Positions 1-64,000 of a stretch of DNA of 64,000 bases are shown piece after piece; position 1 is the stretch's first letter, and the number at the start of each line of letters is the position of its first letter. This stretch comes from Clostridiales bacterium (GTDB taxonomy: Bacteria > Bacillota > Clostridia > Saccharofermentanales > Saccharofermentanaceae), in contig JAGCVX010000038.1 of assembly GCA_017962145.1 (NCBI GenBank), positions 1 through 64,000 on the forward strand. The letters run 5' to 3'. Both the position numbers and the translations under genes were made by a program. The notes under the pieces are model-generated. The model worked only from the letters and a program-made list of their open reading frames with translations, did not search any database and was not told where the DNA came from.

Positions 1-63
1 AACTTCGACCGTTCCCATTCCCAAGCGTTTTCTAATGAATGAAAGATTGTTCAGTTTTCTCAT
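1..63 (-). CDS. Flp/TadE-like small pilin, N-terminal fragment
   Basis: Only the first 21 codons lie in the window; the gene runs off the left edge. The reading begins at ATG (61-63 on the complement) and gives a basic start followed by RLGMGTVEV. The GMGTVEV stretch resembles the processing region of small type IVb pilins (Flp1 class) and TadE-like pseudopilins found beside tadABC genes in Clostridia. It lies directly downstream of the tadB/C fusion gene, and its ribosome-binding site overlaps that gene's stop codon. Which pilin class it belongs to cannot be decided from this fragment. Confidence 0.6.
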   Translation of the reverse strand, partial: MRKLNNLSFIRKRLGMGTVEV

Positions 64-70
64 GACAGTA

Positions 71-77
71 CCTCCTA
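71..77 (-). promoter_or_regulatory. Ribosome-binding site overlapping the tadB/C stop codon
   Basis: On the minus strand TAGGAGG covers the TAG stop of the upstream gene and a perfect AGGAGG Shine-Dalgarno, 7 nt before the pilin-like ATG. The overlap suggests translational coupling of pilin and platform gene. Confidence 0.7.
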
Positions 78-1670
78 GATCGATTGAAATGTGTTTAGTG
101 CCGGAGCGATAGCAACAAGAAGTACAGAAACGAAATCAAGCATCATCGGCAGTATCATAGTAAATGCTTCGCGTTCGCGCTTTTTGCGTGAAGCATTTCG
201 ACAAAGTGCCCAGCAGGACGAAGCTTGAAGACGAAGAAGTGAGAGAACTTCATTGCCGCCGGAGCGTTCGTATCTCGCAGCGAGAAGAAGTGCGGACTGT
301 GCTTCCGGAATACTGACGCGGTGAGAGAATTCTTCCAGAGCATCTGCTGCACTGAAACCACCTTCGATGGATGTGAGAACATTTTGCAATTCACGGCTCA
401 AACAGCTCTGATTCGAGAATGCATATCCACATGTTTGAAGTGCTTTTGGAAGAAGAATTCCGGACTCTAAAAGCGTGGACAGCATCGAGATAAAAAGAGG
501 CAGATCCTCCATTAGAATCAGGCGGCGTTTGTTGACGAGAGACTGTTGATCAACATGCAGTAAAACCAGGATTCCGATATCGAAAATCAATACCAGAAAA
601 AGCGGTGCATGAAGCAGCAGACACAAAAGAAAAAACATAGGCGTCATCAAGGCAAGTGAGCGGATCGTTTTGTAGATGAAAAGGTCAAAAGCTTCGCTTG
701 TCGAAAAGGAGATTTCGTTGCACCATTCATATACTCTTGTGGTGTAGATCGATGGAAGATAATCTGCGATAAAACGTGATAGTTTTTTTGCATGAACCGG
801 CACCGGTTTTTTATTCTTTTCAAACGAGAATTCGTTTCGTGAGGGTTTTTCTCCGATAAGTGAAAACAGATAGGTGCAAGAAAAAACCGCGATAACAAAT
901 GCGACTGTCATCAGCACTTTTCCGATGCCTGAATTTTGCGCCTGCGCGAGGTAATCACGACTGGTTACAGAAAGCATGTATGTGATACCGAAAGGCATCA
1001 TGCAAAGAAGAAGTGCTTCAGTGTTTTTGCCTGCGTTATTTGCTTCCACTTCGGATGCGACAGAATGCAGTTCGGAAAGCATCTGACAACTGCTTCGAAG
1101 GATCGATATGATCTGGTTTCCGACAGTTCTTTGAAGAGAGAGCGCATGCAGCACGGGAAGTGTTTCATAGTAATCCAGTTTATGGCAGAATCTTGTGACA
1201 CATCGGTCGAGTGGTTCGTTTGCATTCAGCTGATGTTCCATGTCTTTTAGAGCAGATGAAAATGCAGCATGTTTTCCAAATGCTTTTTCGATATCTACAC
1301 GAGCGCAAAGAAATGCACGTTCAACAGAATATCCGTCCGATACAGACGTGCAAAGTGATTGCATTAACACTTTGTTCTGTGCGCGAAGTGCAGATGTCCT
1401 TTTTCCGTATAAGACACGTACTGCTGCGATAAACGGAAAGATACCAAGCGGGATAGAAAGCAAAAGACGCAATCTGCTTTGTGGGACAAAGGCACTGGAA
1501 AGGAAAAACAGAATGAATACACAGACCGGGAAAAGCGGAAGGCATTTACTGACAAAAGTCATGTAAGTTTTCCGGCTCAGTTTTCGTATCTCTGTGATCT
1601 CCTTTTTCGATGAAAAAAGGGAGGCGAATTTAACTGCTTTTTTACGAGTTGCATTTTTCAAGACCAACAT
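75..1670 (-). CDS. Tad pilus inner-membrane platform protein, TadB-TadC fusion
   Basis: A 531-residue membrane protein with two T2SSF-like halves. Residues about 40-90 form membrane segments; 100-215 read like the cytoplasmic T2SSF domain of TadB; two more membrane segments follow at about 218-235 and 250-272. After a linker (275-310) come hydrophobic segments at about 337-372 and a second T2SSF domain from residue 387 (EDLPLFISMLSTLLESG) to a C-terminal membrane anchor, as in TadC. In most Tad loci TadB and TadC are separate proteins of about 300 residues, so this appears to be a fusion. It would form the platform that works with the TadA ATPase to assemble Flp pili. The gene overlaps tadA by 29 nt. 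The AAGGAGG site abuts the ATG, so a TTG start at 1661 is possible. Confidence 0.8.
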   Translation of the reverse strand: MLVLKNATRKKAVKFASLFSSKKEITEIRKLSRKTYMTFVSKCLPLFPVCVFILFFLSSAFVPQSRLRLLLSIPLGIFPFIAAVRVLYGKRTSALRAQNKVLMQSLCTSVSDGYSVERAFLCARVDIEKAFGKHAAFSSALKDMEHQLNANEPLDRCVTRFCHKLDYYETLPVLHALSLQRTVGNQIISILRSSCQMLSELHSVASEVEANNAGKNTEALLLCMMPFGITYMLSVTSRDYLAQAQNSGIGKVLMTVAFVIAVFSCTYLFSLIGEKPSRNEFSFEKNKKPVPVHAKKLSRFIADYLPSIYTTRVYEWCNEISFSTSEAFDLFIYKTIRSLALMTPMFFLLCLLLHAPLFLVLIFDIGILVLLHVDQQSLVNKRRLILMEDLPLFISMLSTLLESGILLPKALQTCGYAFSNQSCLSRELQNVLTSIEGGFSAADALEEFSHRVSIPEAQSALLLAARYERSGGNEVLSLLRLQASSCWALCRNASRKKREREAFTMILPMMLDFVSVLLVAIAPALNTFQSI

Positions 1671-2814
1671 CCTCCTTGTATTTGAATATCGGTTCGATCT
1701 GGAATCGGTTTTCCTTGATAGGGCGAACTTCTACGATCTCATCCACATAACGAACGCCGTTCTTTCCTCTGGTGATATGAATGAGGATATCCACACCCAT
1801 GGCGATCTGACGGATCACCGCATCATATGGAAGGGTGGAACCGGCCATAACCATCGTGACTAATCTTTCCAGCATCTCGAAACAGGAGTTGGCATGACCT
1901 GTACAAAGTGAACCGGGGTGACCGGTGTGGAGCGCATGCAGCATATCTGCGGCCTCGCTTCCTCGTACTTCTCCAACAACGATCCTGTCCGGACGCATAC
2001 GAAGTGCAGTTCGGATCAACTGGCCGATATCGACGGCACCATGTCCGTCCGGTCCGGGGAGGCGGGATTCCAGACGGACGAGGTTGTCGATTCCCTGCAA
2101 GGAAAGTTCTGCGGAATCTTCGATGGTGACGACTCTTTCGTTTTTTGGAATGAAAGAAGAAAGAACGTTGAGAAAGGTCGTCTTTCCTGAACCTGTACCA
2201 CCGCAAAGGAAGATGGTCTTCTTCACCGCAACTGCATGCGACAGATATCTGGCGGCTTCGGCGTTCACAAAACCGCTTCGAATCAGCGCATGAATGTCCG
2301 GGCGGATGCCGGTGAATTTACGTATGGTAAAAATCGGACCGTCCGGGGCTATGGGAGAAAGAACAGCATTGGCTCGAGATCCGTCAGGAAGTCGAAGATC
2401 CGCTATAGGAAATGCCTCGTTAAGAGGCCGGTTGGCAGCTGAAAAGAAGTGAAGTATCAACTGCTCGAGAGTTGCACCATCCGGAAACTTCAATTCGGAT
2501 GGGAAGAGTTTTCCTCCTTTTTCGTAGAAGATGCGAAACGGGCCATTTACCATGATCTCTGTGATCGATTTGTCATCCATGAGAGGCTGGAGGATATCCA
2601 GTCTTCGCATGCGGTTAAAAAGACGTATGGCCAGATCCCTTTTTTCGTCAAGTGGGAGACGTGAATACGTATCCGACTGGTTGATGATGTCTGCGATCAT
2701 TTCCTGAAATGTCTGATCATCTACTTCGTCATACTGATGCATGGCCTGCAGGATCATCGTGGTGAGTTCGGATAAAGTCGTATCGTTTTGGATTTGCTTT
2801 TCTGCTGTCTTCAT
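1642..2814 (-). CDS. tadA: TadA/CpaF-family pilus assembly ATPase
   Basis: A hexameric secretion ATPase (GspE/VirB11 superfamily) that powers assembly of Tad/Flp pili at the inner face of the membrane. Its 390 residues contain the N-terminal CpaF motif DDKSITEIMVNGP (80-92), Walker A GGTGSGKTT (205-213), the Asp box VTIEDSAEL (229-237), Walker B RIVVGEVRGSEA (277-288) and the His box with TGHANS (305-310). All catalytic elements are present, so it should be active. It lies between the CpaE/TadZ-like gene and the fused platform gene, which is the normal Tad order. The ribosome-binding site before its ATG is weak, which fits coupling to upstream translation. Confidence 0.93.
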   Translation of the reverse strand: MKTAEKQIQNDTTLSELTTMILQAMHQYDEVDDQTFQEMIADIINQSDTYSRLPLDEKRDLAIRLFNRMRRLDILQPLMDDKSITEIMVNGPFRIFYEKGGKLFPSELKFPDGATLEQLILHFFSAANRPLNEAFPIADLRLPDGSRANAVLSPIAPDGPIFTIRKFTGIRPDIHALIRSGFVNAEAARYLSHAVAVKKTIFLCGGTGSGKTTFLNVLSSFIPKNERVVTIEDSAELSLQGIDNLVRLESRLPGPDGHGAVDIGQLIRTALRMRPDRIVVGEVRGSEAADMLHALHTGHPGSLCTGHANSCFEMLERLVTMVMAGSTLPYDAVIRQIAMGVDILIHITRGKNGVRYVDEIVEVRPIKENRFQIEPIFKYKEDVGLEKCNS

Positions 2815-2859
2815 ATGTAAAGCTTTCTTAGTTTGAGATTAAGTGAAGTGTGACTGTTT

Positions 2860-3813
2860 TTATGAATGTGCGAGAGACTGTACTTTTGCCTTTTTGTGTG
2901 GAAACTGAAAAGGGTAGTCCAGATGTGTCGTTCCTCGATGTGCCTGCTGTAGTTGATCGATCTCATGGCACAGCATATAATCGCGTTCCATAAAAAGCGG
3001 AGTCAGAATCTCAAGATGAGAGGTATTCCTGCAAAGAGTGCGCATTCTTGTAAAACTCAGACCGTCTGCAACCACGATCAGAAGGGATGGCTCTTGAAGC
3101 GACTGCAGATATCGGCTTGTTCTCGAAATCAAAAGCAGAAGCGTGCGTGAGTGGCAGGTGATCATATCGTCGGAATGCATAGGCTTTCCAAAACGAAGAT
3201 CGCCGTAAGGATCCGGTTCCAGATAGGAAGGAATCTCGGAAAACGAAAAGTGCGGATATTTGAGTCTGGTCAGAAGCTCGGTGATCCCGCAGGTCCTGCT
3301 GCCGTTTTTGTTTTCAAAGATAGGCGGATCTTCGGGCATGAGGATGCCCGGCATAATATCCAGCCTAACAATATGAGAAAAGTCTTTTCTTGAGTTCTCG
3401 ATGAGTCGTGTGACATGTTTCTCCCTCTCTTTCGGAGGAACGAAAGAAAGGGTGAGACATGTCTGAACGGTGGAATCGACGGGAAAGGGGACCCGTCCGA
3501 TCCCTGCACGGGTTTCCACCTCGTGTACCAGCATCAGGACATCTTTAGGGGGGTATGGTTCCCGTTCCGACAAGAGGGGGATGAGCGTCGGAAGCCGGTC
3601 TACGAGGCAATGGCGGAGGACTTCTTCTTTGGAGATCTCGTTCTGGTTATAAAGGACAAAATCGTTCTGCAAAAGCAGGTCACGATTTCTGTCGAGAGTA
3701 TGTCTGGATATCTGAAAGGCAACTACCTGAGGGATATGCCGATGCATCCTGGAGATGAGAAGTGCGGAAAAGGCCGCATCCGAATCGATGATACAGACGG
3801 TTAATTTGCTCAT
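2860..3813 (-). CDS. CpaE/TadZ-like pilus localisation protein, degenerate
   Basis: A 317-residue soluble protein encoded first in the Tad operon. It starts LTVCIIDSDAAFSALLISRM, like the receiver-like N-terminus of TadZ/CpaE, which places Tad pili at the cell pole. The C-terminal part has alternating hydrophobic strands (TLLLLISRTSRYL, SLLIVVADG) as in a MinD-like ATPase fold, but no Walker A or deviant Walker A motif is visible. Assignment therefore depends mostly on operon position and the N-terminus. It may act as a structural, non-ATP-binding localisation factor. The start is supported by GGGAG about 10 nt upstream. Confidence 0.6.
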   Translation of the reverse strand: MSKLTVCIIDSDAAFSALLISRMHRHIPQVVAFQISRHTLDRNRDLLLQNDFVLYNQNEISKEEVLRHCLVDRLPTLIPLLSEREPYPPKDVLMLVHEVETRAGIGRVPFPVDSTVQTCLTLSFVPPKEREKHVTRLIENSRKDFSHIVRLDIMPGILMPEDPPIFENKNGSRTCGITELLTRLKYPHFSFSEIPSYLEPDPYGDLRFGKPMHSDDMITCHSRTLLLLISRTSRYLQSLQEPSLLIVVADGLSFTRMRTLCRNTSHLEILTPLFMERDYMLCHEIDQLQQAHRGTTHLDYPFQFPHKKAKVQSLAHS

Positions 3814-3952
3814 ACGTGGTCTCCCTTCGTGAAAGTGACTCCATTAAACCATGTTTAAACTCCTGTTTTTTCGACAAAAGACGACAAAAGTACCACAATT
3901 GCATGTGCCGATATCAGGACAGAAACAGATCCGGAAAAAATGAAAAAAGCTC

Positions 3953-3981
3953 TTGTCAAGGTCGGAAAGCAGTGGTATCAT
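3953..3981 (+). promoter_or_regulatory. Promoter of the metK riboswitch transcript
   Basis: TTGTCA (3953-3958) and TATCAT (3976-3981) are separated by 17 nt, with TG one base before the -10 element (extended -10). The predicted start near 3988 lies just ahead of the S-box aptamer. Confidence 0.7.
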
Positions 3982-4000
3982 CATTTCACAATTAAATGAA

Positions 4001-4110
4001 ATTCATCTCTTATCAAGAGTGGCGGAGGGAACTGGCCCTATGAAGCCCGGCAACCGCGGAAAGCAGCGGTGCCAAGTCCAGCAGGTGTTTCACCTGAAAG
4101 ATGAGGATAG
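4001..4110 (+). promoter_or_regulatory. SAM-I (S-box) riboswitch
   Basis: The leader contains hallmark S-box blocks: CTTATCAAGAG (4009-4019), GGAGGGAACTGGCCC, ATGAAGCCCGGCAACC and a GGTGCCAA block before the P4 hairpin. P1 can be closed by TCATCT (4003-4008) with AGATGA (4099-4104). S-adenosylmethionine binding stabilises P1 and allows the terminator at 4124-4157 to form, lowering metK expression. This and the Tad promoter region fill the 379-nt gap between the divergent genes. Confidence 0.95.
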
Positions 4111-4123
4111 ATCAGATTATGTC

Positions 4124-4157
4124 AAACCTTTCCTCTGAAATTCAGGAGAGGTTTTTT
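4124..4157 (+). terminator. Riboswitch-controlled intrinsic terminator
   Basis: ACCTTTCCT (4126-4134) pairs with AGGAGAGGT (4144-4152), followed by a six-T run. It lies between the S-box aptamer and metK and is the expression platform. Confidence 0.88.
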
Positions 4158-4192
4158 GTTTACTTGAATACATTTTGAACAGGAGAATTTTC

Positions 4193-5392
4193 ATGGACAA
4201 GAACAGAACAGGAAAATGGTTATTCACTTCCGAGTCGGTAACAGAAGGTCATCCGGATAAGATCTGTGACCAGATCTCGGACGCAGTGCTCGACGCGATC
4301 ATTAAGGACGATCCGGCTGCACGTGTAGCATGTGAAACCACATGTACGACAGGTATGGTATTCGTTATGGGTGAGATCACAACAAGTGCTTATGTTGATA
4401 TCCCGTCGATCGTTCGCGATACAGTTAAGGAGATCGGCTATGACGGAAGCGATTCCGGATTCGACTATAAGACATGTGCGATTTTGACTTCTATCGATGA
4501 GCAGTCCCCGGATATCGCGCAGGGCGTAAACAAGTCTCTCGAAGCAAGAGAGCATACCGATGACAGCGAGCTTGATACCGGTGCCGGCGACCAAGGCATG
4601 ATGTTCGGTTATGCCAACAACGATACCGAAGAGCTGATGCCTCTTCCGATTTCTCTGGCACACAAGCTGACACGTCGTCTGACTCAGGTCAGAAAAGAAA
4701 AGCTGGTTTCCTTCCTCCGTCCGGATGGTAAGAGCCAGGTTACCATCGAGTACGATGGCCGTACACCGAAGCGTATCGAAGCTGTTGTTATTTCGACTCA
4801 GCATACAGCAGATGTAAGCTACGAAGAGCTGGCTAAGGCTGTTAAGGAACTGGTTATTTTCCCGATCCTGCCGAAGGAATATGTGGATGAGAATACCAAG
4901 ATCTTCATCAACCCGACAGGCCGTTTCGTAGTAGGTGGTCCTCAGGGTGACAGTGGTCTTACAGGACGTAAGATCATCGTTGATACATATGGCGGATATG
5001 CTCGTCACGGCGGCGGAGCTTTCTCCGGTAAAGACCCGACGAAGGTTGACCGTTCTGCAGCGTATGCGGCTCGTTATATCGCAAAGAACATCGTTGCTTC
5101 CGGCATTGCTGATGAGTGCGAGATCCAGTTTGCTTATGCGATCGGTGTTGCTCGCCCGGTATCGATCATGGTAGATACATTTGGTTCCGGTAAGATCTCT
5201 GATGAAAAGATCACGGAGATCGTTGAAGAAGTATTTGATCTGCGTCCGGCAGCCATCATTCGTGATCTGGATCTTCGTCGCCCGATCTACAAGGCTACTG
5301 CAGCTTACGGCCACTTCGGAAGATCCGATGCGGATTTCCCGTGGGAGCGCACAGATAAGGCTGAGATCCTTAAGAGCAAAGCAGGTATCTGA
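4193..5392 (+). CDS. metK: S-adenosylmethionine synthetase
   Basis: Makes S-adenosylmethionine from methionine and ATP in the cytoplasm. The 399-residue product has the usual family length, with GHPDK (19-23), [12 protein letters not shown] (methionine/ATP loop), and the glycine-rich [16 protein letters not shown] stretch. The start is placed at ATG 4193, nine codons into a longer open frame, at normal spacing after AGGAGA (4181-4186). Feedback control by SAM is expected through the S-box riboswitch upstream. A RecD-like helicase gene follows after 32 nt, so readthrough into it is likely. Confidence 0.97.
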
Positions 5393-5424
5393 TAAACTAT
5401 TTTACTCGAACATGGGAGCATAAA

Positions 5425-7200
5425 ATGGATGGATTTTGTCTCGAAAACTTTGTGACTGATTCTCTTCTTCGCTCCCTGTCCGGGATCCTCGGTAAAAACG
5501 GGCATAGTTATATGCCTTTACAGGAATGGAAAAAAGAAGCAGCGGCGGTATTGTCCTCGGCATATCGTCGCTGCGATTTTCATACTGCATGTTTTTTCTG
5601 CTCTTTTAAAGACACGGAACAGTGCATGCAATACAGGCAGGGCTTCGTCCAGAACGTTGTGCCGCAGTGGCTGGAAGAGAAGATGGAGGAAGAGGAACTT
5701 TGCCTTTGCTACTGGAATAAAGAGCAGTCAAAACTACGGTTTTTTAAGAGTTTGAAGCGGGCCGTCTCTTCGAAAGAAGAAGTATGGATCGCAAACAACA
5801 AAGCAATTCGCGCAGAAGCAAGTATCGCGCATTTCGTTAAGCAGAAAAGATCTCCACTGAAACTGGATGAAGACCGTCTTCAGCAGGTTGCGAAGTGGTC
5901 TCAGATTGGCGAAAAGTTCAAGCTTTCCCAGGATCAGACGGAGGTGGTCAGACAGGTTCTCCAAAGTCCGTTTGTCATCGTGGACGGTGGTCCCGGAACA
6001 GGAAAGACGACGATCCTGAGGATCATTTACCAGTACTATCTCAACACGTATCCGGACAAGGTATTTTGCGCCGCGCCGACAGGAAAAGCGGCAAAACGTC
6101 TTTCCGATGTGACGCATTCTCCGGCGCAGACTCTGCACCGTCTTCTGGGTGCTCTTTATGACGAAGAGAATGAGGAGACCTCGTTTTACTACACGTCGAG
6201 AAACAAGCATCCGGGAAAGGTTTTTCTTGTCGATGAGGCCAGCATGATCGATGCGGTCATATTCGCGTCTTTTCTGGAAGCGCTGGATGAAAAAGCGATC
6301 GTGATCCTGGTCGGCGATTCCCATCAGCTTCCTTCAGTCGGCGCGGGTCGTGTTCTGGCTGATCTGATCGGATCTTCGGCGGTTCCGGTATATACGCTGA
6401 AGGAAAACTTCCGACAGCTGCATGACAGCTTGATCATCAAAAATGCATCCGCGGTGCTTCATGGAAAGAACATGGAGTTTACGGAGGAAGATGCAGACTG
6501 CCATCTGATTTCCTGTGCACCGAAAGAGATGCTGAATCAGGTGATGGAATGGGTCAGAAGTGTTAATCCGGAACTGCATGTGGATGTATGGAAAGACACG
6601 GCAGTCCTTTGCCCGAAACGCACCGGCGCGATCAGTACGGATTCGATTAATGAGATGCTTCAGAAGTGGAATTCCATGAAGAAGGGCTACCATATCAAGA
6701 CGATTCAGATCAAAGAAAACTTTTCCAGAGCATTTGCCGAGGACGACCGCGTGATCCAGGTCAAAAATGACTACCATCTGATCTGCACGGAAAGCGACGG
6801 AACCGAAGGGGAGGGCGTATTTAACGGCGACATCGGCTTCGTCAAAGAAATCCGCCTTGGCTCGGAATATGCCCTGGATATCGCTTTTGACGACGGGCGT
6901 AAATGCCTGTATCCGATCCCTGCGATCGCGGAACTGGAACTGGCATATGCCTTGACGGTGCATAAGGCGCAGGGCGGCGAGTGGAAGAAAGTGCTTCTGG
7001 TCCTGCCGGATGAATACAGCCCGATCTTTAACCGGAATCTTCTTTATACCGCGGTGACAAGAGCAAAGGAAGAATTGTGGATCCTCGGATCCGAGAAAAC
7101 GATCAGCCGTATGATCGCCTGCCAGTATTCGGAGACGAGGAAAACGGCGTTGAAAGCATTTTTGAAGGATTTGGAAGCGGAAAACGCTGATATTACTTGA
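5425..7200 (+). CDS. RecD-like ATP-dependent DNA helicase
   Basis: A superfamily 1B (RecD/Pif1-type) 5'-3' helicase of 591 residues. Walker A GGPGTGKT is at 188-195, the Q-motif region (LSQDQTEVV) at 168-175, Walker B VDEAS at 269-273, and a C-terminal UvrD_C_2 region includes YALTVHKAQGGEW and YTAVTRAKEELWILG. Length is near RecD of RecBCD (about 600) and shorter than typical RecD2 (about 740-800), so an N-terminal helix-hairpin-helix region seems missing. The N-terminal domain has four cysteines C50-X5-C56-X2-C59-X7-C67 that could bind metal. No recB/recC or addAB is nearby. It lies between metK and a comF-like gene, so a role in DNA repair or DNA uptake is plausible. Confidence 0.85.
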   Translation: MDGFCLENFVTDSLLRSLSGILGKNGHSYMPLQEWKKEAAAVLSSAYRRCDFHTACFFCSFKDTEQCMQYRQGFVQNVVPQWLEEKMEEEELCLCYWNKEQSKLRFFKSLKRAVSSKEEVWIANNKAIRAEASIAHFVKQKRSPLKLDEDRLQQVAKWSQIGEKFKLSQDQTEVVRQVLQSPFVIVDGGPGTGKTTILRIIYQYYLNTYPDKVFCAAPTGKAAKRLSDVTHSPAQTLHRLLGALYDEENEETSFYYTSRNKHPGKVFLVDEASMIDAVIFASFLEALDEKAIVILVGDSHQLPSVGAGRVLADLIGSSAVPVYTLKENFRQLHDSLIIKNASAVLHGKNMEFTEEDADCHLISCAPKEMLNQVMEWVRSVNPELHVDVWKDTAVLCPKRTGAISTDSINEMLQKWNSMKKGYHIKTIQIKENFSRAFAEDDRVIQVKNDYHLICTESDGTEGEGVFNGDIGFVKEIRLGSEYALDIAFDDGRKCLYPIPAIAELELAYALTVHKAQGGEWKKVLLVLPDEYSPIFNRNLLYTAVTRAKEELWILGSEKTISRMIACQYSETRKTALKAFLKDLEAENADIT

Positions 7201-7239
7201 TTTGTCATTAAATTCCAAGTTTTCCCGGAAGGGAGAAAA

Positions 7240-7980
7240 ATGGAGACGAAAAGCTGGCGAAAGCTGCTTCATGAAGCAGTGCATTTTCTTGTGCCGGATG
7301 TGTGCATGATCTGCGGGCGAGTTCTGGTAGACGGGCAAAACAGTCATCCGGAAACCCGGTCGTGGGGCGTATGTCTGTCCTGTATGTCGACTATGCCGGT
7401 GCGAGTTTGCCGGGAACGCTGGTTTCCCTGCCTTTCTGACCCTTACGACAGCGATCCGATCAAGGATTTCCGTGTTTGGGTGCTGATGCTGTATGAGCGT
7501 CCGGTAACAGGTCTGCTCCGAAGACTGAAGTTTAATTCGAGCCGCTATTGTGGAGATTTCCTGGGTACCCTCATGGGACAGGAACTTAAACACGATCTGG
7601 ATTTTCCTGCAGATGCTGTGATTCCGGTGCCTTTGTCTGCGACTCGAAAGAAAGCCCGTGGATACAATCAGGCCGCCGTGCTGGGTGAAAAAATCGCGGA
7701 ATCTCTGGACATTCCGCTGTTGGAAGAGGTCCTGGTCCGAGTCAGGCATACCCGTGCCCAGAGTCATCTGTCCGGACCATATGCGAGAATCAAAAACCTC
7801 GACGGTGCATTTGCCGTGGAAAAGGACTGGGATATAACCGGATGGACGATCCTTCTGGTGGATGATATCCTCACGACTGGATCGACACTTCACGAGGCGG
7901 CCCGAGTACTCTATGCGCAAGGGGCGGGAAGTGTGGTCGGAATCGTTGCTGCTTCTCACAGATTGTTCAAAAATTCATGA
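7240..7980 (+). CDS. ComF-family phosphoribosyltransferase-like protein
   Basis: A 246-residue protein with an N-terminal zinc-ribbon (C22, C25, C45, C48) and a type I phosphoribosyltransferase domain. The PRPP-binding loop ILLVDDILTTGST is at 204-216 and the family motif RGYNQA at 140-145. ComF proteins are linked to natural transformation in Firmicutes and Haemophilus, acting after DNA uptake. No comFA is adjacent; the partner here is the RecD-like helicase 39 nt upstream, which may supply the DNA-unwinding activity. Start supported by GGAAGGGAG upstream. Confidence 0.9.
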   Translation: METKSWRKLLHEAVHFLVPDVCMICGRVLVDGQNSHPETRSWGVCLSCMSTMPVRVCRERWFPCLSDPYDSDPIKDFRVWVLMLYERPVTGLLRRLKFNSSRYCGDFLGTLMGQELKHDLDFPADAVIPVPLSATRKKARGYNQAAVLGEKIAESLDIPLLEEVLVRVRHTRAQSHLSGPYARIKNLDGAFAVEKDWDITGWTILLVDDILTTGSTLHEAARVLYAQGAGSVVGIVAASHRLFKNS

Positions 7981-8024
7981 GGGAATTTGCCTTGGAATTG
8001 TTACATTTTGGTAATCGGTTTGGG

Positions 8025-8053
8025 TTCCATTTTGATATATATACTGGTATAAT
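8025..8053 (+). promoter_or_regulatory. Extended -10 promoter of the pre-cysE small RNA
   Basis: A consensus TATAAT (8048-8053) is preceded by TGG (extended -10); 17 nt upstream lies the weak -35 TTCCAT (8025-8030). Transcription should begin near 8059-8061. Confidence 0.65.
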
Positions 8054-8058
8054 AAAGT

Positions 8059-8255
8059 CAACCTAAAGCTGATGCTCATGTTTTTGAACCTTCATGACAT
8101 AATCGGGAATCCGCAGTCGGAGCAGAGACGATCAAGCCTTACCGTTTCTTCATTGAAGAAGCGCTCCCGAGAGGAAGATCTTAGACTGCCGCAGGATACC
8201 CACCTGGCGATCGCTAGGTGTCAAAAGTGGGTAGCGGTTTTGGGCTTTTATTTTT
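8059..8255 (+). ncRNA. Structured small RNA, probable 6S RNA
   Basis: A roughly 197-nt noncoding stretch runs from a strong promoter to a terminator with T-rich tail, the size expected for 6S RNA. Visible pairings: AACC (8060-8063) with GGTT (8236-8239); a hairpin built from ATGCTCATG and CATGACAT; GCAGTC with GACTGC forming the long arm; CACCT with AGGTG; and TACCCAC with GTGGGTA. The 3' half (GAGGAAGATCTTAGACTGCCGC, hairpin, then closing stem) aligns by eye with the 3' half of E. coli 6S (GAGAAGCCTTAAAACTGCGAC, hairpin, closing stem). 6S RNA binds the housekeeping RNA polymerase holoenzyme. I looked for a T-box, expected ahead of cysE-cysS, and did not find its conserved sequence. An unknown cis-acting leader remains the main alternative. 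Confidence 0.55.
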
Positions 8256-8278
8256 GACCGAAAACGAACAGGAGAAAG

Positions 8279-8956
8279 ATGGGGCTTTGGAAGGATGCGA
8301 AACAGATTGCCAAGCGCGACCCGGCTGCACGGGGCGTGCTTTCTGTTATGCTGCTTTATCCAGGTTTCCACGCTCTGATTTTTCATAGAGTCAGCCATTT
8401 TTTCTACAAAATCAAGCTATATGGTTTAGCCCGATGGAATTCCCAGCTGGGAAGATCGTGTACGGGCATTGAGATCCATCCCGGAGCCAAGATCGGCAAA
8501 GGTCTGTTTATTGACCACGGGATGGGAATCGTCGTCGGTGAGACCGCGGAGATCGGTGATAACTGTACGATTTACCATGGCGTGACGCTCGGTGGTACCG
8601 GCCATGGTAAAGGGAAGCGTCATCCTACATTGGGAAATGATGTGCTGGTCGGCACGGGTGCCAAGATCCTGGGTCCGGTCATCGTGGGCGATAATGCCCG
8701 TATCGGTGCCAATGCCGTTGTCCTGCACGATGTTCCCGCCGGCGCCACAGTCGTTGGTGTTCCCGGCAAAGTTGTCCGCATGAAGGGCGTACCAGTGAAT
8801 CACGCGGACGAACTGGATCATCCGACTATGGAAGATCCGCTTGAATCAGAAATCCGTCGTCTTGCCCGTCATGTGGAAGCACTCGAGCAGGCTGTGAAGC
8901 ACCAGCATCCGGAAACGGAGCTTCCGCAGGATACGGACGAAGACTATGTCATATAG
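8279..8956 (+). CDS. cysE: Serine O-acetyltransferase
   Basis: Transfers acetyl from acetyl-CoA to serine, the first step of cysteine synthesis. The protein has 225 residues, an N-terminal helical region and a left-handed beta-helix of hexapeptide repeats at about 65-165. The catalytic histidine context [16 protein letters not shown] (78-93; H80) and [12 protein letters not shown] are intact, and the end is VVGVPGKVV. The C-terminal 55 residues are acidic and helical. It begins 24 nt after the end of the small RNA, behind AGGAG, and cysS follows after 11 nt, so both cysteine supply and charging are co-expressed. Confidence 0.96.
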
Positions 8957-8967
8957 GAGGAACCATC

Positions 8968-10395
8968 ATGAAAATATTTAACACGCTGACGAGAATGAAA
9001 GAGGAATTTGTCCCGATGGAAGAGGGCAAGGTCAAGCTTTACGCTTGCGGCCCGACGGTTTACAACTACTTCCATCTCGGCAATGCCCGTCCTTTCGTTA
9101 CATTTGACACCCTTCGCCGCTATCTCGAGTACAGAGGTTATGACGTAACTTTCTGCCAGAACTTTACCGATATCGACGATAAGATGATCAAGCGTGCCAA
9201 CGAAGAAGGAACCACGGTCAAAGACATCGCGGACCGTTATATCGCCGAATACTACGAGGATGCCGATGCACTTGGCATCAAGCGCCCGACCTATCAGCCG
9301 AGAGCAACGGAGACCATGGATGAGATCATCGCGCTCATTACCGACCTGATGGATAAGGGTTATGCCTACATCATCGAGGGCGACGGCGTGTACTTCGAAG
9401 TTCCGAAGTTCAAGGAGTACGGAAAGCTTTCCCACTACAATCTCGAAGACCTCGTTGCCGGTGCCGGCGAGCGCGGTGCTTCTTTTGAAGGAAAGAGAAA
9501 TCCTGCAGACTTCGCGATCTGGAAGTTTAAGAAAGAGGGTGAGCCCTTCTGGCCGTCTCCGTGGGGCGAAGGCCGTCCGGGCTGGCATATCGAGTGCTCT
9601 GCCATGAACAGAAAGTATCTCGGTAAAACGATCGATATCCATGGCGGCGGACAGGATCTGATCTTCCCGCACCATGAGAACGAGATCGCCCAGAGTGAAG
9701 CGGCGAACGGATGCCCGTTTGCGCATTACTGGATGCACAATGCATTCGTAAATGTTGACAACGAGAAGATGAGTAAGTCTCTCGGCAACTTCTTCACAGT
9801 CCGTGACATCGTGGCGAAGTTCCCGTATGAGGTCGTACGTTTCTTCATTCTTTCCGGTCATTACAGAATGCCGATCAACTTCAGTGACGAACTTCTTAAG
9901 TCCGCACAGAATGGTCTTGAGCGTATCATGACCGCGGTAGAATCTTCTGACTTTATCTTAAGTCATGAAGCGGATTCAGGACTTGCTCCGAACGAGACTG
10001 CTTCAAAGGAACTTTCCGATGCAGTTGCGGCGGCAAAGGCTTCCTTTATCGAGAGAATGGACGATGACATGAACACGGCGGATGCGATCACTTCAATCTA
10101 TGAACTGGTACGCGTGCTGAATACTCACCTCACCGCAAAGGATGTTTCCGCTTCTGAGATCAAGGCGGCGGCGGACATGATCTGCGAGCTGATGAATGTA
10201 TTGGGACTCGATATCCGTGCGATCCTGAACAAAGACAGCGGCATTCCTGCCGAGGTGATGGAACTGGTCAATGCTCGTGTCGAAGCTAAGAAAAATAAGG
10301 ACTTTGCGAAAGCAGACGCACTCCGCGATCAGGTTTCCGAGATGGGCTACCAGATCAAGGATACGCCGCAAGGACCGCAGGTGACGAAGAAATGA
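8968..10395 (+). CDS. cysS: Cysteinyl-tRNA synthetase
   Basis: Class I aminoacyl-tRNA synthetase that charges tRNA-Cys. The 475 residues hold the HIGH-like HLGN at 36-39, KMSKS at 267-271, and the four zinc ligands that recognise cysteine thiol (C27, C210, H235, E239), matching the E. coli enzyme. The anticodon-binding C-terminal helical domain is present. GGAGG precedes the ATG. It lies in a cysE-cysS-mrnC-rlmB cluster typical of Bacillota. Confidence 0.98.
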   Translation: MKIFNTLTRMKEEFVPMEEGKVKLYACGPTVYNYFHLGNARPFVTFDTLRRYLEYRGYDVTFCQNFTDIDDKMIKRANEEGTTVKDIADRYIAEYYEDADALGIKRPTYQPRATETMDEIIALITDLMDKGYAYIIEGDGVYFEVPKFKEYGKLSHYNLEDLVAGAGERGASFEGKRNPADFAIWKFKKEGEPFWPSPWGEGRPGWHIECSAMNRKYLGKTIDIHGGGQDLIFPHHENEIAQSEAANGCPFAHYWMHNAFVNVDNEKMSKSLGNFFTVRDIVAKFPYEVVRFFILSGHYRMPINFSDELLKSAQNGLERIMTAVESSDFILSHEADSGLAPNETASKELSDAVAAAKASFIERMDDDMNTADAITSIYELVRVLNTHLTAKDVSASEIKAAADMICELMNVLGLDIRAILNKDSGIPAEVMELVNARVEAKKNKDFAKADALRDQVSEMGYQIKDTPQGPQVTKK

Positions 10396-10805
10396 TGATT
10401 CCGATCCCGCCGGAGGATATCCGTGAGGTACCGACGTCGGTACTGGCTTATGTGGGTGATGCTGTTTTTGAACTTTATGTGCGCATGCACATCGTAGCCC
10501 GCATCGGCGGTCAGTCGGGCGTGCTTCACAGGAAAGCGGTCAAGTACGTCAGTGCTCCGGCACAGGCGAATGCGATCCGCATCCTGCATGACGAACTGAC
10601 GGAAGAAGAACAGAATGTTTTCCGCCGTGGTAAGAACGGTCATCAGGGAAGCATGGCAAAGAATGCCAGCCCTGCCGATTATAAGTATGCGACAGGCCTG
10701 GAAACACTGATCGGCTATCTGTATATGTCCGGAGCAGAAGAGCGTCTCGACTATCTCTTGAACCGGATCATGACGATCTGTGACGAAGGCAAACAAGGAG
10801 AATGA
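10392..10805 (+). CDS. mrnC: Mini-ribonuclease III
   Basis: A 137-residue RNase III-type nuclease without a double-stranded RNA-binding domain. It matures 23S rRNA ends in Bacillota. The catalytic signature is seen in YVGDAVFELYVR near the N-terminus and in ATGLETLIGYLY near the C-terminus. It overlaps the cysS stop by 4 nt and the next gene follows at once. Clustering with cysS and rlmB joins tRNA charging with 23S rRNA processing and methylation. Confidence 0.95.
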   Translation: MMIPIPPEDIREVPTSVLAYVGDAVFELYVRMHIVARIGGQSGVLHRKAVKYVSAPAQANAIRILHDELTEEEQNVFRRGKNGHQGSMAKNASPADYKYATGLETLIGYLYMSGAEERLDYLLNRIMTICDEGKQGE

Positions 10806-10807
10806 GC

Positions 10808-11701
10808 ATGAGAAACGGAATGCCGGGACCGCGTGTTCCGAAACGCGGACAAAATGATATTGCAAAGCGCCACGCGATGGGCCGAAAGGAAGCCCTGGAA
10901 GCAGGAAAGTCTCTTCGTAAGCCGCAGCAGGAGGAAGAAAATACTCCGCAAGCGGATCGTGTGGAAGGCAGAAATCCTGTACTGGAAGCGATGCGTGCCG
11001 GACGCACGATCAACAAGCTTTATGTGCTGAAACTGACCGAGAATGCCAGACCGGATCCGGTCCTTTCGCGAATCATCAACATGGCGAAGGATCAGCGTAT
11101 CCCGATCATGGAAGTGCCGAGAGCAAGTCTTGATTCGATGTCCCAGACTCATAACCATCAGGGTGTCATCGCACAGGTTGCCAGCCATGAATACGTTTCC
11201 ATCGAAGAGATGCTGGAAAAAGCTGAGAGTAAGGGAGAAGCGCCGCTTCTTCTGGTTCTGGACGAACTGAAAGACGCATATAATCTGGGTTCGATCCTTC
11301 GTATCGCAGATGCGGCAGGCGTACATGGCGTCATCATCCCGCAGCACCGTTCGATCGGTCTGGATTCGATGGTCGCGAAAGCTTCGGCCGGCGCGATCGA
11401 GTATGTACCGGTTGCCCGTGTCAACAATCTTTCCCGGACCCTCCTTGAATTGAAAGAAAAGGGGTTCTGGATCGCCGGAACGGATGCAGAAGGTACGAAC
11501 ATGTATTTCGACGATGTATGGTCAGGACCGATGACGATCGTGATCGGCAGTGAAGGCGAAGGCATGAGCAAGAACATTAAAGACAAGTGTGATTACTTGT
11601 TATCGATCCCGATGTCCGGATCCGTTAACAGCTTAAATGCTGCAGTGGCAGCCGGAATCGTCGTTTTTGAAGCAGTAAAGCAACGCAGAAAGGCGAAGTA
11701 A
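10808..11701 (+). CDS. rlmB: 23S rRNA (guanosine-2'-O-)-methyltransferase RlmB-like, TrmH/SpoU family
   Basis: A SAM-dependent SPOUT methyltransferase that methylates ribose in 23S rRNA (G2251 in E. coli). After a basic, low-complexity N-terminal tail of about 50 residues come the substrate-binding domain (GRNPVLEAMRAG onward) and the knotted SpoU domain: NLGSILRIADAAG (motif 1), IVIGSEGEGMS (motif 2) and IPMSGSVNSLNAAVA (motif 3). I chose ATG 10808 because AAGGAG (10795-10800) gives 7-nt spacing; the overlapping ATG at 10802 is only one base away from it. Confidence 0.93.
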   Translation: MRNGMPGPRVPKRGQNDIAKRHAMGRKEALEAGKSLRKPQQEEENTPQADRVEGRNPVLEAMRAGRTINKLYVLKLTENARPDPVLSRIINMAKDQRIPIMEVPRASLDSMSQTHNHQGVIAQVASHEYVSIEEMLEKAESKGEAPLLLVLDELKDAYNLGSILRIADAAGVHGVIIPQHRSIGLDSMVAKASAGAIEYVPVARVNNLSRTLLELKEKGFWIAGTDAEGTNMYFDDVWSGPMTIVIGSEGEGMSKNIKDKCDYLLSIPMSGSVNSLNAAVAAGIVVFEAVKQRRKAK

Positions 11702-11702
11702 G

Positions 11703-13028
11703 ATGAAACAGGAAAAAAGACGGGCATGGACAGTGCGCATGAGCCGTATCCTCACGGTGATGCTGGCTCTTGTTCTGTCTTTGTCGCTCTTTTCCTCCTG
11801 CTCCGCAAAAGCTTTTCAGAACAATCGAATCGACGTGCCGGAGATGGCGCGTCTGGTCGTAGACTCTCTGCAGGACATTTCCGTAGCGGAATCACTGTTC
11901 AATCTTATCCCTGACGAACAAAAGGATGGACTTACTTATTCCGAGTACTATGAGTACATCAGTATCCTTCAGAAGATGATTCCTTCTGCGGCTCGGATCA
12001 CCTACTTCGATATCGTTGAAGGAAACGAAAGAGAAAACCTGTTTTTGAATATGGCAGGAAGTGATTCGACGCTTTTCGAGGAACTTATGACTTCCTGTAT
12101 TCCGGTGCGCGTAACGGCCAGCCGCCAGCGCATCTCGGAAATTCCGATCTACTTTTATCTTCAGACGCAAAAAGACGGCACAGTCTATCTCAGCCGGGAA
12201 TGGATCTACAGCTGCCGCGATCTGTATTCATTTTCGCAGCACTATTTCGAAGCCTATTCCATGGAGAATCTCTATGACGTAAAGTCGCTTCTTTCCTATA
12301 CGGGCGTTTCCGAAGATCTTCTGTCATCGGACGAAGTACTTACGGAAAAAGCAAAAGAGATGATCCGTTTCTATTCTACGAACGTCAACTCTAAAGTTTC
12401 CGAGTACGAGCTGGTCTCGATCGATGCGTCCGGACTTGTGTATCTCCAGCCGAAGGTACTGGATACCAAGCTGCATACCAATGCCCGTCGCGTGCGTTTC
12501 TACAGCAGCGTCGAAAACGTGATCTCCGTAGATGATTCCATCACAAGTGAATTGAAAACGGCCGACCTGTATCTGTATTACGGTGGTCATCGTACGATCC
12601 GTATCGGTGAGACTGCGACACTTTCCCAGCTGGAATCCCTGTTCGGCGATCCGATCTCGGTCTCCTGCGGACCGGTGCTGGAATCCAAGCGGGATTCGGA
12701 AGGAAACCTGAACGAGTACAGAAATATCTTTGTACGCTACAGCGGGTTTGCGATCACGGTATATGGCATTTATATGAACACTGAAGAGTGGGAAGGAAGC
12801 TACGTGCGTTTCCGTATCTGGGATTCCGATGATGCCGGTATCGGTCTGATGCTTCGTTCAGATAACACTTCCTGGGATATCCTGGAACGGTATCCGTTTG
12901 CAGATAAGACGGATTATTCGATCGCGGTCACGATCGACGGCGAAGAATATGTACTTTCCTTTGATCTGGCTGATGAAGGGGAACAGGGCAGAGCCATTCA
13001 GGAGATCAGACTTACCTGGAAGCGCTGA
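11703..13028 (+). CDS. Predicted lipoprotein of unknown function
   Basis: A 441-residue protein with a basic N-terminus, a hydrophobic stretch (residues 15-30) and a lipobox-like LFSSC with C33, so it is probably anchored on the outer face of the membrane. The rest is soluble, rich in aromatic, serine and acidic residues, with a possible repeated beta-rich half (a late stretch around ETATLSQLESLFGDP resembles the SmpA-like lipoprotein folds only loosely). I do not recognise the family. It begins 1 nt after rlmB, so it is co-transcribed with the cysE operon, though no functional link is evident. Confidence 0.8.
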   Translation: MKQEKRRAWTVRMSRILTVMLALVLSLSLFSSCSAKAFQNNRIDVPEMARLVVDSLQDISVAESLFNLIPDEQKDGLTYSEYYEYISILQKMIPSAARITYFDIVEGNERENLFLNMAGSDSTLFEELMTSCIPVRVTASRQRISEIPIYFYLQTQKDGTVYLSREWIYSCRDLYSFSQHYFEAYSMENLYDVKSLLSYTGVSEDLLSSDEVLTEKAKEMIRFYSTNVNSKVSEYELVSIDASGLVYLQPKVLDTKLHTNARRVRFYSSVENVISVDDSITSELKTADLYLYYGGHRTIRIGETATLSQLESLFGDPISVSCGPVLESKRDSEGNLNEYRNIFVRYSGFAITVYGIYMNTEEWEGSYVRFRIWDSDDAGIGLMLRSDNTSWDILERYPFADKTDYSIAVTIDGEEYVLSFDLADEGEQGRAIQEIRLTWKR

Positions 13029-13031
13029 GTT

Positions 13032-13769
13032 TTACTTTTCCAGTATGAGGGCGGTTAGTCCCTCGATTTCTTCGTCCGAGAGTCCTGTGCTTTTCAGGAA
13101 TATGCGGATATCTCCCTGATAATTACTGTCGACATGCGAAAGAAGTCTTTCCATGTTCGGAGCATCGCTTCGGTAAATGTGATGTACATGATCCGGAGTC
13201 GATGCGATAAGCGGGGCAACCAGATCCTTCACAAATTCATAGGAAACAGCATAGTTGGAAACGATGTCTTTGCGGTCAACATTTGCGAGAAGATAGAAGA
13301 TCGCCGCAATCAGTCCGGTGCGGTCTTTGCCGTGGGCACAGTGAAAAAGCACCGGGTTCGGGGCTTCCTTCAGGATTGTCCGAAGTACTTCGGCAAAGTA
13401 AGGCTTGGAGTTTTCGAACAGCCATACATACAGATGCCCCAAAGAGGTGCGGATGGTGTCCTGAATCGCGGTGGCGCCGATATCGTCTGCATTGACTCGC
13501 AGAAGCGGGATGTTATAGTAACGAAACCTCGGGTCATCCTTTACCCGGTCGGGATGGGTCGAAGCTTCTTCCACCGAGCGAAGATCGATGATGACTTTTA
13601 CCGGATAATCCGAAAGCGCATCGATCGCGTCATCCGGAAGCGTATCCAGTGCATCTGAACGGATCAGGTGGTGAAAACAGGTGATTTTACCATCTTTTGT
13701 CGGCATGCCGCCCAGGTCTCTTGCGTTGTATAATCCGGAAATATTGATCCGTTCGTGTTTTTGATTCAT
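13032..13769 (-). CDS. Tyrosine/dual-specificity phosphatase of the Y_phosphatase3 type
   Basis: A 245-residue protein starting with the family-typical NISGLYNARDLGGMPTKDG. The CX5R catalytic loop HCAHGKDRTG lies at 143-152 with C144 as nucleophile and R150 as phosphate-binding arginine; IDLRSVEEA (61-69) holds the conserved region before it. The lysine inside the loop (GKDRTG) is shared with bacterial proteins that act on phosphotyrosine or phosphoinositides, such as Listeria LipA and Mycobacterium PtpB-like enzymes. It is convergent with the lipoprotein gene (3 nt apart). AAGGAG supports the start. Confidence 0.9.
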   Translation of the reverse strand: MNQKHERINISGLYNARDLGGMPTKDGKITCFHHLIRSDALDTLPDDAIDALSDYPVKVIIDLRSVEEASTHPDRVKDDPRFRYYNIPLLRVNADDIGATAIQDTIRTSLGHLYVWLFENSKPYFAEVLRTILKEAPNPVLFHCAHGKDRTGLIAAIFYLLANVDRKDIVSNYAVSYEFVKDLVAPLIASTPDHVHHIYRSDAPNMERLLSHVDSNYQGDIRIFLKSTGLSDEEIEGLTALILEK

Positions 13770-13880
13770 ATCTTCGCTCCTTAATTAATTAAATATATTA
13801 CCACATTGATATTAAGGCGGGAAAAAAGATAGAGAAATCACAAAAGTATGATATGATATTCCTAGCGAGGTGGACATGAT

Positions 13881-14561
13881 ATGAAGAAGATACTTATAGT
13901 TGAAGACAATACAGAGATCAATCACCTGATCGCCGATGCACTGAAAAAGAACGGATACGAGTGCCAGCAGGCATTTTCCGGAACGGAAGCACTCCTTTAC
14001 TATGAAAAGGACGATTTCGATCTGGTCCTGATGGACATGATGCTTCCGGGTCTTTGCGGCGATGAGCTTTTCCCGAAACTGAAAGCGATCAAGGATACAC
14101 CGGTCATTGTCGTTTCTGCAAAAGATGAGATGGACACAAAAGTGGGCATGCTTACATCGGGCGCAGAAGACTATATTACGAAGCCTTTTGAGATCCCGGA
14201 ACTTCTGGCACGTGTTGCTGTTCAGATCCGCCGCGTGTCTGCCAAGAGCGGTGAGGCTTCCGGTTCCAAGCTTTCCTATAAGGAATTAACACTTGATGAG
14301 CCTTCGTTCACCGTGCTGGTCAACAACAACGAAGTCCAGCTGACAAAAAGAGAGTTCCAGATCCTGGCACTTCTCGTATCTCACCCCAAGCGCGTATTCA
14401 CCAAGCAGGACATTTACGACTGCGCATGGAATGAGATCTATATCGGTGAAGATAAGACTATTAATGTACATATAAGTAATATTCGTAAGAAACTCAAAGA
14501 GTTCACGGATACTGAGTTTATTGAGACTGTATGGGGAATCGGATATAAACTTGCAAAATAA
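13881..14561 (+). CDS. OmpR/PhoB-family response regulator
   Basis: A 226-residue transcription factor with a receiver domain (acidic pocket E8, D9; phosphoacceptor D52; switch lysine in VVSAKDE) and a C-terminal winged helix (DEPSFTVLVNNNEVQLTKREFQILALL ... TINVHISNIRKKL is the recognition region). It is the first gene of the ABC transporter island, and the likely partner histidine kinase is the last (24012-24941). It most likely activates transporter modules on exposure to a membrane-active compound, as with BceR/SpaR-like regulators. GGTGG-type ribosome-binding site precedes the ATG. Confidence 0.95.
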   Translation: MKKILIVEDNTEINHLIADALKKNGYECQQAFSGTEALLYYEKDDFDLVLMDMMLPGLCGDELFPKLKAIKDTPVIVVSAKDEMDTKVGMLTSGAEDYITKPFEIPELLARVAVQIRRVSAKSGEASGSKLSYKELTLDEPSFTVLVNNNEVQLTKREFQILALLVSHPKRVFTKQDIYDCAWNEIYIGEDKTINVHISNIRKKLKEFTDTEFIETVWGIGYKLAK

Positions 14562-14575
14562 GAAGGTATATCTTT

Positions 14576-15487
14576 ATGAGTTACATCTTAACGACGAACA
14601 ATATCACGAAGAAGTTCAAAACAAAACTGGCTGTCGATAACGTTTCGATTCACGTTGAGCGCGGAGAAGTCTACGGTCTGATCGGAAGAAACGGTGCCGG
14701 CAAGACAACGCTTTTGAAGATGATCGCCAATCTTTCCGTTCCTACAAGCGGAACCTATGATATCGTGGGTAAAGACGGAGAGACCAAGGCTCAGATGATG
14801 CCGAAAGTCGGCGTTCTGATCGAAGATCCGGGCGTATTCCAGAATATGAGTGCTTTCGAAAACCTGAAGGCAAAAGCACTTGCCTATGGTGTGCACGACG
14901 ATAAGTATTTAAATGAACTTCTTGAGTTCGTCGGTCTCAGCGGTGTCGGTAAGAAATCCGTAAAGAATTTCTCTTTGGGAATGCGCCAGCGCCTCGGAAT
15001 TGCCATCGCGATGGTCAATTCTCCGGAACTTCTGCTTCTCGATGAGCCGATCAATGGTCTCGATCCGCAGGGTATCGCGGAAGTACGTAATCTGATCCAT
15101 AAACTTTGTATCGAGAGACATATCTCGATCATTATTTCCAGCCACATCCTGGAAGAACTGTCCAAGGTGGCTAACCACTACGGCATCATCCATAACGGAA
15201 AGCTTCTGGATGAGCTCTCCAACGATGAACTTATTTCTCGTTGCAAATCACATCTTGTCATGAAGACCAGTGATCCTGAAAAGACAAAGGCGCTCTTAAA
15301 CTCGATGGGTATTTCCGATTATTCATTCGAGATCGATCACTTCGTGATCCGCGAACGAGTCGAGGAAGCCGGTGCGATCTCTGTAGCGCTGGCTAAAGAA
15401 GATGTGCAGACTCTGGAAATGCGAAAAGAGGGTCAATCTCTTGAGGAATACTATTTCCGTCTGACAGGAGGTAACGGCAATGCTTAA
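14576..15487 (+). CDS. ABC transporter ATP-binding protein, BcrA type, module 1
   Basis: A 303-residue ATPase of the bacitracin/lantibiotic-export type. Walker A GRNGAGKT is at 37-44, a family-typical signature SLGMRQ at 133-138, Walker B LLLLDEP at 152-158, D-loop GLDPQG, and switch H190. A C-terminal extension of about 80 residues follows the nucleotide-binding domain, ending in LTGG. It lies 14 nt after the response regulator gene, so the two share a transcript. The permease gene overlaps its last 8 nt, and the codons of the terminal TGG supply the permease's AGGAGG. Confidence 0.95.
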   Translation: MSYILTTNNITKKFKTKLAVDNVSIHVERGEVYGLIGRNGAGKTTLLKMIANLSVPTSGTYDIVGKDGETKAQMMPKVGVLIEDPGVFQNMSAFENLKAKALAYGVHDDKYLNELLEFVGLSGVGKKSVKNFSLGMRQRLGIAIAMVNSPELLLLDEPINGLDPQGIAEVRNLIHKLCIERHISIIISSHILEELSKVANHYGIIHNGKLLDELSNDELISRCKSHLVMKTSDPEKTKALLNSMGISDYSFEIDHFVIRERVEEAGAISVALAKEDVQTLEMRKEGQSLEEYYFRLTGGNGNA

Positions 15488-16340
15488 TCTTTTCACTATG
15501 CATATGTACCGCGCGTTGAAAGCAAAGTCTTCGCTCGTATTAGGAATTATCATGGTCGCTTTCATGTTTGCGACTTTCGGACTTGCATTTATCATTTTCG
15601 ATGATCCGCTTAAGCTTGGAATCGGTGCCGCCTATACGCAGATGATGGTGGGTGAGGGATCCGGTAATATTTCTGCTGCCGGTGCACATCACTTTATGAT
15701 CCAGTCCAATGACGCATTTATTATCTGCCTGACGATCTTTGCAGTTATCTTTGCAAACTGCGATTTTTCGAGAGGTTTTGTAAAGAATACATATGGTATG
15801 TTCGAACATAGATGGAAACAGGTATGGTCGAAGTGGACCGCGATGACAGCCTGCGTTTCGATCGCATATGCTGTTTGCTCTATGCTTGGTATCGCTCTTT
15901 GCTTAGGACTTCTTAAAAACAGTCAGTTCGGTGATGCTTCGCAGCTGCTTCGCTCTTTAGGCGTGGTATATCTCTGCCTGATCGCGATGATGACGATGGT
16001 ATTCTTTATCACGAATCTCTTTAAGAGCCCGGCCGGCGGTATGGTTATCGGCCTGATCATTGCAACAGGTATTCTTCAGACCGGTGAAATGATTCTGGAT
16101 CTTCTTATCGCAAAGCTTTCCGGTGCAGATATGAATGAAACAGTTGCAGCTTTTGCAGGTATAGGTGAAAAGACATTCTTCCGTATCTCGGATTACTGTC
16201 TGGACAATGTATATCTTTCTTATACTGCTTCTATGGGAACATCCGATACGATCCGCACAGTTGCAGTCGCGCTGGTTCATATGGCGCTGTTCCTGGGCCT
16301 TTCGATGCTCCTTTCCGAGAAGAGAGACGTACGCTGCTGA
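15480..16340 (+). CDS. ABC-2 type permease, module 1
   Basis: A 286-residue membrane protein with about six hydrophobic segments, starting NLFTMHMYRALKAKSSLVLG and ending EKRDVRC. The arrangement (cytoplasmic N-terminal amphipathic helix, FANCDFSRGFVKNT loop after the second membrane segment, charged RD tail) resembles BcrB/LanE-G permeases that remove peptide antibiotics from the membrane. The paired ATPase overlaps it by 8 nt. It is the longest of the eight permeases, with a longer first outside loop. Confidence 0.9.
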   Translation: MLNLFTMHMYRALKAKSSLVLGIIMVAFMFATFGLAFIIFDDPLKLGIGAAYTQMMVGEGSGNISAAGAHHFMIQSNDAFIICLTIFAVIFANCDFSRGFVKNTYGMFEHRWKQVWSKWTAMTACVSIAYAVCSMLGIALCLGLLKNSQFGDASQLLRSLGVVYLCLIAMMTMVFFITNLFKSPAGGMVIGLIIATGILQTGEMILDLLIAKLSGADMNETVAAFAGIGEKTFFRISDYCLDNVYLSYTASMGTSDTIRTVAVALVHMALFLGLSMLLSEKRDVRC

Positions 16341-16449
16341 CCGCTTAATCTTTTCTTAACTTTTTCTTTTGGTTTTTTAAACTTCTCCTTGGCGATTGAT
16401 TAGGATTTGTTCTTTAGAATGAGTTTGTAAGCACAAGGAGGAGACAACA

Positions 16450-17361
16450 ATGGATTACATTTTAACAACTAACGCATTGACAAAAACCTTTGGTAAGTAC
16501 AAAGCGTCCAACGAGATCTCGATCCATGTAAATCGTGGAGATATCTACGGACTGATCGGCAGAAACGGTGCCGGTAAAACAACCCTGATGAAGATGCTCG
16601 GCGGACTTTCCCATCCCACATCCGGTTCTTTTGAGATCCGCGGTAAGAATGGTGAGAATACAGAGAAGATGATGCCGAAGGTCGGTATCCTGATCGAGAA
16701 TCCGGGTCTTTACCCCAACATGACAGCGATGCAGAACCTTAAGACAAAGGCACTGGCTCTGGGTATTAAAGATGACAATTATTTACAGGGCCTTCTCAAA
16801 GAAGTCGGACTGGACAACACCGGCAAGAAGAAAGCAAAGCAGTTCTCGCTTGGTATGAAGCAGAGACTGGGAATCGCACTGGCACTGGTCAATCAGCCGG
16901 AACTTATGATCCTCGATGAGCCGATCAACGGTCTGGATCCTCAGGGTATCGCAGAAATGAGACAGATCCTTACCCACCTTTGCAATGACAGAGGAATCAC
17001 GATCATCATCAGCAGCCACATCCTGGATGAGCTTTCCAAGGTAGCAACCAGATACGGTATCATCCACGAAGGTAAGCTTCTCGAAGAAGACAGCAAAGAA
17101 GAGCTTTTCAATAAGTGCAGCGAGCGTCTTGAACTGAAGACCTCTGATCTTGAGAGAACACTCTCCATCCTTCAGACGATGGGCTTCCAGAATTTTGAAG
17201 TAAAAGACGATACGATCAATATCTACGAACGTATCAACGAAGGCGGTGTCATCACAGTCGCACTGGCCAAGGAAAATATCCAGACAAACGAAATCGGTGT
17301 AAAGAGTGAAGCGCTTGAAGATTATTACTTCCAGCTGACAGGAGGAAAAGAAAATGTTTAA
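16450..17361 (+). CDS. ABC transporter ATP-binding protein, BcrA type, module 2
   Basis: A second 303-residue ATPase, collinear with that of module 1: GRNGAGKT (37-44), SLGMKQ signature, LMILDEPINGLDPQG, and ISSHILDEL. It ends LTGGKENV. The identical length and residue-for-residue layout show that modules arose by duplication followed by strong divergence. The gap of 109 nt upstream contains no clear promoter, only pyrimidine-rich sequence and an AAGGAGGAG ribosome-binding site, so it may depend on the upstream transcript or on a regulator-dependent promoter. Confidence 0.95.
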   Translation: MDYILTTNALTKTFGKYKASNEISIHVNRGDIYGLIGRNGAGKTTLMKMLGGLSHPTSGSFEIRGKNGENTEKMMPKVGILIENPGLYPNMTAMQNLKTKALALGIKDDNYLQGLLKEVGLDNTGKKKAKQFSLGMKQRLGIALALVNQPELMILDEPINGLDPQGIAEMRQILTHLCNDRGITIIISSHILDELSKVATRYGIIHEGKLLEEDSKEELFNKCSERLELKTSDLERTLSILQTMGFQNFEVKDDTINIYERINEGGVITVALAKENIQTNEIGVKSEALEDYYFQLTGGKENV

Positions 17362-18154
17362 TTTGATTAAGATGAATCTGTATCGCATGGTACATGCGGT
17401 ATCTACATGGGTATTGGCTATTGTAGCCGTATTTCTTGCCTTCCTGGATTTTGGAATCATGAAGATCATGGTAGACGATCCGTTCAAACTGTTCGGATCA
17501 GCCTCTTCTCAGATGTTGGGAACTACCACCATTACCGGTCGTACGACAATCGCCGGATTCCTTATCAGCTCTGATATTCTTATCGTACTTTCGATCTTTG
17601 TAGTTATCTTCGCGAATGCGGAGCAGAAGAACGGTTTTGACAAGAACATCATCGGTATCACGAAGATGAAGTGGAAGCACACAGTCGCCAGATGGCTCTC
17701 CTGTGTGATCGGTCTGACAGCAATCGTTGCAGTTTCTTACGGCCTGTACTTCGGCCTGAGCGCTCTGTTCATGAACTCTTTCGCGATGGGCAGCGTAGCC
17801 GCTTATCTTAAGGTCCTTGCAACCGTATACTTCGGTCTGGTAGCATTCTCGGCGATCTTCTTCTTCTTCACCACTCTCTTCAGAAGCTCTGTTGGTGGAA
17901 TCGTAGCTTCCCTCGTAATGAGCCTGGGTGTTCTTTCCCTCCTCGAAAAGCTCCTTGATTTCGCAGTAAAGAAGATCTTTACAAGCCCGAAGATTCTTCC
18001 GACGGACCTCCTGTTCGACAGCGCATACATCAACTTCGATGCAACGAGCGCGACAACCAAAGCCTGCCTGATCATGGCCGGTATCTCACTGGCATACATC
18101 GTGCTCAGTGTCGGCGGAAGCGCACTGCTTCAGCAGAAGAGAGATGTAAAATAA
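17354..18154 (+). CDS. ABC-2 type permease, module 2
   Basis: A 266-residue membrane protein with about six hydrophobic segments, collinear with the module 1 permease: NLIKMNLYRMVHAVSTWVL start, IFANAEQKNGFDKNIIG after the second segment, and the charged end LLQQKRDVK. It overlaps its ATPase by 8 nt, the same overlap as in module 1. It would form, probably as a homodimer, the membrane part of a two-component exporter with the preceding ATPase. Confidence 0.9.
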   Translation: MFNLIKMNLYRMVHAVSTWVLAIVAVFLAFLDFGIMKIMVDDPFKLFGSASSQMLGTTTITGRTTIAGFLISSDILIVLSIFVVIFANAEQKNGFDKNIIGITKMKWKHTVARWLSCVIGLTAIVAVSYGLYFGLSALFMNSFAMGSVAAYLKVLATVYFGLVAFSAIFFFFTTLFRSSVGGIVASLVMSLGVLSLLEKLLDFAVKKIFTSPKILPTDLLFDSAYINFDATSATTKACLIMAGISLAYIVLSVGGSALLQQKRDVK

Positions 18155-18194
18155 TCAACGCCTGATCTTTCTTAATATAATACCCTCTAACCTT

Positions 18195-18242
18195 GAAAAC
18201 AGAACTTCTTCTCTGGAAATGAGAAGAGTTCTGTTTTCTTTA
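18195..18242 (+). terminator. Intrinsic terminator after module 2
   Basis: GAAAACAGAACT (18195-18206) pairs with AGTTCTGTTTTC (18227-18238), and TTCTC/GAGAA extends the stem inward, giving one long hairpin with a T-rich 3' arm. It separates module 2 from module 3. Confidence 0.8.
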
Positions 18243-18261
18243 AGTGAAAAATGAAAAGAAT

Positions 18262-18289
18262 TTGACGAAATGGCTTGAATGAATATAAT
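18262..18289 (+). promoter_or_regulatory. Promoter of ABC module 3
   Basis: TTGACG (18262-18267) and a perfect TATAAT (18284-18289) are 16 nt apart. It lies after the module 2 terminator and 50 nt before the third ATPase gene, so module 3 and the kinase can be expressed independently of modules 1 and 2. Confidence 0.8.
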
Positions 18290-18339
18290 ATTGAGGATGT
18301 GGGAACAGACATCAATGTACGAATCAACCGGAGGGCGCC

Positions 18340-19251
18340 ATGGAATATTTACTTGAAACCGATAATATTACGAAAAAGTACGGAAATCTTACCGCAGTCG
18401 ATCATGTCACCATCAAATTACAGCGTGGTGAGATCTATGGTCTGATTGGTCGTAATGGTGCTGGTAAGACTACACTTCTGAAGATGCTGGCAGGTCTTGC
18501 TAAGCCGACAGAAGGTACCTATACCATCTTTGGTGAATCCCAGAAGAATACAGCTAAACTTCGTGACCGTATCGGTGTTCTTATCGAGAGCCCCGGTCTT
18601 TTCCCGAATCTTTCCGCTTTTGATAATATGAAGATAAAAGCGCTGACCCTCGGTATGAACGATGATGCATTTCTCCGTGAACTCTTAAATGACGTTGGCT
18701 TATCTGATGTTGAGAAGAGAAAAGTAAAGCGTTTTTCCATGGGTATGAAGCAGCGTCTCGGAATTGCTATGTCTCTTGTAGGACATCCGGACCTGCTGCT
18801 TCTTGACGAACCGATCAACGGCCTCGATCCGCAGGGTATCGTAGAAGTCCGTGAATTGATCGAGAGACTCAGCAAAGAGAGAAATATCACGATCCTGATC
18901 TCCAGCCATATTCTTGAAGAACTTTCGAAGATCGCGACTCGTTACGGTATCATCCACAACGGTCAGCTGATCGATGAGTTTACACATCAGGAACTGTTGA
19001 AACGATGCAGTGAGCGTATTGAGATCCGTCCTTCTGATCCGACCCGCGCGGTAACGGTCATCGAAGGTATGGGTATAACTGAATTTAAGGTTATTGACAA
19101 TAGTATCATCCAGATTTTTGAGCGACTGGATGACAGTGGTGATATTGTTTTGGAACTGGCAAAGAATAACATCAAGACGTTAAGTGTTGCCGTCAAGAAC
19201 GAAGCCCTTGAAGATTACTATTTGTCCATAACCGGAGGCGCCAAAGCATGA
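18340..19251 (+). CDS. ABC transporter ATP-binding protein, BcrA type, module 3
   Basis: The third 303-residue ATPase: GRNGAGKT (37-44), SMGMKQ signature, LLLLDEPINGLDPQG, ISSHILEEL, and C-terminal ITGGAKA. It is followed by six permease genes and no second ATPase, so this single ATPase probably serves several permease pairs. It overlaps the first permease by 4 nt (ATGA). The codons for its terminal TGG provide the GGAGG used by that permease, as in modules 1 and 2. Confidence 0.95.
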   Translation: MEYLLETDNITKKYGNLTAVDHVTIKLQRGEIYGLIGRNGAGKTTLLKMLAGLAKPTEGTYTIFGESQKNTAKLRDRIGVLIESPGLFPNLSAFDNMKIKALTLGMNDDAFLRELLNDVGLSDVEKRKVKRFSMGMKQRLGIAMSLVGHPDLLLLDEPINGLDPQGIVEVRELIERLSKERNITILISSHILEELSKIATRYGIIHNGQLIDEFTHQELLKRCSERIEIRPSDPTRAVTVIEGMGITEFKVIDNSIIQIFERLDDSGDIVLELAKNNIKTLSVAVKNEALEDYYLSITGGAKA

Positions 19252-20015
19252 TTGCCCTGATTCGGGCCAGACTCTATTCAGTGGTTAAATCCAAAAGCTT
19301 TGCGATTTTTCTTGTTACCATGACCATCTGGGCCTTGTGGAACATAATTGATGCACAGGTTTCTTCTACGATTTCCAATGCAGAGACGGCCTATATATAC
19401 TGGAATATGATCAATTTGTTCGGTATCATTCTGCCGGTTGGTGCCAGTACTTGGTATGGATGCTTTATGCCCCACCATGTCTCGTTTAATGTTCCTTTTC
19501 AGGTTGATGATAAGCACGTCAAATGGGTGGGAATCCTGACAACATATGTTCTTGAAACAGCCGGTTTTCTTGTCTTGATGATCCTCGCTTTTGTGGCCGA
19601 GCATCTGCCGACATGTAAGATGGAGCATTCCTCTGCGGCGACAACGCTGAAAGTGATCCTTGTCATTTTTCTGATTTGCTTTTTCCGGACAGGCTTTGTG
19701 ATCTTCTTTACTGAACTCACCAAAAGCCGTTTGGGCGGAGCACTATTCGGAATTGTATTTGTCTGCGGTGCGGTCCAGGTTTTCAGCTTGGATCTTGAGG
19801 TTCGTATTTACGATTTTCTGGGGATTACAGAGACGACGTTGCCTGTTACTACGCACACGACGTATTTCATTTATTCCACACTTTTGGCGATGGATGATAG
19901 ACACATTACATTTGAGTCGACTCCGATGCTCGGTACATGTCTCTATTTGCTTCTGGTCGGCATGCTTTTTCTGGGACTCACACAGTATCTGATCCAAAAG
20001 CGAGATGTAGAGTAA
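19248..20015 (+). CDS. ABC-2 type permease, module 3 A-type copy 1
   Basis: A 255-residue membrane protein with about six hydrophobic segments. It begins IALIRARLYSVVKSKSF, carries LGITETTLPVTTHTTYFIY in the last outside loop and ends IQKRDVE. The genes at 20836 and 22426 code for the same length and the same landmarks. With its neighbour of the B type (12 nt downstream) it probably forms a heterodimeric channel like LanE/LanG. Confidence 0.9.
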   Translation: MIALIRARLYSVVKSKSFAIFLVTMTIWALWNIIDAQVSSTISNAETAYIYWNMINLFGIILPVGASTWYGCFMPHHVSFNVPFQVDDKHVKWVGILTTYVLETAGFLVLMILAFVAEHLPTCKMEHSSAATTLKVILVIFLICFFRTGFVIFFTELTKSRLGGALFGIVFVCGAVQVFSLDLEVRIYDFLGITETTLPVTTHTTYFIYSTLLAMDDRHITFESTPMLGTCLYLLLVGMLFLGLTQYLIQKRDVE

Positions 20016-20027
20016 AGGGGGCGCGGC

Positions 20028-20822
20028 ATGTATAACATTTTCAAAAAAAACTTGTTCCAGTTACGTCAAGATCGCACCTTCTGGATTGCTGTTACCATTT
20101 TTCTCTTGATCCTTGTGTGGATGACGTCGCCGGTGGATCCGTATCATCGCGTGAAGTATGTAGGAACCAATACTGAACTCATTCGCGTTATGGCTAAGGA
20201 GGATGCAAAATACGAGAGGGTGGAAACGCTTTCGTACTATATCCGAGATCGATTTGCTTCGAACCGAGCCTTGGTGGTCGGCATCGCTTTTTGTTTCGTT
20301 TTCTTTAATAGAGAAAAGAGTTCGAAGTCTTTTGAGAATACTTGTGCGGTGACCAGGGATCGTTTTTCTGTATACTTTGCAAATGTCGCTTCACTGACTA
20401 TGGTGTGCGAGTTGTGTTCTTTCGTAGAGCTTTTGAGTCTGACGATCACGATTCTTTACTCAGGAAAGCATAGAAGTCTGCAGGGGTTAGGTGAACTTTT
20501 TCCTTTCGTCTGTATGCAGTTGATGGTGGTATTGTTCCTGGTTGTGCTGTTTTATGGAGCATATCTGATTACACAGCGAATACTTGTTCCGGTTGTGATA
20601 TTTGCTGTTTGGGATATGAGCGTGCTCGTAACAACTTTTTCTGTTTTTCCGGAAACGGTAAAACAGGTGATTGCTGATACGTCTATTCTCGGGATTATGG
20701 ATAGAGTCATTGCAACGACCAGCTGGTCAGCATGTGCGCGAGGGATGATGATTTTTGTCCCGGCCACGCTTCTATGTATGACGATCACTCTTGTCGTGAT
20801 CCACGCCAGAGATTTGAACTAG
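20028..20822 (+). CDS. ABC-2 type permease, module 3 B-type copy 1
   Basis: A 264-residue membrane protein. Landmarks of the B type: FWI near residue 18, a long first outside loop ending RFASNR, then FNREKSSKSFENTCAVTRDR, a V-rich LITQRILVPVV segment and C-terminal HARDLN. It is the most divergent of the three B-type copies. GGGGGCG serves as a modest ribosome-binding site. Confidence 0.88.
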   Translation: MYNIFKKNLFQLRQDRTFWIAVTIFLLILVWMTSPVDPYHRVKYVGTNTELIRVMAKEDAKYERVETLSYYIRDRFASNRALVVGIAFCFVFFNREKSSKSFENTCAVTRDRFSVYFANVASLTMVCELCSFVELLSLTITILYSGKHRSLQGLGELFPFVCMQLMVVLFLVVLFYGAYLITQRILVPVVIFAVWDMSVLVTTFSVFPETVKQVIADTSILGIMDRVIATTSWSACARGMMIFVPATLLCMTITLVVIHARDLN

Positions 20823-20835
20823 GAGCGAGGAAAAG

Positions 20836-21603
20836 ATGGTTGATCAGATTCGAGCACGTTTTTATGCTATCGTCCGAAGCAAGACATTTCTTTTGGTTCT
20901 TATTGTCTGCGTTTTTTGGGTGCTTTTTGCCACCATCGGCTTATTAACAGGAGATTCTTCGGAACCGATCAATACATCTTATGTTTTCGTTCAAATTACC
21001 CGCCTGTATATAGAAAACGTTCCCATTGGCGCTGCCGGCTGGTATATTTGCTACCGCAAAAGCAGGTACCAGAACCAGATTCCTTGTCAGCAGTACGAGA
21101 TGAAGAGCCTTTTCGGAAACTTTTGTGCGTCAATGTGCATGAGTAATATTTTCATGCTAGGTCACTTCGTATGTGCGATCATTGTGGTCCTGATCATGGG
21201 TGACCGCATTATAGCCTCGAGTTTTTTGAACCTTGCCGGAACAATAGCAGTTCTTTTCTTGATCTCGGTTTCCAGAACAGCGTGGACTTGCCTTTGTACG
21301 GAAATGGTTCGCGATCATGTCGTGGGAACGGTGCTGGGATTGATCTCAAGTACTGCGATTTTGCAGACATTCCTTCTTGATGGGGAAATCAAGGTTTGTG
21401 GTTTGCTGGGAATCAAGGCTTCGTCTTTGCCGGTTACCTCTTACACCACGTACTGTATTCACGAGGCTTTGTTTAAAGGAAACGGTAAAGTTGTGCTCTT
21501 TAATCATATAAATCCATATGCGGCAGTACTGGTTCTGATTGGATTCATAGCTGTGTTTTCTTTGGGTACGGTTCTTCTGGTGCGGAAGAGAGATGTAGCG
21601 TGA
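20836..21603 (+). CDS. ABC-2 type permease, module 3 A-type copy 2
   Basis: A 255-residue membrane protein, starting VDQIRARFYAIVRSKTF and ending VRKRDVA. It shares with the copy at 22426 the stretches NQIPCQQYEMKSLF versus NNVPCQQHDMKSLF and the loop LGIKASSLPVTSYTTYCIH. These two copies are closer to each other than to copy 1, which suggests two rounds of duplication. Confidence 0.9.
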   Translation: MVDQIRARFYAIVRSKTFLLVLIVCVFWVLFATIGLLTGDSSEPINTSYVFVQITRLYIENVPIGAAGWYICYRKSRYQNQIPCQQYEMKSLFGNFCASMCMSNIFMLGHFVCAIIVVLIMGDRIIASSFLNLAGTIAVLFLISVSRTAWTCLCTEMVRDHVVGTVLGLISSTAILQTFLLDGEIKVCGLLGIKASSLPVTSYTTYCIHEALFKGNGKVVLFNHINPYAAVLVLIGFIAVFSLGTVLLVRKRDVA

Positions 21604-21619
21604 AAGGAGGTAGATTCTT

Positions 21620-22411
21620 ATGTATACACTAATTAAAACGCATGTATATAAGCTGGTCCATGACAAACTGTTCTGGATCCTTCTGGGAGTCTGCTTTCTT
21701 TTTCAGTTATGGGCTTTTTCTCCGAGACCCTCGTACGGAACTTTTGTTTATACCGGTCCGAATCCTGCTTTTACGGAGTATGTAAATAAAGTCGGCGCAA
21801 GTGTTGTTACAGAACCAACTTTGCTGGAAAATGTCATAAGACGAGCCATTACTTTGGTGATTACCGCATTTTTCATGTCCTATTCTTTTGTATACTGCAA
21901 CCGGGAAAAGAAGAGCCATGTGTTTGAAAACATATGTGCCATCCACAGTAATCGGACGGAGGTATTCTTCAGTAATATCCTCGCGCAGATGGCTATGGTT
22001 ATTCCGTTTTTCCTGCTCAACAGCCTGAACCTTGTTATTTGGTCACTTTACACTGACCCACATATGGCGATAGGTGATGCACGTATTTTGCTTCCCTACC
22101 TTGTGGGGCTTGTGATCTATGTCTCATTTTTGATCTCACTTTCTTATTCGCTTTATATGCTGACACATCGCGTTCTCGTGCCGGTTGTTGTTTTTCTTTC
22201 GTTCTCCATTAATTCACTGTTTAAGTCAGATGCGAAAGGCGTTCCGGTCCTACAGCAGATTACGCAGTGCAACATAAGCCGGATTCTAAGCAAACTGAAT
22301 TCAATACGCAGCTGGGGAGATTGTCTCAATCTCGCTTTGTATCTTCTGCCTGTGACGATTATCGTTGTGGTATTAACGACAACGGTAGTTCGTCATCGAG
22401 ATCTGGATTAA
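21620..22411 (+). CDS. ABC-2 type permease, module 3 B-type copy 2
   Basis: A 263-residue membrane protein of the B type, with HDKLFWILLGV, VYTGPNPAFTEY in the first outside loop, YCNREKKSHVFENICAI after the second membrane segment, MLTHRVLVPVV, and C-terminal RHRDLD. AAAGGAGG precedes it at good spacing. It resembles copy 3 more than copy 1. Confidence 0.9.
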   Translation: MYTLIKTHVYKLVHDKLFWILLGVCFLFQLWAFSPRPSYGTFVYTGPNPAFTEYVNKVGASVVTEPTLLENVIRRAITLVITAFFMSYSFVYCNREKKSHVFENICAIHSNRTEVFFSNILAQMAMVIPFFLLNSLNLVIWSLYTDPHMAIGDARILLPYLVGLVIYVSFLISLSYSLYMLTHRVLVPVVVFLSFSINSLFKSDAKGVPVLQQITQCNISRILSKLNSIRSWGDCLNLALYLLPVTIIVVVLTTTVVRHRDLD

Positions 22412-22425
22412 GGAGGGCATAGAAA

Positions 22426-23193
22426 ATGGTCAATCAGATTCACGCACGTTTATACGCAATCGTCCGAACTACGTTCTTCAAAGTATTCCTTTCGCTAATG
22501 GTATTATGGACGCTTCTTTCTATCTTTGGATTTTTACACGAAAAACCAACCGTAGAAATGGATACGGCTTATATATTCGTACAGATGACCCAGTTGTATC
22601 TGACACTTCTGCCCATTGCTGTCGGAAGCTGGCATATTCTTTTCCGCAGCACCGGTTTTCAGAATAATGTTCCCTGTCAGCAGCATGACATGAAGAGTCT
22701 TTTCAGCAGTTTTGCCGTATCGATGATCACGAACGCGTTTTTTATGTTGGGATTAAGCATTTGTTCTGTTATCATCATCCTGGGTATGGGAGATCGCCTG
22801 ACTTCCTCAAGTGCATCCTGCATGGCCGAGACGATCCTCATCTTATGCATGATCTCCCTTTCAAGGACAGCATGGTCATGTCTTTGTATTGAAGTTGTCA
22901 GAACTCGCATAGTCGGCGTTTTACTTGCACTTCTTTCTTCTTGCCCGATCCTGCAGTTTTTCCTTATTGACTGGGAAGTGGAAGTACTCAATCTCTTTGG
23001 TATTCATTCTTCCTCTTTGCCCATTACATCGTATAGCTCGTATATGATACATGATTCGTTGTTTTTGCAAAACGGAAAAACAATCTTTTTTGATCGTCTG
23101 GATCCACATATATCGATAGTGGTATTGACTGTATTGATCCTGCTTTTTTCTCTTGGCACGCTGTTTATCGCGACAAGACGAGATGTTGTGTGA
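22426..23193 (+). CDS. ABC-2 type permease, module 3 A-type copy 3
   Basis: A 255-residue membrane protein, starting VNQIHARLYAIVRTTFF, with PCQQHDMKSLF, loop FGIHSSSLPITSYSSYMIH and C-terminal ATRRDVV. Same length and collinear with the other two A-type permeases. AAGGAGG lies upstream, in the 14-nt gap after the preceding gene. Confidence 0.9.
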   Translation: MVNQIHARLYAIVRTTFFKVFLSLMVLWTLLSIFGFLHEKPTVEMDTAYIFVQMTQLYLTLLPIAVGSWHILFRSTGFQNNVPCQQHDMKSLFSSFAVSMITNAFFMLGLSICSVIIILGMGDRLTSSSASCMAETILILCMISLSRTAWSCLCIEVVRTRIVGVLLALLSSCPILQFFLIDWEVEVLNLFGIHSSSLPITSYSSYMIHDSLFLQNGKTIFFDRLDPHISIVVLTVLILLFSLGTLFIATRRDVV

Positions 23194-23209
23194 AAGGAGG
23201 ACGATTCGC

Positions 23210-24001
23210 ATGTATCAGCTTACGAAGATGAATGCATATAAGACACTTCGCGACAGAACATTCTGGATCCTGATCGGAATCTGCCTTCTTATCGAACTGT
23301 GGGTATATGTGCCCCGAGCCGCTTTCGATGTCTTTGTATATACCGGTGCGGATCCGAAATACAACAGATATCTCGAATTCTTCAAAAGAAAAGTGGCGAC
23401 GAATCCTACGTTGATCGATGATGTTCTGAGACGGGGATTCACCCTTCCTACGCTTAGTTTCTTTGCGTCCTATTCCTTTGTGTTTTGCGGAAGAGAGAGA
23501 AAAAGCCGGTTGTTCGAAAACCTTTGCGCGATCAGGAGAGATCGTACGGAAGTATTCTTCGCCAATCTTCTTTGGCTGGTGTTGACGGTGATTCCGTTTC
23601 TTCTGATCAATCAATGCATGCTGGCGATCGCTTCGAAAATATCCGCTCCCGAAAAGACGGTCGGGGATGTTTCAGTCCTTTTCCCGTATTATTTCTCGGT
23701 GTTTGTCGTCGCGGCATTTTTTGCTTCCCTTACCTATTCGGTCTATATGTTGAGCCACTCTTCCGTTCTCCCGGTCGGTATATATGTCTTCTTTTCCACG
23801 ATCTCGCTTTTCCACCCGGCTACGGCGGACGTTCCGGTACTGGGTTATATTACAAAACTGGATCTGATCGATATTGTTCACAAACTGGCTGAGGTGCGTA
23901 CATGGAAAGATTGTTTCAATCTTTCGATATGGTTAATACCTGTTATAATAGTATCTGTTCTGGTCTCGGCTTTCGTAGTACAGAAGAGAGATTTGAAGTA
24001 A
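23210..24001 (+). CDS. ABC-2 type permease, module 3 B-type copy 3
   Basis: A 263-residue membrane protein of the B type: RDRTFWILIGI, VYTGADPKYNRY in the first outside loop, FCGRERKSRLFENLCAI, MLSHSSVLPVG, and C-terminal VQKRDLK. I place the start at ATG 23210 after AAAGGAGG; a longer open frame begins inside the previous gene and would add about 19 residues without support. The kinase gene follows after 10 nt. Confidence 0.9.
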   Translation: MYQLTKMNAYKTLRDRTFWILIGICLLIELWVYVPRAAFDVFVYTGADPKYNRYLEFFKRKVATNPTLIDDVLRRGFTLPTLSFFASYSFVFCGRERKSRLFENLCAIRRDRTEVFFANLLWLVLTVIPFLLINQCMLAIASKISAPEKTVGDVSVLFPYYFSVFVVAAFFASLTYSVYMLSHSSVLPVGIYVFFSTISLFHPATADVPVLGYITKLDLIDIVHKLAEVRTWKDCFNLSIWLIPVIIVSVLVSAFVVQKRDLK

Positions 24002-24011
24002 GGAGAAAGAT

Positions 24012-24941
24012 ATGCTTTATTGGGCAATTGGTGCTACCGTAGCTTTTCTGGCGATCCTGATCGCTTTCATCCAATATCGTAAGCAGATCAAGAAGAACTG
24101 CAGGCAGCTGCGTGTCATGCAGAAGCACTCTTCCAACCAGCGCCTGAGTTCTGAGGTGCCATATAAGGAAGTAAATGAACTGGTCATGCGCGTCAACGAT
24201 ATCTGTAACCGCTATCAGGAAGAAGGTATCGAGATGGAACGCAACGAGAATAACCTCAAGGAAGCCATCGCCAATCTTTCTCACGATATCCGTACGCCGC
24301 TTACTTCTTTGGATGGATATGTCCAGCTCCTGGTCATGTCTGATTCCCAGGAAGAGAAGGATCACTATATGCAGATTATCCAGAACCGTATTTCGAGCCT
24401 GAAGGAGCTTCTGGAGGAACTGTTTACCTATACGAAGATGCAGGATTCGCATTATGAACTCAACTGCGTGCCGATGGATGGCGGTCAGTGTGTCTGTGAG
24501 ACGGTCCTTTCTTTCTATGAAGACTTTGAAACAAGAGGTCTTGAGCCGGAGGTATCTTTCAGTGAAGAGAAACTGATGATCGTCGGCAACGAAGTCGCGC
24601 TTCGCCGTATCGTCCAGAATCTTGTTAAAAATGCACTGGAGCACGGCACGAAGCGTCTGGGATTGACTTTGGATAAGAAGGGTGACAATCTGCATTTCGT
24701 CTGCTTTAACGATAAGAAGGAGACGGAGATCATCGAGGTCGACAAGATCTTTACCCGTTTCTACAAGGGAGATAAGGCAAGAACCTCCACATCTACCGGT
24801 CTGGGACTTGCGATCGCGCAGGGGTTGGTCGAGCGTATGCACGGTGAGATCTCGGCGGCCGTGGAGGGGGAACTGTTTAAGATCGAGTTTACTATTCCTC
24901 TATATAAAGATAGAAGAGAGAAGGGCAAGAGCGAAAGCTGA
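24012..24941 (+). CDS. Sensor histidine kinase with minimal sensor region
   Basis: A 309-residue kinase with one N-terminal membrane segment (about 3-20), no outside domain and no HAMP motif that I can see. The dimerisation/phosphoacceptor box NLSHDIRTPLTSL puts the phospho-histidine at H91. ATP-binding boxes: N box RIVQNLVKNALEHG, F box FTRFYKGDKA, G2 box STGLGLAIAQGLVERMHG. It resembles kinases of lantibiotic and bacitracin response systems that sense through a transporter rather than by their own domain. It closes the module 3 transcript, about 9.5 kb from the likely partner regulator. Confidence 0.93.
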   Translation: MLYWAIGATVAFLAILIAFIQYRKQIKKNCRQLRVMQKHSSNQRLSSEVPYKEVNELVMRVNDICNRYQEEGIEMERNENNLKEAIANLSHDIRTPLTSLDGYVQLLVMSDSQEEKDHYMQIIQNRISSLKELLEELFTYTKMQDSHYELNCVPMDGGQCVCETVLSFYEDFETRGLEPEVSFSEEKLMIVGNEVALRRIVQNLVKNALEHGTKRLGLTLDKKGDNLHFVCFNDKKETEIIEVDKIFTRFYKGDKARTSTSTGLGLAIAQGLVERMHGEISAAVEGELFKIEFTIPLYKDRREKGKSES

Positions 24942-24993
24942 CAGGCCGCTTTCACTGTCTTAGAAAAAAATCGCACAATAATGCGATAGACCA

Positions 24994-25022
24994 TTGACAA
25001 TTAAGTTTTTGAGGTCTAAAAT
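24994..25022 (+). promoter_or_regulatory. Promoter of tRNA-Arg
   Basis: Consensus TTGACA (24994-24999) and TAAAAT (25017-25022) with 17-nt spacing, 33 nt before the tRNA 5' end. Confidence 0.85.
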
Positions 25023-25055
25023 ACATCATGCTGTGTGAAGCACAGTCGCATATTT

Positions 25056-25132
25056 GCGCCCGTAGCTCAACTGGATAGAGTGTCTGACTACGGATCAGAA
25101 GGTTGTGGATTCGATCTCTGCCGGGCGCGCCA
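25056..25132 (+). tRNA. tRNA-Arg (anticodon ACG)
   Basis: The 77-nt gene folds as a cloverleaf: acceptor GCGCCCG with CGGGCGC, anticodon stem TCTGA/TCAGA around loop CTACGGA (anticodon ACG, the A normally read as inosine), T-loop TTCGATC, discriminator G and encoded CCA. It has its own promoter and terminator. Confidence 0.96.
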
Positions 25133-25135
25133 GAT

Positions 25136-25178
25136 GAAACTGTTCCGAAGGATTTTCAGTCGGGACAGTTTCTTTTTT
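25136..25178 (+). terminator. Intrinsic terminator of tRNA-Arg
   Basis: GAAACTGTTCCGA (25136-25148) pairs with TCGGGACAGTTTC (25160-25172), followed by six Ts. Confidence 0.88.
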
Positions 25179-25219
25179 GCCGCCGGACAGCGGATATGCC
25201 GCACAACAAGAAATTATGA

Positions 25220-25248
25220 TTGAAAACTTGCAGGGACTGTGATAAAAT
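25220..25248 (+). promoter_or_regulatory. Promoter of trigger factor
   Basis: TTGAAA (25220-25225) and TAAAAT (25243-25248) with 17-nt spacing, about 44 nt before the tig start. Confidence 0.7.
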
Positions 25249-25291
25249 TACTGTCCGTGTAATTAGCATGTAAAAGATGGAGGAGATACCT

Positions 25292-26734
25292 ATGGCATCT
25301 ATTGAAAAGAAAGATAACAATATCGTTGTTATTTCCTTAGAGGCAACTAAAGAAGAGTTTAAGGACGCGATGATGAAGTCCTATAATAAGAATAAGAACC
25401 GTTTCCAGATTCCTGGTTTCCGTAAGGGCAAGGTTCCCTATCAGCTGGTAAAGCAGTACTACGGAGAAGGCGTTTTTTATGATGATGCCATCGATTTCGT
25501 TGCAAATCCGAAGTATTCCGAAGCTATCAAGGAGCATGATCTTCAGGTCGTTTCCCGTCCGGAACTCGACATCCAGGAGATCGGCGAAGATAAGGGCATG
25601 AAGTTCACGATCGCGGTTACCGTTAAGCCGGAAGTTGAACTCGGCAAGTACGAGGGCGTAGAGGCGGCTTACCGCTACATCGCTCCGACAGATGAGACAG
25701 TTGAAGCTGAACTGAAGCGTCAGCAGGACAGAAACGGCCGTATGGTTCCGGTTGAGGGTCGTGCCGTTGAAGATGGTGATACAGTTACGATCGACTACGA
25801 AGGTTTCGTAGACGGTGTTGCATTTGAAGGCGGCAAGGCTGAAGGTCACGATCTGAAGATCGGATCCAACTCCTTTATCCCGGGCTTTGAAGAGCAGCTC
25901 ATCGGTCACAACATCGACGAAGAGTTCCCGATCACAGTAACTTTCCCGGAAGAGTATCACGCTGAAGAACTTAAGGGTAAGGAAGCTACATTCCAGATCA
26001 AGCTCCACGCGATCAAGGTGAAGGAACTGCCGGAACTCGATGATGATTTCGCAAAAGACGTAAGTGAGTTCGATACTCTTGATGAGTATAAGGCTGACAT
26101 CCTCAAGAACCAGACCGAGCAGGCTGAGAAGGCTGCTAAGGACAGCTTCGAGAACGAGGTTGTAAAGGTTGTTTCCGAGAATGCAAAGGTTGATATTCCG
26201 GAGTGCATGATCGAGAACGAGATCGACAGCATGATCGAAGAGCAGTCCTACCGTATGAAGTATCAGGGCATCGAGCTCGAGACATACCTCAAGTACATGG
26301 GTCAGACCATGGAAGAGTACCGTTCCGGCCTGAAGACGATGGCTGAGTCCAGAGTCAAGAGCACACTGGTTCTGGAAGCTTGCGGTAAGGCTATGAACAT
26401 CGAAGCTACAGATGCAGATGTTGAAGAAGAAGCGGAAAAGCTCGCTGCTCAGTACGGCATGGCTAAGGACGATCTGATGAAGCGCCTTTCCGGTAACGAC
26501 AAGTTCATCCGTGAGAGCATCGTAGGCAGAAAGACTGTTGAGGCTCTGGCTGAGAAGGCTGTTAAGGTTGATGCAAAGGACGAGCCGAAGGCTGACGAAG
26601 AGAAAGAAGAGAAGCCGGCTAAGAAGACTGCTGCAAAGAAGACAACCGCTGCGAAGACAACTACAGCAAAGAAGACAACTAAGAAAGAAAAGGAAGAGGA
26701 TAAGGAAGAAGCTTCTGAGAAGACAGAAGAGTAA
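25292..26734 (+). CDS. tig: Trigger factor with lysine/alanine/threonine-rich tail
   Basis: Ribosome-bound chaperone and peptidyl-prolyl isomerase. The 480-residue product has the ribosome-binding signature GFRKGKVP (42-49), an FKBP-type domain (EDGDTVTIDYEGF ... FIPGFEEQLIG) and a long C-terminal chaperone domain. About 55 residues are added after the normal end: acidic and lysine-rich, with repeats of the KKTTAAK type, then an acidic end. Trigger factors are normally about 430 residues. ATG 25292 is preferred over 25277 because GGAGGAG falls just before it. Confidence 0.96.
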   Translation: MASIEKKDNNIVVISLEATKEEFKDAMMKSYNKNKNRFQIPGFRKGKVPYQLVKQYYGEGVFYDDAIDFVANPKYSEAIKEHDLQVVSRPELDIQEIGEDKGMKFTIAVTVKPEVELGKYEGVEAAYRYIAPTDETVEAELKRQQDRNGRMVPVEGRAVEDGDTVTIDYEGFVDGVAFEGGKAEGHDLKIGSNSFIPGFEEQLIGHNIDEEFPITVTFPEEYHAEELKGKEATFQIKLHAIKVKELPELDDDFAKDVSEFDTLDEYKADILKNQTEQAEKAAKDSFENEVVKVVSENAKVDIPECMIENEIDSMIEEQSYRMKYQGIELETYLKYMGQTMEEYRSGLKTMAESRVKSTLVLEACGKAMNIEATDADVEEEAEKLAAQYGMAKDDLMKRLSGNDKFIRESIVGRKTVEALAEKAVKVDAKDEPKADEEKEEKPAKKTAAKKTTAAKTTTAKKTTKKEKEEDKEEASEKTEE

Positions 26735-26774
26735 TCCTTTCACTTCGATCCGATATTCTATAAAAGGTTCATCT

Positions 26775-26813
26775 ATCCGGTTCTGACATACCCTGTCGGG
26801 ACCGGATCTTTTT
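26775..26813 (+). terminator. Intrinsic terminator of trigger factor
   Basis: ATCCGGTTCTGACA (26775-26788) pairs with TGTCGGGACCGGAT (26794-26807) around a 5-nt loop, then a T-rich run. It makes clpX a separate transcript unless read through. Confidence 0.9.
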
Positions 26814-26968
26814 CCTCGGAAAATGGTTTCTGCATTCTTTCGAAAATGAAAAGAATTAGTAACATAAATGCGGGCTTCCTCCGTTGAAACAAAAACACAG
26901 TTCGGGTAACATGATATAAGAGACAAAGGGTGGCGGGCTCGATTCTGCCGCCTGTTTAAGGAGTATTT

Positions 26969-28279
26969 ATGGGTAAGGACGATATATTGGATTTTGATGG
27001 AATTATCCACTGTTCTTTCTGCGGAAAGAGTGAGCAGGAGGTATCCCGTATGCTGGCCGGTCCGCCCGGCATTTATATCTGCAATGAGTGCGTGATGATC
27101 TGCGAATCGATCCTTGCTGAGGATGAAGTCGGATTCCAGAATCCGAAATACAGCAAGTCTGGAAAGAAGGATCATCTTCCGACTCCGGCTGAGCTGAAGG
27201 CAGCCCTGGACGAGTATGTCATCGGTCAGGATCAGGCGAAGAAAGCGCTGTCTGTTGCCGTATACAATCACTATAAGCGTGTATTCTCGAAGTTCTCTAC
27301 TTCGGATGATATCGAACTGACCAAGAGTAATATTCTCCTGATCGGACCTACGGGCTGCGGTAAGACACTTCTTGCCCAGACACTGGCACGTGCGCTCAAC
27401 GTTCCGTTCGCCATCGCAGACGCAACGACATTGACCGAAGCCGGCTACGTAGGTGAAGATGTTGAGAACATCCTTCTGAAGCTTCTTCAGGCAGCTGATT
27501 ACGATGTGGAATCCGCGCAGCGCGGTATCATCTATATCGATGAGATCGATAAGATCACCAAGAAGTCCGAGAATCCTTCGATCACGAGAGATGTCAGTGG
27601 TGAAGGCGTACAGCAGGCACTTCTGAAGATCCTGGAAAGTACTGTTGCAAATGTACCTCCGCAAGGCGGCAGAAAGCATCCGCATCAGGAGTTTATCCAG
27701 ATCGATACAACGAATATCCTCTTTATCTGCGGCGGTGCATTTGACGGATTGGAAAAGATCATCGAGCAGCGCGTAGGTAAGAAGAATTTCGGCTTTGGTG
27801 CCGAGATCGTATCCAAGCAGGAAAAGCAGGCCGGCGAGTGGCTGTCCCAGCTGGTTCCGCAGGACCTGATGAAGTTTGGTCTGATCCCTGAGTTTATCGG
27901 ACGTGTGCCGATCAACGTAACCCTTGACGGTCTGACCGAAGAAGCGTTGGTACGGATTCTCCGTGAGCCGAAGAATGCACTGTTGAAGCAGTACTGGAAG
28001 ATGCTGAAGATGGATGGTGTCGAGCTCGAGTTCGACGACGATGCGGTTGAAGAGATCGCAAAGAAAGCCATCGAAAGAAAGACCGGTGCACGTGGACTTC
28101 GTGCGATCCTCGAGGATCTGATGATGGATATCATGTACGACGTGCCGTCCCAGCAGGATGCCGTTAAGTGCATCGTCCATAAGGAGAGTGTCACGGAGGG
28201 CAAGAGTCCGGAACTGATCAAGGGTGCGAAGCCGAAGAAGCAGAGAACCCGCGAGAAGACGGAAGAAAAAGGTGCATAA
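26969..28279 (+). CDS. clpX: ATP-dependent Clp protease ATP-binding subunit
   Basis: Unfoldase that feeds substrates to ClpP. The 436-residue protein has the N-terminal zinc-binding domain (C15, C18, C37, C40), Walker [14 protein letters not shown], Walker [11 protein letters not shown], the pore loop GYVGEDVEN and the sensor 2 GARGLRAI. It ends in a lysine-rich basic tail. In many Bacillota clpP lies between tig and clpX; here it does not, and no other clpP is in the window. AAGGAG precedes the ATG. Confidence 0.97.
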
Positions 28280-28296
28280 GAATGAGGTCGTAAACG

Positions 28297-28662
28297 ATGG
28301 CAAAGAAACTGAAAAAACTCTTATTGGATGCAGAGAAGTTTCTTTCTGAGTATGACGCGATGAAAACAGGCGATCCGGTCCGCGCGCAGCGCGAACTTGA
28401 CCGCCTGCTTTGTTATATGCAGAGATGGCTCCTGTATTTCCAGCACGAACGCCTGATTCACTTGATTGTAACAGTGTTATTTGCCCTCGCCATGATCATG
28501 GTCTTCGGCATTTTCATCTTAAGCGGTGCATTTTACCTGCTTCCGCTTCTGGGATTGATCGTTGTTTTACTTATTCCATACATTGTTCACTATTTTCATC
28601 TGGAAAATGGCGTCCAGAGATTATATGATTTAATTGATGAGATGGTAAAGCGAAAGGAGTGA
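28297..28662 (+). CDS. Small membrane protein of unknown function
   Basis: A 121-residue protein with a charged N-terminal half (LLLDAEKFLSEYDAMKTGDPVRAQRELDRLL), two membrane segments at about 55-98 and a helical, charged C-terminus. It lies between clpX and glucokinase with a gap of 5 nt before the latter, so it shares their transcript. No recognised domain. Confidence 0.75.
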   Translation: MAKKLKKLLLDAEKFLSEYDAMKTGDPVRAQRELDRLLCYMQRWLLYFQHERLIHLIVTVLFALAMIMVFGIFILSGAFYLLPLLGLIVVLLIPYIVHYFHLENGVQRLYDLIDEMVKRKE

Positions 28663-28667
28663 TCCCA

Positions 28668-29642
28668 ATGGCCAAGAAATATTATATCTGCCTGGATATC
28701 GGAGGAACAAAAGTCCTCGGTGCGATCTTTGACTCGAAGCGTCAGATCGTGCATCGTGTAAAGAAAAAGACCAAGGCAGGCGGAGACGATTCCCAGAATA
28801 TCGAAAATACGATCATCAAACTGGTCGAAGAACTGGTTTCGGAATTCGATATCTCCATGAGTGATGTAGCAGCGATCGCAGCCGGTGCGCCGGGTGTTAT
28901 CAATATCGAGAAGGGCATCGTGCTTTTCTCCCCGAATCTTCCCTGGAGAAACTACGAGATCAAAAAGGCGATCGAGTCCAAGTTTAAAGTGCCTTTCTTC
29001 ATCGGTAACGACGTAAATGTCGGAGTATACGGTGAATGGAAATACGGCGCGGCAAAAGGCCTGACACAGGTCGTAGGCCTGTTTGTCGGAACCGGTATGG
29101 GCGCCGGATTGATCGTGGACGGAAAGCTCTTTACCGGTCATCTGGATAAAGGTGCCGAGTGTGGTCATATGGTACTTGATCCGGAAGGACCGAAATGTAA
29201 CTGCGGACAGAGAGGATGTCTGGAGGCATTCTCGAGTAAGCAGGGTATTGCCGACTATATCAGAACGCAGGTTGCGCGCGGACGTTCCAGTTCTATGGCC
29301 AAGGCCGTGGAAAAGGGTATGTTCAAGAGCAAGGCACTGAAAGCGGCTTACGATGAGGGCGATCCGGTCACTCTCGAAGCGATCGACCGTGCATGCCATT
29401 ATCTGGCGATCGGATGCGGCAATCTGATCAATACATTCAGCCCGGAGATGGTCGTTCTCGGTGGTGGCGTAATGGAAGCCATGGGCGATGTTTTCCTTGA
29501 AAAAGTGCTTAAGGATGTAGACCGCTACTGCATGCCTTCGATCCGCGACACCGTAGCGATCAAGGCAGCTGCACTCGGAGATGATTCCATCCTCTATGGT
29601 GCACTCGCGATGATCGATGATATGCTGAAGAAAAAGAGTTAA
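28668..29642 (+). CDS. ROK-family glucokinase
   Basis: Phosphorylates glucose with ATP for glycolysis. The 324-residue protein has the phosphate-binding DIGGTK (10-15), the catalytic aspartate context FIGNDVNVGVYGEW, GTGMGAGLIVDG, and the zinc-binding ROK motif CNCGQRGCLEAFSS. AAGGAG (28654-28659) fixes the start at ATG 28668; the nearby GTG at 28659 overlaps the ribosome-binding site. It ends 4 nt inside the convergent gene on the other strand. Confidence 0.93.
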   Translation: MAKKYYICLDIGGTKVLGAIFDSKRQIVHRVKKKTKAGGDDSQNIENTIIKLVEELVSEFDISMSDVAAIAAGAPGVINIEKGIVLFSPNLPWRNYEIKKAIESKFKVPFFIGNDVNVGVYGEWKYGAAKGLTQVVGLFVGTGMGAGLIVDGKLFTGHLDKGAECGHMVLDPEGPKCNCGQRGCLEAFSSKQGIADYIRTQVARGRSSSMAKAVEKGMFKSKALKAAYDEGDPVTLEAIDRACHYLAIGCGNLINTFSPEMVVLGGGVMEAMGDVFLEKVLKDVDRYCMPSIRDTVAIKAAALGDDSILYGALAMIDDMLKKKS

Positions 29643-30880
29643 TCCTCGGTCTTGTTATAACGTACGGATTCATACTGGGAGGTCAGTTCAGAGATGGACG
29701 GATCTCCCTGTTTTTTCAGGACGTTTTCGATCTGGCGAGGCGAAGAGGCGTTGCTGATCGGAAGTCCTTTGCTGATAGCTTTGGAAACTACGTTATAATA
29801 CTTCTTTCGTATTTCTTTTTCCTGTCCGGAACCGAAGTCCATCGCGCGGGAAACCTTCCTCTTTTCTTTGCGGTTGACGTTCTCGATGATGTCGATGACT
29901 GCGTCATTTTCAACGGAATCCGTCTGCTTGGCATTGCTGAAGTTCTTGATCAGTGTGCGGATAAAGGAAACCAGTATGTAGAAGACTGCGATCAAAATGA
30001 GAATAAACACGATGGTGGAGAGAATAAGCAGCCATGTGGGTGTAGGTGACGGTTCGGCTACTCCTGCATTTTCCGGTATCTCTCCCAACTCTCCGGAGGT
30101 TTCGTCTGGCACGTCGCCCCAAATAAGGGCAAGGATTTTACCCAGGATCGATCCGAAGAATCCGATGACACTTACGGCAATCGAGGTAACAACATCGATC
30201 GGCACGATCAGAAGGAGAAGTACGGCGAAGACGATGCCGCCGACGACGATCACGATGGTCGTGATATTCTGCTTTTTGACCGAAGACACGTTCTGTGTCG
30301 CGGAATGGATGTTGTGATAGTACTTGTCGTCAAAGACACTGAACTGGCGGGCGATAAAAAAGATCGTCAGAGTCAGTACGGCGTTAAATGTCAGACAGGT
30401 GTAGAACTTGCTGGCATGCATGGCGACAAAGATGAAGAACAACACGACTTGCGTCGCCATCGCCAGCATGAACGAGTCGAAAGAAACGCGTCCGGACTGC
30501 TTGCTGATACGCTGCGCCATCGAATGGATGATCAAAAAGATGACGAAAGCGCCGATAAAGACCAGATTCGCATTCTTTTCCGGGAAACTGGTCCAAACCA
30601 TATCTAAGATAAAAAGGTAGATTCCGGCGGCAACTACGTGGACACCCACCATGCTGAAGAAAGGCAGTCGCATTCTTCGGATGAAGACAAAAGCCACTAC
30701 GACAAATGCTTCGGTCAGCATCGTAACATATCCGGCGGTAACGATCTGGATATAAACGAGTGACAAAAGCTGGACGGACATCGTCGACAGGAAGAATACC
30801 AGCGACATCAGGATATCCACGCCGAGATTCGTGGTGACGAAGAATTTGTTGGATTTGTTTTCCGGTTTTATCTCAGTCAT
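29639..30880 (-). CDS. Multi-spanning membrane protein with DUF4129-like C-terminus
   Basis: A 413-residue protein with several membrane segments (about 20-190), a segment at about 210-245, an outside-facing proline/glutamate-rich linker, another membrane segment near 285-310 and a cytoplasmic tail. The tail (IRKKYYNVVSKAISKGLPI ... SPRQIENVL) resembles the C-terminal DUF4129 domain of proteins encoded with MoxR and DUF58 genes. It is the last gene of the operon, overlapping the DUF58 gene by 8 nt. Function is unknown; the association suggests assembly or quality control of envelope proteins. Confidence 0.7.
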   Translation of the reverse strand: MTEIKPENKSNKFFVTTNLGVDILMSLVFFLSTMSVQLLSLVYIQIVTAGYVTMLTEAFVVVAFVFIRRMRLPFFSMVGVHVVAAGIYLFILDMVWTSFPEKNANLVFIGAFVIFLIIHSMAQRISKQSGRVSFDSFMLAMATQVVLFFIFVAMHASKFYTCLTFNAVLTLTIFFIARQFSVFDDKYYHNIHSATQNVSSVKKQNITTIVIVVGGIVFAVLLLLIVPIDVVTSIAVSVIGFFGSILGKILALIWGDVPDETSGELGEIPENAGVAEPSPTPTWLLILSTIVFILILIAVFYILVSFIRTLIKNFSNAKQTDSVENDAVIDIIENVNRKEKRKVSRAMDFGSGQEKEIRKKYYNVVSKAISKGLPISNASSPRQIENVLKKQGDPSISELTSQYESVRYNKTED

Positions 30881-32003
30881 GTCCCAACGTCTCCCATCTC
30901 AGATATTCAGACGGCGCGGAATGCGTCGGCGTGATGCGCGCGGTAGTGCGATAGCAGGGCATGACCCACAGTACCGACTTACGGCGCGTGCGGAAATGAT
31001 CCAGTATAGTCTGGAAGTTGGCATCGGATCTCGGAGAAATCACGACGATAAAGTCATCATCGTTGGTCTTGGCAATGTTTTCTTCTACCAGTTCTTGAAA
31101 CGGAATCACGCCTTTACTCAGGTCGATACGTGCCAGTTCGATGCCTCTTTGAGACATATCGGTCATACTGCAGGACATATCGGAAGTGACCGGAGTATTT
31201 GCAAGGATGTCCAGACCGTTGGTATAAAGCGAAGAAGAAATGCCGGCCTGACAGAGTTCAAACATATAGGAATATGCCAGCGCGATGGCCTTCTCTAGAA
31301 GAGAAGTAGAAGATTTCGTGTTATAAAATTCCAGATTGACGAAGATCGAAACCTGACGTGTGGATGTAGATGCATTCTGATTGACCATCAGGTCACCGGC
31401 CTTGGCACTCGCTGTCCAGTTGATGGAACGCATCGGATCCCACGGCTGATATTCACGGATACCGGCAAAGGCAAACGGGTCGGTAAGAAGCGAACGGCGC
31501 TGCAGGACATCACTGAATGTGATGGAAAGCAGAGTCTTGATCTCGCCGATCTCCACTCTCTCCGGAAGGATCGTGATAATGGCTTCATTTTCGTAATCTT
31601 TCGTGATCTTGTCGATGAGAAGAAGATCGGTGGTGGAAACGTTGACACGGAAGAAAGAGTAGTAGCCGCGGCGGATGCAGCGAGCCTTGATCTTTCTGGT
31701 GTGACGTGAGTATGGCTTCATGGTCAACATATCTTCACGGTACAGAAGGTCGGACAAAGACGTGTTGGTCATATCCAGGAATTCCAGCGCTACCGGAGAC
31801 TCGAACTTCAAAAGAAGAAACGGAAGAGGGAGCTTTTTACTGTTCTGGGCAATCTCAATCACCTCGATGACTTCTCCGTATGACGCGACTGGCTGGGAGA
31901 AGTGTACATCCAGGGAGATTTGATCCAGAGCATGGCGGCGGTAGAAAATCAGTTCAATACCGGCGAGGATCGCGATGATGACTAGAAATACGAGTAGTTG
32001 CAT
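30873..32003 (-). CDS. DUF58 domain protein
   Basis: A 376-residue protein with an N-terminal membrane segment, a beta-rich region and the DUF58 core GIREYQPWDPMRSINWTASAK, which begins a von Willebrand factor A-like fold (SIFVNLE, VVISPRSD). DUF58 proteins are encoded with MoxR ATPases throughout bacteria. It starts on the stop codon of the MoxR gene (TAATG), so translation is coupled. Confidence 0.9.
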   Translation of the reverse strand: MQLLVFLVIIAILAGIELIFYRRHALDQISLDVHFSQPVASYGEVIEVIEIAQNSKKLPLPFLLLKFESPVALEFLDMTNTSLSDLLYREDMLTMKPYSRHTRKIKARCIRRGYYSFFRVNVSTTDLLLIDKITKDYENEAIITILPERVEIGEIKTLLSITFSDVLQRRSLLTDPFAFAGIREYQPWDPMRSINWTASAKAGDLMVNQNASTSTRQVSIFVNLEFYNTKSSTSLLEKAIALAYSYMFELCQAGISSSLYTNGLDILANTPVTSDMSCSMTDMSQRGIELARIDLSKGVIPFQELVEENIAKTNDDDFIVVISPRSDANFQTILDHFRTRRKSVLWVMPCYRTTARITPTHSAPSEYLRWETLGHD

Positions 32004-32992
32004 TAACGGCTGAAATCCTCCGTAGGACAGGGAACCGTCTCCAGGATCTTATTCAGGGCAACGGCGGCGTAGTCGTGCAGGCTCAGGAAAGAACCATCTT
32101 TATTCATCGCACCGGAAGCATGCATCGAAAGACGATGGGCCAGTACAGGAACAGCCAGTTCCTTGAAGTCATCCGGTGTGCAGTAGGAACGGCCGCGAAG
32201 AAGCGCCAGTGCCTTTGCCGAAGCAACATAAGCAAGAAGCGCACGCGGGCTTGCACCCACGCGGATCTCGGAAGATTCACGGGTCGCCTCGACGATCTTG
32301 GCAGCATAGTCATAAAGAAGATCCGAAACGCGGATATTCTTAGCTTCCTGTTGCATCGCCATCAGTTCGGACGGCTCGGCAACGGACTGCAGAGAAAGAA
32401 GTGGATCGTCGGTCGCAAAGCGCTTTAAGATCGCGATACTTTCTTCGTGTGTCGGGTATTCCATCGAAAGCATCAGGAGGAAACGGTCCAGCTGGGCTTC
32501 CGGAAGCGGGAAAGTACCCTGGGATTCGATCGGGTTCTGTGTAGCGATTACAAGGAACGGCGGCGGAAGAACACGGGTCTCACCATCGACGGTGACCTGC
32601 TTTTCTTCCATACATTCCAGAAGGCTGGACTGGGTTCTTGCGGTAGCACGGTTGATCTCATCTGCAAGAAGAATATTAGTAAAGATCGGACCCGGACGGA
32701 ATACGAACTGGTTGGCACTTCTGTCAAAGTAGTGGATACCGGTCAGGTCAGACGGGAGAAGGTCGATCGTAAACTGGACACGCTTAAAGTCCAGATTCAG
32801 GGACTGCGCCAGGGCTCTGGCTGTCTTCGTTTTTCCGGTTCCCGGAACATCTTCCAAAAGAACGTGTCCACCTACTAAAAGTGCGACCATGAGGAGCTCG
32901 ATCTGTTTGTCCTTGCCAACGATGACTTTGTTGACATTCTCCACGATTCGGGTTGCAATATTCTGTGCGTCGCCGCGTGCTGTGCTGTCCAT
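32003..32992 (-). CDS. MoxR-family AAA+ ATPase
   Basis: A 329-residue AAA+ chaperone-like ATPase: Walker A DVPGTGKTKTA, Walker B LLADEINRATARTQ, sensor 1 VIATQNPIESQG with the following PEAQLDRFLL, and a C-terminal helical lid. MoxR proteins are thought to help metal insertion or maturation of VWA-domain partners; the DUF58 partner lies downstream. GGAGG precedes the ATG. The 130-nt gap to the divergent XRE-cupin gene holds the promoters. Confidence 0.93.
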   Translation of the reverse strand: MDSTARGDAQNIATRIVENVNKVIVGKDKQIELLMVALLVGGHVLLEDVPGTGKTKTARALAQSLNLDFKRVQFTIDLLPSDLTGIHYFDRSANQFVFRPGPIFTNILLADEINRATARTQSSLLECMEEKQVTVDGETRVLPPPFLVIATQNPIESQGTFPLPEAQLDRFLLMLSMEYPTHEESIAILKRFATDDPLLSLQSVAEPSELMAMQQEAKNIRVSDLLYDYAAKIVEATRESSEIRVGASPRALLAYVASAKALALLRGRSYCTPDDFKELAVPVLAHRLSMHASGAMNKDGSFLSLHDYAAVALNKILETVPCPTEDFSR

Positions 32993-33062
32993 AAAAACCT
33001 CCGAAAAACGACGTATTTATTGTTGTTTTCTCATTATACATCACATTTGTTGTTTTTGTCAG

Positions 33063-33091
33063 TTGACACTTTTTTTCTTGAAATCTATTAT
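33063..33091 (+). promoter_or_regulatory. Promoter of the XRE-cupin/acyl-CoA synthetase operon
   Basis: TTGACA (33063-33068) and TATTAT (33086-33091) with 17-nt spacing. Confidence 0.7.
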
Positions 33092-33122
33092 AAAGTGACT
33101 AATTATCCAAGGAGGGGTGTGT

Positions 33123-33686
33123 ATGACAGATCAACTGCGTCAGATCGGTGAGCGTATCGCTGCGCTTCGCGAGATTGAAGAGATCGATGTGAAGACCATG
33201 GCGGCAAGGCTCGAAATGTCCGAAGAAGATTACATTCTTTATGAGGAAGGAAAAAAGGACTTTTCCGTCTCTTTTCTCAACAACGTCGCGGTGATCCTGG
33301 GTGTCGATATGGTCGACATCATGGTCGGCGATTCGCCAAAACTGTCTATTGCATGTGTTGTAAGAAAGGGCGAAGGTTTCGAGATCGACCGTCGTGCTGC
33401 TTATAACTACAAACACCTGGCTTTTACTTTCAGAAAGAAGATCGCGGAGCCGTTTTATGTAACGGTAGAGCCGAACGATATCGAAAAGCCTGTCCAGCAT
33501 GCTCATGAGGGTCAGGAATTTGACTATGTACTGGAAGGATCTATGACATTCTTCATCGGCGACATCGTCTATGAATTAAACGAAGGCGACAGTGTGTACT
33601 TCAATTCCGATATTCCGCATGCCATGAAGGCAACAAATAATAAACCATGTAAATTTCTGGCGATAGTTATGAAGGGGGACATTTGA
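33123..33686 (+). CDS. XRE-family regulator with cupin domain
   Basis: A 187-residue protein with an N-terminal helix-turn-helix (IGERIAALREIEEIDVKTMA ... SFLNNVAVILGV) and a C-terminal cupin barrel containing HAHEGQEFDYVLEG and GDSVYFNSDIPHAM. The second region holds likely metal or ligand-binding histidines. It precedes an acyl-CoA synthetase gene by 3 nt and probably regulates it in response to the substrate or product. The start is at ATG 33123, behind GGAGG; a GTG six bases earlier is too close to that site. Confidence 0.92.
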   Translation: MTDQLRQIGERIAALREIEEIDVKTMAARLEMSEEDYILYEEGKKDFSVSFLNNVAVILGVDMVDIMVGDSPKLSIACVVRKGEGFEIDRRAAYNYKHLAFTFRKKIAEPFYVTVEPNDIEKPVQHAHEGQEFDYVLEGSMTFFIGDIVYELNEGDSVYFNSDIPHAMKATNNKPCKFLAIVMKGDI

Positions 33687-33689
33687 TCG

Positions 33690-35375
33690 ATGGCGATCTA
33701 TGAAGAATTTGTAGGAAGAAACAGGGATGATTTCGTTACCCTGGATGATCTTCAGAAAAACTACAAGGTAACCTATCCGAAGACTTTTAATTTTGCATAC
33801 GATGTAATGGATGTCATTGCTGACAGAACACCGGACAAGCCGGCGATCCTCTGGGTCAGCAAGCACAACGAAGAAAAGCGCTTCACATTCGGTGATGTGA
33901 AGAAATATTCCAACATGACGGCGAACTTTTTCAAGAGCCAGGGCATCAAGAAGGGCGACCGCGTTCTTCTGGTACTCAAGCGCGGATACCAGTTCTGGTT
34001 CTCCGTTCTGGCACTTCACAAGATCGGTGCCGTTACTGTTATGGCTACAAACCAGTTGATGGCAAAAGATTACGTATACCGTGTCAACAGCGCACACATC
34101 AAGATGGCCGTTATCACAGGTGATGACGACTGCACTGAGCGTTTTGACGAAGATATGGACCAGTATGATCACGAGGTCATCCGCTGCGTCACATGGGGCA
34201 AGCAGAAGGAAGGCTGGATCGATTTTGATGCCGAGGTCGCCAAGCAGAGCGATGAGTGGACACGTCCGACCGGTGAGGAAGGAACGATCGTTACCGACCC
34301 GATGCTTATGTGCTTCAGCTCCGGTACGACCGGTTATCCGAAGATGGTTCTTCACGACCATACTCTCCCGCTGGGTCACCTTTTCACAGGTGTTTTCTGG
34401 CACCGCGTAGAAGACGGCAAGCTGCATTTCACCATTTCCGATACAGGCTGGATGAAGTGTATGTGGGGTAAGTTCTACGGACAGTGGTTCGGTGAAGCCA
34501 CCCTCTTTATCTACGATTTCGACAAGTTTAACGGCGCGGATATCCTGCAGAAGATCTGTGACTACAAGATCACGACGTTCTGCGCTCCGCCGACCATGTA
34601 CCGCTTCATGATCAAGGAAAGCTTCGAGGGCTACGATTTTTCTCACCTCAAGCACTGCTGTACGGCAGGTGAAGCTTTGAACCCTGAAGTGTACAACCAG
34701 TGGCTCAAGAATACAGGCTGCAAGATCTACGAAGGTTTCGGCCAGTCCGAGACATCCGTTGTCTGCGGTACATATTTCCCGTGGGTTCTCCCGAGAACCG
34801 GTTCCATGGGTTATCCGGTACCGGGTTTCCACGTTGCGGTTGTGGATCCGGACGGAAATGAATGCCCGACCGGTGTCACAGGTGAGATCTGCATCAGAAC
34901 TTCTGAAGAGTACGGCGGACGTCCGGTCGGACTTCTCCTTCGCTACGACGATAACCCGGAAGCGATGGAAAAGGCATGGCATGACGGTCTCTACCATACC
35001 GGTGATACGGCTTATAGAGACGAGCTCGGCTTCCTGTGGTATGTCGGCCGTGTGGACGATGTTATCAAGAGTTCCGGTTACCGTATCGGACCTTTCGAGG
35101 TTGAAAGTGCCCTGATGGAGCATCCTTCCGTACTCGAGTGCGCTGTCACAGGCGTGCCGGATCCGGTAAGAGGCTTTGCCGTTAAGGCTACGATCGTTCT
35201 GGCGAAGGGCTATACTCCGTCGGAAGAACTGACAAAGACTCTGCAGAACCACGTAAAGAAGACTACTGCACCATATAAATACCCGCGTGTCGTCGAATAC
35301 GTCGATGAACTTCCTAAGACAACAAGCGGCAAGATCAAGCGTGCGGATATTAGAAAAAGAGATAGCCAGAAATAA
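33690..35375 (+). CDS. AMP-forming acyl-CoA synthetase (acetyl/medium-chain type)
   Basis: Activates a carboxylic acid with ATP to acyl-AMP, then forms acyl-CoA. The 561-residue protein has the AMP-binding P-loop CFSSGTTGYPKM, YEGFGQSE (A5), the hinge GRVDDVIKSSGYRIGPFEVE (A8) and the catalytic lysine in TTSGKIKR (A10). The length fits the acetyl-CoA/medium-chain group rather than classic Acs (about 650). The exact acid cannot be read from the motifs. The upstream XRE-cupin protein is a likely regulator. Confidence 0.92.
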   Translation: MAIYEEFVGRNRDDFVTLDDLQKNYKVTYPKTFNFAYDVMDVIADRTPDKPAILWVSKHNEEKRFTFGDVKKYSNMTANFFKSQGIKKGDRVLLVLKRGYQFWFSVLALHKIGAVTVMATNQLMAKDYVYRVNSAHIKMAVITGDDDCTERFDEDMDQYDHEVIRCVTWGKQKEGWIDFDAEVAKQSDEWTRPTGEEGTIVTDPMLMCFSSGTTGYPKMVLHDHTLPLGHLFTGVFWHRVEDGKLHFTISDTGWMKCMWGKFYGQWFGEATLFIYDFDKFNGADILQKICDYKITTFCAPPTMYRFMIKESFEGYDFSHLKHCCTAGEALNPEVYNQWLKNTGCKIYEGFGQSETSVVCGTYFPWVLPRTGSMGYPVPGFHVAVVDPDGNECPTGVTGEICIRTSEEYGGRPVGLLLRYDDNPEAMEKAWHDGLYHTGDTAYRDELGFLWYVGRVDDVIKSSGYRIGPFEVESALMEHPSVLECAVTGVPDPVRGFAVKATIVLAKGYTPSEELTKTLQNHVKKTTAPYKYPRVVEYVDELPKTTSGKIKRADIRKRDSQK

Positions 35376-35385
35376 GGATTTGTAT

Positions 35386-35391
35386 TATAAT
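35386..35391 (+). promoter_or_regulatory. Possible -10 element before the valS leader
   Basis: A perfect TATAAT lies 10 nt after the acyl-CoA synthetase stop codon. The matching -35 is weak (TAGCCA, 17 nt upstream). If used, the transcript would begin just ahead of the hairpin at 35403-35447. Confidence 0.4.
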
Positions 35392-35402
35392 ATACGTTTA
35401 GG

Positions 35403-35450
35403 AAACGCTTCTTGCTTTCCCGCTTAGATGGCAGGCCGGAAGCGTTTTTT
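35403..35450 (+). terminator. Intrinsic terminator between acyl-CoA synthetase and valS
   Basis: AAACGCTTC (35403-35411) pairs with GAAGCGTTT (35439-35447), followed by a six-T run and ATTT. It ends the upstream operon, or may act as an attenuator of valS if the promoter at 35386 is used. Confidence 0.75.
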
Positions 35451-35472
35451 ATTTGAATATCGGAGGGATAAG

Positions 35473-38130
35473 ATGGGACGTACAGACAATATCAATAAGG
35501 CTTTTGATCCAAAAGAAGCAGAAAGCAGACTCTATTCTGAATGGGTAGAGAAAGGATACTTCAAGCCTGTCGTCAATCCTTCGAAAGAATCTTTTTGTAT
35601 TGTAATGCCGCCGCCGAACATCACGGGACAGCTCCACATGGGTCATGCCCTGGACAATACACTTCAGGATATCCTGGTTCGTTATAAGAGAATGCAGGGT
35701 TTTGAGACTCTTTGGGTTCCGGGCACCGACCATGCGTCTATCGCAACAGAGGCAAGAATCGTTGCGACGATGAGAGAAGAGGGTCTGACCAAGGACGATC
35801 TCGGTCGTGACAAGTTCCTCGAGCGTGCCTGGGAGTGGAAGAACCAGTATGGCGGAAGAATCGTAGAACAGCTTAAGAAGATGGGTTCTTCCTGTGACTG
35901 GTCCCACGAGCGTTTCACCATGGATGAAGGCTGCTCGGAAGCCGTAAAAGAAGTATTCATCAAGTACTATAACGAAGGACTGATCTATCGTGGTGAGCGC
36001 ATCATCAACTGGTGCCCGCACTGCCTGACGTCCATTTCCAACGCGGAAGTTAACTACGAAGACCAGCAGGGTTCCTTCTGGCATCTGCGTTATCCTTTCG
36101 AGGATGGCAGCGGTTACCTCGAACTGGCAACCACACGTCCGGAAACTCTCCTTGGCGATACCGCTGTTGCCGTAAACCCGAAAGATGAGCGTTATAAGGA
36201 CGTTGTCGGTAAGATGCTGGTACTGCCGCTCGTTGGCAGAAAGATCCCGGTCGTTGCCGACAGCTATGTTGATATCGAGTTCGGTACCGGTGTTGTTAAG
36301 ATCACACCGGCTCATGACCCGAACGACTTCGAAGTCGGACTTCGTCATAACCTTGAAGTGATCACTGTCCTCACTGAGGATGCCAAGATCACGGAGGATT
36401 ATCCGAAGTATGCCGGCATGGATCGTTATGAAGCAAGAAAAGAGATCGTTAAGGATCTCGAAGAGGGCGGTTACCTGATCAAGGTTGAGCCTCATGCCCA
36501 TAACGTTGGTACCTGCTATCGCTGCGGTACAACAGTTGAGCCGCGTGTATCCCTGCAGTGGTTCGTTAAGATGAAGACTCTGGCTGAGCCGGCGATCGAA
36601 GCGGTTCGTTCCGGTAAGACCAAGTTCGTTCCGGAAAGATTCGAGAAGAACTACTTCAACTGGATGGAGGATATCCGTGACTGGTGTATCTCCCGTCAGC
36701 TGTGGTGGGGTCACAGAATCCCGGCATTCTACTGCGATGACTGCGGTGAGCTGGTAGTAACCAAAGAAGACAGTGCAGTCTGCCCGAAGTGCGGAAAGCC
36801 GATGCGTCAGGATCCGGATACTCTCGATACCTGGTTCTCTTCGGCACTGTGGCCGTTCTCTACTCTGGGCTGGCCGGAAGAAACAGCTGACCTGAAGCGC
36901 TACTATCCGACAAATACACTCGTTACCGGTTACGACATCATCACATTCTGGGTTTCCCGTATGATCGTTGCCGGCTGCGCACACATGAAGCAGACACCTT
37001 TCGATACGGTTCTGATCCACGGTCTGGTTCGTGACTCCCAGGGCAGAAAGATGAGTAAGTCTCTGGGTAACGGTATCGATCCGCTCGAGATCATCGACCA
37101 GTTCGGTGCCGATGCACTCCGTTATGCACTGGTTACCGGTAATGCTCCGGGTAATGACCAGCGTTTCCAGCAGGATAAGATCGAAGCCGGCAGAAACTTC
37201 GGCAACAAGATCTGGAACGCGATGCGTTTCGTACTGATGAACTGTGAAGAGGATCTTTCCTTTGACGATGTGGATCCTTCCAAGTACACACTGGAAGATA
37301 AGTGGATCCTGTCCCGTATGAATCAGGTCATCAAGGAAGTTACCGATAACTTCAACAACTACGAGTTCGGTGTTGCGCTTTCCAAGATCAATTCCTTCAT
37401 CTGGGAAGAGTACTGCGACTGGTATATCGAGATCGCCAAGTCCCGTCTCTTCGATAAGGAGTGCGCTTCGAGAAAAGAAGCCCAGTACATCTTAAACGAT
37501 GTCCTCGGCAGATCCATGAAGCTCCTGCACCCGTTCATGCCTTTCCTGACTGAAGAAGTCTACAGATACCTGGTACTGACCGAAAAGAGTGATTCCATCA
37601 TGATCTCTGACTGGCCGCAGTACCGTGACAACGAGGTATTCCCGGAAGAAGAAAAGAAGATGGAGATCCTTATGGATGCCATCCGCTCCATCCGTAACGT
37701 AAGAACGGATATGGGCGTTGTTCCGTCCCGCAAGGTCGGTATCATCCTCGTTTCTTCCGACGCGAAGATCCGCGATATGTTCGTGGACGGCAAGGCGTTC
37801 CTCGAGCGTCTGGCCAACGTATCTGATGTACAGACTCAGGAAGACAAGCAGGGCATTCCGGATACGGCAGTGGCTTGCGTGTTTGCAGCTGGTGAGATCT
37901 ACATCCCGCTTGAGGATCTGATCGATATTGACAAGGAACTGGAACGTCTCGGCAAAGAGAAGGAGCGTCTGGAAGGTGAGATGAAGCGTGTTAACGGTAA
38001 GCTCGCCAACGAAGAGTTTGTCAGAAAAGCTCCGGAGAAAGTTATTGCCGCTGAACGTGAAAAGCAGGTCAAGTATCAGGAGATGCTGGACAATGTTACT
38101 ACCAGAATCCAGTCACTTCAGAAAAAGTAA
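35473..38130 (+). CDS. valS: Valyl-tRNA synthetase
   Basis: Class I synthetase charging tRNA-Val. 885 residues with HMGH (55-58, HIGH motif), the editing domain, KMSKS within GRKMSKSLGNGIDP, the anticodon-binding domain and the C-terminal coiled coil (ELERLGKEKERLEGEMKRV). I place the start at ATG 35473 behind GGAGGG; the open frame extends upstream to 35428, but those codons fall in the terminator. No T-box leader was found. Confidence 0.97.
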   Translation: MGRTDNINKAFDPKEAESRLYSEWVEKGYFKPVVNPSKESFCIVMPPPNITGQLHMGHALDNTLQDILVRYKRMQGFETLWVPGTDHASIATEARIVATMREEGLTKDDLGRDKFLERAWEWKNQYGGRIVEQLKKMGSSCDWSHERFTMDEGCSEAVKEVFIKYYNEGLIYRGERIINWCPHCLTSISNAEVNYEDQQGSFWHLRYPFEDGSGYLELATTRPETLLGDTAVAVNPKDERYKDVVGKMLVLPLVGRKIPVVADSYVDIEFGTGVVKITPAHDPNDFEVGLRHNLEVITVLTEDAKITEDYPKYAGMDRYEARKEIVKDLEEGGYLIKVEPHAHNVGTCYRCGTTVEPRVSLQWFVKMKTLAEPAIEAVRSGKTKFVPERFEKNYFNWMEDIRDWCISRQLWWGHRIPAFYCDDCGELVVTKEDSAVCPKCGKPMRQDPDTLDTWFSSALWPFSTLGWPEETADLKRYYPTNTLVTGYDIITFWVSRMIVAGCAHMKQTPFDTVLIHGLVRDSQGRKMSKSLGNGIDPLEIIDQFGADALRYALVTGNAPGNDQRFQQDKIEAGRNFGNKIWNAMRFVLMNCEEDLSFDDVDPSKYTLEDKWILSRMNQVIKEVTDNFNNYEFGVALSKINSFIWEEYCDWYIEIAKSRLFDKECASRKEAQYILNDVLGRSMKLLHPFMPFLTEEVYRYLVLTEKSDSIMISDWPQYRDNEVFPEEEKKMEILMDAIRSIRNVRTDMGVVPSRKVGIILVSSDAKIRDMFVDGKAFLERLANVSDVQTQEDKQGIPDTAVACVFAAGEIYIPLEDLIDIDKELERLGKEKERLEGEMKRVNGKLANEEFVRKAPEKVIAAEREKQVKYQEMLDNVTTRIQSLQKK

Positions 38131-38153
38131 AAATTTCACGGAGGGTTATGTAA

Positions 38154-38963
38154 ATGAGCGAAACGAAAGAAAAAGTGATCGCCGCAGAAGTTTCCGCAGA
38201 AGATCTTGCTAAACTTCCGAAGGATACAGTTCACTGTTTCCCGGCATCGAAGACACAGATCTTAAGAAGAAGAATCATTACTCTGGTTATCATCGCACTC
38301 GTTGGTGCGGCGATGGGTTACCTTTTGAGCGGTAAAACAGATCCGGGCATCCTGCTCTGGTTGGTATCCAGCGCGATTGTTGTCGTATGCGCGGTTGTTT
38401 TTATCCACACATTTGTTATTGCCAAGTATCGTGTTGCGATGGATTATCAGAAGAATGAGGTCGTTCTCCGCTATATGTTCAGCAAGATCACGATCCCGTT
38501 CGATTCTTTTGACGCAAGAGACGGTGAGCCGGATCGCGCAACAGCAATCATCAAGAACTCTTCGCTCGGTGCCAACATGGCCAAGGTCGGCTACCTGATC
38601 CTGGATAATGTTTATGAAGAAGTTTGCTACCAGACATCTTCCAAGGATCTGGCAACTCAGGAAGACTTCGATCTTCTCTGCAAGGAAGCCAAGCAGGTCG
38701 CATCGGTCTATAAGGCAAAGGAAAAGTATGATGCTCTGAAGACTGACGACGATGATACCGCAAAGCCGGAAAGCAAGGCTGAAGACGATATTTCCGCACT
38801 GGTCAACGATGTTATGGCTGAGGAAAAGACCGCAAAAGAAGAGGCAGAGGCAGCTGTAAAAGAAGAGGCCAAAGCTGAGCTTGAAGAAGCGAAAGAAGCT
38901 GTAGAAGATGCGGTTTCTGAGGTCAAAGAGGCTGTGGAGGAATCCAAGGACTCTCAAGATTAA
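38154..38963 (+). CDS. Membrane protein with charged, alanine-rich C-terminal tail
   Basis: A 269-residue protein: cytoplasmic N-terminus, two membrane segments (41-59 and about 66-90), a PH-like beta region (AKYRVAMDYQKNEVVLRYMF ... IPFDSFDAR) and a last 60 residues almost wholly Glu, Ala, Lys and Val, likely a long helix or coiled coil. The layout recalls bacterial PH-domain membrane proteins, but I cannot name it. It follows valS by 23 nt behind GGAGG. Confidence 0.8.
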   Translation: MSETKEKVIAAEVSAEDLAKLPKDTVHCFPASKTQILRRRIITLVIIALVGAAMGYLLSGKTDPGILLWLVSSAIVVVCAVVFIHTFVIAKYRVAMDYQKNEVVLRYMFSKITIPFDSFDARDGEPDRATAIIKNSSLGANMAKVGYLILDNVYEEVCYQTSSKDLATQEDFDLLCKEAKQVASVYKAKEKYDALKTDDDDTAKPESKAEDDISALVNDVMAEEKTAKEEAEAAVKEEAKAELEEAKEAVEDAVSEVKEAVEESKDSQD

Positions 38964-38992
38964 GTGATATTAATAGGGTTTTCGATTTTTCA

Positions 38993-39021
38993 TTGACGAA
39001 ATACCCTGTTCACTTTACAAT
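38993..39021 (+). promoter_or_regulatory. Promoter of fructose-bisphosphate aldolase
   Basis: TTGACG (38993-38998) and TACAAT (39016-39021) with 17-nt spacing, 60 nt before the start codon. A hairpin of GGGT/ACCC and TTTCG/CGAAA overlaps the -35 region. Confidence 0.85.
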
Positions 39022-39083
39022 AACCTATGGTGTAAATAAATAATTTGCATGGCAAAACAATATATATAAAGGAGAGATTGAAT

Positions 39084-40052
39084 ATGTCATTAGTAACAAC
39101 TACTGAAATGTTTAAGAAGGCATATGACGGCGGTTATGCTGTTGGTGCTTTTAACGTAAACAACATGGAGATCGTTCAGGGTATCACAGAGGCTGCAGGC
39201 GAACTGAAGAGCCCGGTTATTCTCCAGGTTAGTAAGGGTGCTCGCGCTTATGCGAACCACACATACCTCGTAAAGCTGGTTGAGGCTGCTGTAGCTGAGA
39301 ATCCGGATATCCCGATCGCTCTGCACCTGGACCACGGTGATTCCTTCGAGCTCTGCAAGTCCTGCATCGACGGTGGTTTTACTTCCGTTATGATCGATGC
39401 TTCCTCCAAGTCTTTCGAGGATAACATCGCTCTTACAAAGCAGGTTGTTGAGTATGCTCACGCTCACGGCGTTGTTGTTGAGGCTGAGCTTGGTACTCTC
39501 GCCGGTATCGAGGATGAAGTAGTTGTAGAGGCTGGTCATGAGTCTTACACACGTCCGGAAGAAGTTGAAGAGTTCGTATCCAGAACAGGTTGTGACTCTC
39601 TGGCTATCGCTATCGGTACTTCCCACGGCGCTTACAAGTTCACTGCTGATCAGTGCACAAGAAACGAAGAGGGTATCCTCGTTCCGCCGCCGCTCCGCTT
39701 CGACGTTCTCGAAGAGTGCATGAAGAAGCTCCCGGGCTTCCCGATCGTACTGCACGGTTCTTCTTCCGTACCGCAGGAGTTCGTAAAGATGGTTAACCAG
39801 TATGGCGGTAACATGCCGGATGCAGTTGGTATTCCGGAGGAGCAGCTCCGTAAGGCAGCTACTCTCGCAGTCTGCAAGATCAACATCGACTCCGATATCC
39901 GTCTTGCTATGACAGGTAACATCCGTAAGTACTTTGCTGAGCATCCGGATCACTTCGATCCTCGTCAATACCTCAAGCCGGCTCGCCAGGCTGTTAAGGA
40001 TATGGTTGCTCATAAGATCAAGAACGTTCTCGGTTCTGACGGTAAGGCTTAA
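39084..40052 (+). CDS. fba: Class II fructose-bisphosphate aldolase
   Basis: Zinc-dependent glycolytic aldolase that splits fructose 1,6-bisphosphate. The 322-residue protein starts LVTTTEMFKKAYDGGYAVGAFNVNN, has LHLDHGDSF with zinc ligand and catalytic aspartate, EAELGTLAGIED, and the phosphate/zinc region LHGSSSVPQ. Strong codon bias towards common codons suggests high expression. The start follows AAGGAGA; an upstream in-frame start at 39045 lies near the promoter and is unlikely. Confidence 0.96.
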   Translation: MSLVTTTEMFKKAYDGGYAVGAFNVNNMEIVQGITEAAGELKSPVILQVSKGARAYANHTYLVKLVEAAVAENPDIPIALHLDHGDSFELCKSCIDGGFTSVMIDASSKSFEDNIALTKQVVEYAHAHGVVVEAELGTLAGIEDEVVVEAGHESYTRPEEVEEFVSRTGCDSLAIAIGTSHGAYKFTADQCTRNEEGILVPPPLRFDVLEECMKKLPGFPIVLHGSSSVPQEFVKMVNQYGGNMPDAVGIPEEQLRKAATLAVCKINIDSDIRLAMTGNIRKYFAEHPDHFDPRQYLKPARQAVKDMVAHKIKNVLGSDGKA

Positions 40053-40076
40053 TCTTTCCTTTCAAATTGAGATTAC

Positions 40077-40109
40077 AAGGCTGTCTCCAAAAGGAGGCAG
40101 CCTTTTTTT
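40077..40109 (+). terminator. Intrinsic terminator of fba
   Basis: AAGGCTGTCTCC (40077-40088) pairs with GGAGGCAGCCTT (40093-40104) around AAAA, followed by a seven-T run. Confidence 0.92.
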
Positions 40110-40215
40110 GTTTTCGAGACGAATGACATAAAACTTTTATCTTTACGAAGCGCGCGAATCTCATTAAAATGAATGGGGGAAATCAATGACGTAAGTGATT
40201 GTGGAGAAGGAAACT

Positions 40216-42600
40216 ATGAGAAAAGACACCAGGTTGACAGCGCTTCTTCTTGCGGGAACCATGCTATTTTCGTTGACGGGATGCAAGAAGAAAAAGGAAG
40301 TTCCGAAAGTGGCTCAGACAGTCTCGGATGAGCAGGAGTGGTATAACGTAGAACATGCTACGTTGGAAACCCATTATGAACAGATTCAGGATCTGGATTT
40401 TCAGGTTCTGGACGTGGAGATGGACGGAAGCGTCGCACTCATTACCGGACATGAAGGATTCGATCGCTGGTCGGCGCCTTACGAAACAGAACCCGGTCCG
40501 GTCTTTCGTGAACTTGTTGTCTTCGATATGAGCGGTGTTTCCCGTGCCAGACAGGAAATCGATACGGGTGCGGACTACGAGATGGTTTCTTATGAGAAGC
40601 GTGAATCCTTTCTGTATGTATATCTGAACAGTCCGAGCACGCTTTTGTGTAACGTGGTGACGGTAGATCTGGCTTATCTTCGTATCGTTGAGACGAATCC
40701 CTGGGATGTAGAGCCTTTTACGAAAAACGGCAAAACCTATTTTGAACGTGACATGAAGACACTTCCGGATGGACGTGTGGTTTCTCTGGCGGAGGAGCCT
40801 TCTCGTTCCGGATCCGGCGACACATATGTTGTGCTTCGAAACGAAGGGAAAATAGTTACTTCCCTGGCGCTGGATGACTGCTCGGAGCTGGATACAGACT
40901 GGGATGGAAACATCTGGCTGTTTCAGACCCAGGAGGAAGTGATAGACGGCGTTATGATGACATGGACATCAACTGCTCGTTTTGATCCGGCTTCCAATTC
41001 CGTGACGCCTCTTGGTACCAGCCCGAAGACAAGAACCGATGTAGGCCGCTGTTCGTTCTATAACGGCAAGATGTACTCGGTCAGTGCATTTGGAATCGAT
41101 GCATGTGATACAGCTTCTGGAGGAGATACTTCCAGATACTTCTCTTTTGACAACTGCAATATCGACCGCGTCGCGGCGACCGGCATGACGCTTCTGTCTA
41201 CCCAGCCGGGAGAAATCGTCCTTGCGGGAAGATATCAGCGTGGTAAAAGCGACATGAACCACTACGACGTGATCCGCATTACTAAGGCGGCAACAACGCC
41301 GAATGCAGGAAAAACGATCATTGAGGTCGGTGTTCCCGGACAGCGCATCGATGCCGTGCTTTCCAGAACCCTTTGCGAGTTTAACAGTACACAGAAACCA
41401 TTTTTCGCCGTGCTTCGTTTTTACGATTACGATCTGGATTTCAGCCCTTCCACGGATGAGGAACTGATCCGCCTGGTCGAGACACGTAAGGCGTTCTCGG
41501 ATCAGATCATGCAGGAGATCCGAGACGGAGTGGCTCCGGATGTGATCTGGAACCTGGGAACGAATGAAGAACTCGACATGTCCAATCTGCTTTTGGATCT
41601 GACGCCCTACCTCAGCCGCGCGCCGGAGTTTGAACCGGGCACGATCTTTATGAATATCGTAAAGAACAACAAGCAGGGCGATAAGCAGTACCAGATCCCG
41701 ATGGCATACGAACTGTGCGGCATCCGAGCGACGGAAGCAGATCAGCCGCAGAACCAAAGAGGGTATACGATTGAAGAGTTTGAGGAGAAGACCTGGAGCG
41801 ACGGCTCGGATACGAGTTTTTTCAGTACGGGCAGAAGCCGTCTGGTCGTTTTCGGGGAACTGTTCTCCTATATCGAAAACAGCATGATCGACCGCACGCA
41901 GAATGTCGCGAATTTTGACTGTGAAGAACTGCGCGAACTGGCACAGTTCTGTAAGGATAACTTCCCGGCCGAAGGTGTGATGCCTCAGGAGATCCCGGTG
42001 AAGTATTCGGGAGCGCAGTCAAAGGAAAAACTGACACTGATTCCCGCACTTTCTGATCTAAATGCACCGGCAAGGATCGTGATGAATCATTTTTCCGATA
42101 CCAAGTATATGAATGACACGACGGTCTACGGACTTGCAAGTAACGGAAGCGGTCCTGCGGCAAGAGTTCTGGTCAGCGGTTCCGTTCCGGTTTCGGCTCT
42201 TAATCCGGAAGCCTCGTGGATCTTTATCCGTACGGCACTGTCCGCAGAAGTGCAGTCTGCATTTGTCGGCGACGGCGTGATCGAACAGGCTCTGCCTGTT
42301 AACCGTATGGTGCTTTTGGAATATTCAGAAGGCAGGATCAAGGACGATGACATCCTGGCCGCGATCTTAAGCAGCAGTCCGCCGCAGGTCGCATACGATT
42401 TTGACCCGCTGACACTGACTGAATATGCGGTTTTCATCCAGAGTATCGAGGATACGGATACGAATCTGCGTTATAACGACAGCCACTATATCATCGTGCT
42501 CAAGGAGATGCAGAAATATTTTGACGGCGAGGAGTCTTTGGATGATGCGCTCTTCCATATCGACGAGGAGATTCAGAAACTACTGGACGAAGCCTATTAA
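40216..42600 (+). CDS. Lipoprotein with propeller-like N-half and solute-binding-like C-half
   Basis: A 794-residue predicted lipoprotein (signal 1-22, lipobox LTGC, C23). The N-terminal 370 residues have repeated strand patterns of the beta-propeller type (LVVFDMSGV, DTDWDGNIWLF, STARFDPASNSV, EIVLAGRYQ). The C-terminal half reads like an extracellular solute-binding protein: QIMQEIRDGVAPDVIWNLG, LLDLTPYLSRAPE, QYQIPMAYELCGIRA. Solute-binding lipoproteins are normally about 430-550 residues, so this seems a two-domain fusion. No sugar permease gene is near. It is followed by a polysaccharide deacetylase gene. Start set at ATG 40216 behind GGAGAAGG. Confidence 0.8.
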   Translation: MRKDTRLTALLLAGTMLFSLTGCKKKKEVPKVAQTVSDEQEWYNVEHATLETHYEQIQDLDFQVLDVEMDGSVALITGHEGFDRWSAPYETEPGPVFRELVVFDMSGVSRARQEIDTGADYEMVSYEKRESFLYVYLNSPSTLLCNVVTVDLAYLRIVETNPWDVEPFTKNGKTYFERDMKTLPDGRVVSLAEEPSRSGSGDTYVVLRNEGKIVTSLALDDCSELDTDWDGNIWLFQTQEEVIDGVMMTWTSTARFDPASNSVTPLGTSPKTRTDVGRCSFYNGKMYSVSAFGIDACDTASGGDTSRYFSFDNCNIDRVAATGMTLLSTQPGEIVLAGRYQRGKSDMNHYDVIRITKAATTPNAGKTIIEVGVPGQRIDAVLSRTLCEFNSTQKPFFAVLRFYDYDLDFSPSTDEELIRLVETRKAFSDQIMQEIRDGVAPDVIWNLGTNEELDMSNLLLDLTPYLSRAPEFEPGTIFMNIVKNNKQGDKQYQIPMAYELCGIRATEADQPQNQRGYTIEEFEEKTWSDGSDTSFFSTGRSRLVVFGELFSYIENSMIDRTQNVANFDCEELRELAQFCKDNFPAEGVMPQEIPVKYSGAQSKEKLTLIPALSDLNAPARIVMNHFSDTKYMNDTTVYGLASNGSGPAARVLVSGSVPVSALNPEASWIFIRTALSAEVQSAFVGDGVIEQALPVNRMVLLEYSEGRIKDDDILAAILSSSPPQVAYDFDPLTLTEYAVFIQSIEDTDTNLRYNDSHYIIVLKEMQKYFDGEESLDDALFHIDEEIQKLLDEAY

Positions 42601-42660
42601 AAGTGTGTTATAATCGTCGGTGGATAATATTTCTTGCATTCCGGAAGGAGAATTCGTGAT

Positions 42661-43587
42661 ATGAGCCCGATGCCGGCAGCCCCGAAAAGAACACTGACGA
42701 CTCAGTTAAACGCTTTGCGCAATACTGCTGCGGCGCTGTTTGCTGTATTCATGATCCTTCTGGTGGCTTTTGTGTGGATGATCACATCCATGAAGGGCAA
42801 ATCTTCCGATGAGCAAGAGAGCAAGGACACGACTGCTCCTTCGACTTCAAATGTAGCTTCCGGTTCGGATGCGAACGCACAGATCACACCTGATGCTTCT
42901 TCTGAAGAAACTACCGAGGCGACAGCCGAAGTGGTAAAAACAACTTACCCGGAAGGTGCCAAGCTGATCGCGCTGACTTTCGACGATGGCCCGGGTGCCT
43001 ATACGGAACAGGTTTTGGATTATCTTAAAGAATACGATGCCAAGGCAACTTTCTATATGGTCGGACAGTGTGTCGTAGATGCAGATCCGGCACTTTTGAA
43101 CCGTATGCTCGAGCAGGGATGTGAGCTCGGTAACCATACCTACAGTCACCAGGTCCTGACGGACGTCGGATATGAGGACGCATATTCTCAGCTTGAAAGA
43201 TGCGACGAGCAGATCATGAACAAGGTCGGCCAGAAGGCCACGTCCATCCGTCCGCCGACGGGTGCGGGTCAGAACCAGAAGGCACTTTTTGACTATGGTA
43301 TCGCCAACAACGAATATATCGTAAACTGGAGCTGCTGTCCGGAGGACTGGCTCGAGAAGAATAAGGATCCGGATTATATCGCTACTTATGTAATCGAGCA
43401 TGCAGTCGATGGAGATATCGTACTTCTTCACGATGTCCATCAGACGACGATGCAGTCTTTGCCGAAGATGCTTCAGGGCTTAAAGGATGAGGGATTCATC
43501 TTTGTAACGGTTTCCGAACTGCTGCAGGCCAGAGAAGACGGCGGTCAGTACGGCGTACGTTATGCGTCGCAGAATGTAACCGTTTAA
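42661..43587 (+). CDS. Polysaccharide deacetylase (NodB homology, CE4)
   Basis: A 308-residue membrane-anchored protein: N-terminal membrane segment about 24-44, a Ser/Thr-rich linker, then the CE4 domain. Motif 1 LTFDDGPG has the catalytic and metal-binding aspartates, motif 2 GNHTYSH the metal histidines, motif 3 RPPTGAGQ, motif 5 IVLLHDVH. It probably removes acetyl groups from peptidoglycan or another wall glycan. GGAAGGAG supports ATG 42661. Confidence 0.93.
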   Translation: MSPMPAAPKRTLTTQLNALRNTAAALFAVFMILLVAFVWMITSMKGKSSDEQESKDTTAPSTSNVASGSDANAQITPDASSEETTEATAEVVKTTYPEGAKLIALTFDDGPGAYTEQVLDYLKEYDAKATFYMVGQCVVDADPALLNRMLEQGCELGNHTYSHQVLTDVGYEDAYSQLERCDEQIMNKVGQKATSIRPPTGAGQNQKALFDYGIANNEYIVNWSCCPEDWLEKNKDPDYIATYVIEHAVDGDIVLLHDVHQTTMQSLPKMLQGLKDEGFIFVTVSELLQAREDGGQYGVRYASQNVTV

Positions 43588-43609
43588 GTGCATTTCACAA
43601 AGGAATAAA

Positions 43610-45538
43610 TCAGCTGTTTTCGAGCTCCATGTATTCGTTATACATGGAGTCGAGTTTTTCTGCGTTATCTGCGTACTTCTTATAATCCTCGGCGGAAGTA
43701 TCTTTGCCGAAACCTGCTTCGAGGGTCTTTTGTTCTTCCTCGAGTTCGGCGATCGTCTTTTCCAGATAACGGATACGCTCTTTGCGCTTGGCGATCTCTT
43801 TTCTTTCCTGCGCACGATTGACGACCGGTGCTTTGGAGGAAGACTTGTTCTCCTCGGCGCGGCGCTCTTTTTCTGCCTGGCGCTGCTGGGAGGCGAGGGC
43901 GGCTTTTTCTTCTTCCTGTGCGGCTACAAAAGAACGGTACTTCTTTCTATAGAGATCATAGCTGTCCATATAGTCGATCCGCGTACCGAAGAATCCGAGG
44001 ATGTGACTTTGGCATTTTTCGATAAAATAACGGTCGTGGCTGACAGCCAGGATCGCGCCGTGGTACTCGGACAGCGCATCCTCGAGAACTTCTCTGGACT
44101 CGATATCCAGATGGTTCGTAGGCTCGTCGAGGAAGAGAAGCTCCGGCTTTTCTTCCAAAAGGCAGCAAAGATAAAGACGTGATCTTTCGCCGCCTGAAAG
44201 CACGCTGATCTGCTTATATACGTCGATGTCACGGAACCCGAAACGCGCCAGAAGATTTCTAGCGGCAGTCTCGCCCAGTTCACTTCGTGTCATCAGTTCT
44301 TCCAGAAGCGTACGAGTCTCGTCTTCAAATGGCACGAACTGCCCCATATAACCGATCTGGGAGGATCCGCTGACCAGGACATCTCCGTCGAATTCACTGA
44401 CCTTGCCGAGAAGCAGGGACAGAAGCGTTGTCTTGCCACAGCCGTTTGGTCCGACCAGAAAGACTTTGTCGGATGCTTTGATCTCAAAGGAGGCATCCTG
44501 GAAAAGCATCTTTCCGTCCGGGAATGTCTTTCCGATCTTTCTTGCCTGAAGAAGGATCTTGTCCGGATCACCGGAACGCTCTTCCGGCATCAGCTTGAAG
44601 CTCATGCGAAGAGGTCCGCCGGAGATCTTCGCGCGTTCGGAAGCAAGACGGTCGGAGAGTTTTTCAACGACCTTTTCACGTGCGTGATATCCGGAGATAT
44701 TTCTATGGGAGAGCATCGTCTGGGTCACGCCTTCCTGGCGCTCCAGCTCGCGTTCGAGATTGGCGATCAGCTGGCGCTGGTCTTCCAGAAAACGCTGTTT
44801 CTGCTCTTTATAGTCGGTATAGTTTCCACGATATGCCGTGATGTGGGAATTCTCCAGTTCGAAAACCTTCGTGACGGTCTGGTCGATAAAGTATCGGTCA
44901 TGCGAGATCAAAAGGACAGCGCCGCCGTAGGAACGGATAAAGCTTTCCAGCCACTCCATCGCATCGGTATCGAGATGGTTCGTGGGCTCGTCGAGAAGAA
45001 GAATGTCCGGACGGGATACGATAAGCCGCGCAAGGCAGATGCGCATCTTTTCACCACCGGAAAAACTGCTGATGTCACGTGTCCAGTCGATGCCTGTAAG
45101 ACCAAGTCCGGCAAGGGCCGCCTTCATGCGTGGCTCGTAGTCATATCCGCCGAGAGACTCAAAGCGGGAAGTGAGCTGTTCGTAAGTGCGAAGCAGAGAC
45201 TGGGACTCGGAAGCATCACAGGTGCTCAGACGATATTCGGTCTCGCGCATGCGGTCTTCGATCTTCTGCAGTTCGTCGCTGATGAGAAGACTTCCGCCGG
45301 ATTCCAGTTCGTCGAGGTTCTGGGAAAGATATCCGGCAATCGCCGTTCCGTGATGAAGGACCTCGCCTTCGTCCGGTTCGACCTTACCCTGGATCATGCG
45401 GAATAATGTGGATTTTCCCGTTCCGTTGTTTCCGATCAGTGCGATCTTGTCTCCTCGTTCGATCGAAAAAGAGACATGATCAAGTAAAAGTCTTGAGTGA
45501 TAAGACTTGGAAACCTTATTTACGGAAATAAGTGGCAT
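43610..45538 (-). CDS. ABC-F family ATPase (YdiF/Uup-like)
   Basis: A cytoplasmic 642-residue protein with two ATPase domains and no membrane part. Domain 1: Walker A GNNGTGKST (36-44), FSGGEKMRICLARL, LLLDEPTNHLD. Domain 2: GPNGCGKTT, LSGGERSRLYL, LFLDEPTNHLD. A charged linker joins them and the C-terminus is a coiled coil (KERIRYLEKTIAELEEEQ). ABC-F proteins act on the ribosome; the length and C-terminal coil fit the YdiF/Uup groups rather than antibiotic-resistance types, though the latter cannot be excluded. Confidence 0.93.
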   Translation of the reverse strand: MPLISVNKVSKSYHSRLLLDHVSFSIERGDKIALIGNNGTGKSTLFRMIQGKVEPDEGEVLHHGTAIAGYLSQNLDELESGGSLLISDELQKIEDRMRETEYRLSTCDASESQSLLRTYEQLTSRFESLGGYDYEPRMKAALAGLGLTGIDWTRDISSFSGGEKMRICLARLIVSRPDILLLDEPTNHLDTDAMEWLESFIRSYGGAVLLISHDRYFIDQTVTKVFELENSHITAYRGNYTDYKEQKQRFLEDQRQLIANLERELERQEGVTQTMLSHRNISGYHAREKVVEKLSDRLASERAKISGGPLRMSFKLMPEERSGDPDKILLQARKIGKTFPDGKMLFQDASFEIKASDKVFLVGPNGCGKTTLLSLLLGKVSEFDGDVLVSGSSQIGYMGQFVPFEDETRTLLEELMTRSELGETAARNLLARFGFRDIDVYKQISVLSGGERSRLYLCCLLEEKPELLFLDEPTNHLDIESREVLEDALSEYHGAILAVSHDRYFIEKCQSHILGFFGTRIDYMDSYDLYRKKYRSFVAAQEEEKAALASQQRQAEKERRAEENKSSSKAPVVNRAQERKEIAKRKERIRYLEKTIAELEEEQKTLEAGFGKDTSAEDYKKYADNAEKLDSMYNEYMELENS

Positions 45539-45560
45539 GTGTCAAAAAAGTCCTTTACGA

Positions 45561-45941
45561 TTATTTGAAAGGATCTGCGATGATCTCGTGGCCGCAGTAG
45601 ATGCAACGGTCGAACATCGAATCGGTATTCTGAAGCGGAACGTGGCAGTTCGGGCAAAGACGCGGTGCATCTTCTTCCTCCGGCTCTCCGTTTTCGCGGG
45701 CTTTCTTCAGGCGTTTCTTATTGGTATCGAGTTCGGACAGAGTCTGGTGCAGATCGTCGTCCGTATATCCTTCCTTTTTCAGGATGCACCACAGCGCTTC
45801 GGTCAGCAGGTTCAGACGTTCTACCTGTCCTTTCAGACGAGCGATCTCTTCGCCGTATTCCCGGATGTCCGTCGTAGATGTATTGGAGCTTGTTCGGTTG
45901 TTTTCAAAGAATGAATTTGTTCCCCATAATCCGCGTGCCAT
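45561..45941 (-). CDS. Small zinc-ribbon protein
   Basis: A 126-residue soluble protein with a helical, coiled-coil-like middle (EEIARLKGQVERLNLLTEALWCILKK broken at 20 residues per stretch) and a C-terminal zinc ribbon with C96, C99, C113 and C116. It resembles hypothetical zinc-ribbon proteins without known role. It precedes the ABC-F gene on the same strand by 22 nt. AAGGAG supports the start. Confidence 0.8.
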   Translation of the reverse strand: MARGLWGTNSFFENNRTSSNTSTTDIREYGEEIARLKGQVERLNLLTEALWCILKKEGYTDDDLHQTLSELDTNKKRLKKARENGEPEEEDAPRLCPNCHVPLQNTDSMFDRCIYCGHEIIADPFK

Positions 45942-46011
45942 GATGAATCTCCTTAATGAATAAAAATCGTTTATATTATATCACATTATCAGGAAACTCC
46001 TACTAATATTC

Positions 46012-46040
46012 TTGCTTGTTGTTCTTTTTCAAAGTAACAT
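46012..46040 (+). promoter_or_regulatory. Possible promoter of leuCDB
   Basis: TTGCTT (46012-46017) and TAACAT (46035-46040) with 17-nt spacing; the short leader after it has a GCCG/CGGC hairpin but no T-box. Confidence 0.5.
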
Positions 46041-46102
46041 AAAACTGAGCCGTCTCCTTTGAGAAAGCGGCGCGAAATGAATAGGTAAGGATGGCGGTCT
46101 TT

Positions 46103-47383
46103 ATGGGAATGACGATGACACAGAAGATCCTGGCAAGGCATGCAGGCCTAAACGTCTGTGAAGAAGGCGGACTGATCGAGGCATCTCTCGATCTGCTCCT
46201 CGGAAACGATATCACGACTCCGCCGGCCATCGATGTTTTTGAAGCAAACGGATGGGAGAAAGTTTTCGATCAGGACCGCATCGTGCTGGTTCCGGATCAT
46301 TTCGCTCCGAATAAAGATATCAAGTCTGCACAACAGTGCAAAAGAGTTCGCGAATTCGCCAAGAAACAGAACATCACGCACTATTACGAACAGGGACAGG
46401 AAGCCATGGGTGTGGAACACGTGATCCTGCCGGACAATGGTCTGGTACGTCCGGGTGACTGCATTATCGGTGCGGATTCCCATACCTGTACATATGGTGC
46501 CCTCGGTGCATTTTCCACCGGCGTCGGATCGACGGATCTGGCATGTGCGATGGCTTCCGGCCAGACATGGTTTCGTGTGCCGGGTGCGATCCGCGTGGAA
46601 TTAAAAGGCGAGATCAGACCCTATGTTTCCGGAAAAGATGTGATCCTTCACCTGATCGGGAGAATCGGTGTGGACGGAGCGCTGTACCGCTCGTTGGAAT
46701 TCTGCGGAAGCGGGATCCGCTGTCTTTCGATGGCAGACCGTCTTACGATCTGCAATATGGCGATCGAGTGCGGTGCGAAGAACGGCATCTTCCCGGTCGA
46801 TGAAACGACAGTCGAGTACTTAAAAGCACGTATCCCGGGATACGACGAAGATACATCCTGGCTGACCCCGGATGAAGATGCTTCCTATGAGCAGACGATT
46901 ACGATCGATCTTTCTACGCTTTCTCCGATGGTGGCATTTCCGCATCTTCCTTCCAATGTGCATGAGCTCGGATCTTTCGATACGATCCGCATCGATCAGG
47001 TCGTGATCGGATCCTGCACGAACGGAAGACTTGAAGATATGCAGAAAGCGGCGGCGGTCCTGAAAGGAAGAAAAGTGGCGGACGGCATCCGTGCGATCAT
47101 TCTCCCCGGATCCCAGCGCGTGTATAAGCAGTGTCTGGAACAGGGACTTCTTTCCATCTTCGTGGATGCCGGATGTGTCGTATCGGCACCGACGTGCGGA
47201 CCGTGTCTGGGCGGACACATGGGTGTTCTCGCAGAAGGGGAAAGATGTGTTTCGACTACGAACCGTAATTTCGTAGGCCGTATGGGACATAAGAATTCAG
47301 AAGTCTATCTGGCCGGCGTAGAAGTCGCCGCGGCATCTGCCGTGCTGGGCTATATCGGCGGACCGGATGAGATCGGACGATAA
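46103..47383 (+). CDS. leuC: 3-isopropylmalate dehydratase large subunit
   Basis: Iron-sulfur isomerase of leucine synthesis, converting 2- to 3-isopropylmalate with LeuD. The 426-residue length fits the shorter LeuC2/HacA type found in Clostridia and archaea. Cluster cysteines are seen in [11 protein letters not shown] and in [18 protein letters not shown] motifs DSHTCTYG and VDETT are present. I prefer the start at ATG 46103 ([15 protein letters not shown], the usual family start) over 46091, where the ribosome-binding site would be too near. Confidence 0.95.
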
Positions 47384-47400
47384 TCGGGAGGAACAGGACC

Positions 47401-47901
47401 ATGACCATAGAAGGCAGAGTCATTAAATATGGTGCGAATGTAGATACGGATGTGATCATCCCGGCACGTTATCTGAATACGTCAGTTAAAGAGGAACTGG
47501 CCGCGCATTGCATGGAGGATCTCGATCCGGATTTCGTCAAGAAAGTCCAGGCCGGAGATATCATCGTGGCAGGACCGAATTTCGGTTGCGGTTCTTCCCG
47601 TGAGCATGCCCCTGTTGCCATCAAGGCAAGCGGGATCGCGTGTGTGATCGCGCCTTCTTTCGCGCGCATTTTCTATAGAAACAGCATCAACACCGGTCTT
47701 GCGATCCTTGAGTGTGCCGAGGCATACGAGAAGATCAAGGACGGCGATAAGATCGAGGTGGATTTTGAAACCGGCATCATCAAAGATCTGGATTCCGGCG
47801 AAGAATTCAAGGGCAGTGCATTTCCCGAATTCATATCGGAGATCATCAACGCGGACGGTCTCGTAGGATATACCAAGAAAAAACTACAGCAGTCGAGGTG
47901 A
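47401..47901 (+). CDS. leuD: 3-isopropylmalate dehydratase small subunit
   Basis: A 166-residue partner of LeuC of the short LeuD2 type. It has [12 protein letters not shown], the substrate-recognition loop [14 protein letters not shown] and [15 protein letters not shown]. It lies 17 nt after leuC and 7 nt before leuB, forming a leuCDB operon. leuA is not in the window. Confidence 0.96.
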
Positions 47902-47908
47902 GAAGAAT

Positions 47909-49024
47909 ATGGCAGAGTATAAGATCGCAGTGATTCCGGGTGACGGAATCGGAGCGGAAGTAACTAAAAGTGCATGTGCCGTGCTCGAAGAAGTTGCGAA
48001 GCGCACGGGAAATTCTTTCGCCTTTACCGAGGTGCTCGCCGGTGGTGCCGCGATCGATGCCACGGGAGATCCTCTTCCGGAAAAGACACTTCAGATCGCA
48101 AAAGAAAGCGATGCGGTCCTGCTTGGCGCGGTAGGCGGTCCGAAGTGGGATGCGCTTCCCGGAAAGCAGCGTCCGGAGGCCGCGCTTCTGGGTCTTCGAA
48201 AGGGACTGGGTCTTTATGCCAATCTGCGTCTGGCGATATTGTTTCCGCAGCTTCGCAGCGCAAGTCCGCTGAAGGATGAGATCATCGGAAACGGCATCAA
48301 TATCATGATCGTGCGCGAACTGACCGGAGGTATCTACTTCGGAAAAAGAGGCATCGAAGCATCTTCAGAAACGTTGGAAGACGGAAGTCCGAAGGGGATG
48401 GAAGCGTTCGATGTGGAGACCTATAGTGAAGGTGAGATCAGGCGTATCCTGAAAGTGGGATTTGTTCTGGCGATGCAGAGAAAAAAGAAACTCATCGTCG
48501 TGGATAAGGCGAATATTCTCGAGACGTCGCGTCTGTGGCGGAAGGTGACCGAGGAAGTCCGTAAGGACTACCCCGAGGTCGAAGTGGAGTTTATGTATGT
48601 GGACAATGCTTCCATGCAGCTCCTGCGCCGTCCGTCTTCGATGGATGTGATCGTCACCAGCAATATGTTCGGTGATATCCTTTCGGACGAGGCCGGCATG
48701 ATCACCGGTTCCATCGGCATGCTGCCTTCTGCGTCTTTAGGTGATCCGGGTAAGCCGGGTATGTATGAGCCGGTTCACGGTTCGGCACCGGATATCGCGG
48801 GAACAGGCAAAGCGAATCCTCTGGCAACGATTCTTTCCTGCGCCATGATGCTGCGTTCTTCTTTGGATCTCGCAGCAGAAGCGGATCGTATCGAGCAGGC
48901 CGTGCAGGATGTTCTGGCGCAGGGATATCGTACGGCGGATATTGCCGAAGATGAGAAGGCGCAGATCCTGACGACAACGCAAATGACTGAAAAAGTGATC
49001 GAGGCGTATCGCGCACTCGCATGA
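47909..49024 (+). CDS. leuB: 3-isopropylmalate dehydrogenase
   Basis: NAD-dependent oxidative decarboxylation of 3-isopropylmalate. 371 residues with [22 protein letters not shown], the active-site [10 protein letters not shown], the dehydrogenase signature [14 protein letters not shown], and the NAD-binding [12 protein letters not shown]. Standard length. Confidence 0.97.
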
Positions 49025-49096
49025 CATTTTGTTAACGGATTATCCATTTTTTCTGTTTATAATAGAAGAAGATTCACTTTTCAGGAGTTATCCGCT

Positions 49097-50641
49097 ATGA
49101 GCAAAAAGAATTTACTGGCAGTGATCGATCTGGGGTCTCTGTCTTTGCGGTTGAAGATATTCGAACTCGGCGATAAGAATGTCCCGAAGGAGATCGAGTC
49201 GGTTCGTAAATATCTTTCTTTAGTTTCCAATACATATACTGAGGGCGTCATCTCCCAGTCGCAGGCCGGCGAGCTTCTTTCGGTGCTTGGCGGATTTGCG
49301 CAGAAGATCCGCGAATACCGTATCAAGGATGTGATCTGTGTCGCCACCAGTGCATTTCGAGAGGCAAGCAACAGGGCGATGGTCATCGAGCAGATCCGTG
49401 TGCAGACGGGCCTTCAGGTGACGGTGCTCGACAATGCCATGGAGCGGTATTTCCATAACCTGGCCGTTAAGGAAAGCCAGCCCGGATTTGCCGAACTGGT
49501 ACAGGCAGGTACGATGGTTCTGGATATCGGATCCGGAAGTATGCAGGCGACGCTCTATGACAAGTCCGACCTGGTCTTCAGTCAGAATACGAGACTCGGT
49601 TCGCTTCGTATCAGTGAACTGCTTTCCGACCTTGCGAAACAGACGACGCACTATACCGAAGTTCTGGAGGAATATATCTCTCAGGACTTAGCTGAGTATC
49701 ACGCGATCGAGCCGAAAAATATCCAGTATAAAAACCTCATCGTCTTCGGAAGTGATATCGGCTTTATCAAGGCGCTGGCCGGCGAGTCTCCCAGAGAATA
49801 CTGCTATCTTTCAAAAGAGAAATTCGATGATGTGGTAAATGCACTGTTGCGTATCCGTCCGGAGGATCTGGCGAGAAAACTCGATATCACTCCGGCAACT
49901 GCGCCACTGCTTTTGCCGACGGCCCTGATGGTAAAAAAGATGCTAGACTATACCGGAATCGATGGCGTGCATATGCCGGATGCGTCTTTGACCGAGGGCG
50001 TCATGTACGACTATGCGTGGTCGCATAAACACTACGATCTGGTGCTGGATCCGGAGCGTGATCTGATCTCGGCGGCACGACATGTGGCTAAGCGTTATAA
50101 GTCAGAAAAGAAGCATATCGTATTTGTAGAAGAAGCGGCGATGGCCGTCTTTGACGCGACGAAAAAACTGCATGGCATGAATGCACGTGCACGTACGCTT
50201 TTACGTATCGCGGCACTTTGCCACGAACTGGGTAAATTCATCAACATCTCGAACCCCAGTCCGTCTACCTACAGCATCATCGACAGAACCGAGCTGATCG
50301 GTCTTTCGGATCAGGAAAGAAAAATCGTCGCGATGGTGGGCCGTTTCTATGTGGACCCGATCTTCTATCAGGATCCGCGCTATGCCGAGCTTCCGACAAA
50401 GGATCAGGTACTGGTTTCCAAACTCACCGCGATATTGCGTCTGGCCGATGCGCTGGATGCGTCCCATAAACAGAAACTTCGTCAGATCAATGTAGCGTAC
50501 AATTCGGAAGGCCTGGTCATTTCCGGTGACACTATGTATGACATGACTTACGATAAGTGGTTCTTCGAGAGCCATACAGATCTATTTACACAATTCTTCT
50601 CAGTGAAGGCGATCTTACGTGTCCGGAGGCAGATTCGATGA
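49097..50641 (+). CDS. Exopolyphosphatase (Ppx/GppA family)
   Basis: A 514-residue protein with the actin-like Ppx/GppA domain (VIDLGSLSLRLKIFE, ATSAFREASNR, VLDIGSGSMQATLYD) and a C-terminal HD-type helical domain (IAALCHELGKFI ... LADALDASHKQKL). It breaks down polyphosphate or pppGpp. It overlaps ppk by 4 nt, so synthesis and breakdown of polyphosphate are coupled. A TATAAT lies at 49057-49062 without a clear -35. Confidence 0.92.
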   Translation: MSKKNLLAVIDLGSLSLRLKIFELGDKNVPKEIESVRKYLSLVSNTYTEGVISQSQAGELLSVLGGFAQKIREYRIKDVICVATSAFREASNRAMVIEQIRVQTGLQVTVLDNAMERYFHNLAVKESQPGFAELVQAGTMVLDIGSGSMQATLYDKSDLVFSQNTRLGSLRISELLSDLAKQTTHYTEVLEEYISQDLAEYHAIEPKNIQYKNLIVFGSDIGFIKALAGESPREYCYLSKEKFDDVVNALLRIRPEDLARKLDITPATAPLLLPTALMVKKMLDYTGIDGVHMPDASLTEGVMYDYAWSHKHYDLVLDPERDLISAARHVAKRYKSEKKHIVFVEEAAMAVFDATKKLHGMNARARTLLRIAALCHELGKFINISNPSPSTYSIIDRTELIGLSDQERKIVAMVGRFYVDPIFYQDPRYAELPTKDQVLVSKLTAILRLADALDASHKQKLRQINVAYNSEGLVISGDTMYDMTYDKWFFESHTDLFTQFFSVKAILRVRRQIR

Positions 50642-52809
50642 GTACTAAGAAAGAGAAAAAAGAGAAAAAACTTAAGGGCGTCAGCACAGAAGTGGCGCAT
50701 TCCGCGATGGACAATGCGGAGATCGAGGCAGATTCCGATCGCTATTTCAACCGTGAGCTGAGCTGGCTGGAGTTTAATAACCGCATCCTGTTCGAATCCA
50801 GAGATACGAAGAATCCCCTTCTGGAGAGATTGAAATTTCTTTCGATCACCGCGTCCAATATGGATGAATTCTATATCGTTCGTGTCGCGTCTCTTCGTGA
50901 CCTGATGAGTGTCAATTACGACGAGCTGGATATCTCGGGAAGAACCGTCAAGCAGCAGCTTGAGCAGATCGATGAGAAAGCCAGAAATTCGATGAGCCTG
51001 ATGTATTCCACATACACACGCTCGCTTCTTCCGTCTTTGAAAAATCATCAGATCTATATCAGTGATTACGATGATCTCGATGACCATGCCAAGGAAGTCT
51101 GTGACGAATATTTTCAGTCGACACTGTATCCGATCCTGACACCGATGGCGGTCGACTCCTCACGTCCGTTCCCGCTGATCTATAACCGTCAGCTGAATCT
51201 TTGTGTGCTGATCGACGAAAGAGAAGAGGATCGTGAGCTTCGTCTTGCGAAACAGGAGAAGAAAGGTAAAGTATACGATCCGTACTACCGTTTTGCGACA
51301 CTGCAGGTTCCGACCGTCGTTCCGAGACTGTTTGAACTTCGTCTTTCTACAGGCGTATGCTTCGTTCCGATCGAACAGATCATCCGTGCGAATCTTTCTT
51401 CACTCTTTATCGGTGCCAATGTACTTGCGAGCGGTTTTTACCGTGTCATGCGAAATGCCGACCTCGACATCGACGAGGATGAGGCGGAAGATCTTCTCAA
51501 AGAGATCGAAGAGCAGGTAAGAAAACGCCGCTTCGGTGAGATCATCCGTATGGAGATCAACGACGATATGGATATCCGTCTTTTTAAGCTTCTGACCTCG
51601 TCTCTGAAGATTTCGAAAAAGGACGTATTCTCCGTCAGCGGTCCGATCGACCTGACTTTCCTCATGAAGGTCTACTCGAAGATCAGTGATGAATTTCCGC
51701 AGCTTTGCTATCACAACTTTACTCCAGCCAAGCCGAAGATGTTCCCGGAAGGCATGAATATTTTTGATGCGATCCGTCAGAAGGACCGCCTCGTTCACCA
51801 TCCGTACGAATCTTTTGACCCGGTCGTGGAGTTTGTCCGCCAGGCGGCAGTGGATCCGAAGGTGCTTGCCATCAAGCAGACACTTTACCGTGTCAGCAGC
51901 AGTTCTCCGATCATCCGCTCTCTTGCGGAAGCGGCACAAAACGGAAAACAGGTCATGGTACTTGTTGAGCTGAAGGCGAGATTTGATGAAGAGAATAACA
52001 TCAACTGGGCGAAGATGCTTGAGAAAGCCGGATGCCATGTTATCTACGGACTGGTTGGTCTGAAGACTCACAGTAAGATCACTCTCGTAGTGCGTGATGA
52101 AGATGATGGAATCCGCAGATATCTCCATCTGGCGACAGGTAACTATAACGATATTACCGCGAAGATCTATACGGATATCGGACTGTTTACCGCGTCGGAA
52201 ACATTTGGCGTAGATGCATCGGAATTCTTCAACACGCTTTCCGGTTTTTCCGAACCGCCGGAGTGGAGACGCCTGATCCCGGCACCGACCCGCATGAAGA
52301 AATATTTCCTCGAAAAGATTCGCGCGGAAGCTAAGAATGCAAAAGCAGGAAAGAACAGCAGCATCATCGCAAAGATGAATTCTCTGGTAGACGCATCGAT
52401 CATCGACGCGCTTTACGAGGCATCCTGTGCCGGCGTAAAGATCGACCTGATCGTCCGTGGTATCTGCTGTCTGCGCCCAGGTGTTCCGGGCCTTTCGGAA
52501 AATATCACCGTGCGTTCGATCACCGGAAGATTCCTCGAGCATTCCCGTATCTATTATTTCTATAATGACGGGCAGGAGGATATTTATCTTTCTTCTGCGG
52601 ACTGGATGCCGAGAAACCTGATCCGCCGAGTCGAGCTTCTTTTCCCTGTCGAGGATCCGGACTGCAAAGCACGTGTTATGGAAGTTTTGAATATTGAACT
52701 GGAAGACACGGTAAGAAGCCATTTCCTGTCAGCAGATGGCAATTACCATAAGCTGGATCTGCGTGGAAAACAGAAACTGGACAGCCAGGAAGAACTGCAG
52801 ATCCATTGA
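50638..52809 (+). CDS. ppk: Polyphosphate kinase
   Basis: Makes polyphosphate from ATP reversibly (Ppk1). The 723-residue protein starts with YFNRELSWLEFNNRIL and ASNMDEFYIVRVA; the autophosphorylated histidine is in LKTHSKITL and the second in FLEHSRIYYF. A lysine-rich tail begins the protein. The start at ATG 50638 overlaps the ppx stop and follows CGGAGG. Confidence 0.96.
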   Translation: MSTKKEKKEKKLKGVSTEVAHSAMDNAEIEADSDRYFNRELSWLEFNNRILFESRDTKNPLLERLKFLSITASNMDEFYIVRVASLRDLMSVNYDELDISGRTVKQQLEQIDEKARNSMSLMYSTYTRSLLPSLKNHQIYISDYDDLDDHAKEVCDEYFQSTLYPILTPMAVDSSRPFPLIYNRQLNLCVLIDEREEDRELRLAKQEKKGKVYDPYYRFATLQVPTVVPRLFELRLSTGVCFVPIEQIIRANLSSLFIGANVLASGFYRVMRNADLDIDEDEAEDLLKEIEEQVRKRRFGEIIRMEINDDMDIRLFKLLTSSLKISKKDVFSVSGPIDLTFLMKVYSKISDEFPQLCYHNFTPAKPKMFPEGMNIFDAIRQKDRLVHHPYESFDPVVEFVRQAAVDPKVLAIKQTLYRVSSSSPIIRSLAEAAQNGKQVMVLVELKARFDEENNINWAKMLEKAGCHVIYGLVGLKTHSKITLVVRDEDDGIRRYLHLATGNYNDITAKIYTDIGLFTASETFGVDASEFFNTLSGFSEPPEWRRLIPAPTRMKKYFLEKIRAEAKNAKAGKNSSIIAKMNSLVDASIIDALYEASCAGVKIDLIVRGICCLRPGVPGLSENITVRSITGRFLEHSRIYYFYNDGQEDIYLSSADWMPRNLIRRVELLFPVEDPDCKARVMEVLNIELEDTVRSHFLSADGNYHKLDLRGKQKLDSQEELQIH

Positions 52810-52968
52810 CCGATTTCGACCTCCAAAAATCAAGATCCTTTAAGGGTCGTTTGTGAAAACAACACAAAAACTACGAAAAAACACGAAATTCTTTGTGACA
52901 GAAAAGAAATAGTGTGTTAATCTGTAGTTACGAATGAATAGCGCAAGCTAATTTATGGAGGTAGAAAA

Positions 52969-54027
52969 ATGAAGAAGTTTTTAAGTATGCTTTTGGCAGC
53001 TGGTATGCTTCTGTCCATCGGTCTTGCTGGCTGTGCTAAGAAAGAAGACAGCAAGAAGATTGGTGTTGCAATGCCTACAAAGTCTCTTCAGAGATGGAAC
53101 CAGGATGGCGACAACATGAAGAAGAAACTGGAAGAAGCAGGATTTGTTGTAGATCTGCAGTACGCTGATGACGACATCGCTACACAGGTTACACAGATCG
53201 AGAACATGATCAACGGCGGATGCAAGGTCCTCGTTATCGCATCTATCGATGGTGGTTCTCTGGGTACTGTTCTTGCTACAGCTCAGGAGAAGAAGATCCC
53301 GGTTATTGCTTATGACCGTCTTATCATGGATTCTGATGCAGTTTCCTACTATGCTACTTTTGATAACTACAAAGTTGGTACGATCCAGGGCGAATATATT
53401 CGCGATCAGCTGAATCTCGACGGTACTGATGGACCTTACAACATCGAGATCTTCACTGGTGACCCGGGTGACAACAATGCTCGTTTCTTCTACAACGGTG
53501 CTATGGACGTTCTGAATCCGTACATCGACGCTGGCAAACTCGTCGTTAAGTCCGGTCAGAAGGATTTCGAAACTGTTGCTACAGCAGGCTGGAAGACAGA
53601 GAACGCTCAGTCCAGAATGGATGCTATCATCTCCGGTAACTACGCTGACGGCACAAAGCTCGACGCAGTTCTTTGCTCCAACGACTCTACAGCTCTTGGT
53701 GTTGCAAACGCTCTCGAAGCTGGTTACACAGGCGATTATCCGATTATCACCGGTCAGGATTGTGATAAGCCGAACGTTAAGAACATGATCAATGGCAAGC
53801 AGTCCATGTCCGTATTCAAGGATACACGTACTCTGGCTGATAAGGTTGTTGAGATGGTTAAGGCTATCATGGACGGAAAAGAAGCTCCGGTAAATGATAA
53901 GGAAACATACAACAACGGTAAGAAAGTAGTTCCGTCCTACCTCTGCACACCTGTATTCGCAGATGCCGGCAACTACAAAGAGCTCCTGATCGACTCCGGT
54001 TACTATTCTGAGGCTGATCTTGCATAA
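52969..54027 (+). CDS. Sugar-binding lipoprotein, ChvE/XylF-like
   Basis: A periplasmic-binding-protein type lipoprotein of 352 residues: signal 1-21 and lipobox LAGC (C22), then a type 1 binding fold with GVAMPTKSLQRWNQDGDNMK, VIASIDGGSL and VIAYDRLI, and DAVLCSNDSTALGVANAL. The sequence is typical of ChvE, which binds glucose, galactose, arabinose and related sugars. It starts the transporter operon; the 3' hairpin before the ATPase gene likely favours its mRNA. Confidence 0.93.
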   Translation: MKKFLSMLLAAGMLLSIGLAGCAKKEDSKKIGVAMPTKSLQRWNQDGDNMKKKLEEAGFVVDLQYADDDIATQVTQIENMINGGCKVLVIASIDGGSLGTVLATAQEKKIPVIAYDRLIMDSDAVSYYATFDNYKVGTIQGEYIRDQLNLDGTDGPYNIEIFTGDPGDNNARFFYNGAMDVLNPYIDAGKLVVKSGQKDFETVATAGWKTENAQSRMDAIISGNYADGTKLDAVLCSNDSTALGVANALEAGYTGDYPIITGQDCDKPNVKNMINGKQSMSVFKDTRTLADKVVEMVKAIMDGKEAPVNDKETYNNGKKVVPSYLCTPVFADAGNYKELLIDSGYYSEADLA

Positions 54028-54055
54028 GATTTAAAACACACAATTTGTTTGAATC

Positions 54056-54106
54056 ACATGAGGTCCCCTTTCATCTTGGCAAGGGATGGAAGGGGACGCT
54101 CCATGT
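54056..54106 (+). other. Long intercistronic hairpin between binding protein and ATPase genes
   Basis: GTCCCCTTTCATC (54063-54075) pairs with GATGGAAGGGGAC (54085-54097), 13 pairs with one GU; ACATG (54056-54060) and CATGT (54102-54106) extend the stem. No T-run follows, so it is more likely an mRNA-stabilising element than a terminator. It would allow more binding protein than ATPase and permease. Confidence 0.8.
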
Positions 54107-54141
54107 AAAAGTGCCATATTGAATAACGAGGAGGGATCAAA

Positions 54142-55695
54142 TTGGCAAAAATCTTGCTTGAAATGAGAAATATAACCAAAACCTTCCCGGGTGTAAAAGC
54201 ACTTGACAATGTCAATCTGCAGGTGGAAGAAGGGGAGATTCACGCTCTCGTCGGAGAGAACGGCGCAGGAAAGTCGACTCTGATGAAGGTCCTCAGCGGC
54301 ATCCATCCTTATGGCTCCTATGAAGGCCAGATCTTCTATGATGGAGAGGAATGCCACTTTACCAATACAAAGGACAGTGAGCGCAAAGGTATTGTCATCA
54401 TTCATCAGGAACTTGCACTTGTTCCTTACATGACAATCGGAGAGAACATGTTCCTCGGCAACGAACAGGGTTCCTCATTTAAAATCAATTGGAATGAAAC
54501 ATTCGGTAAGGGAAATGAATACCTGCGCATCGTAGGTCTTTCAGAATCCTCCCGTACCTTAATTAAAGATATCGGCGTAGGTAAGCAGCAGCTTGTTGAA
54601 ATCGCAAAAGCACTTGCAAAACATGCAAAACTGCTTATCCTCGATGAGCCGACTTCTTCTTTGAACGAATCAGAGTCCAAGCATCTTCTGGATCTGATGC
54701 TGAAGTTTAAAGAAGAAGGCATGACATCCATCATCATATCCCACAAATTGAACGAGGTTTCTTATGTAGCGGATAAGATCACTGTTATTCGTGATGGATC
54801 TACGATTGAAACATTAACGAAGGGCGTAGATGACTGCTCTGAAGCCAGAATCATCAAGGGCATGGTTGGTCGTGAACTTTCTGACCGATTCCCGAAGCGT
54901 CAAAGCAACATCGGCGAAGTGTGTCTGGAAGTCCGTAACTGGAACGTTAACCATCCGCTTTATACTGAAAGAAAGATCGTTAATGATGTAAGTTTCAACG
55001 TGAAGAAAGGCGAGGTACTTGGCATCTCCGGTCTCATGGGCGCAGGACGAACCGAGCTTGCGATGAGTATTTTCGGAAAGTCTTATGGTGAAGCGATCCA
55101 CGGAACGATCATCAAAGACGGCAAAGAGATTCACCTTAATTCGGTTGAAGATGCTATCAGAAACAGGATCGCATACGTTACGGAAGACCGTAAAGGAAAT
55201 GGTCTGATCTTAAGTAATCCGATCAAGATCAATACGACTCTGGCAAACCTCAAGGGCGTCAGCAATCACGGTGTAATCGACCGCGATAAAGAGTATAAGG
55301 TTGCGGTGGATTACAAAGAGAAACTCCGCACGAAGACACCTTCCGTCGAACAGTTAGTCGGTAACCTCAGCGGTGGTAATCAGCAGAAGGTCCTTCTGGC
55401 TAAGTGGATGTTCGCGGATCCGGATATCCTGATCCTTGACGAACCGACCAGAGGTATTGACGTAGGTGCGAAATATGAGATCTACTGTATCATTAACCAG
55501 CTGGTAAGTGAAGGCAAGTCAGTCATCATGATTTCTTCGGAGATGCCTGAACTTCTTGGTATGTGCGACCGTATCTATGTCATGAGTGAAGGTAAATTCG
55601 TAGGTGAGCTCTCCGGTGAGGAGGCAACGCAGGAGAAGATCATGGAAATGATCATCCGTGGTGCCGACAATACCGTGGCAAATTCAGCTTCATAA
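54142..55695 (+). CDS. Sugar ABC transporter ATP-binding protein, GguA/MmsA-like
   Basis: A 517-residue ATPase with two domains in tandem, as for monosaccharide importers (XylG, MglA, GguA). Domain 1: Walker [35 protein letters not shown]. Domain 2: degenerate P-loop [41 protein letters not shown]. The start is TTG at 54142, spaced well after GAGGAGGGA; no ATG fits. Confidence 0.95.
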
Positions 55696-55710
55696 GGGAG
55701 GAGTAAAGTG

Positions 55711-56910
55711 ATGAATAGTAAAAACAAAGTCCTTGATTTTGTAAATAAGTACACCATGGTCATCGCATTGGTCCTGGTCATCATTTTCTTTAGTGTTCAG
55801 ACAGGCGGCGCGATCCTTTATCCGAGTAATGTCAGTAACCTGATTTCTCAGAACGCGTATGTATTCGTATTGGCAACCGGTATGCTTCTTTGTATCCTTA
55901 CCGGTGGTAATATCGACCTTTCTGTCGGTTCAGTCGTATGCTTTGTTGGTTCAGTCGGTGCCACTTTGATGGTCACGAATAAAATCTCGGCTCCGGTGGC
56001 CGTTATCATTATGTTTGTGCTCGGTACCTTGATCGGTGCATGGCAGGCTTTCTGGATCGCTTATGTACGTATCCCACCTTTCATCGTAACCCTTTCCGGT
56101 ATGTTGATCTTCAGAGGTTTGAGTAACGTTGTACTCGATGGTATGACCGTTTCGATCCAGGATTGCACCGGATTCGTAAAGGTCTTCGGTGGTGGTGCGA
56201 ACTGCTACGTCCCGGATTTCTTCGGCAACCCCGGTGGAATCAATGTGACATGTATCATCGCAGCATGCCTGGCGATTGCGATCTATGTATTTGTTATGGT
56301 ATCCAATCGCTTGAAGCGTAAGAAGAAGCAGTACGAAGTAGAAAAGTTCGGACCTTGGTGTGCCAAGATGGTCGTCATCTCTGCAGCAATCGCTGTATTC
56401 GGTGTACGTCTTGCTCAGTATAAAGGTATCCCGAACGTACTTCTGATCGTTGTCGGTGTTATCGTGATCTATTCCTACATTACATCGAACACCACAACAG
56501 GTCGTTATTTCTACGCAGTAGGTGGTAACGAAAAGGCTACAAAGCTTTCCGGTATCAACACCAATAAGGTTTACTTCCTGGCTTACACCAACATGGGTTT
56601 CCTGGCTGCTCTGGCCGGTATGATCACCATCGCCCGTATGACATCGGCTCAGCCGACTTATGGTCAGAACTATGAGATGGACGCGATCGCATCCTGCTTC
56701 ATCGGTGGTGCTTCTGCTTATGGTGGAATCGGTACGGTTCCGGGCGTTATCATCGGTGCTCTTCTGATGGGTGTTATCAACCTGGGTATGTTCTCCATGG
56801 GCGTTGACCAGAACATGCAGAAGGTAGTTAAGGGCCTCGTTCTTCTCGCAGCGGTTATCTTCGACGTAGTAAGTAAGCGCGGCGGTAAGTTCGTAGCAAA
56901 GAACACCTGA
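55711..56910 (+). CDS. Sugar ABC transporter permease, GguB/XylH-like
   Basis: A membrane protein of about 399 residues with about ten membrane segments. It has the family patterns GGNIDLSVGSVVCFVG, IPPFIVTLSGMLIFRG, NEKATKLSGINTNKV and AYGGIGTVPGVIIGALLMG. It completes the ChvE-GguA-GguB importer. GTG at 55708 or ATG at 55711 could start it; both follow GGGAGG. Confidence 0.94.
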   Translation: MNSKNKVLDFVNKYTMVIALVLVIIFFSVQTGGAILYPSNVSNLISQNAYVFVLATGMLLCILTGGNIDLSVGSVVCFVGSVGATLMVTNKISAPVAVIIMFVLGTLIGAWQAFWIAYVRIPPFIVTLSGMLIFRGLSNVVLDGMTVSIQDCTGFVKVFGGGANCYVPDFFGNPGGINVTCIIAACLAIAIYVFVMVSNRLKRKKKQYEVEKFGPWCAKMVVISAAIAVFGVRLAQYKGIPNVLLIVVGVIVIYSYITSNTTTGRYFYAVGGNEKATKLSGINTNKVYFLAYTNMGFLAALAGMITIARMTSAQPTYGQNYEMDAIASCFIGGASAYGGIGTVPGVIIGALLMGVINLGMFSMGVDQNMQKVVKGLVLLAAVIFDVVSKRGGKFVAKNT

Positions 56911-56944
56911 TCTTAATCGGGTTTAAAGACTCAACAAAAAATGG

Positions 56945-56982
56945 GATCGCTTCTCGATCAAAAGAGAAGCGATCTTTTTTTT
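56945..56982 (+). terminator. Intrinsic terminator of the sugar ABC operon
   Basis: GATCGCTTCTC (56945-56955) pairs with GAGAAGCGATC (56964-56974), followed by an eight-T run. Confidence 0.93.
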
Positions 56983-57021
56983 CGATCTCCTCAATGCCCA
57001 CCACAGCTTTTGACTCGGAAA

Positions 57022-57051
57022 TTGCAAGAAGCAGGTAAATAATGGTAAAAT
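57022..57051 (+). promoter_or_regulatory. Possible promoter of the glycosyltransferase-glf operon
   Basis: TTGCAA (57022-57027) and TAAAAT (57046-57051) with 18-nt spacing, 49 nt before the first start codon. Confidence 0.5.
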
Positions 57052-57099
57052 AACCTTTAGCCGTAATGGCTGATTCTTGAGAAATCCGAGGAACGATAC

Positions 57100-57846
57100 A
57101 TGGATCTTTCCGTGGTCATGCCCGCATATAACGAGGGTGATCATCTCTATAAAAACCTTCTGGAAACCGACCGGATCCTGTCGGGTTTTTGCCAGTCGTA
57201 TGAAATTGTCTGTGTTAACGACGGAAGCAAGGACAATACAGAAGAAGAAATAAAGAGAGCTGCTGCAGAATGTCCGCGTATCCGCATGGTTTCCTATATG
57301 CCGAACGGCGGAAAAGGCCATGCGATCAAAAAGGGTGTGGAAGCATCTGTCGGTGACCATATCGCATTTCTCGATTCGGATCTGGATCTGTCTCCGGATC
57401 ATTTCGAAGATTTCCTTTCTCATATGGCGTCTGAAAATGCCGATGTCGTTATCGGTTCCAAGATGCACAAAGAATCCAAACTTGATTATCCGCCGCTTCG
57501 CAGGTTTATCAGCTTCGGCTACTATGTGATGCTGCGGATCCTTTTTCGCCTGAAAGTACACGATACCCAGACCGGTATCAAACTGTTTCGGGCAGACCTT
57601 TTAAAGAAGATCGTACCGGACATCATCACCAAGGGTTTTGCATACGATATCGAGATCCTTGCCGTGGCAAATGAACTGGGAGCAAAGATCATCGAGCGAC
57701 CGATCCGTCTGGTATTTACCCGTTCAGGAGGATTCTCGCGAATCAAGATTTCAGATATCTGGAAGGTTTTTCAGGATACATTCAAGATCAAAAAGAAGAT
57801 CAAAAACATGCGTAAAGAGAAGCGAAAGGCAGGGAAGCTTTCATGA
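57100..57846 (+). CDS. Family 2 glycosyltransferase, polyprenyl-phosphate sugar synthase-like
   Basis: A 248-residue GT-A fold enzyme: SVVMPAYNEGDHL, VNDGSKDNTEE, NGGKGHAIKKGV, and the DXD region FLDSDLDLSPDHF. DTQTGIKLFRADLL and the last Arg/Lys-rich tail are as in dolichyl/polyprenyl-phosphate sugar synthases (DPM1/GtrB-like). It lacks strong membrane segments. It overlaps glf by 4 nt. Confidence 0.9.
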   Translation: MDLSVVMPAYNEGDHLYKNLLETDRILSGFCQSYEIVCVNDGSKDNTEEEIKRAAAECPRIRMVSYMPNGGKGHAIKKGVEASVGDHIAFLDSDLDLSPDHFEDFLSHMASENADVVIGSKMHKESKLDYPPLRRFISFGYYVMLRILFRLKVHDTQTGIKLFRADLLKKIVPDIITKGFAYDIEILAVANELGAKIIERPIRLVFTRSGGFSRIKISDIWKVFQDTFKIKKKIKNMRKEKRKAGKLS

Positions 57847-58967
57847 GTAAAGAGTATGATTATCTTGTTGTTGGTGCCGGTCTTTATGGTGCAGTATTTG
57901 CACATGAAGCCACGAAACTTGGAAAGCGTGTCCTGGTGATCGAGAAGCGTTCGCATATCGCAGGTAATGTATACTGCGAAGACGTGGAAGGCATCAAGGT
58001 CCATAAGTATGGTGCGCATATTTTCCACACGAACAATACCGAAGTATGGGAATACCTTAACCAGTTCACTACCTTTAACCGCTTTACCAACAGTCCTGTT
58101 GCGAACTATAAGGGCGAGCTTTATTCGCTTCCTTTCAACATGTATACGTTCAACAAGATGTGGGGCGTGGTGACTCCGGAAGAGGCCATGGCCAAGATCG
58201 AAGAGCAGAAAGCCGAGATGGCCGGAAAAGAACCGTCGAATCTCGAAGAGCAGGCGATCTCCCTCATCGGCCGCGATATCTTTGAAAAACTCGTTAAGGG
58301 CTATACCGAGAAGCAGTGGGGGAGAGACTGTAAAGATCTTCCGGCTTTCATCATCAAGCGTCTGCCGGTCCGTCTGACTTTCGATAACAATTATTTCAAT
58401 GCACTGTATCAGGGCATCCCGACAGCAGGCTATTCGAAGATGGTCGAGAACATGCTGTCCGGCATCGAAGTAAAACTGAACACGGACTATCTGGCCGATA
58501 AAGAGAAGTGGAATTCTCTTGCGGAAAAGGTCGTATACACAGGCCCGATCGATGCATATTATGATTTCTCTCTGGGTTATCTGCAGTACCGTTCCGTACG
58601 CTTTGAAAACGAGCTTCTCGACAAGCCGAATTTCCAGGGAAATGCCGCGGTCAACTATACTGACAGAGAGACCCCGTGGACGAGAATCATCGAACACAAG
58701 TGGTTTACATTCGGTAAGGATGAAAACGGCAACGATCTTCCTAAGACCGTCATCAGCCGTGAATACAGTTCCGAATGGAAACCGGGCGACGAACCGTACT
58801 ATCCGGTCAACGATGAGACAAACGGCAGTCTGTATGCGAAGTATCGCGAACTGGCCGATAAAGAACAGCAGATCATTTTCGGCGGACGCCTGGGTGAGTA
58901 CAAGTATTATGACATGGATGCGGTCGTTGCATCTGCTCTTTCTATGGCAAAACAGGAATTGAAGTGA
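57843..58967 (+). CDS. glf: UDP-galactopyranose mutase
   Basis: FAD enzyme that converts UDP-galactopyranose to UDP-galactofuranose, precursor of galactofuranose-containing glycans. The 374-residue protein has the dinucleotide fold VVGAGLYGAVFAHE, KYGAHIFHTNN, RFTNSPVANYKGELYSLPFN and, near the C-terminus, FGGRLGEYKYYDMDAVV. It lies between two glycosyltransferase genes, so a galactofuranosyl glycan is likely. Confidence 0.97.
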   Translation: MSKEYDYLVVGAGLYGAVFAHEATKLGKRVLVIEKRSHIAGNVYCEDVEGIKVHKYGAHIFHTNNTEVWEYLNQFTTFNRFTNSPVANYKGELYSLPFNMYTFNKMWGVVTPEEAMAKIEEQKAEMAGKEPSNLEEQAISLIGRDIFEKLVKGYTEKQWGRDCKDLPAFIIKRLPVRLTFDNNYFNALYQGIPTAGYSKMVENMLSGIEVKLNTDYLADKEKWNSLAEKVVYTGPIDAYYDFSLGYLQYRSVRFENELLDKPNFQGNAAVNYTDRETPWTRIIEHKWFTFGKDENGNDLPKTVISREYSSEWKPGDEPYYPVNDETNGSLYAKYRELADKEQQIIFGGRLGEYKYYDMDAVVASALSMAKQELK

Positions 58968-59012
58968 TAAAGTGAAAGTAATATCAGTAAGAGGGAAGCA
59001 GGGGTAAGAAGA

Positions 59013-59726
59013 ATGGATAATCTGTATATTGTAATGCCGGCATATAACGAAGAGGCAAACATCGAGTCTGTAGTAAAGGCTTGGTATCCTGTTCTGGAAG
59101 GAAAGGGCGAGGGTTCCCGTCTGGTCGTCGCGGACAGCGGCAGTGTGGATTCGACACACGCCATCCTTCTGAAAATGAAAGAAGAATATCCTCAGCTTGA
59201 GGTGCTTCCGGATACATTGAAGCAGCACGGGCCGAAGCTGATCGCACTTTATAAGTATGCGATCGCAAGCGGTGCAGATTATATCTTCCAGACCGACTCG
59301 GACGGACAGACCAACCCGGCAGAGTTCGCTGCTTTCTGGGATCTGCGTAATACACATGATGCCATCCTCGGTAATCGTGTCGTACGTGGCGATGGTAAAT
59401 CCAGAAAGTTCGTCGAGAACTTCCTTTGCTTCCTGCTTCGTCTGCATTTCGGTGTAAAGGTAAAAGATTCAAACGCACCCTTCCGCCTGATGAAGGCGTC
59501 TTTGGTCAATAAGTATGTCGGCAGATTCCGTGAGGACTATAACCTCCCGAACGTTATGCTGACGACTTTCTTTGCTTACTATAAGGAAAACTACACACTG
59601 CGTGAGATCACATTTAAGCCGCGTCAGGGTGGTAAGAACTCCATCAACATCAAGAAGATCATCAAGATCGGATGGGCAGCGCTTGCGGATTTCCGTGCTT
59701 TCAGAAAGCAGATGAAGGCATCCTGA
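59013..59726 (+). CDS. Family 2 glycosyltransferase
   Basis: A 237-residue GT-A enzyme with LYIVMPAYNEEANIESVV, VVADSGSVDSTH, KYAIASGADYIFQTDSDGQ (DXD) and a C-terminal basic segment (KPRQGGKNSINIKKII). Like the gene at 57100 it lacks clear membrane segments and resembles polyprenyl-phosphate glycosyltransferases, but is only distantly similar to it. It follows glf by 45 nt. Confidence 0.9.
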   Translation: MDNLYIVMPAYNEEANIESVVKAWYPVLEGKGEGSRLVVADSGSVDSTHAILLKMKEEYPQLEVLPDTLKQHGPKLIALYKYAIASGADYIFQTDSDGQTNPAEFAAFWDLRNTHDAILGNRVVRGDGKSRKFVENFLCFLLRLHFGVKVKDSNAPFRLMKASLVNKYVGRFREDYNLPNVMLTTFFAYYKENYTLREITFKPRQGGKNSINIKKIIKIGWAALADFRAFRKQMKAS

Positions 59727-59770
59727 GGCAAGATGGCGAAATCGAAAAGAAGGAGTCTTCAGGACAACAG

Positions 59771-60838
59771 ATGAGTAAAAAAGAACCTAAACGCGATGCG
59801 TCTTCTGAAAATGTATCCGAACCGAAAAAGGATGCGATCCTTCCGGACCCGTCCATCGAAGCCATGACCCGTGAAGAGGCGATGGCCTATTTTGATCTGC
59901 CGGTCTGGGCGAAGCCCGAAGATCTGGACAAACAGTTCTGGAAACTCGGTAAGATCTATAAGGCGCAAAAAGACGAACAGAAACTCGCGGATCTTGCGGC
60001 GGCGTATAATATCGCAAATGGTACACGTGACCGAAAGCTCGCGGAGAAAAAAGAAGAAGAGACCTCCCGTCATATTCTCGGAAAAACGTCCAAGCAGTGG
60101 AAGGAATTCTGGCATTATGAGTGGTGGAAGTTTCTCATCGCGATCGCGGCTGTGGTATTTATCGTAGCTGTCATCAAGGTGTACTTCATGTCTCCGAAGG
60201 TCGATCTGCGTGTTGCTTCGATAGGGCATTTCTCGCAGGATACGGAGATCCTTTCCGACTATCTCAAGTCCAATACGAAATTCAAAAATCCGGACATCGG
60301 ATCGGCGAACGTCGTTTCGGACAATGAAGAAGGAGAGGAAGTCGATCCTTACGCAACACAGCTGGCTGTTTCACTTATGGCAGTCAAGCCGGATCTTCTG
60401 GTATATGATGCCTTGACGGCACCGGTGTATGTCAACAGTGAAAACCTTGCGGAGCTTGATGATCTTTATGAGACGATGAAGGCGACATGGTCCGAAGAAG
60501 AACTGTCTCATATCGAGCCATTCATCTATTCCCGTGCCCAGTTCTACGAAGACTACAGTGAGATGCTCTACGAGCTCTATGAGGACGAGCTGGAGCCACT
60601 GACAGATAAGGATTACGAAGAGCATGTGTATGGGTTTATTATCCGTGATCGTGTGGATTGTCTGTCTTTAGGCTATACGGTTCAGTGGGAGGGCGATGCT
60701 TCGATCATCGTCGGTGTCAATGTCGGAAGCGGGCAGCTCGATGCTGCCAAAAAACTCGCGGATCAGCTTCTGAAAGATATTCCGACGTTACGTGCTGCGT
60801 ATATCGAAAGCCATCCGTATGTGGAAGCAGAAGACTGA
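59771..60838 (+). CDS. Membrane protein with degenerate J-like domain
   Basis: A 355-residue protein. Residues about 36-88 (EAMAYFDLPVWAKPEDLDKQ ... AYNIANGTRDRKL) follow the helical pattern of a DnaJ J-domain but lack the HPD motif. One membrane segment at about 119-139 is followed by a roughly 215-residue outside domain rich in Asp and Glu (PDLLVYDALTAPVYVNSENL). I do not recognise the outside domain. ATG 59771 is the only in-frame ATG in this stretch; the AAGGAG upstream is about 15 nt away, so the start is not firm. Position after the glycosyltransferases suggests an envelope role. Confidence 0.65.
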   Translation: MSKKEPKRDASSENVSEPKKDAILPDPSIEAMTREEAMAYFDLPVWAKPEDLDKQFWKLGKIYKAQKDEQKLADLAAAYNIANGTRDRKLAEKKEEETSRHILGKTSKQWKEFWHYEWWKFLIAIAAVVFIVAVIKVYFMSPKVDLRVASIGHFSQDTEILSDYLKSNTKFKNPDIGSANVVSDNEEGEEVDPYATQLAVSLMAVKPDLLVYDALTAPVYVNSENLAELDDLYETMKATWSEEELSHIEPFIYSRAQFYEDYSEMLYELYEDELEPLTDKDYEEHVYGFIIRDRVDCLSLGYTVQWEGDASIIVGVNVGSGQLDAAKKLADQLLKDIPTLRAAYIESHPYVEAED

Positions 60839-60847
60839 CGGATACAG

Positions 60848-61567
60848 TTATTCCTCTTTTAATGCAGCGATTTCTTCGGGGCTTAATGCATACATCTCCC
60901 CGGGTTCCTGTCCGTCGTGAAGACGAAGTGATCCCATACTTTCCCGATGCAGTCCGATGACCTGACGGTTTGTTGCGGCCAGCATACGCTTGACCTGATG
61001 TGTCTTTCCTTCGGTCAGGATGAGACGGCACTGCTGATCAGGCAGCAGTTCAAGTTTGGCCGGTTTCAGTTTCTCAGGTTTGTGTCCGTCTTCGGTAAGT
61101 GTCATGCCTTTAGCAAATAGCGCCTGCTCTTTTTCTGTGAGCGGATCGCCCGTATAGGTGACCAGATAAGCCTTTTCTTTGTGCCATCTGGGACTGGTGA
61201 GCTTATGTGAAAGATCACCGTCGTTGGTAAGAAGAAGCACGCCTGTGGTGTGGTAATCCAGTCTTCCGACAGGCGATATCTTTTTCGTCTTCAAGTTAGC
61301 AGGAAGAAGATCGCCTACACAAGGAAGACGATCATCGGTCATGGCGGTAAGATATCCGTCCGGCTTATTCAGGCAGAAATAAAGATGCTCCGAAAGTCCG
61401 ATCGGCTGTCCGTCTAAAGTAAGAAGCGAAAAGTCGTCTTCGGTTACAGAATAGCCCGGATCCTTGATGATTTGCCCGTTCAGACACACTCGTCCCTTCC
61501 GAAGAAGTTCCTTTACTTCGGTTCTCGTCCCATAACCTGAATTTGCCAAAATTTTGTCGATTCTCAT
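60848..61567 (-). CDS. Pseudouridine synthase, RsuA/RluB/E/F family
   Basis: A 239-residue enzyme: N-terminal S4 RNA-binding domain (MRIDKILANSGYGTRTEVKE) and the catalytic domain with the family motif PVGRLDYHTTGVLLLTNDG, holding the catalytic aspartate (D in RLDYHT). It isomerises uridine in 16S (RsuA) or 23S rRNA. The 239-residue length is closest to RsuA. Convergent with the previous gene, 9 nt apart. Confidence 0.93.
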   Translation of the reverse strand: MRIDKILANSGYGTRTEVKELLRKGRVCLNGQIIKDPGYSVTEDDFSLLTLDGQPIGLSEHLYFCLNKPDGYLTAMTDDRLPCVGDLLPANLKTKKISPVGRLDYHTTGVLLLTNDGDLSHKLTSPRWHKEKAYLVTYTGDPLTEKEQALFAKGMTLTEDGHKPEKLKPAKLELLPDQQCRLILTEGKTHQVKRMLAATNRQVIGLHRESMGSLRLHDGQEPGEMYALSPEEIAALKEE

Positions 61568-61660
61568 ATTTGGTATTATAGCAAAATGACGACATTTCAG
61601 CGCATGAATATCGCGAAATCTGTGTTATAATGAATATGTAAGTTTTAAAAAGAGGTAATT

Positions 61661-62005
61661 ATGGCTGCGAGTATCATCAACATCAAAGAAGGTATGCCCA
61701 AAGTAGATGTTGCCGTACGCAAACTGCGTCTGGAACTGAATACTTTGCGTCGTGTTGGTGTGCGCCAGGTGAAGATCATCCACGGTTATGGTTCGACCGG
61801 AAAAGGTGGAGTGATCAAGACCGCGGCGCATGAAGTACTGCGTACCATGCAGACGGACGGAAAGGTTCGCACTTTCTGCCCCGGCGAGCAGTTTGGACCT
61901 TTTGAAACTCTTGGCAGAACGATCGTGGAGCAGTGCCCTGCTTTCCGTAACGATCCGGATTGGGCCAAGTCTAACGACGGTATTACCGTTGTCCTGCTCC
62001 GTTGA
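61661..62005 (+). CDS. Smr-domain protein
   Basis: A 114-residue protein that is little more than an Smr domain: VDVAVRKLRLELNTL, the loop VKIIHGYGSTGKGGVIK (variant of the HGxGxG motif), and the TFCPGEQFGPFETLG region. Smr domains are nucleases or RNA/DNA-binding modules. A TATAAT lies at 61626-61631; GAGGT precedes the ATG. The next gene starts 31 nt after its end. Confidence 0.85.
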   Translation: MAASIINIKEGMPKVDVAVRKLRLELNTLRRVGVRQVKIIHGYGSTGKGGVIKTAAHEVLRTMQTDGKVRTFCPGEQFGPFETLGRTIVEQCPAFRNDPDWAKSNDGITVVLLR

Positions 62006-62036
62006 CCTTTTTTTCTTGAAAAGGAAACTTCCGTTT

Positions 62037-62666
62037 ATGAAGATCTCTTGGAATGATTTTGTAGAAGAATGCAGAAACTGCCAGGCATGTCCTTTGGCGG
62101 CGACGCGTAAGAATGTCGTGATCTATCGTGGCAACGTGGTTGCACCGGTCATGTTTGTCGGTGAGGGCCCGGGTGCGACAGAGGATGAGCAGGGACTTCC
62201 TTTTGTGGGACAGGCAGGACGCCTTTTGCAGCTGCTTTTGGATGCACAGGGTTTTTCCATGAATGATTACCATATCGCCAATGTCGTCAAGTGCCGTCCG
62301 CCGGAGAACCGTGTTCCGACGGATGAAGAGGCGAAGGCCTGTAAGACGCTTCTCGGAAAACAGATCCTGATCTGCAAGCCGAAGATCATCGTCCTTTTGG
62401 GAAAGACCGCGTATACACTTTTTACCGGCGATAAGTCGGCGAAGATGACAGAGATCCGCGGAAACTTTATCGAGAAGAACGGATACTATATCCTGCCGAC
62501 ATTTCATCCGGCATATATCCTCAGAAATAACTCCGAGCGTATCAAGCTGTGGCAGGATGTGGCGATCGTCCGAAAGAAAGCAGAAGAACTGGGCCTGATG
62601 GCACCGCTTCCTTCGGTTCCGGATATGCCGACGGAGCGTCCCTCGTCCAAGCAGGACAAGGCCTAA
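62037..62666 (+). CDS. udg: Type 4 uracil-DNA glycosylase
   Basis: Removes uracil from DNA, using a structural 4Fe-4S cluster. The 209-residue protein has the cluster cysteines near the N-terminus (CRNCQAC, 12-18) and further ones in the KCRPPENR and ICKPKII regions. Motif A is GEGPGATEDEQGLPFVGQAG and motif B is TFHPAYILR. The start is at ATG 62037; a longer frame begins inside the Smr gene without ribosome-binding site support. Its short C-terminal tail is proline/lysine-rich. Confidence 0.93.
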   Translation: MKISWNDFVEECRNCQACPLAATRKNVVIYRGNVVAPVMFVGEGPGATEDEQGLPFVGQAGRLLQLLLDAQGFSMNDYHIANVVKCRPPENRVPTDEEAKACKTLLGKQILICKPKIIVLLGKTAYTLFTGDKSAKMTEIRGNFIEKNGYYILPTFHPAYILRNNSERIKLWQDVAIVRKKAEELGLMAPLPSVPDMPTERPSSKQDKA

Positions 62667-62698
62667 GGACAATTTGTTCTTCTTTCCTGCAAAAACTA

Positions 62699-62727
62699 TT
62701 GCACTTCCGAGTTTCTTTTGGTATACT
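62699..62727 (+). promoter_or_regulatory. Promoter of tRNA-Gln
   Basis: TTGCAC (62699-62704) and TATACT (62722-62727), 17 nt apart, with TGG before the -10. Confidence 0.85.
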
Positions 62728-62749
62728 TTCAAACGTTGATTAACAACAT

Positions 62750-62823
62750 TGCCGAATTGTGTAAGGGTAGCACTCCGGTTTCTGGCACCGTCTGTCTGGG
62801 TTCGAATCCTAGTTCGGCAGCCA
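62750..62823 (+). tRNA. tRNA-Gln (anticodon CTG)
   Basis: A 74-nt cloverleaf: acceptor TGCCGAA with TTCGGCA, D-stem GTGT/GCAC, anticodon loop TTCTGGC (anticodon CTG), T-arm CTGGG-TTCGAAT-CCTAG, discriminator G and encoded CCA. The U1-A72 pair and G73 fit bacterial tRNA-Gln identity. Its anticodon stem has one mismatch. Confidence 0.93.
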
Positions 62824-62824
62824 C

Positions 62825-62865
62825 AAGGCTGTTTCTTCATTACGAAGAGACAGCCTTTTTCTTTT
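62825..62865 (+). terminator. Intrinsic terminator of tRNA-Gln
   Basis: AAGGCTGTTTCTT (62825-62837) pairs with AAGAGACAGCCTT (62845-62857), then TTTTTCTTTT. Confidence 0.9.
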
Positions 62866-62916
62866 GTCTGGGGCATGCCTTTAAAAAATCAAATGAAAGC
62901 AAATGAAAAAGAAGCG

Positions 62917-62945
62917 TTGACAAACGATAAGATGGCGTTTATCAT
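62917..62945 (+). promoter_or_regulatory. Promoter of the DeoR-family regulator
   Basis: TTGACA (62917-62922) and TATCAT (62940-62945) with 17-nt spacing. The spacer and flanks hold the imperfect repeat AACGATAA and CGTTTATC, a possible autoregulatory operator. Confidence 0.75.
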
Positions 62946-62987
62946 ATGATTCGTTCACCAAAAATATGAGATGGGTCGGATGATGAT

Positions 62988-63767
62988 ATGATCAATATCG
63001 ATAGAAGAAAAAGAATTCTGGAAATCCTTGAAAAAGAAAGCCGTATCTCCACGACAGATCTGGAATCTCGTCTGGGCGTGACCGGCGCGACCGTAAGAAG
63101 CGATCTGCGTGATCTGGAAAGAGAAGGCGCGATCGTTCGTTTTCACGGTGGTGCCTCTTTGTCTGATTCGGTAAGACAGTCTTCTACACCGGAAAACTAT
63201 ATGAGAAGAAGCGTTATGTGTGTTGCGGAGAAGACCGCGATCGGACGCGAAGCCGGTAAGTTTGTCCATGAAGGAGAGACGATCTTTATCGATGCCAGCT
63301 CCACGACTTTTCATATGATCCCTTATATCAGCAAACTGGAAAACCTTACCATCGTTACCAACGGTATCCATACCGCGATGGAGATCCAGAGATACAGCAA
63401 TTTCAGAACCGTTCTTGTCGGCGGTGTGCTCCGTCCGCATTCCGGTGCGATCGAAGGTCTGCTCTGTGAAGAGATGCTCCGTCGCATCAGCGGAGACAGT
63501 TATTTTGTTTCCGGAAACGGTTTTTCGATCACATCCGGTCTGACCGGCCATAACTTCTATGAACTGGAACTGAAAAAGAGATTTGCCGAAAAGTGCAAGC
63601 GCCGCATCGCGCTGGTGGATTCCTCGAAGATGAATGCGGACTCGACATCGTCTTTTATCCCGGCAGATCAGATCGACGTACTGATCACGGATTCCGGAAT
63701 CTCAGCCGCACAGGCGCAGGAGATCCGCGACTTCGGTATCGAACTTGTGATCGCAAACGTTCAGTAA
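62988..63767 (+). CDS. DeoR/GlpR-family transcriptional regulator
   Basis: A 259-residue repressor: N-terminal helix-turn-helix (RRKRILEILEKESRISTTD, VTGATVRSDLRDLEREG, FHGGA) and a C-terminal sugar-phosphate-sensing DeoRC domain (IDASSTTFHMIPYI, VTNGIHTAMEI, LVGGVLRPHSGAIEG, VDSSKMNADSTSSF). Such regulators normally control sugar utilisation genes; none is adjacent on this strand in the window, so the target is unknown. Confidence 0.93.
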   Translation: MINIDRRKRILEILEKESRISTTDLESRLGVTGATVRSDLRDLEREGAIVRFHGGASLSDSVRQSSTPENYMRRSVMCVAEKTAIGREAGKFVHEGETIFIDASSTTFHMIPYISKLENLTIVTNGIHTAMEIQRYSNFRTVLVGGVLRPHSGAIEGLLCEEMLRRISGDSYFVSGNGFSITSGLTGHNFYELELKKRFAEKCKRRIALVDSSKMNADSTSSFIPADQIDVLITDSGISAAQAQEIRDFGIELVIANVQ

Positions 63768-63793
63768 GAGATAAGCAAAAAGAAATGCGAGAA

Positions 63794-63830
63794 GGTCATG
63801 TTCTCTCTGAGTCAGAGGACATGATCTTTT
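63794..63830. terminator. Bidirectional terminator between convergent regulator genes
   Basis: GGTCATGTTCTCT (63794-63806) pairs with AGAGGACATGATC (63814-63826), followed by TTTT on the plus strand. On the minus strand it overlaps the last codons of the AraC-type gene. Confidence 0.7.
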
Positions 63831-64000
63831 GTTTTAACTGCTTCGGCGTGGTGTGACGGTGCTTTTTAAACTGCGTGATGAAATAACTGGAAGTACTAAA
63901 GCCACAGTCGAGCGCGATCTGGCTGATACTTCTTGTGGATGTCATCAGGAGTTTTTCCGCTTCGGAAAGACGCACATAGAGCAGATAGTCCGAGAAGGTC
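63796..64000 (-). CDS. AraC-family regulator, C-terminal fragment
   Basis: The last 67 codons plus stop of a gene that runs off the right edge. The reading FSDYLLYVRLSEAEKLL and SISQIALDCGFSTSSYFI is the second helix-turn-helix of AraC/XylS regulators, followed by QFKKHRHTTPKQLK. The N-terminal ligand domain is outside the window. Confidence 0.92.
   Translation of the reverse strand, partial: TFSDYLLYVRLSEAEKLLMTSTRSISQIALDCGFSTSSYFITQFKKHRHTTPKQLKQKIMSSDSERT

Follow-up and report, generated by a model that had tools for sequence, protein, structure and literature searches.

Three BcrA/LanF-class ATPases and eight short permeases between a response regulator and a histidine kinase in a rumen Clostridia genome: a probable variant of Cpr/BcrAB-like peptide resistance loci

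CprABCK-R of Clostridioides difficile and LcrSR-LctFEG of S. mutans each combine an ATPase with two different ABC-2 permeases under the control of a two-component system, with no biosynthesis genes (PMC5786555). The locus analysed here lies in a 64,000-nucleotide stretch of DNA, called the window, from a rumen Clostridia genome of 85% completeness. Its ATPase gene F3, followed by A and B permease genes, has the same layout as Cpr and LctFEG, but the locus differs from these by the presence of three ATPases and of three A-B pairs behind one of them. CprK has a 113-aa extracellular loop and cprR is unlinked from cprK (PMC5786555), whereas the window histidine kinase (HK) has no such loop, and the response regulator gene (RR) and HK stand first and last in one locus. 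LanFEG and Cpr transporters have two different ABC-2 permeases of about 250 aa with six transmembrane helices. A and B differ from each other here; B1 and B3 pass ABC-2 cut-offs, A does not, and the moderate-confidence models are ABC-2-like.

LanFEG systems (NisFEG, NukFEG) likewise share the F3-A-B layout, an E-loop ATPase and permeases of about 250 aa. No lantibiotic synthesis genes were seen in the window, however, and the A and B proteins that were scanned matched no LanE or LanG model (NCBIfam). With BcrAB(D) of Enterococcus plasmids the locus has in common an ATPase followed by a short permease, F3 being 44% identical to BcrA across 99% of its length. It differs by having RR and HK where that system has BcrR, and by the lack of a BcrD-like gene; the P and B profiles did not match E. 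faecalis BcrB, in a test that a single-sequence target makes weak. BceRS-BceAB (PMC3023708, PMC10314905) is alike in its kinase without an outside sensor domain, and kinase-transporter coupling is plausible. Yet BceB is a 10-TM, FtsX-like protein that includes a large extracellular domain, and its kinase has two transmembrane (TM) segments, as against short ABC-2-type permeases, with no FtsX match (Pfam), and a one-TM HK in the window. A BceRS-type link, as first suggested, was ruled out on this permease and kinase anatomy.

RR-ATPase-permease-HK loci of Lachnospiraceae and of a sister genus share this gene order, with the operator motif described below in most of them and homologous RR, ATPase (55.5% with F3) and HK (39%), as in Lachnospira eligens ATCC 27750 (L187), where this arrangement is annotated. 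They differ by carrying one or two modules instead of three, and no A-B pairs or permease-less ATPase were noticed among the mapped loci.

Genes and signals of the locus

Thirteen ORFs, all on the + strand, occupy positions 13,881-24,941 (ORF list), in the order RR, F1-P1, F2-P2, F3, A1 B1 A2 B2 A3 B3, HK. The coordinates bear out the original prediction of a regulator at the left, a kinase at the right, and three 303-aa ATPases and eight permeases on one strand. The features are as follows.

13881..14561, +, RR, OmpR-family response regulator (Response_reg and Trans_reg_C)
14576..15487, +, F1, BcrA/LanF-class ABC ATPase (ABC_tran 3e-32; TIGR03740 1.6e-70, below cut-off)
15480..16340, +, P1, permease of module 1 (36% identity with P2; 8-bp overlap with F1)
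16344..16404, +, putative RR operator, tandem 11-bp units (CTTAATCTTTT CTTAACTTTTT CTTTTGGTTTT TTAAACTTCTC CTTGGCGATTG...) upstream of F2
16450..17361, +, F2, BcrA/LanF-class ABC ATPase (ABC_tran 1.8e-31; TIGR03740 5.3e-74, below cut-off)
17354..18154, +, P2, permease of module 2 (profile homology to A and B; 8-bp overlap with F2)
18195..18242, +, hairpin resembling an intrinsic terminator, in the spacer between module 2 and F3 (-24.9 kcal/mol, T-rich tail)
18262..18289, +, near-consensus sigma-A promoter TTGACG-16-TATAAT upstream of F3 (11/12 consensus positions)
18340..19251, +, F3, BcrA/LanF-class ABC ATPase (without permease in 19/23 genus genomes)
19248..20015, +, A1, A-type permease (A profile; 4-bp overlap with F3)
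20028..20822, +, B1, B-type permease (PF12679, 27.8 bits against a cut-off of 27.2)
20836..21603, +, A2, A-type permease (47% identity with A3; AlphaFold model)
21620..22411, +, B2, B-type permease (44.5% identity with B3; sub-threshold PF12730)
22426..23193, +, A3, A-type permease (47% identity with A2)
23210..24001, +, B3, B-type permease (PF12730, 29.1 bits against a cut-off of 27)
24012..24941, +, HK, sensor histidine kinase (HisKA and HATPase_c; one N-terminal TM segment)

The three ATPases, each 303 aa long, are 54-59% identical to one another and match ABC_tran with E values of 1e-31 to 1e-35 (Pfam). Their top NCBIfam model was in all cases the lantibiotic-protection ATPase TIGR03740 (E 1e-70 to 1e-74, below the curated cut-off). 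The E-loop, reportedly described by Okuda et al. in 2010 (a reference listed in PMC7038271) as a Glu replacing the Gln of the Q-loop, was present in 68/68 F1-F3 sequences (the table has 69 rows, F2 of one genome, G001, having been entered twice). Together with the resemblance of F3 to BcrA, these results agree with the BcrA/LanF class proposed initially.

The eight permeases measure 255-286 aa, the A and B types 254-270 aa. Their count was correct in the original prediction, which did not notice that P1 and P2 are singles and that the last six, all behind F3, alternate between two families as A1B1 A2B2 A3B3. Only B1 and B3 passed a Pfam cut-off; no ABC-2 Pfam match was found for A1, A2, A3, P1 or P2, with nothing at E<=0.1 in the case of P1 and no Pfam family at all matched by A3. 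The permeases other than B1 and B3 were assigned by profile comparison, which connects A and B with P, by hydropathy and by moderate-confidence models. In the AlphaFold models (mean pLDDT 61 for A2 and 76 for B2) A2 consists of long helices, and the ABC-2 exporters NosY and PmtD were among the top PDB matches of both, all with E above 0.01; a PDB sequence search with B gave no match. The relationship of the permeases to known families is no more than distant. A1 and B1 are 26-30% identical to the other copies. Recent tandem copying of A-B was ruled out, the copies being just 26-47% identical, and placing A1-A3 as one clade gave a p-AU of 0.23.

HK carries its two kinase domains (Pfam) and, according to the hydropathy scan, crosses the membrane only once, at its N-terminus, and lacks an extracytoplasmic domain.

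Conservation in relatives and history of the A-B pairs

HK relatives of 71-82% identity were found in 22/22 other genomes of the genus; the relatives that bear a name are Saccharofermentanaceae-level rumen and gut MAGs (for example Candidatus Scatonaster). The DNA around them was taken and mapped, with mechanical ORFs labelled by best bit score. The order RlmB, lipoprotein gene, often a tyrosine phosphatase, RR, F1, P1, F2, P2, F3, HK, Tig/ClpX was kept, Tig/ClpX being found in most stretches long enough to reach that point. RR had the same position in 21/22 relatives, the remaining contig (G001) ending before it. Because 21 further genomes of the genus share the RR-F1-P1-F2-P2-F3-...-HK order, besides this one cut by a contig end, the arrangement is not due to chance. 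The lipoprotein-like ORF (window positions 11703-13028; 441 aa, lipobox-like FSSC, no Pfam match) stays beside the locus in all stretches long enough to include it; a lipoprotein gene adjoins Cpr loci, too. One permease-less genome, G005, has its HK frame split into 147 + 156 aa (L039, around 3250-4160), by a pseudogene or an assembly error.

The separation of RR from HK had been read as the trace of modules inserted between them. In Lachnospiraceae and the sister genus, RR and HK already flank one or two ATPase-permease modules as the ordinary order, so that no insertion need be assumed, and this scenario was discarded on the canonical order. What expanded is the number of modules.

The part of the locus that varies is the one behind F3. 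In 19 genomes it holds no permease gene; G018, G013 and G003 have one A-B pair each there, and the window genome has three. In the 19 permease-less genomes the gap between F3 and HK is of -4 to 26 bp, with no ORF between. The locus can therefore exist without A/B, as the permease-less F3 shows. Full-length matches to the A profile were limited to 4/23 genus genomes and 4 sister-genus genomes. Elsewhere in the permease-less genomes no full-length A-B match was found, the only hits being two of 37 residues to A (G008 and G015, E ~4e-4), and among 391 genomes of the class the A profile matched in the window genome and in one sister-genus genome only.

Permease-less F3 proteins keep the Walker A, signature, Walker B and H-loop motifs; Walker A reads GRNAAGKTT in F3 of two genomes, which is still GxxxxGKT. 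Strong purifying selection was observed on RR, HK and the ATPases (eleven genome pairs compared). For F3, pairwise Nei-Gojobori dN/dS was 0.042-0.086 in eight permease-less genome pairs, and 0.054 and 0.065 in two of the three A-B-carrying pairs, the third having a saturated dS.

Stand-alone F3-A-B operons, not adjoining an HK, were detected in four sister-genus genomes; one of the sister-genus genomes, G113 (L180), has two tandem F3-A-B cassettes accompanied by neither RR nor HK. In a tree of 106 ATPases, a quick run with some long branches and support by SH-aLRT only, F1 and F2 grouped as sister paralogues (99), and the F3 of the genus formed one group with the ATPases of the sister-genus F3-A-B operons (SH-aLRT 99), apart from F1/F2. 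Because of this grouping, F3 with A-B is probably an old LanFEG-like cassette. Whether the A-B pairs were gained once, in a single clade and behind an F3 already permease-less, rather than lost elsewhere, is a history we can propose only tentatively. The HK tree, in which a branch (83/85) sets the four A-B genomes apart, is in line with it; however, the sister group of F3 has A-B, and the permease-less G020 is nested inside the A-B group in the concatenated tree, which would require a loss or a second gain.

Putative operator and transcripts

Operators of OmpR-family regulators typically consist of direct repeats of eleven bases. Tandem 11-bp units starting with CTTAAT, CTTAAC or similar were found in the P1-F2 spacer of 23/23 genomes. 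A strict scan for three CTTAAC units missed the window site, and a looser two-unit pattern was used, fixed after the sites had been viewed. It precedes an ATPase gene, at a distance of no more than 200 bp, in 23/23 loci of the genus, 13/14 of the sister genus and 7/13 of Lachnospiraceae, that is 43/50 loci in all and 20/27 in the outgroup, against 8 matches in ~752 kb elsewhere. A longer pattern matched the window genome exactly at the F2 site only, and its second-best match there had 3 mismatches. From these repeats, we infer that RR binds upstream of F2. The promoter core GCGATTGATTAGGATTT of the window F2 promoter is also present in the L. eligens locus (L187, 4936-4952), although the two belong to different orders. 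The putative operator would tie the regulator to its target across two orders, and it offers a promoter that can be tested in L. eligens, a gut commensal available in culture.

Within the locus, the operator stands ahead of F2 alone. The P2-F3 spacer forms a predicted hairpin in 23/23 genomes, and because this is followed in the window by a near-consensus promoter before F3, the segment from F3 to HK is probably a separate transcript with its own promoter, past a conserved terminator-like hairpin; in the same scan, promoter-like sites were overall no more numerous than in shuffles. A single transcript from F3 to HK fits with the alternation of A and B genes at spacers of 12-16 bp and with the 4-bp F3/A1 overlap. 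The locus does not, then, appear to be the single induced island that had been imagined: control by the two-component system probably holds for part of it, via the putative operator, but not for the whole.

Possible functions and their alternatives

On the basis of the ATPase class, the E-loop, the linkage to a two-component system and the layout (PMC5786555), we consider it fairly likely that this is a chromosomal locus for sensing and resisting antimicrobial peptides, of the Cpr/BcrAB/LanFEG class, with its F3-A-B cassette and separate promoters. The best reading is that of a further variant of known Cpr/BcrAB-like systems. Peptide or envelope stress would act on HK, probably through its transporters since HK has no outside sensor domain, and phosphorylated RR would then bind the repeats ahead of F2 and induce F2-P2. 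RR-F1-P1 and F3...HK would use their own promoters, as suggested by spacing, hairpin and promoter match. F3 would have arrived in one cassette together with the A and B genes, whose products would form a heterodimeric permease for this ATPase, and in the window genome multiplication of the A-B pair to three probably led F3 to power three pairs, which may expel different peptides. A1B1 may be the sole partner of F3, position being what suggests sharing by the three pairs; a literature search for ATPase sharing found nothing. In most relatives, where no permease gene follows F3, this ATPase probably works for the P1/P2 transporters or aids signalling by HK.

The initial view of a detoxification or self-protection island survives in part: defence is favoured, while its BceRS comparison and insertion idea are not retained. 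The ORF list of the window showed no recognisable peptide-precursor or synthesis gene, in agreement with the prediction, although very short ORFs could escape. Producer immunity was rejected, on the lantibiotic synthesis genes missing from the window. An unlikely alternative is that the locus, instead of removing foreign peptides, secretes peptides, signals or lipids made by the cell itself, as PmtABCD does with phenol-soluble modulins. In its favour, PmtD came near the top of the structure searches with A2 and B2, PmtC was one of the NCBIfam models that scored better with the ATPases, and the locus is present beside housekeeping genes in every genus genome examined. The lantibiotic-protection model nevertheless fits the ATPases far better than PmtC does, no precursor gene was recognised, and the two-component arrangement is typical of inducible resistance (see also PMC5786555).

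The position of F3 immediately before HK in 19/19 permease-less genomes, with a promoter probably common to both, its preserved catalytic motifs under purifying selection, and a kinase devoid of sensor domain would all suit a permease-less F3 acting as a dedicated regulatory subunit of HK, a soluble ATPase reporting transporter load or ATP state and keeping this role without A/B. Such a role seems improbable to us, as no precedent was found in the literature searched, P1 or P2, present in these genomes, could be powered by F3, and the sister-genus F3-A-B cassettes do not adjoin an HK. Very unlikely, in our opinion, is the broader proposal that F3 needs no dedicated permease, is a regulatory subunit of the kinase and recruits zero, one or three A-B pairs across species, so as to be a common motor for them and a hub of signalling. 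With zero, one or three permease pairs following the same ATPase, the conserved locus offers a natural series for two questions: can several ABC-2 exporters use one motor, and can an ATPase persist once its permease is gone?

The same genome (G000) contains a related ATPase-permease-RR-HK unit with another gene order (contig C13, L007). A LanM search in which the control matched nowhere either gave no match. Two LanC-like proteins are encoded outside the window, on contigs C7 (L185, 10049-11395) and C2 (L186, 9083-10465), with no recognisable LanA, LanB or LanM neighbours by eye; the LanC-like gene of L186 comes, also by eye, after nitrogenase-like genes.

Follow-up and report, generated by a model that had tools for sequence, protein, structure and literature searches.

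Exporters of the LanFEG/CprABC kind (NisFEG, CprABCK-R) combine an ATPase with two different permeases of ~240-260 aa, each with about six predicted transmembrane (TM) segments, and adjoin a two-component system (TCS). In their ATPases a glutamate replaces the glutamine of the Q-loop (the E-loop). The published Cpr-type layout has a single NBD together with two TMDs and a TCS (PMC5786555), and the CprK-type kinase has two TM segments and an extracellular loop (PMC5786555, PMC8003753). Among open-licence PMC articles, we found no LanFEG system with several permease pairs. BceAB transporters have one ten-TM permease of the FtsX type with a large extracellular domain. The operon of the phenol-soluble modulin exporter PmtABCD encodes two ATPases and two permeases, and the partners of the ATPase MsmK lie at separate loci. 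MsmK systems are carbohydrate importers in which several permease sets are energised by one ATPase (PMC4519317).

We analysed a 64,000-nucleotide stretch of DNA (the window) from an uncultured Clostridiales bacterium; among named organisms, its nearest relatives are from the guts of ruminants. The window contains an operon (13881-24941) of the order RR-F1-P1-F2-P2-F3-(AB)3-HK, in which three ATPases (F1 to F3), eight permeases, a response regulator and a histidine kinase are encoded. A sequence-only reading had picked out the six A and B permeases and likened them to LanFEG; beyond that reading, the operon also has the RR and two ATPase-permease pairs on the upstream side (13881-18154) and the kinase on the downstream side (24012-24941). 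We think it probable that the operon encodes an exporter resembling LanFEG/CprABC, with three diverged heterodimers that are all powered by a single LanF-like ATPase.

The likeness to LanFEG stands for the layout and the best-matching ATPase family; it does not extend to the curated cut-off, to the permease models or to the type of kinase. In F3-A-B the ATPase gene comes first, two different permeases of the six-TM type are encoded after it, and TCS genes lie adjacent. The top NCBIfam model for F3 is the lantibiotic protection ATPase TIGR03740 (3.6e-72), although its 242.7 bits fall under the cut-off of 309.75. The E-loop is present, as an LIE, LVE or LLE motif in 21 of 23 F3, 22 of 22 F1 and 23 of 23 F2 proteins, the search pattern being unmatched in two F3 proteins. 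Unlike the known systems, F3 is followed by three permease pairs rather than one (the other carriers have one), the operon holds a further two ATPase-permease pairs, and HK, in contrast to CprK, has a single TM at its N-terminus and no extracellular domain. Even with E values of up to 1 allowed, none of the eight permeases matched an NCBIfam model of LanE or LanG. When a single FEG-like permease from Lactococcus was compared within a small local set, B3 scored best (E 5e-4).

Other systems resemble parts of the operon. Loci with a BcrA-like ATPase on a Lachnospira eligens plasmid and on the Enterococcus faecalis plasmid pJXZ076-99K share the RR-F-P-HK order, and HK has 40% identity to the kinase of the L. 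eligens locus, which likewise has one TM at its start. F1-P1 and F2-P2 belong to the same kind of unit; the loci differ from the window in having one permease per ATPase and no A-B pairs. Foldseek placed ABC-2-type exporters on top for the B2 and A2 models, with PmtCD as the best solved structure for both, though at E values of only 4e-3 and 7e-3, with a poor A2 model (pLDDT 59.1) and at 10-12% identity in the structural alignment; a sequence search of the PDB with the B profile returned nothing. PmtABCD thus shares the ABC-2-type fold but lacks a tandem permease cassette, and MsmK systems, which are importers with partners at separate loci, are not a tandem cassette array either. Unlike BceAB, the window permeases are 255-286 aa long with five to six TM segments and no large extracellular domain, and none of them matched FtsX in Pfam.

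Layout and surroundings of the operon

Each of F1 and F2 is accompanied by one single permease, and only F3 heads the A-B array (Table 1). A1 overlaps F3 by 4 nt and the remaining A and B genes begin 12-16 nt past the preceding stop, with similar A2-B2 and A3-B3 junctions (TGAAAGGAGG..GATTC..ATG). All six frames are intact, free of internal stops and furnished with Shine-Dalgarno-like sites; for B3 the ORF listing opens at 23153, and the ATG at 23210 follows a Shine-Dalgarno-like GGAGG. The coordinates and lengths that the sequence-only reading gave for the six permeases were reproduced, as were its motifs, [LF]GI...LP[VI]T in 3/3 A and both FWI and [NG]RE[KR]...FEN in 3/3 B proteins. P1 had no match in Pfam and nothing meaningful in NCBIfam. 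The P1-F2 gap with its repeats is a candidate regulator site, and promoter-like sites in the region before F3 show no excess overall over shuffles. RR is 94% identical in the three relatives with one A-B pair.

Table 1. Features of the operon, in window coordinates.
Feature	Position	Strand	Evidence or remark
RR, response regulator (receiver + OmpR/PhoB-type winged helix), 226 aa	13881..14561	+	Pfam PF00072, PF00486
F1, LanF/BcrA-like ABC ATPase, 303 aa	14576..15487	+	PF00005; top NCBIfam model TIGR03740, below cut-off
P1, single ABC-2-type permease, F1 partner, 286 aa	15480..16340	+	8-nt overlap with F1; six predicted TM
P1-F2 gap, conserved CTTAA/CTTTTTCTTAAC/TTTTTCTT repeats and promoter-like block	16341..16449	+	alignment, 13/23 genomes
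F2, LanF/BcrA-like ABC ATPase, 303 aa	16450..17361	+	PF00005; top model TIGR03740, below cut-off
P2, single permease, F2 partner, 266 aa	17354..18154	+	8-nt overlap with F2; TM scan
Terminator-like hairpin, P2-F3 interval	18195..18238	+	folding/alignment; side note only
Promoter-like TTGACG-N16-TATAAT 5' of F3, 11/12	18262..18289	+	same boxes in 4/4 A-B carriers
F3, LanF-like ABC ATPase at head of A-B array, 303 aa	18340..19251	+	Walker A, signature, Walker B and H-loop all found
A1 permease, 255 aa	19248..20015	+	A clade
B1 permease, 264 aa	20028..20822	+	B clade; PF12679 marginally above cut-off
A2 permease, 255 aa	20836..21603	+	sister of A3, 47% identity
B2 permease, 263 aa	21620..22411	+	sister of B3, 44.5% identity; predicted model similar to PmtCD chain
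A3 permease, 255 aa	22426..23193	+	A clade
B3 permease, 263 aa	23210..24001	+	B clade; PF12730 above cut-off
HK, histidine kinase, 309 aa	24012..24941	+	PF00512, PF02518; one N-terminal TM, no extracellular domain

The operon is preceded by genes for a cysteinyl-tRNA synthetase, an RNase III-domain protein and a SpoU methylase, and followed by a tRNA-Arg and genes that by eye resemble tig and clpX. Given these housekeeping neighbours, ORFs of matching size upstream of the locus in relatives, and a GC content of A and B (42-45%) only slightly under the window's 48%, we rejected a horizontal island. We also set aside the immunity of a lantibiotic producer: the two PF05147 proteins of the window genome (448-460 aa) stand alone, and by eye, in ORF lists, no lanthipeptide precursor, LanB or LanM was recognised beside them. 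PF05147 matches occur in 14 of the 23 genomes.

Two permease types in three pairs

Alignment, trees and order-matched distances all bear out two permease types arranged as three tandem pairs. Within-type alignments reach z 18.6-52.7 over shuffles, whereas A-versus-B pairs share 18.7-28.4% identity at z 1.3-7.0, and a tree of 20 permeases separates all A from all B, with one branch each (100/99). A2 and A3 are sisters in that tree (99/100); B2 and B3 pair in a B-only tree (98/99), although in the 20-row tree they sit at an open fork and are unsupported as a pair. The expectation that copies 2 and 3 would be closest to each other therefore held, as matched sister pairs in separate trees, and the proposed check by tree gave two groups with a pair-wise duplication signal. 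Two permease clades are thus established, as is a matched duplication of pairs, the latter strongly for copies 2 and 3. A is followed directly by B in all 11 pairs from 8 genomes, a count that leaves out four genomes with weak B-profile matches (G311, G362, G507 and G518, E 1e-10 to 1e-13). Over the 11 pairs, A and B distances correlate at r 0.90, a whole-tree value that mostly reflects shared ancestry; among orders of the three window pairs, the correlation peaks with the real one (0.8998; next order 0.8942).

The copies differ at half or more of their residues, which excludes a single locus having been assembled twice. We therefore give next to no credence to an assembly artefact, even though the window assembly comprises 40 contigs at 85% completeness and is probably a metagenome bin like those of its named relatives; each flank matches a single locus in relatives. 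Divergence between sister copies (A2-A3, dN 0.43 and dS 1.86; B2-B3, dN 0.50 and dS 2.37, the dS values being near saturation and approximate) points to purifying selection over a long time. This, together with the six intact frames and their Shine-Dalgarno-like sites, makes it unlikely that the pairs are redundant or decaying duplicates with like substrates, retained for dosage, as might be supposed from the commonness of tandem duplication and the occurrence of three pairs in one genome only.

Conservation within the proteins is also uneven. In six B sequences, cytosolic segments (the TM2-TM3 loop included) are 51% conserved versus 20% for extracellular ones, a difference matched by 1 of 262 circular shifts, and conserved cytosolic with variable extracellular segments are what a common motor with different cargo would lead one to expect. 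The corresponding contrast in A is weak (reached by 39 of 254 shifts). A simple hydropathy scan predicts six TM segments in A1, A3, B1 and B2 and five in A2 and B3. Among Pfam ABC-2-type profiles, PF12679 matched B1 over its cut-off and PF12730 matched B3 over but B2 under its own; none matched an A-type permease.

Copy number across the genus and family

The same operon is found in all 22 other species of the genus in our data set (one contig starts at F2), with mean identities over the genus of 77-92% for RR, F2, F3 and HK. The number of A-B pairs is three in the window, one in three species and zero in 19. In these 19 species F3 is intact, is under purifying selection and directly abuts the kinase gene, and a search for A or B genes elsewhere in their genomes found none. 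Between the window and its one-pair relatives, A and B are 23-35% identical.

A second genus of the family carries F3-type ATPases in plain F-A-B units (G292, G519, G522 and G504) with no adjoining TCS, and in G292 the whole unit is duplicated as F-A-B-F-A-B. In a tree that took in 14 of the 23 genus genomes for F1-F3, F3 groups with the ATPases of these units (100/100), separate from F1 and F2 (99/95). F-A-B is therefore an old module. A fixed operon, a copy number of 0, 1 or 3, the old F-A-B module and purifying selection on F3 are established. Because the locus tree groups the four carriers with G020, which lacks A and B, at least two events are needed; given the grouping of F3 with F-A-B ATPases, an ancestral F-A-B unit with later losses seems a likelier history than a single A-B gain in the genus.

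The search for further ATPase-(AB)n loci thus yielded n=1 in three species of the genus and F-A-B in the second genus, but no second array like the window's, where the permease cassette alone was multiplied: the one other tandem case (G292) copied the ATPase too. In wider searches, the A-type profile matched 8 of 188 genomes of the order and the B-type profile 12 of 115 of the family, four of them weakly (G311, G362, G507, G518). In a sample of the class the counts were 2 of 391 (A) and 3 of 391 (B), the weak B match, G274, being a single ATPase-permease pair. A kinase search of viral contigs found none.

A shared motor and its alternatives

We propose that the A-B cassette was tandemly duplicated twice without its ATPase. 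We infer that A and B assemble as heterodimers, that F3 drives all three and that the flanking RR and the sensor-domain-less HK control the operon. A1B1, A2B2 and A3B3 would then be transporters of different specificity with F3 as their common motor, an F3 dimer docking onto each heterodimer if the stoichiometry follows LanFEG. Their role would be export or self-protection, and their cargo presumably membrane-active peptides or similar compounds. That a single ATPase would have to serve three pairs, as the sequence-only reading had it, gains support from the phylogeny of F3 (its clade heads A-B elsewhere in the family), from its position and from the lack of another ATPase in the array. Since the operon encodes three ATPases, with F1 and F2 also present in the cell, F3 is only presumptively the exclusive ATPase of the A-B pairs.

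Alternatively, F1, F2 and F3 could be interchangeable, any one of them driving P1, P2 or A-B, with F3 working with P1 or P2 in the 19 species that lack A-B. The three ATPases are 54-59% identical to one another, and carbohydrate importers offer a precedent for shared ATPases (MsmK, PMC4519317). Where A and B are found nowhere, F3 is moreover kept intact, and dN/dS values of 0.042-0.085 for eight pairs of close species indicate purifying selection on it, which implies some other partner or role for it there. However, F1, F2 and F3 form distinct groups across the genus, as though their tasks differed, and ATPases of the F3 type accompany A-B in another genus. We regard general interchangeability as a serious though doubtful alternative.

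A different view is that the additional A-B pairs serve the kinase as input modules instead of forming three pumps, sensing a compound and signalling to HK as BceB does to BceS, so that more pairs would mean a wider range of inducers. An HK with one N-terminal TM and nothing outside, the similar kinase start in the L. eligens homologue and the position of the carriers' pairs directly upstream of HK would all suit such a role. Yet in A-B-free species HK is 73-82% identical to the carriers' kinases (the interrupted G005 kinase excluded) and hence does not need A-B, the F-A-B units of the second genus have no adjoining TCS, and neither A nor B has a large Bce-like extracellular domain. We find this quite unlikely, and continue to favour three pumps driven by F3.

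If F3 does power three diverged pairs, motor and specificity would be separate in one class of protection pumps, with RR, F2, F3 and HK nearly constant while A and B diverge and vary in number. As the motor persists in 19 of the 22 sister species without a neighbouring channel of its own, the results suggest that motor and channels of such pumps are inherited, lost and multiplied separately. A more speculative and rather unlikely extension is a modular exporter with a constant ATPase and permease pairs exchangeable at the F3-HK slot (0, 1 or 3 pairs across 23 species), in which mixed Ai-Bj heterodimers form and the orphan LanF-like ATPase of cassette-free species powers the operon's other permeases; if true, the range of protection would be tuned by cassette gain and loss, leaving motor and regulator untouched. 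Nothing known is overturned, and the natural loci with 0, 1 and 3 pairs in one genus make a set on which to test whether ATPases are shared, whether heterodimers mix and what a LanF-like ATPase does as an orphan.

The operon and its permease pairs

The operon (13881-24941) reads RR-F1-P1-F2-P2-F3-A1-B1-A2-B2-A3-B3-HK, in which a response regulator (RR) and a histidine kinase (HK), together forming a two-component system, flank three ATPases, two single permeases (P1 and P2, paired with F1 and F2) and three tandem pairs of two permease types, A and B. F1-F3 are LanF/BcrA-like ABC ATPases, and the permeases, both single (P1, P2) and paired (A, B), are small ABC-2 type membrane proteins. Neighbouring genes are spaced by -8 to 16 nt, with wider gaps at P1-F2 (109) and P2-F3 (185). 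The sequence-only reading had rightly picked out the six A and B genes, which are real, but missed the rest of the operon (RR, F1-P1, F2-P2 and HK).

The lengths and motifs it gave for the six permeases were borne out, as was their division into two types: a tree built on 20 permeases (four genomes) places all A's on one side of a branch and likewise all B's, each at 100/99, with P1 and P2 apart from both. Identity between A and B is 19-28%. A2 and A3 share 47.1% and B2 and B3 44.5%, with 26-27% for A1 to A2/A3 and 28-30% for B1 to B2/B3. That copies 2 and 3 are closest, as had been proposed, holds for A (A2+A3 99/100 in the 20-permease tree, and paired in an A-only tree) and for B (sisters at 98/99 in a B-only tree). 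In the 20-permease tree B2 and B3 stand on an open fork and the placement of B1 is unsure owing to long branches; given this, copies 2 and 3 carry a strong signal of pair duplication, with which copy 1 is only consistent. B directly follows A in 11/11 pairs examined.

Copy number, an ATPase with no adjoining permease of its own, and rates of change

We surveyed the 23 species of the genus in the genome database, the window's included. The order RR-F1-P1-F2-P2-F3-...-HK was seen in the window and 21 of the 22 others; the contig of G001 starts at F2. The number of A-B pairs between F3 and HK is three in the window, one in each of three species (G003, G018 and G013, matched by coordinates to public records L012-L014, MAGs named for sheep and water-buffalo gut samples) and zero in 19 (L045-L063), in which -4 to 26 nt separate F3 from HK. 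Profile searches of these 19 genomes found no A or B elsewhere, the residual matches being weak (1e-5 or worse) and many at P1 or P2. F3 has its Walker A, signature, Walker B and H-loop in 23/23 species and a dN/dS of 0.042-0.085 (eight close pairs of A-B-free species; F1 and F2 similar), which indicates that an F3 without an adjoining permease of its own is maintained by selection in 19/23 species. In G005, HK is broken by an in-frame TAG (L045, reverse complement, 12843-13769).

Mean pairwise identity in the genus is 91.7% for RR, 87.0% for F2, 77.4% for HK, 76.8% for F3, 71.8% for F1, 58.0% for P2 and 49.5% for P1 (HK, RR, F1 and P1 from 22 genomes, HK excluding the G005 kinase). Between the window and the single-pair species, HK and F3 are ~80% identical and A and B 23-35%. 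By these identities, permeases diverge much faster than motors or regulators.

A second genus in the family also has F-A-B units, present in four of its genomes. In the ATPase tree, which took in 14 of the 23 genus genomes, F3 and the second-genus F-A-B ATPases form one group (100/100), separate from F1 and F2, so the F-A-B module probably predates the genus split. One second-genus genome (G292) carries a tandem F-A-B-F-A-B (L069, 7408-12656) that no two-component system adjoins. The two tandem cases differ: G292 duplicated motor and pair as a whole unit, the window the pair only.

Regulatory sequences

Candidate regulatory features of the operon
Feature	Position	Location	Sequence features
Terminator-like hairpin, P2-F3	18195-18238	upstream of F3	GAAAA[CT]AGAAC...GTTCT[GA]TTTTC, T-rich tail
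Promoter-like sequence	18262-18289	after hairpin, upstream of F3	TTGACG-N16-TATAAT
P1-F2 gap block	16341-16449	before F2	strongly conserved; CTTAA/CTTTTTCTTAAC/TTTTTCTT repeats, promoter-like stretch

Across the 13 of 23 genomes in the upstream-region alignment the hairpin is conserved, preceded by a conserved ATAATACCCTCT, with a C-G pair in the window versus T-A in the others. All four A-B carriers have a readable TTGACG-N16/17-TATAAT upstream of F3, and no TTGACG box was seen there in the nine A-B-free loci aligned. Promoter-like sites overall show no excess (16 versus 19.2 in shuffled sequence), so the promoter argument depends on conservation; F3-(AB)n-HK may be a separate transcription unit. 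The block before F2 is a candidate site for response-regulator binding.

Proposed function

LanFEG/CprABC pumps remove lantibiotics from the membrane and are built from a single ATPase with two distinct six-TM permeases; Cpr-type operons include a two-component system (PMC5786555). By layout and ATPase family, the window operon is nearest to these; A and B would form heterodimers powered by an F3 dimer. The top Foldseek matches of the AlphaFold models of B2 (pLDDT 74) and A2 (59) are ABC-2-type exporters, PmtCD first (E 4e-3 and 7e-3). The window's genome encodes two stand-alone LanC-like proteins (L101 6049-7395 and L102 6083-7465; 448 and 460 aa) with no recognisable lanthipeptide genes adjoining either; close to the second are genes resembling, by eye, nitrogenase components.

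Searches of the open-licence PMC literature found no described exporter of the LanFEG/CprABC class with several permease pairs per ATPase. All the parts are of known kinds, and the arrangement is a variant. With segment boundaries taken from a simple hydropathy scan, conservation in B is 51% in cytosolic parts versus 20% in extracellular ones (1/262 circular shifts as extreme), and the corresponding contrast in A is weak (39/254). The pattern in B suits a single motor with several cargoes.
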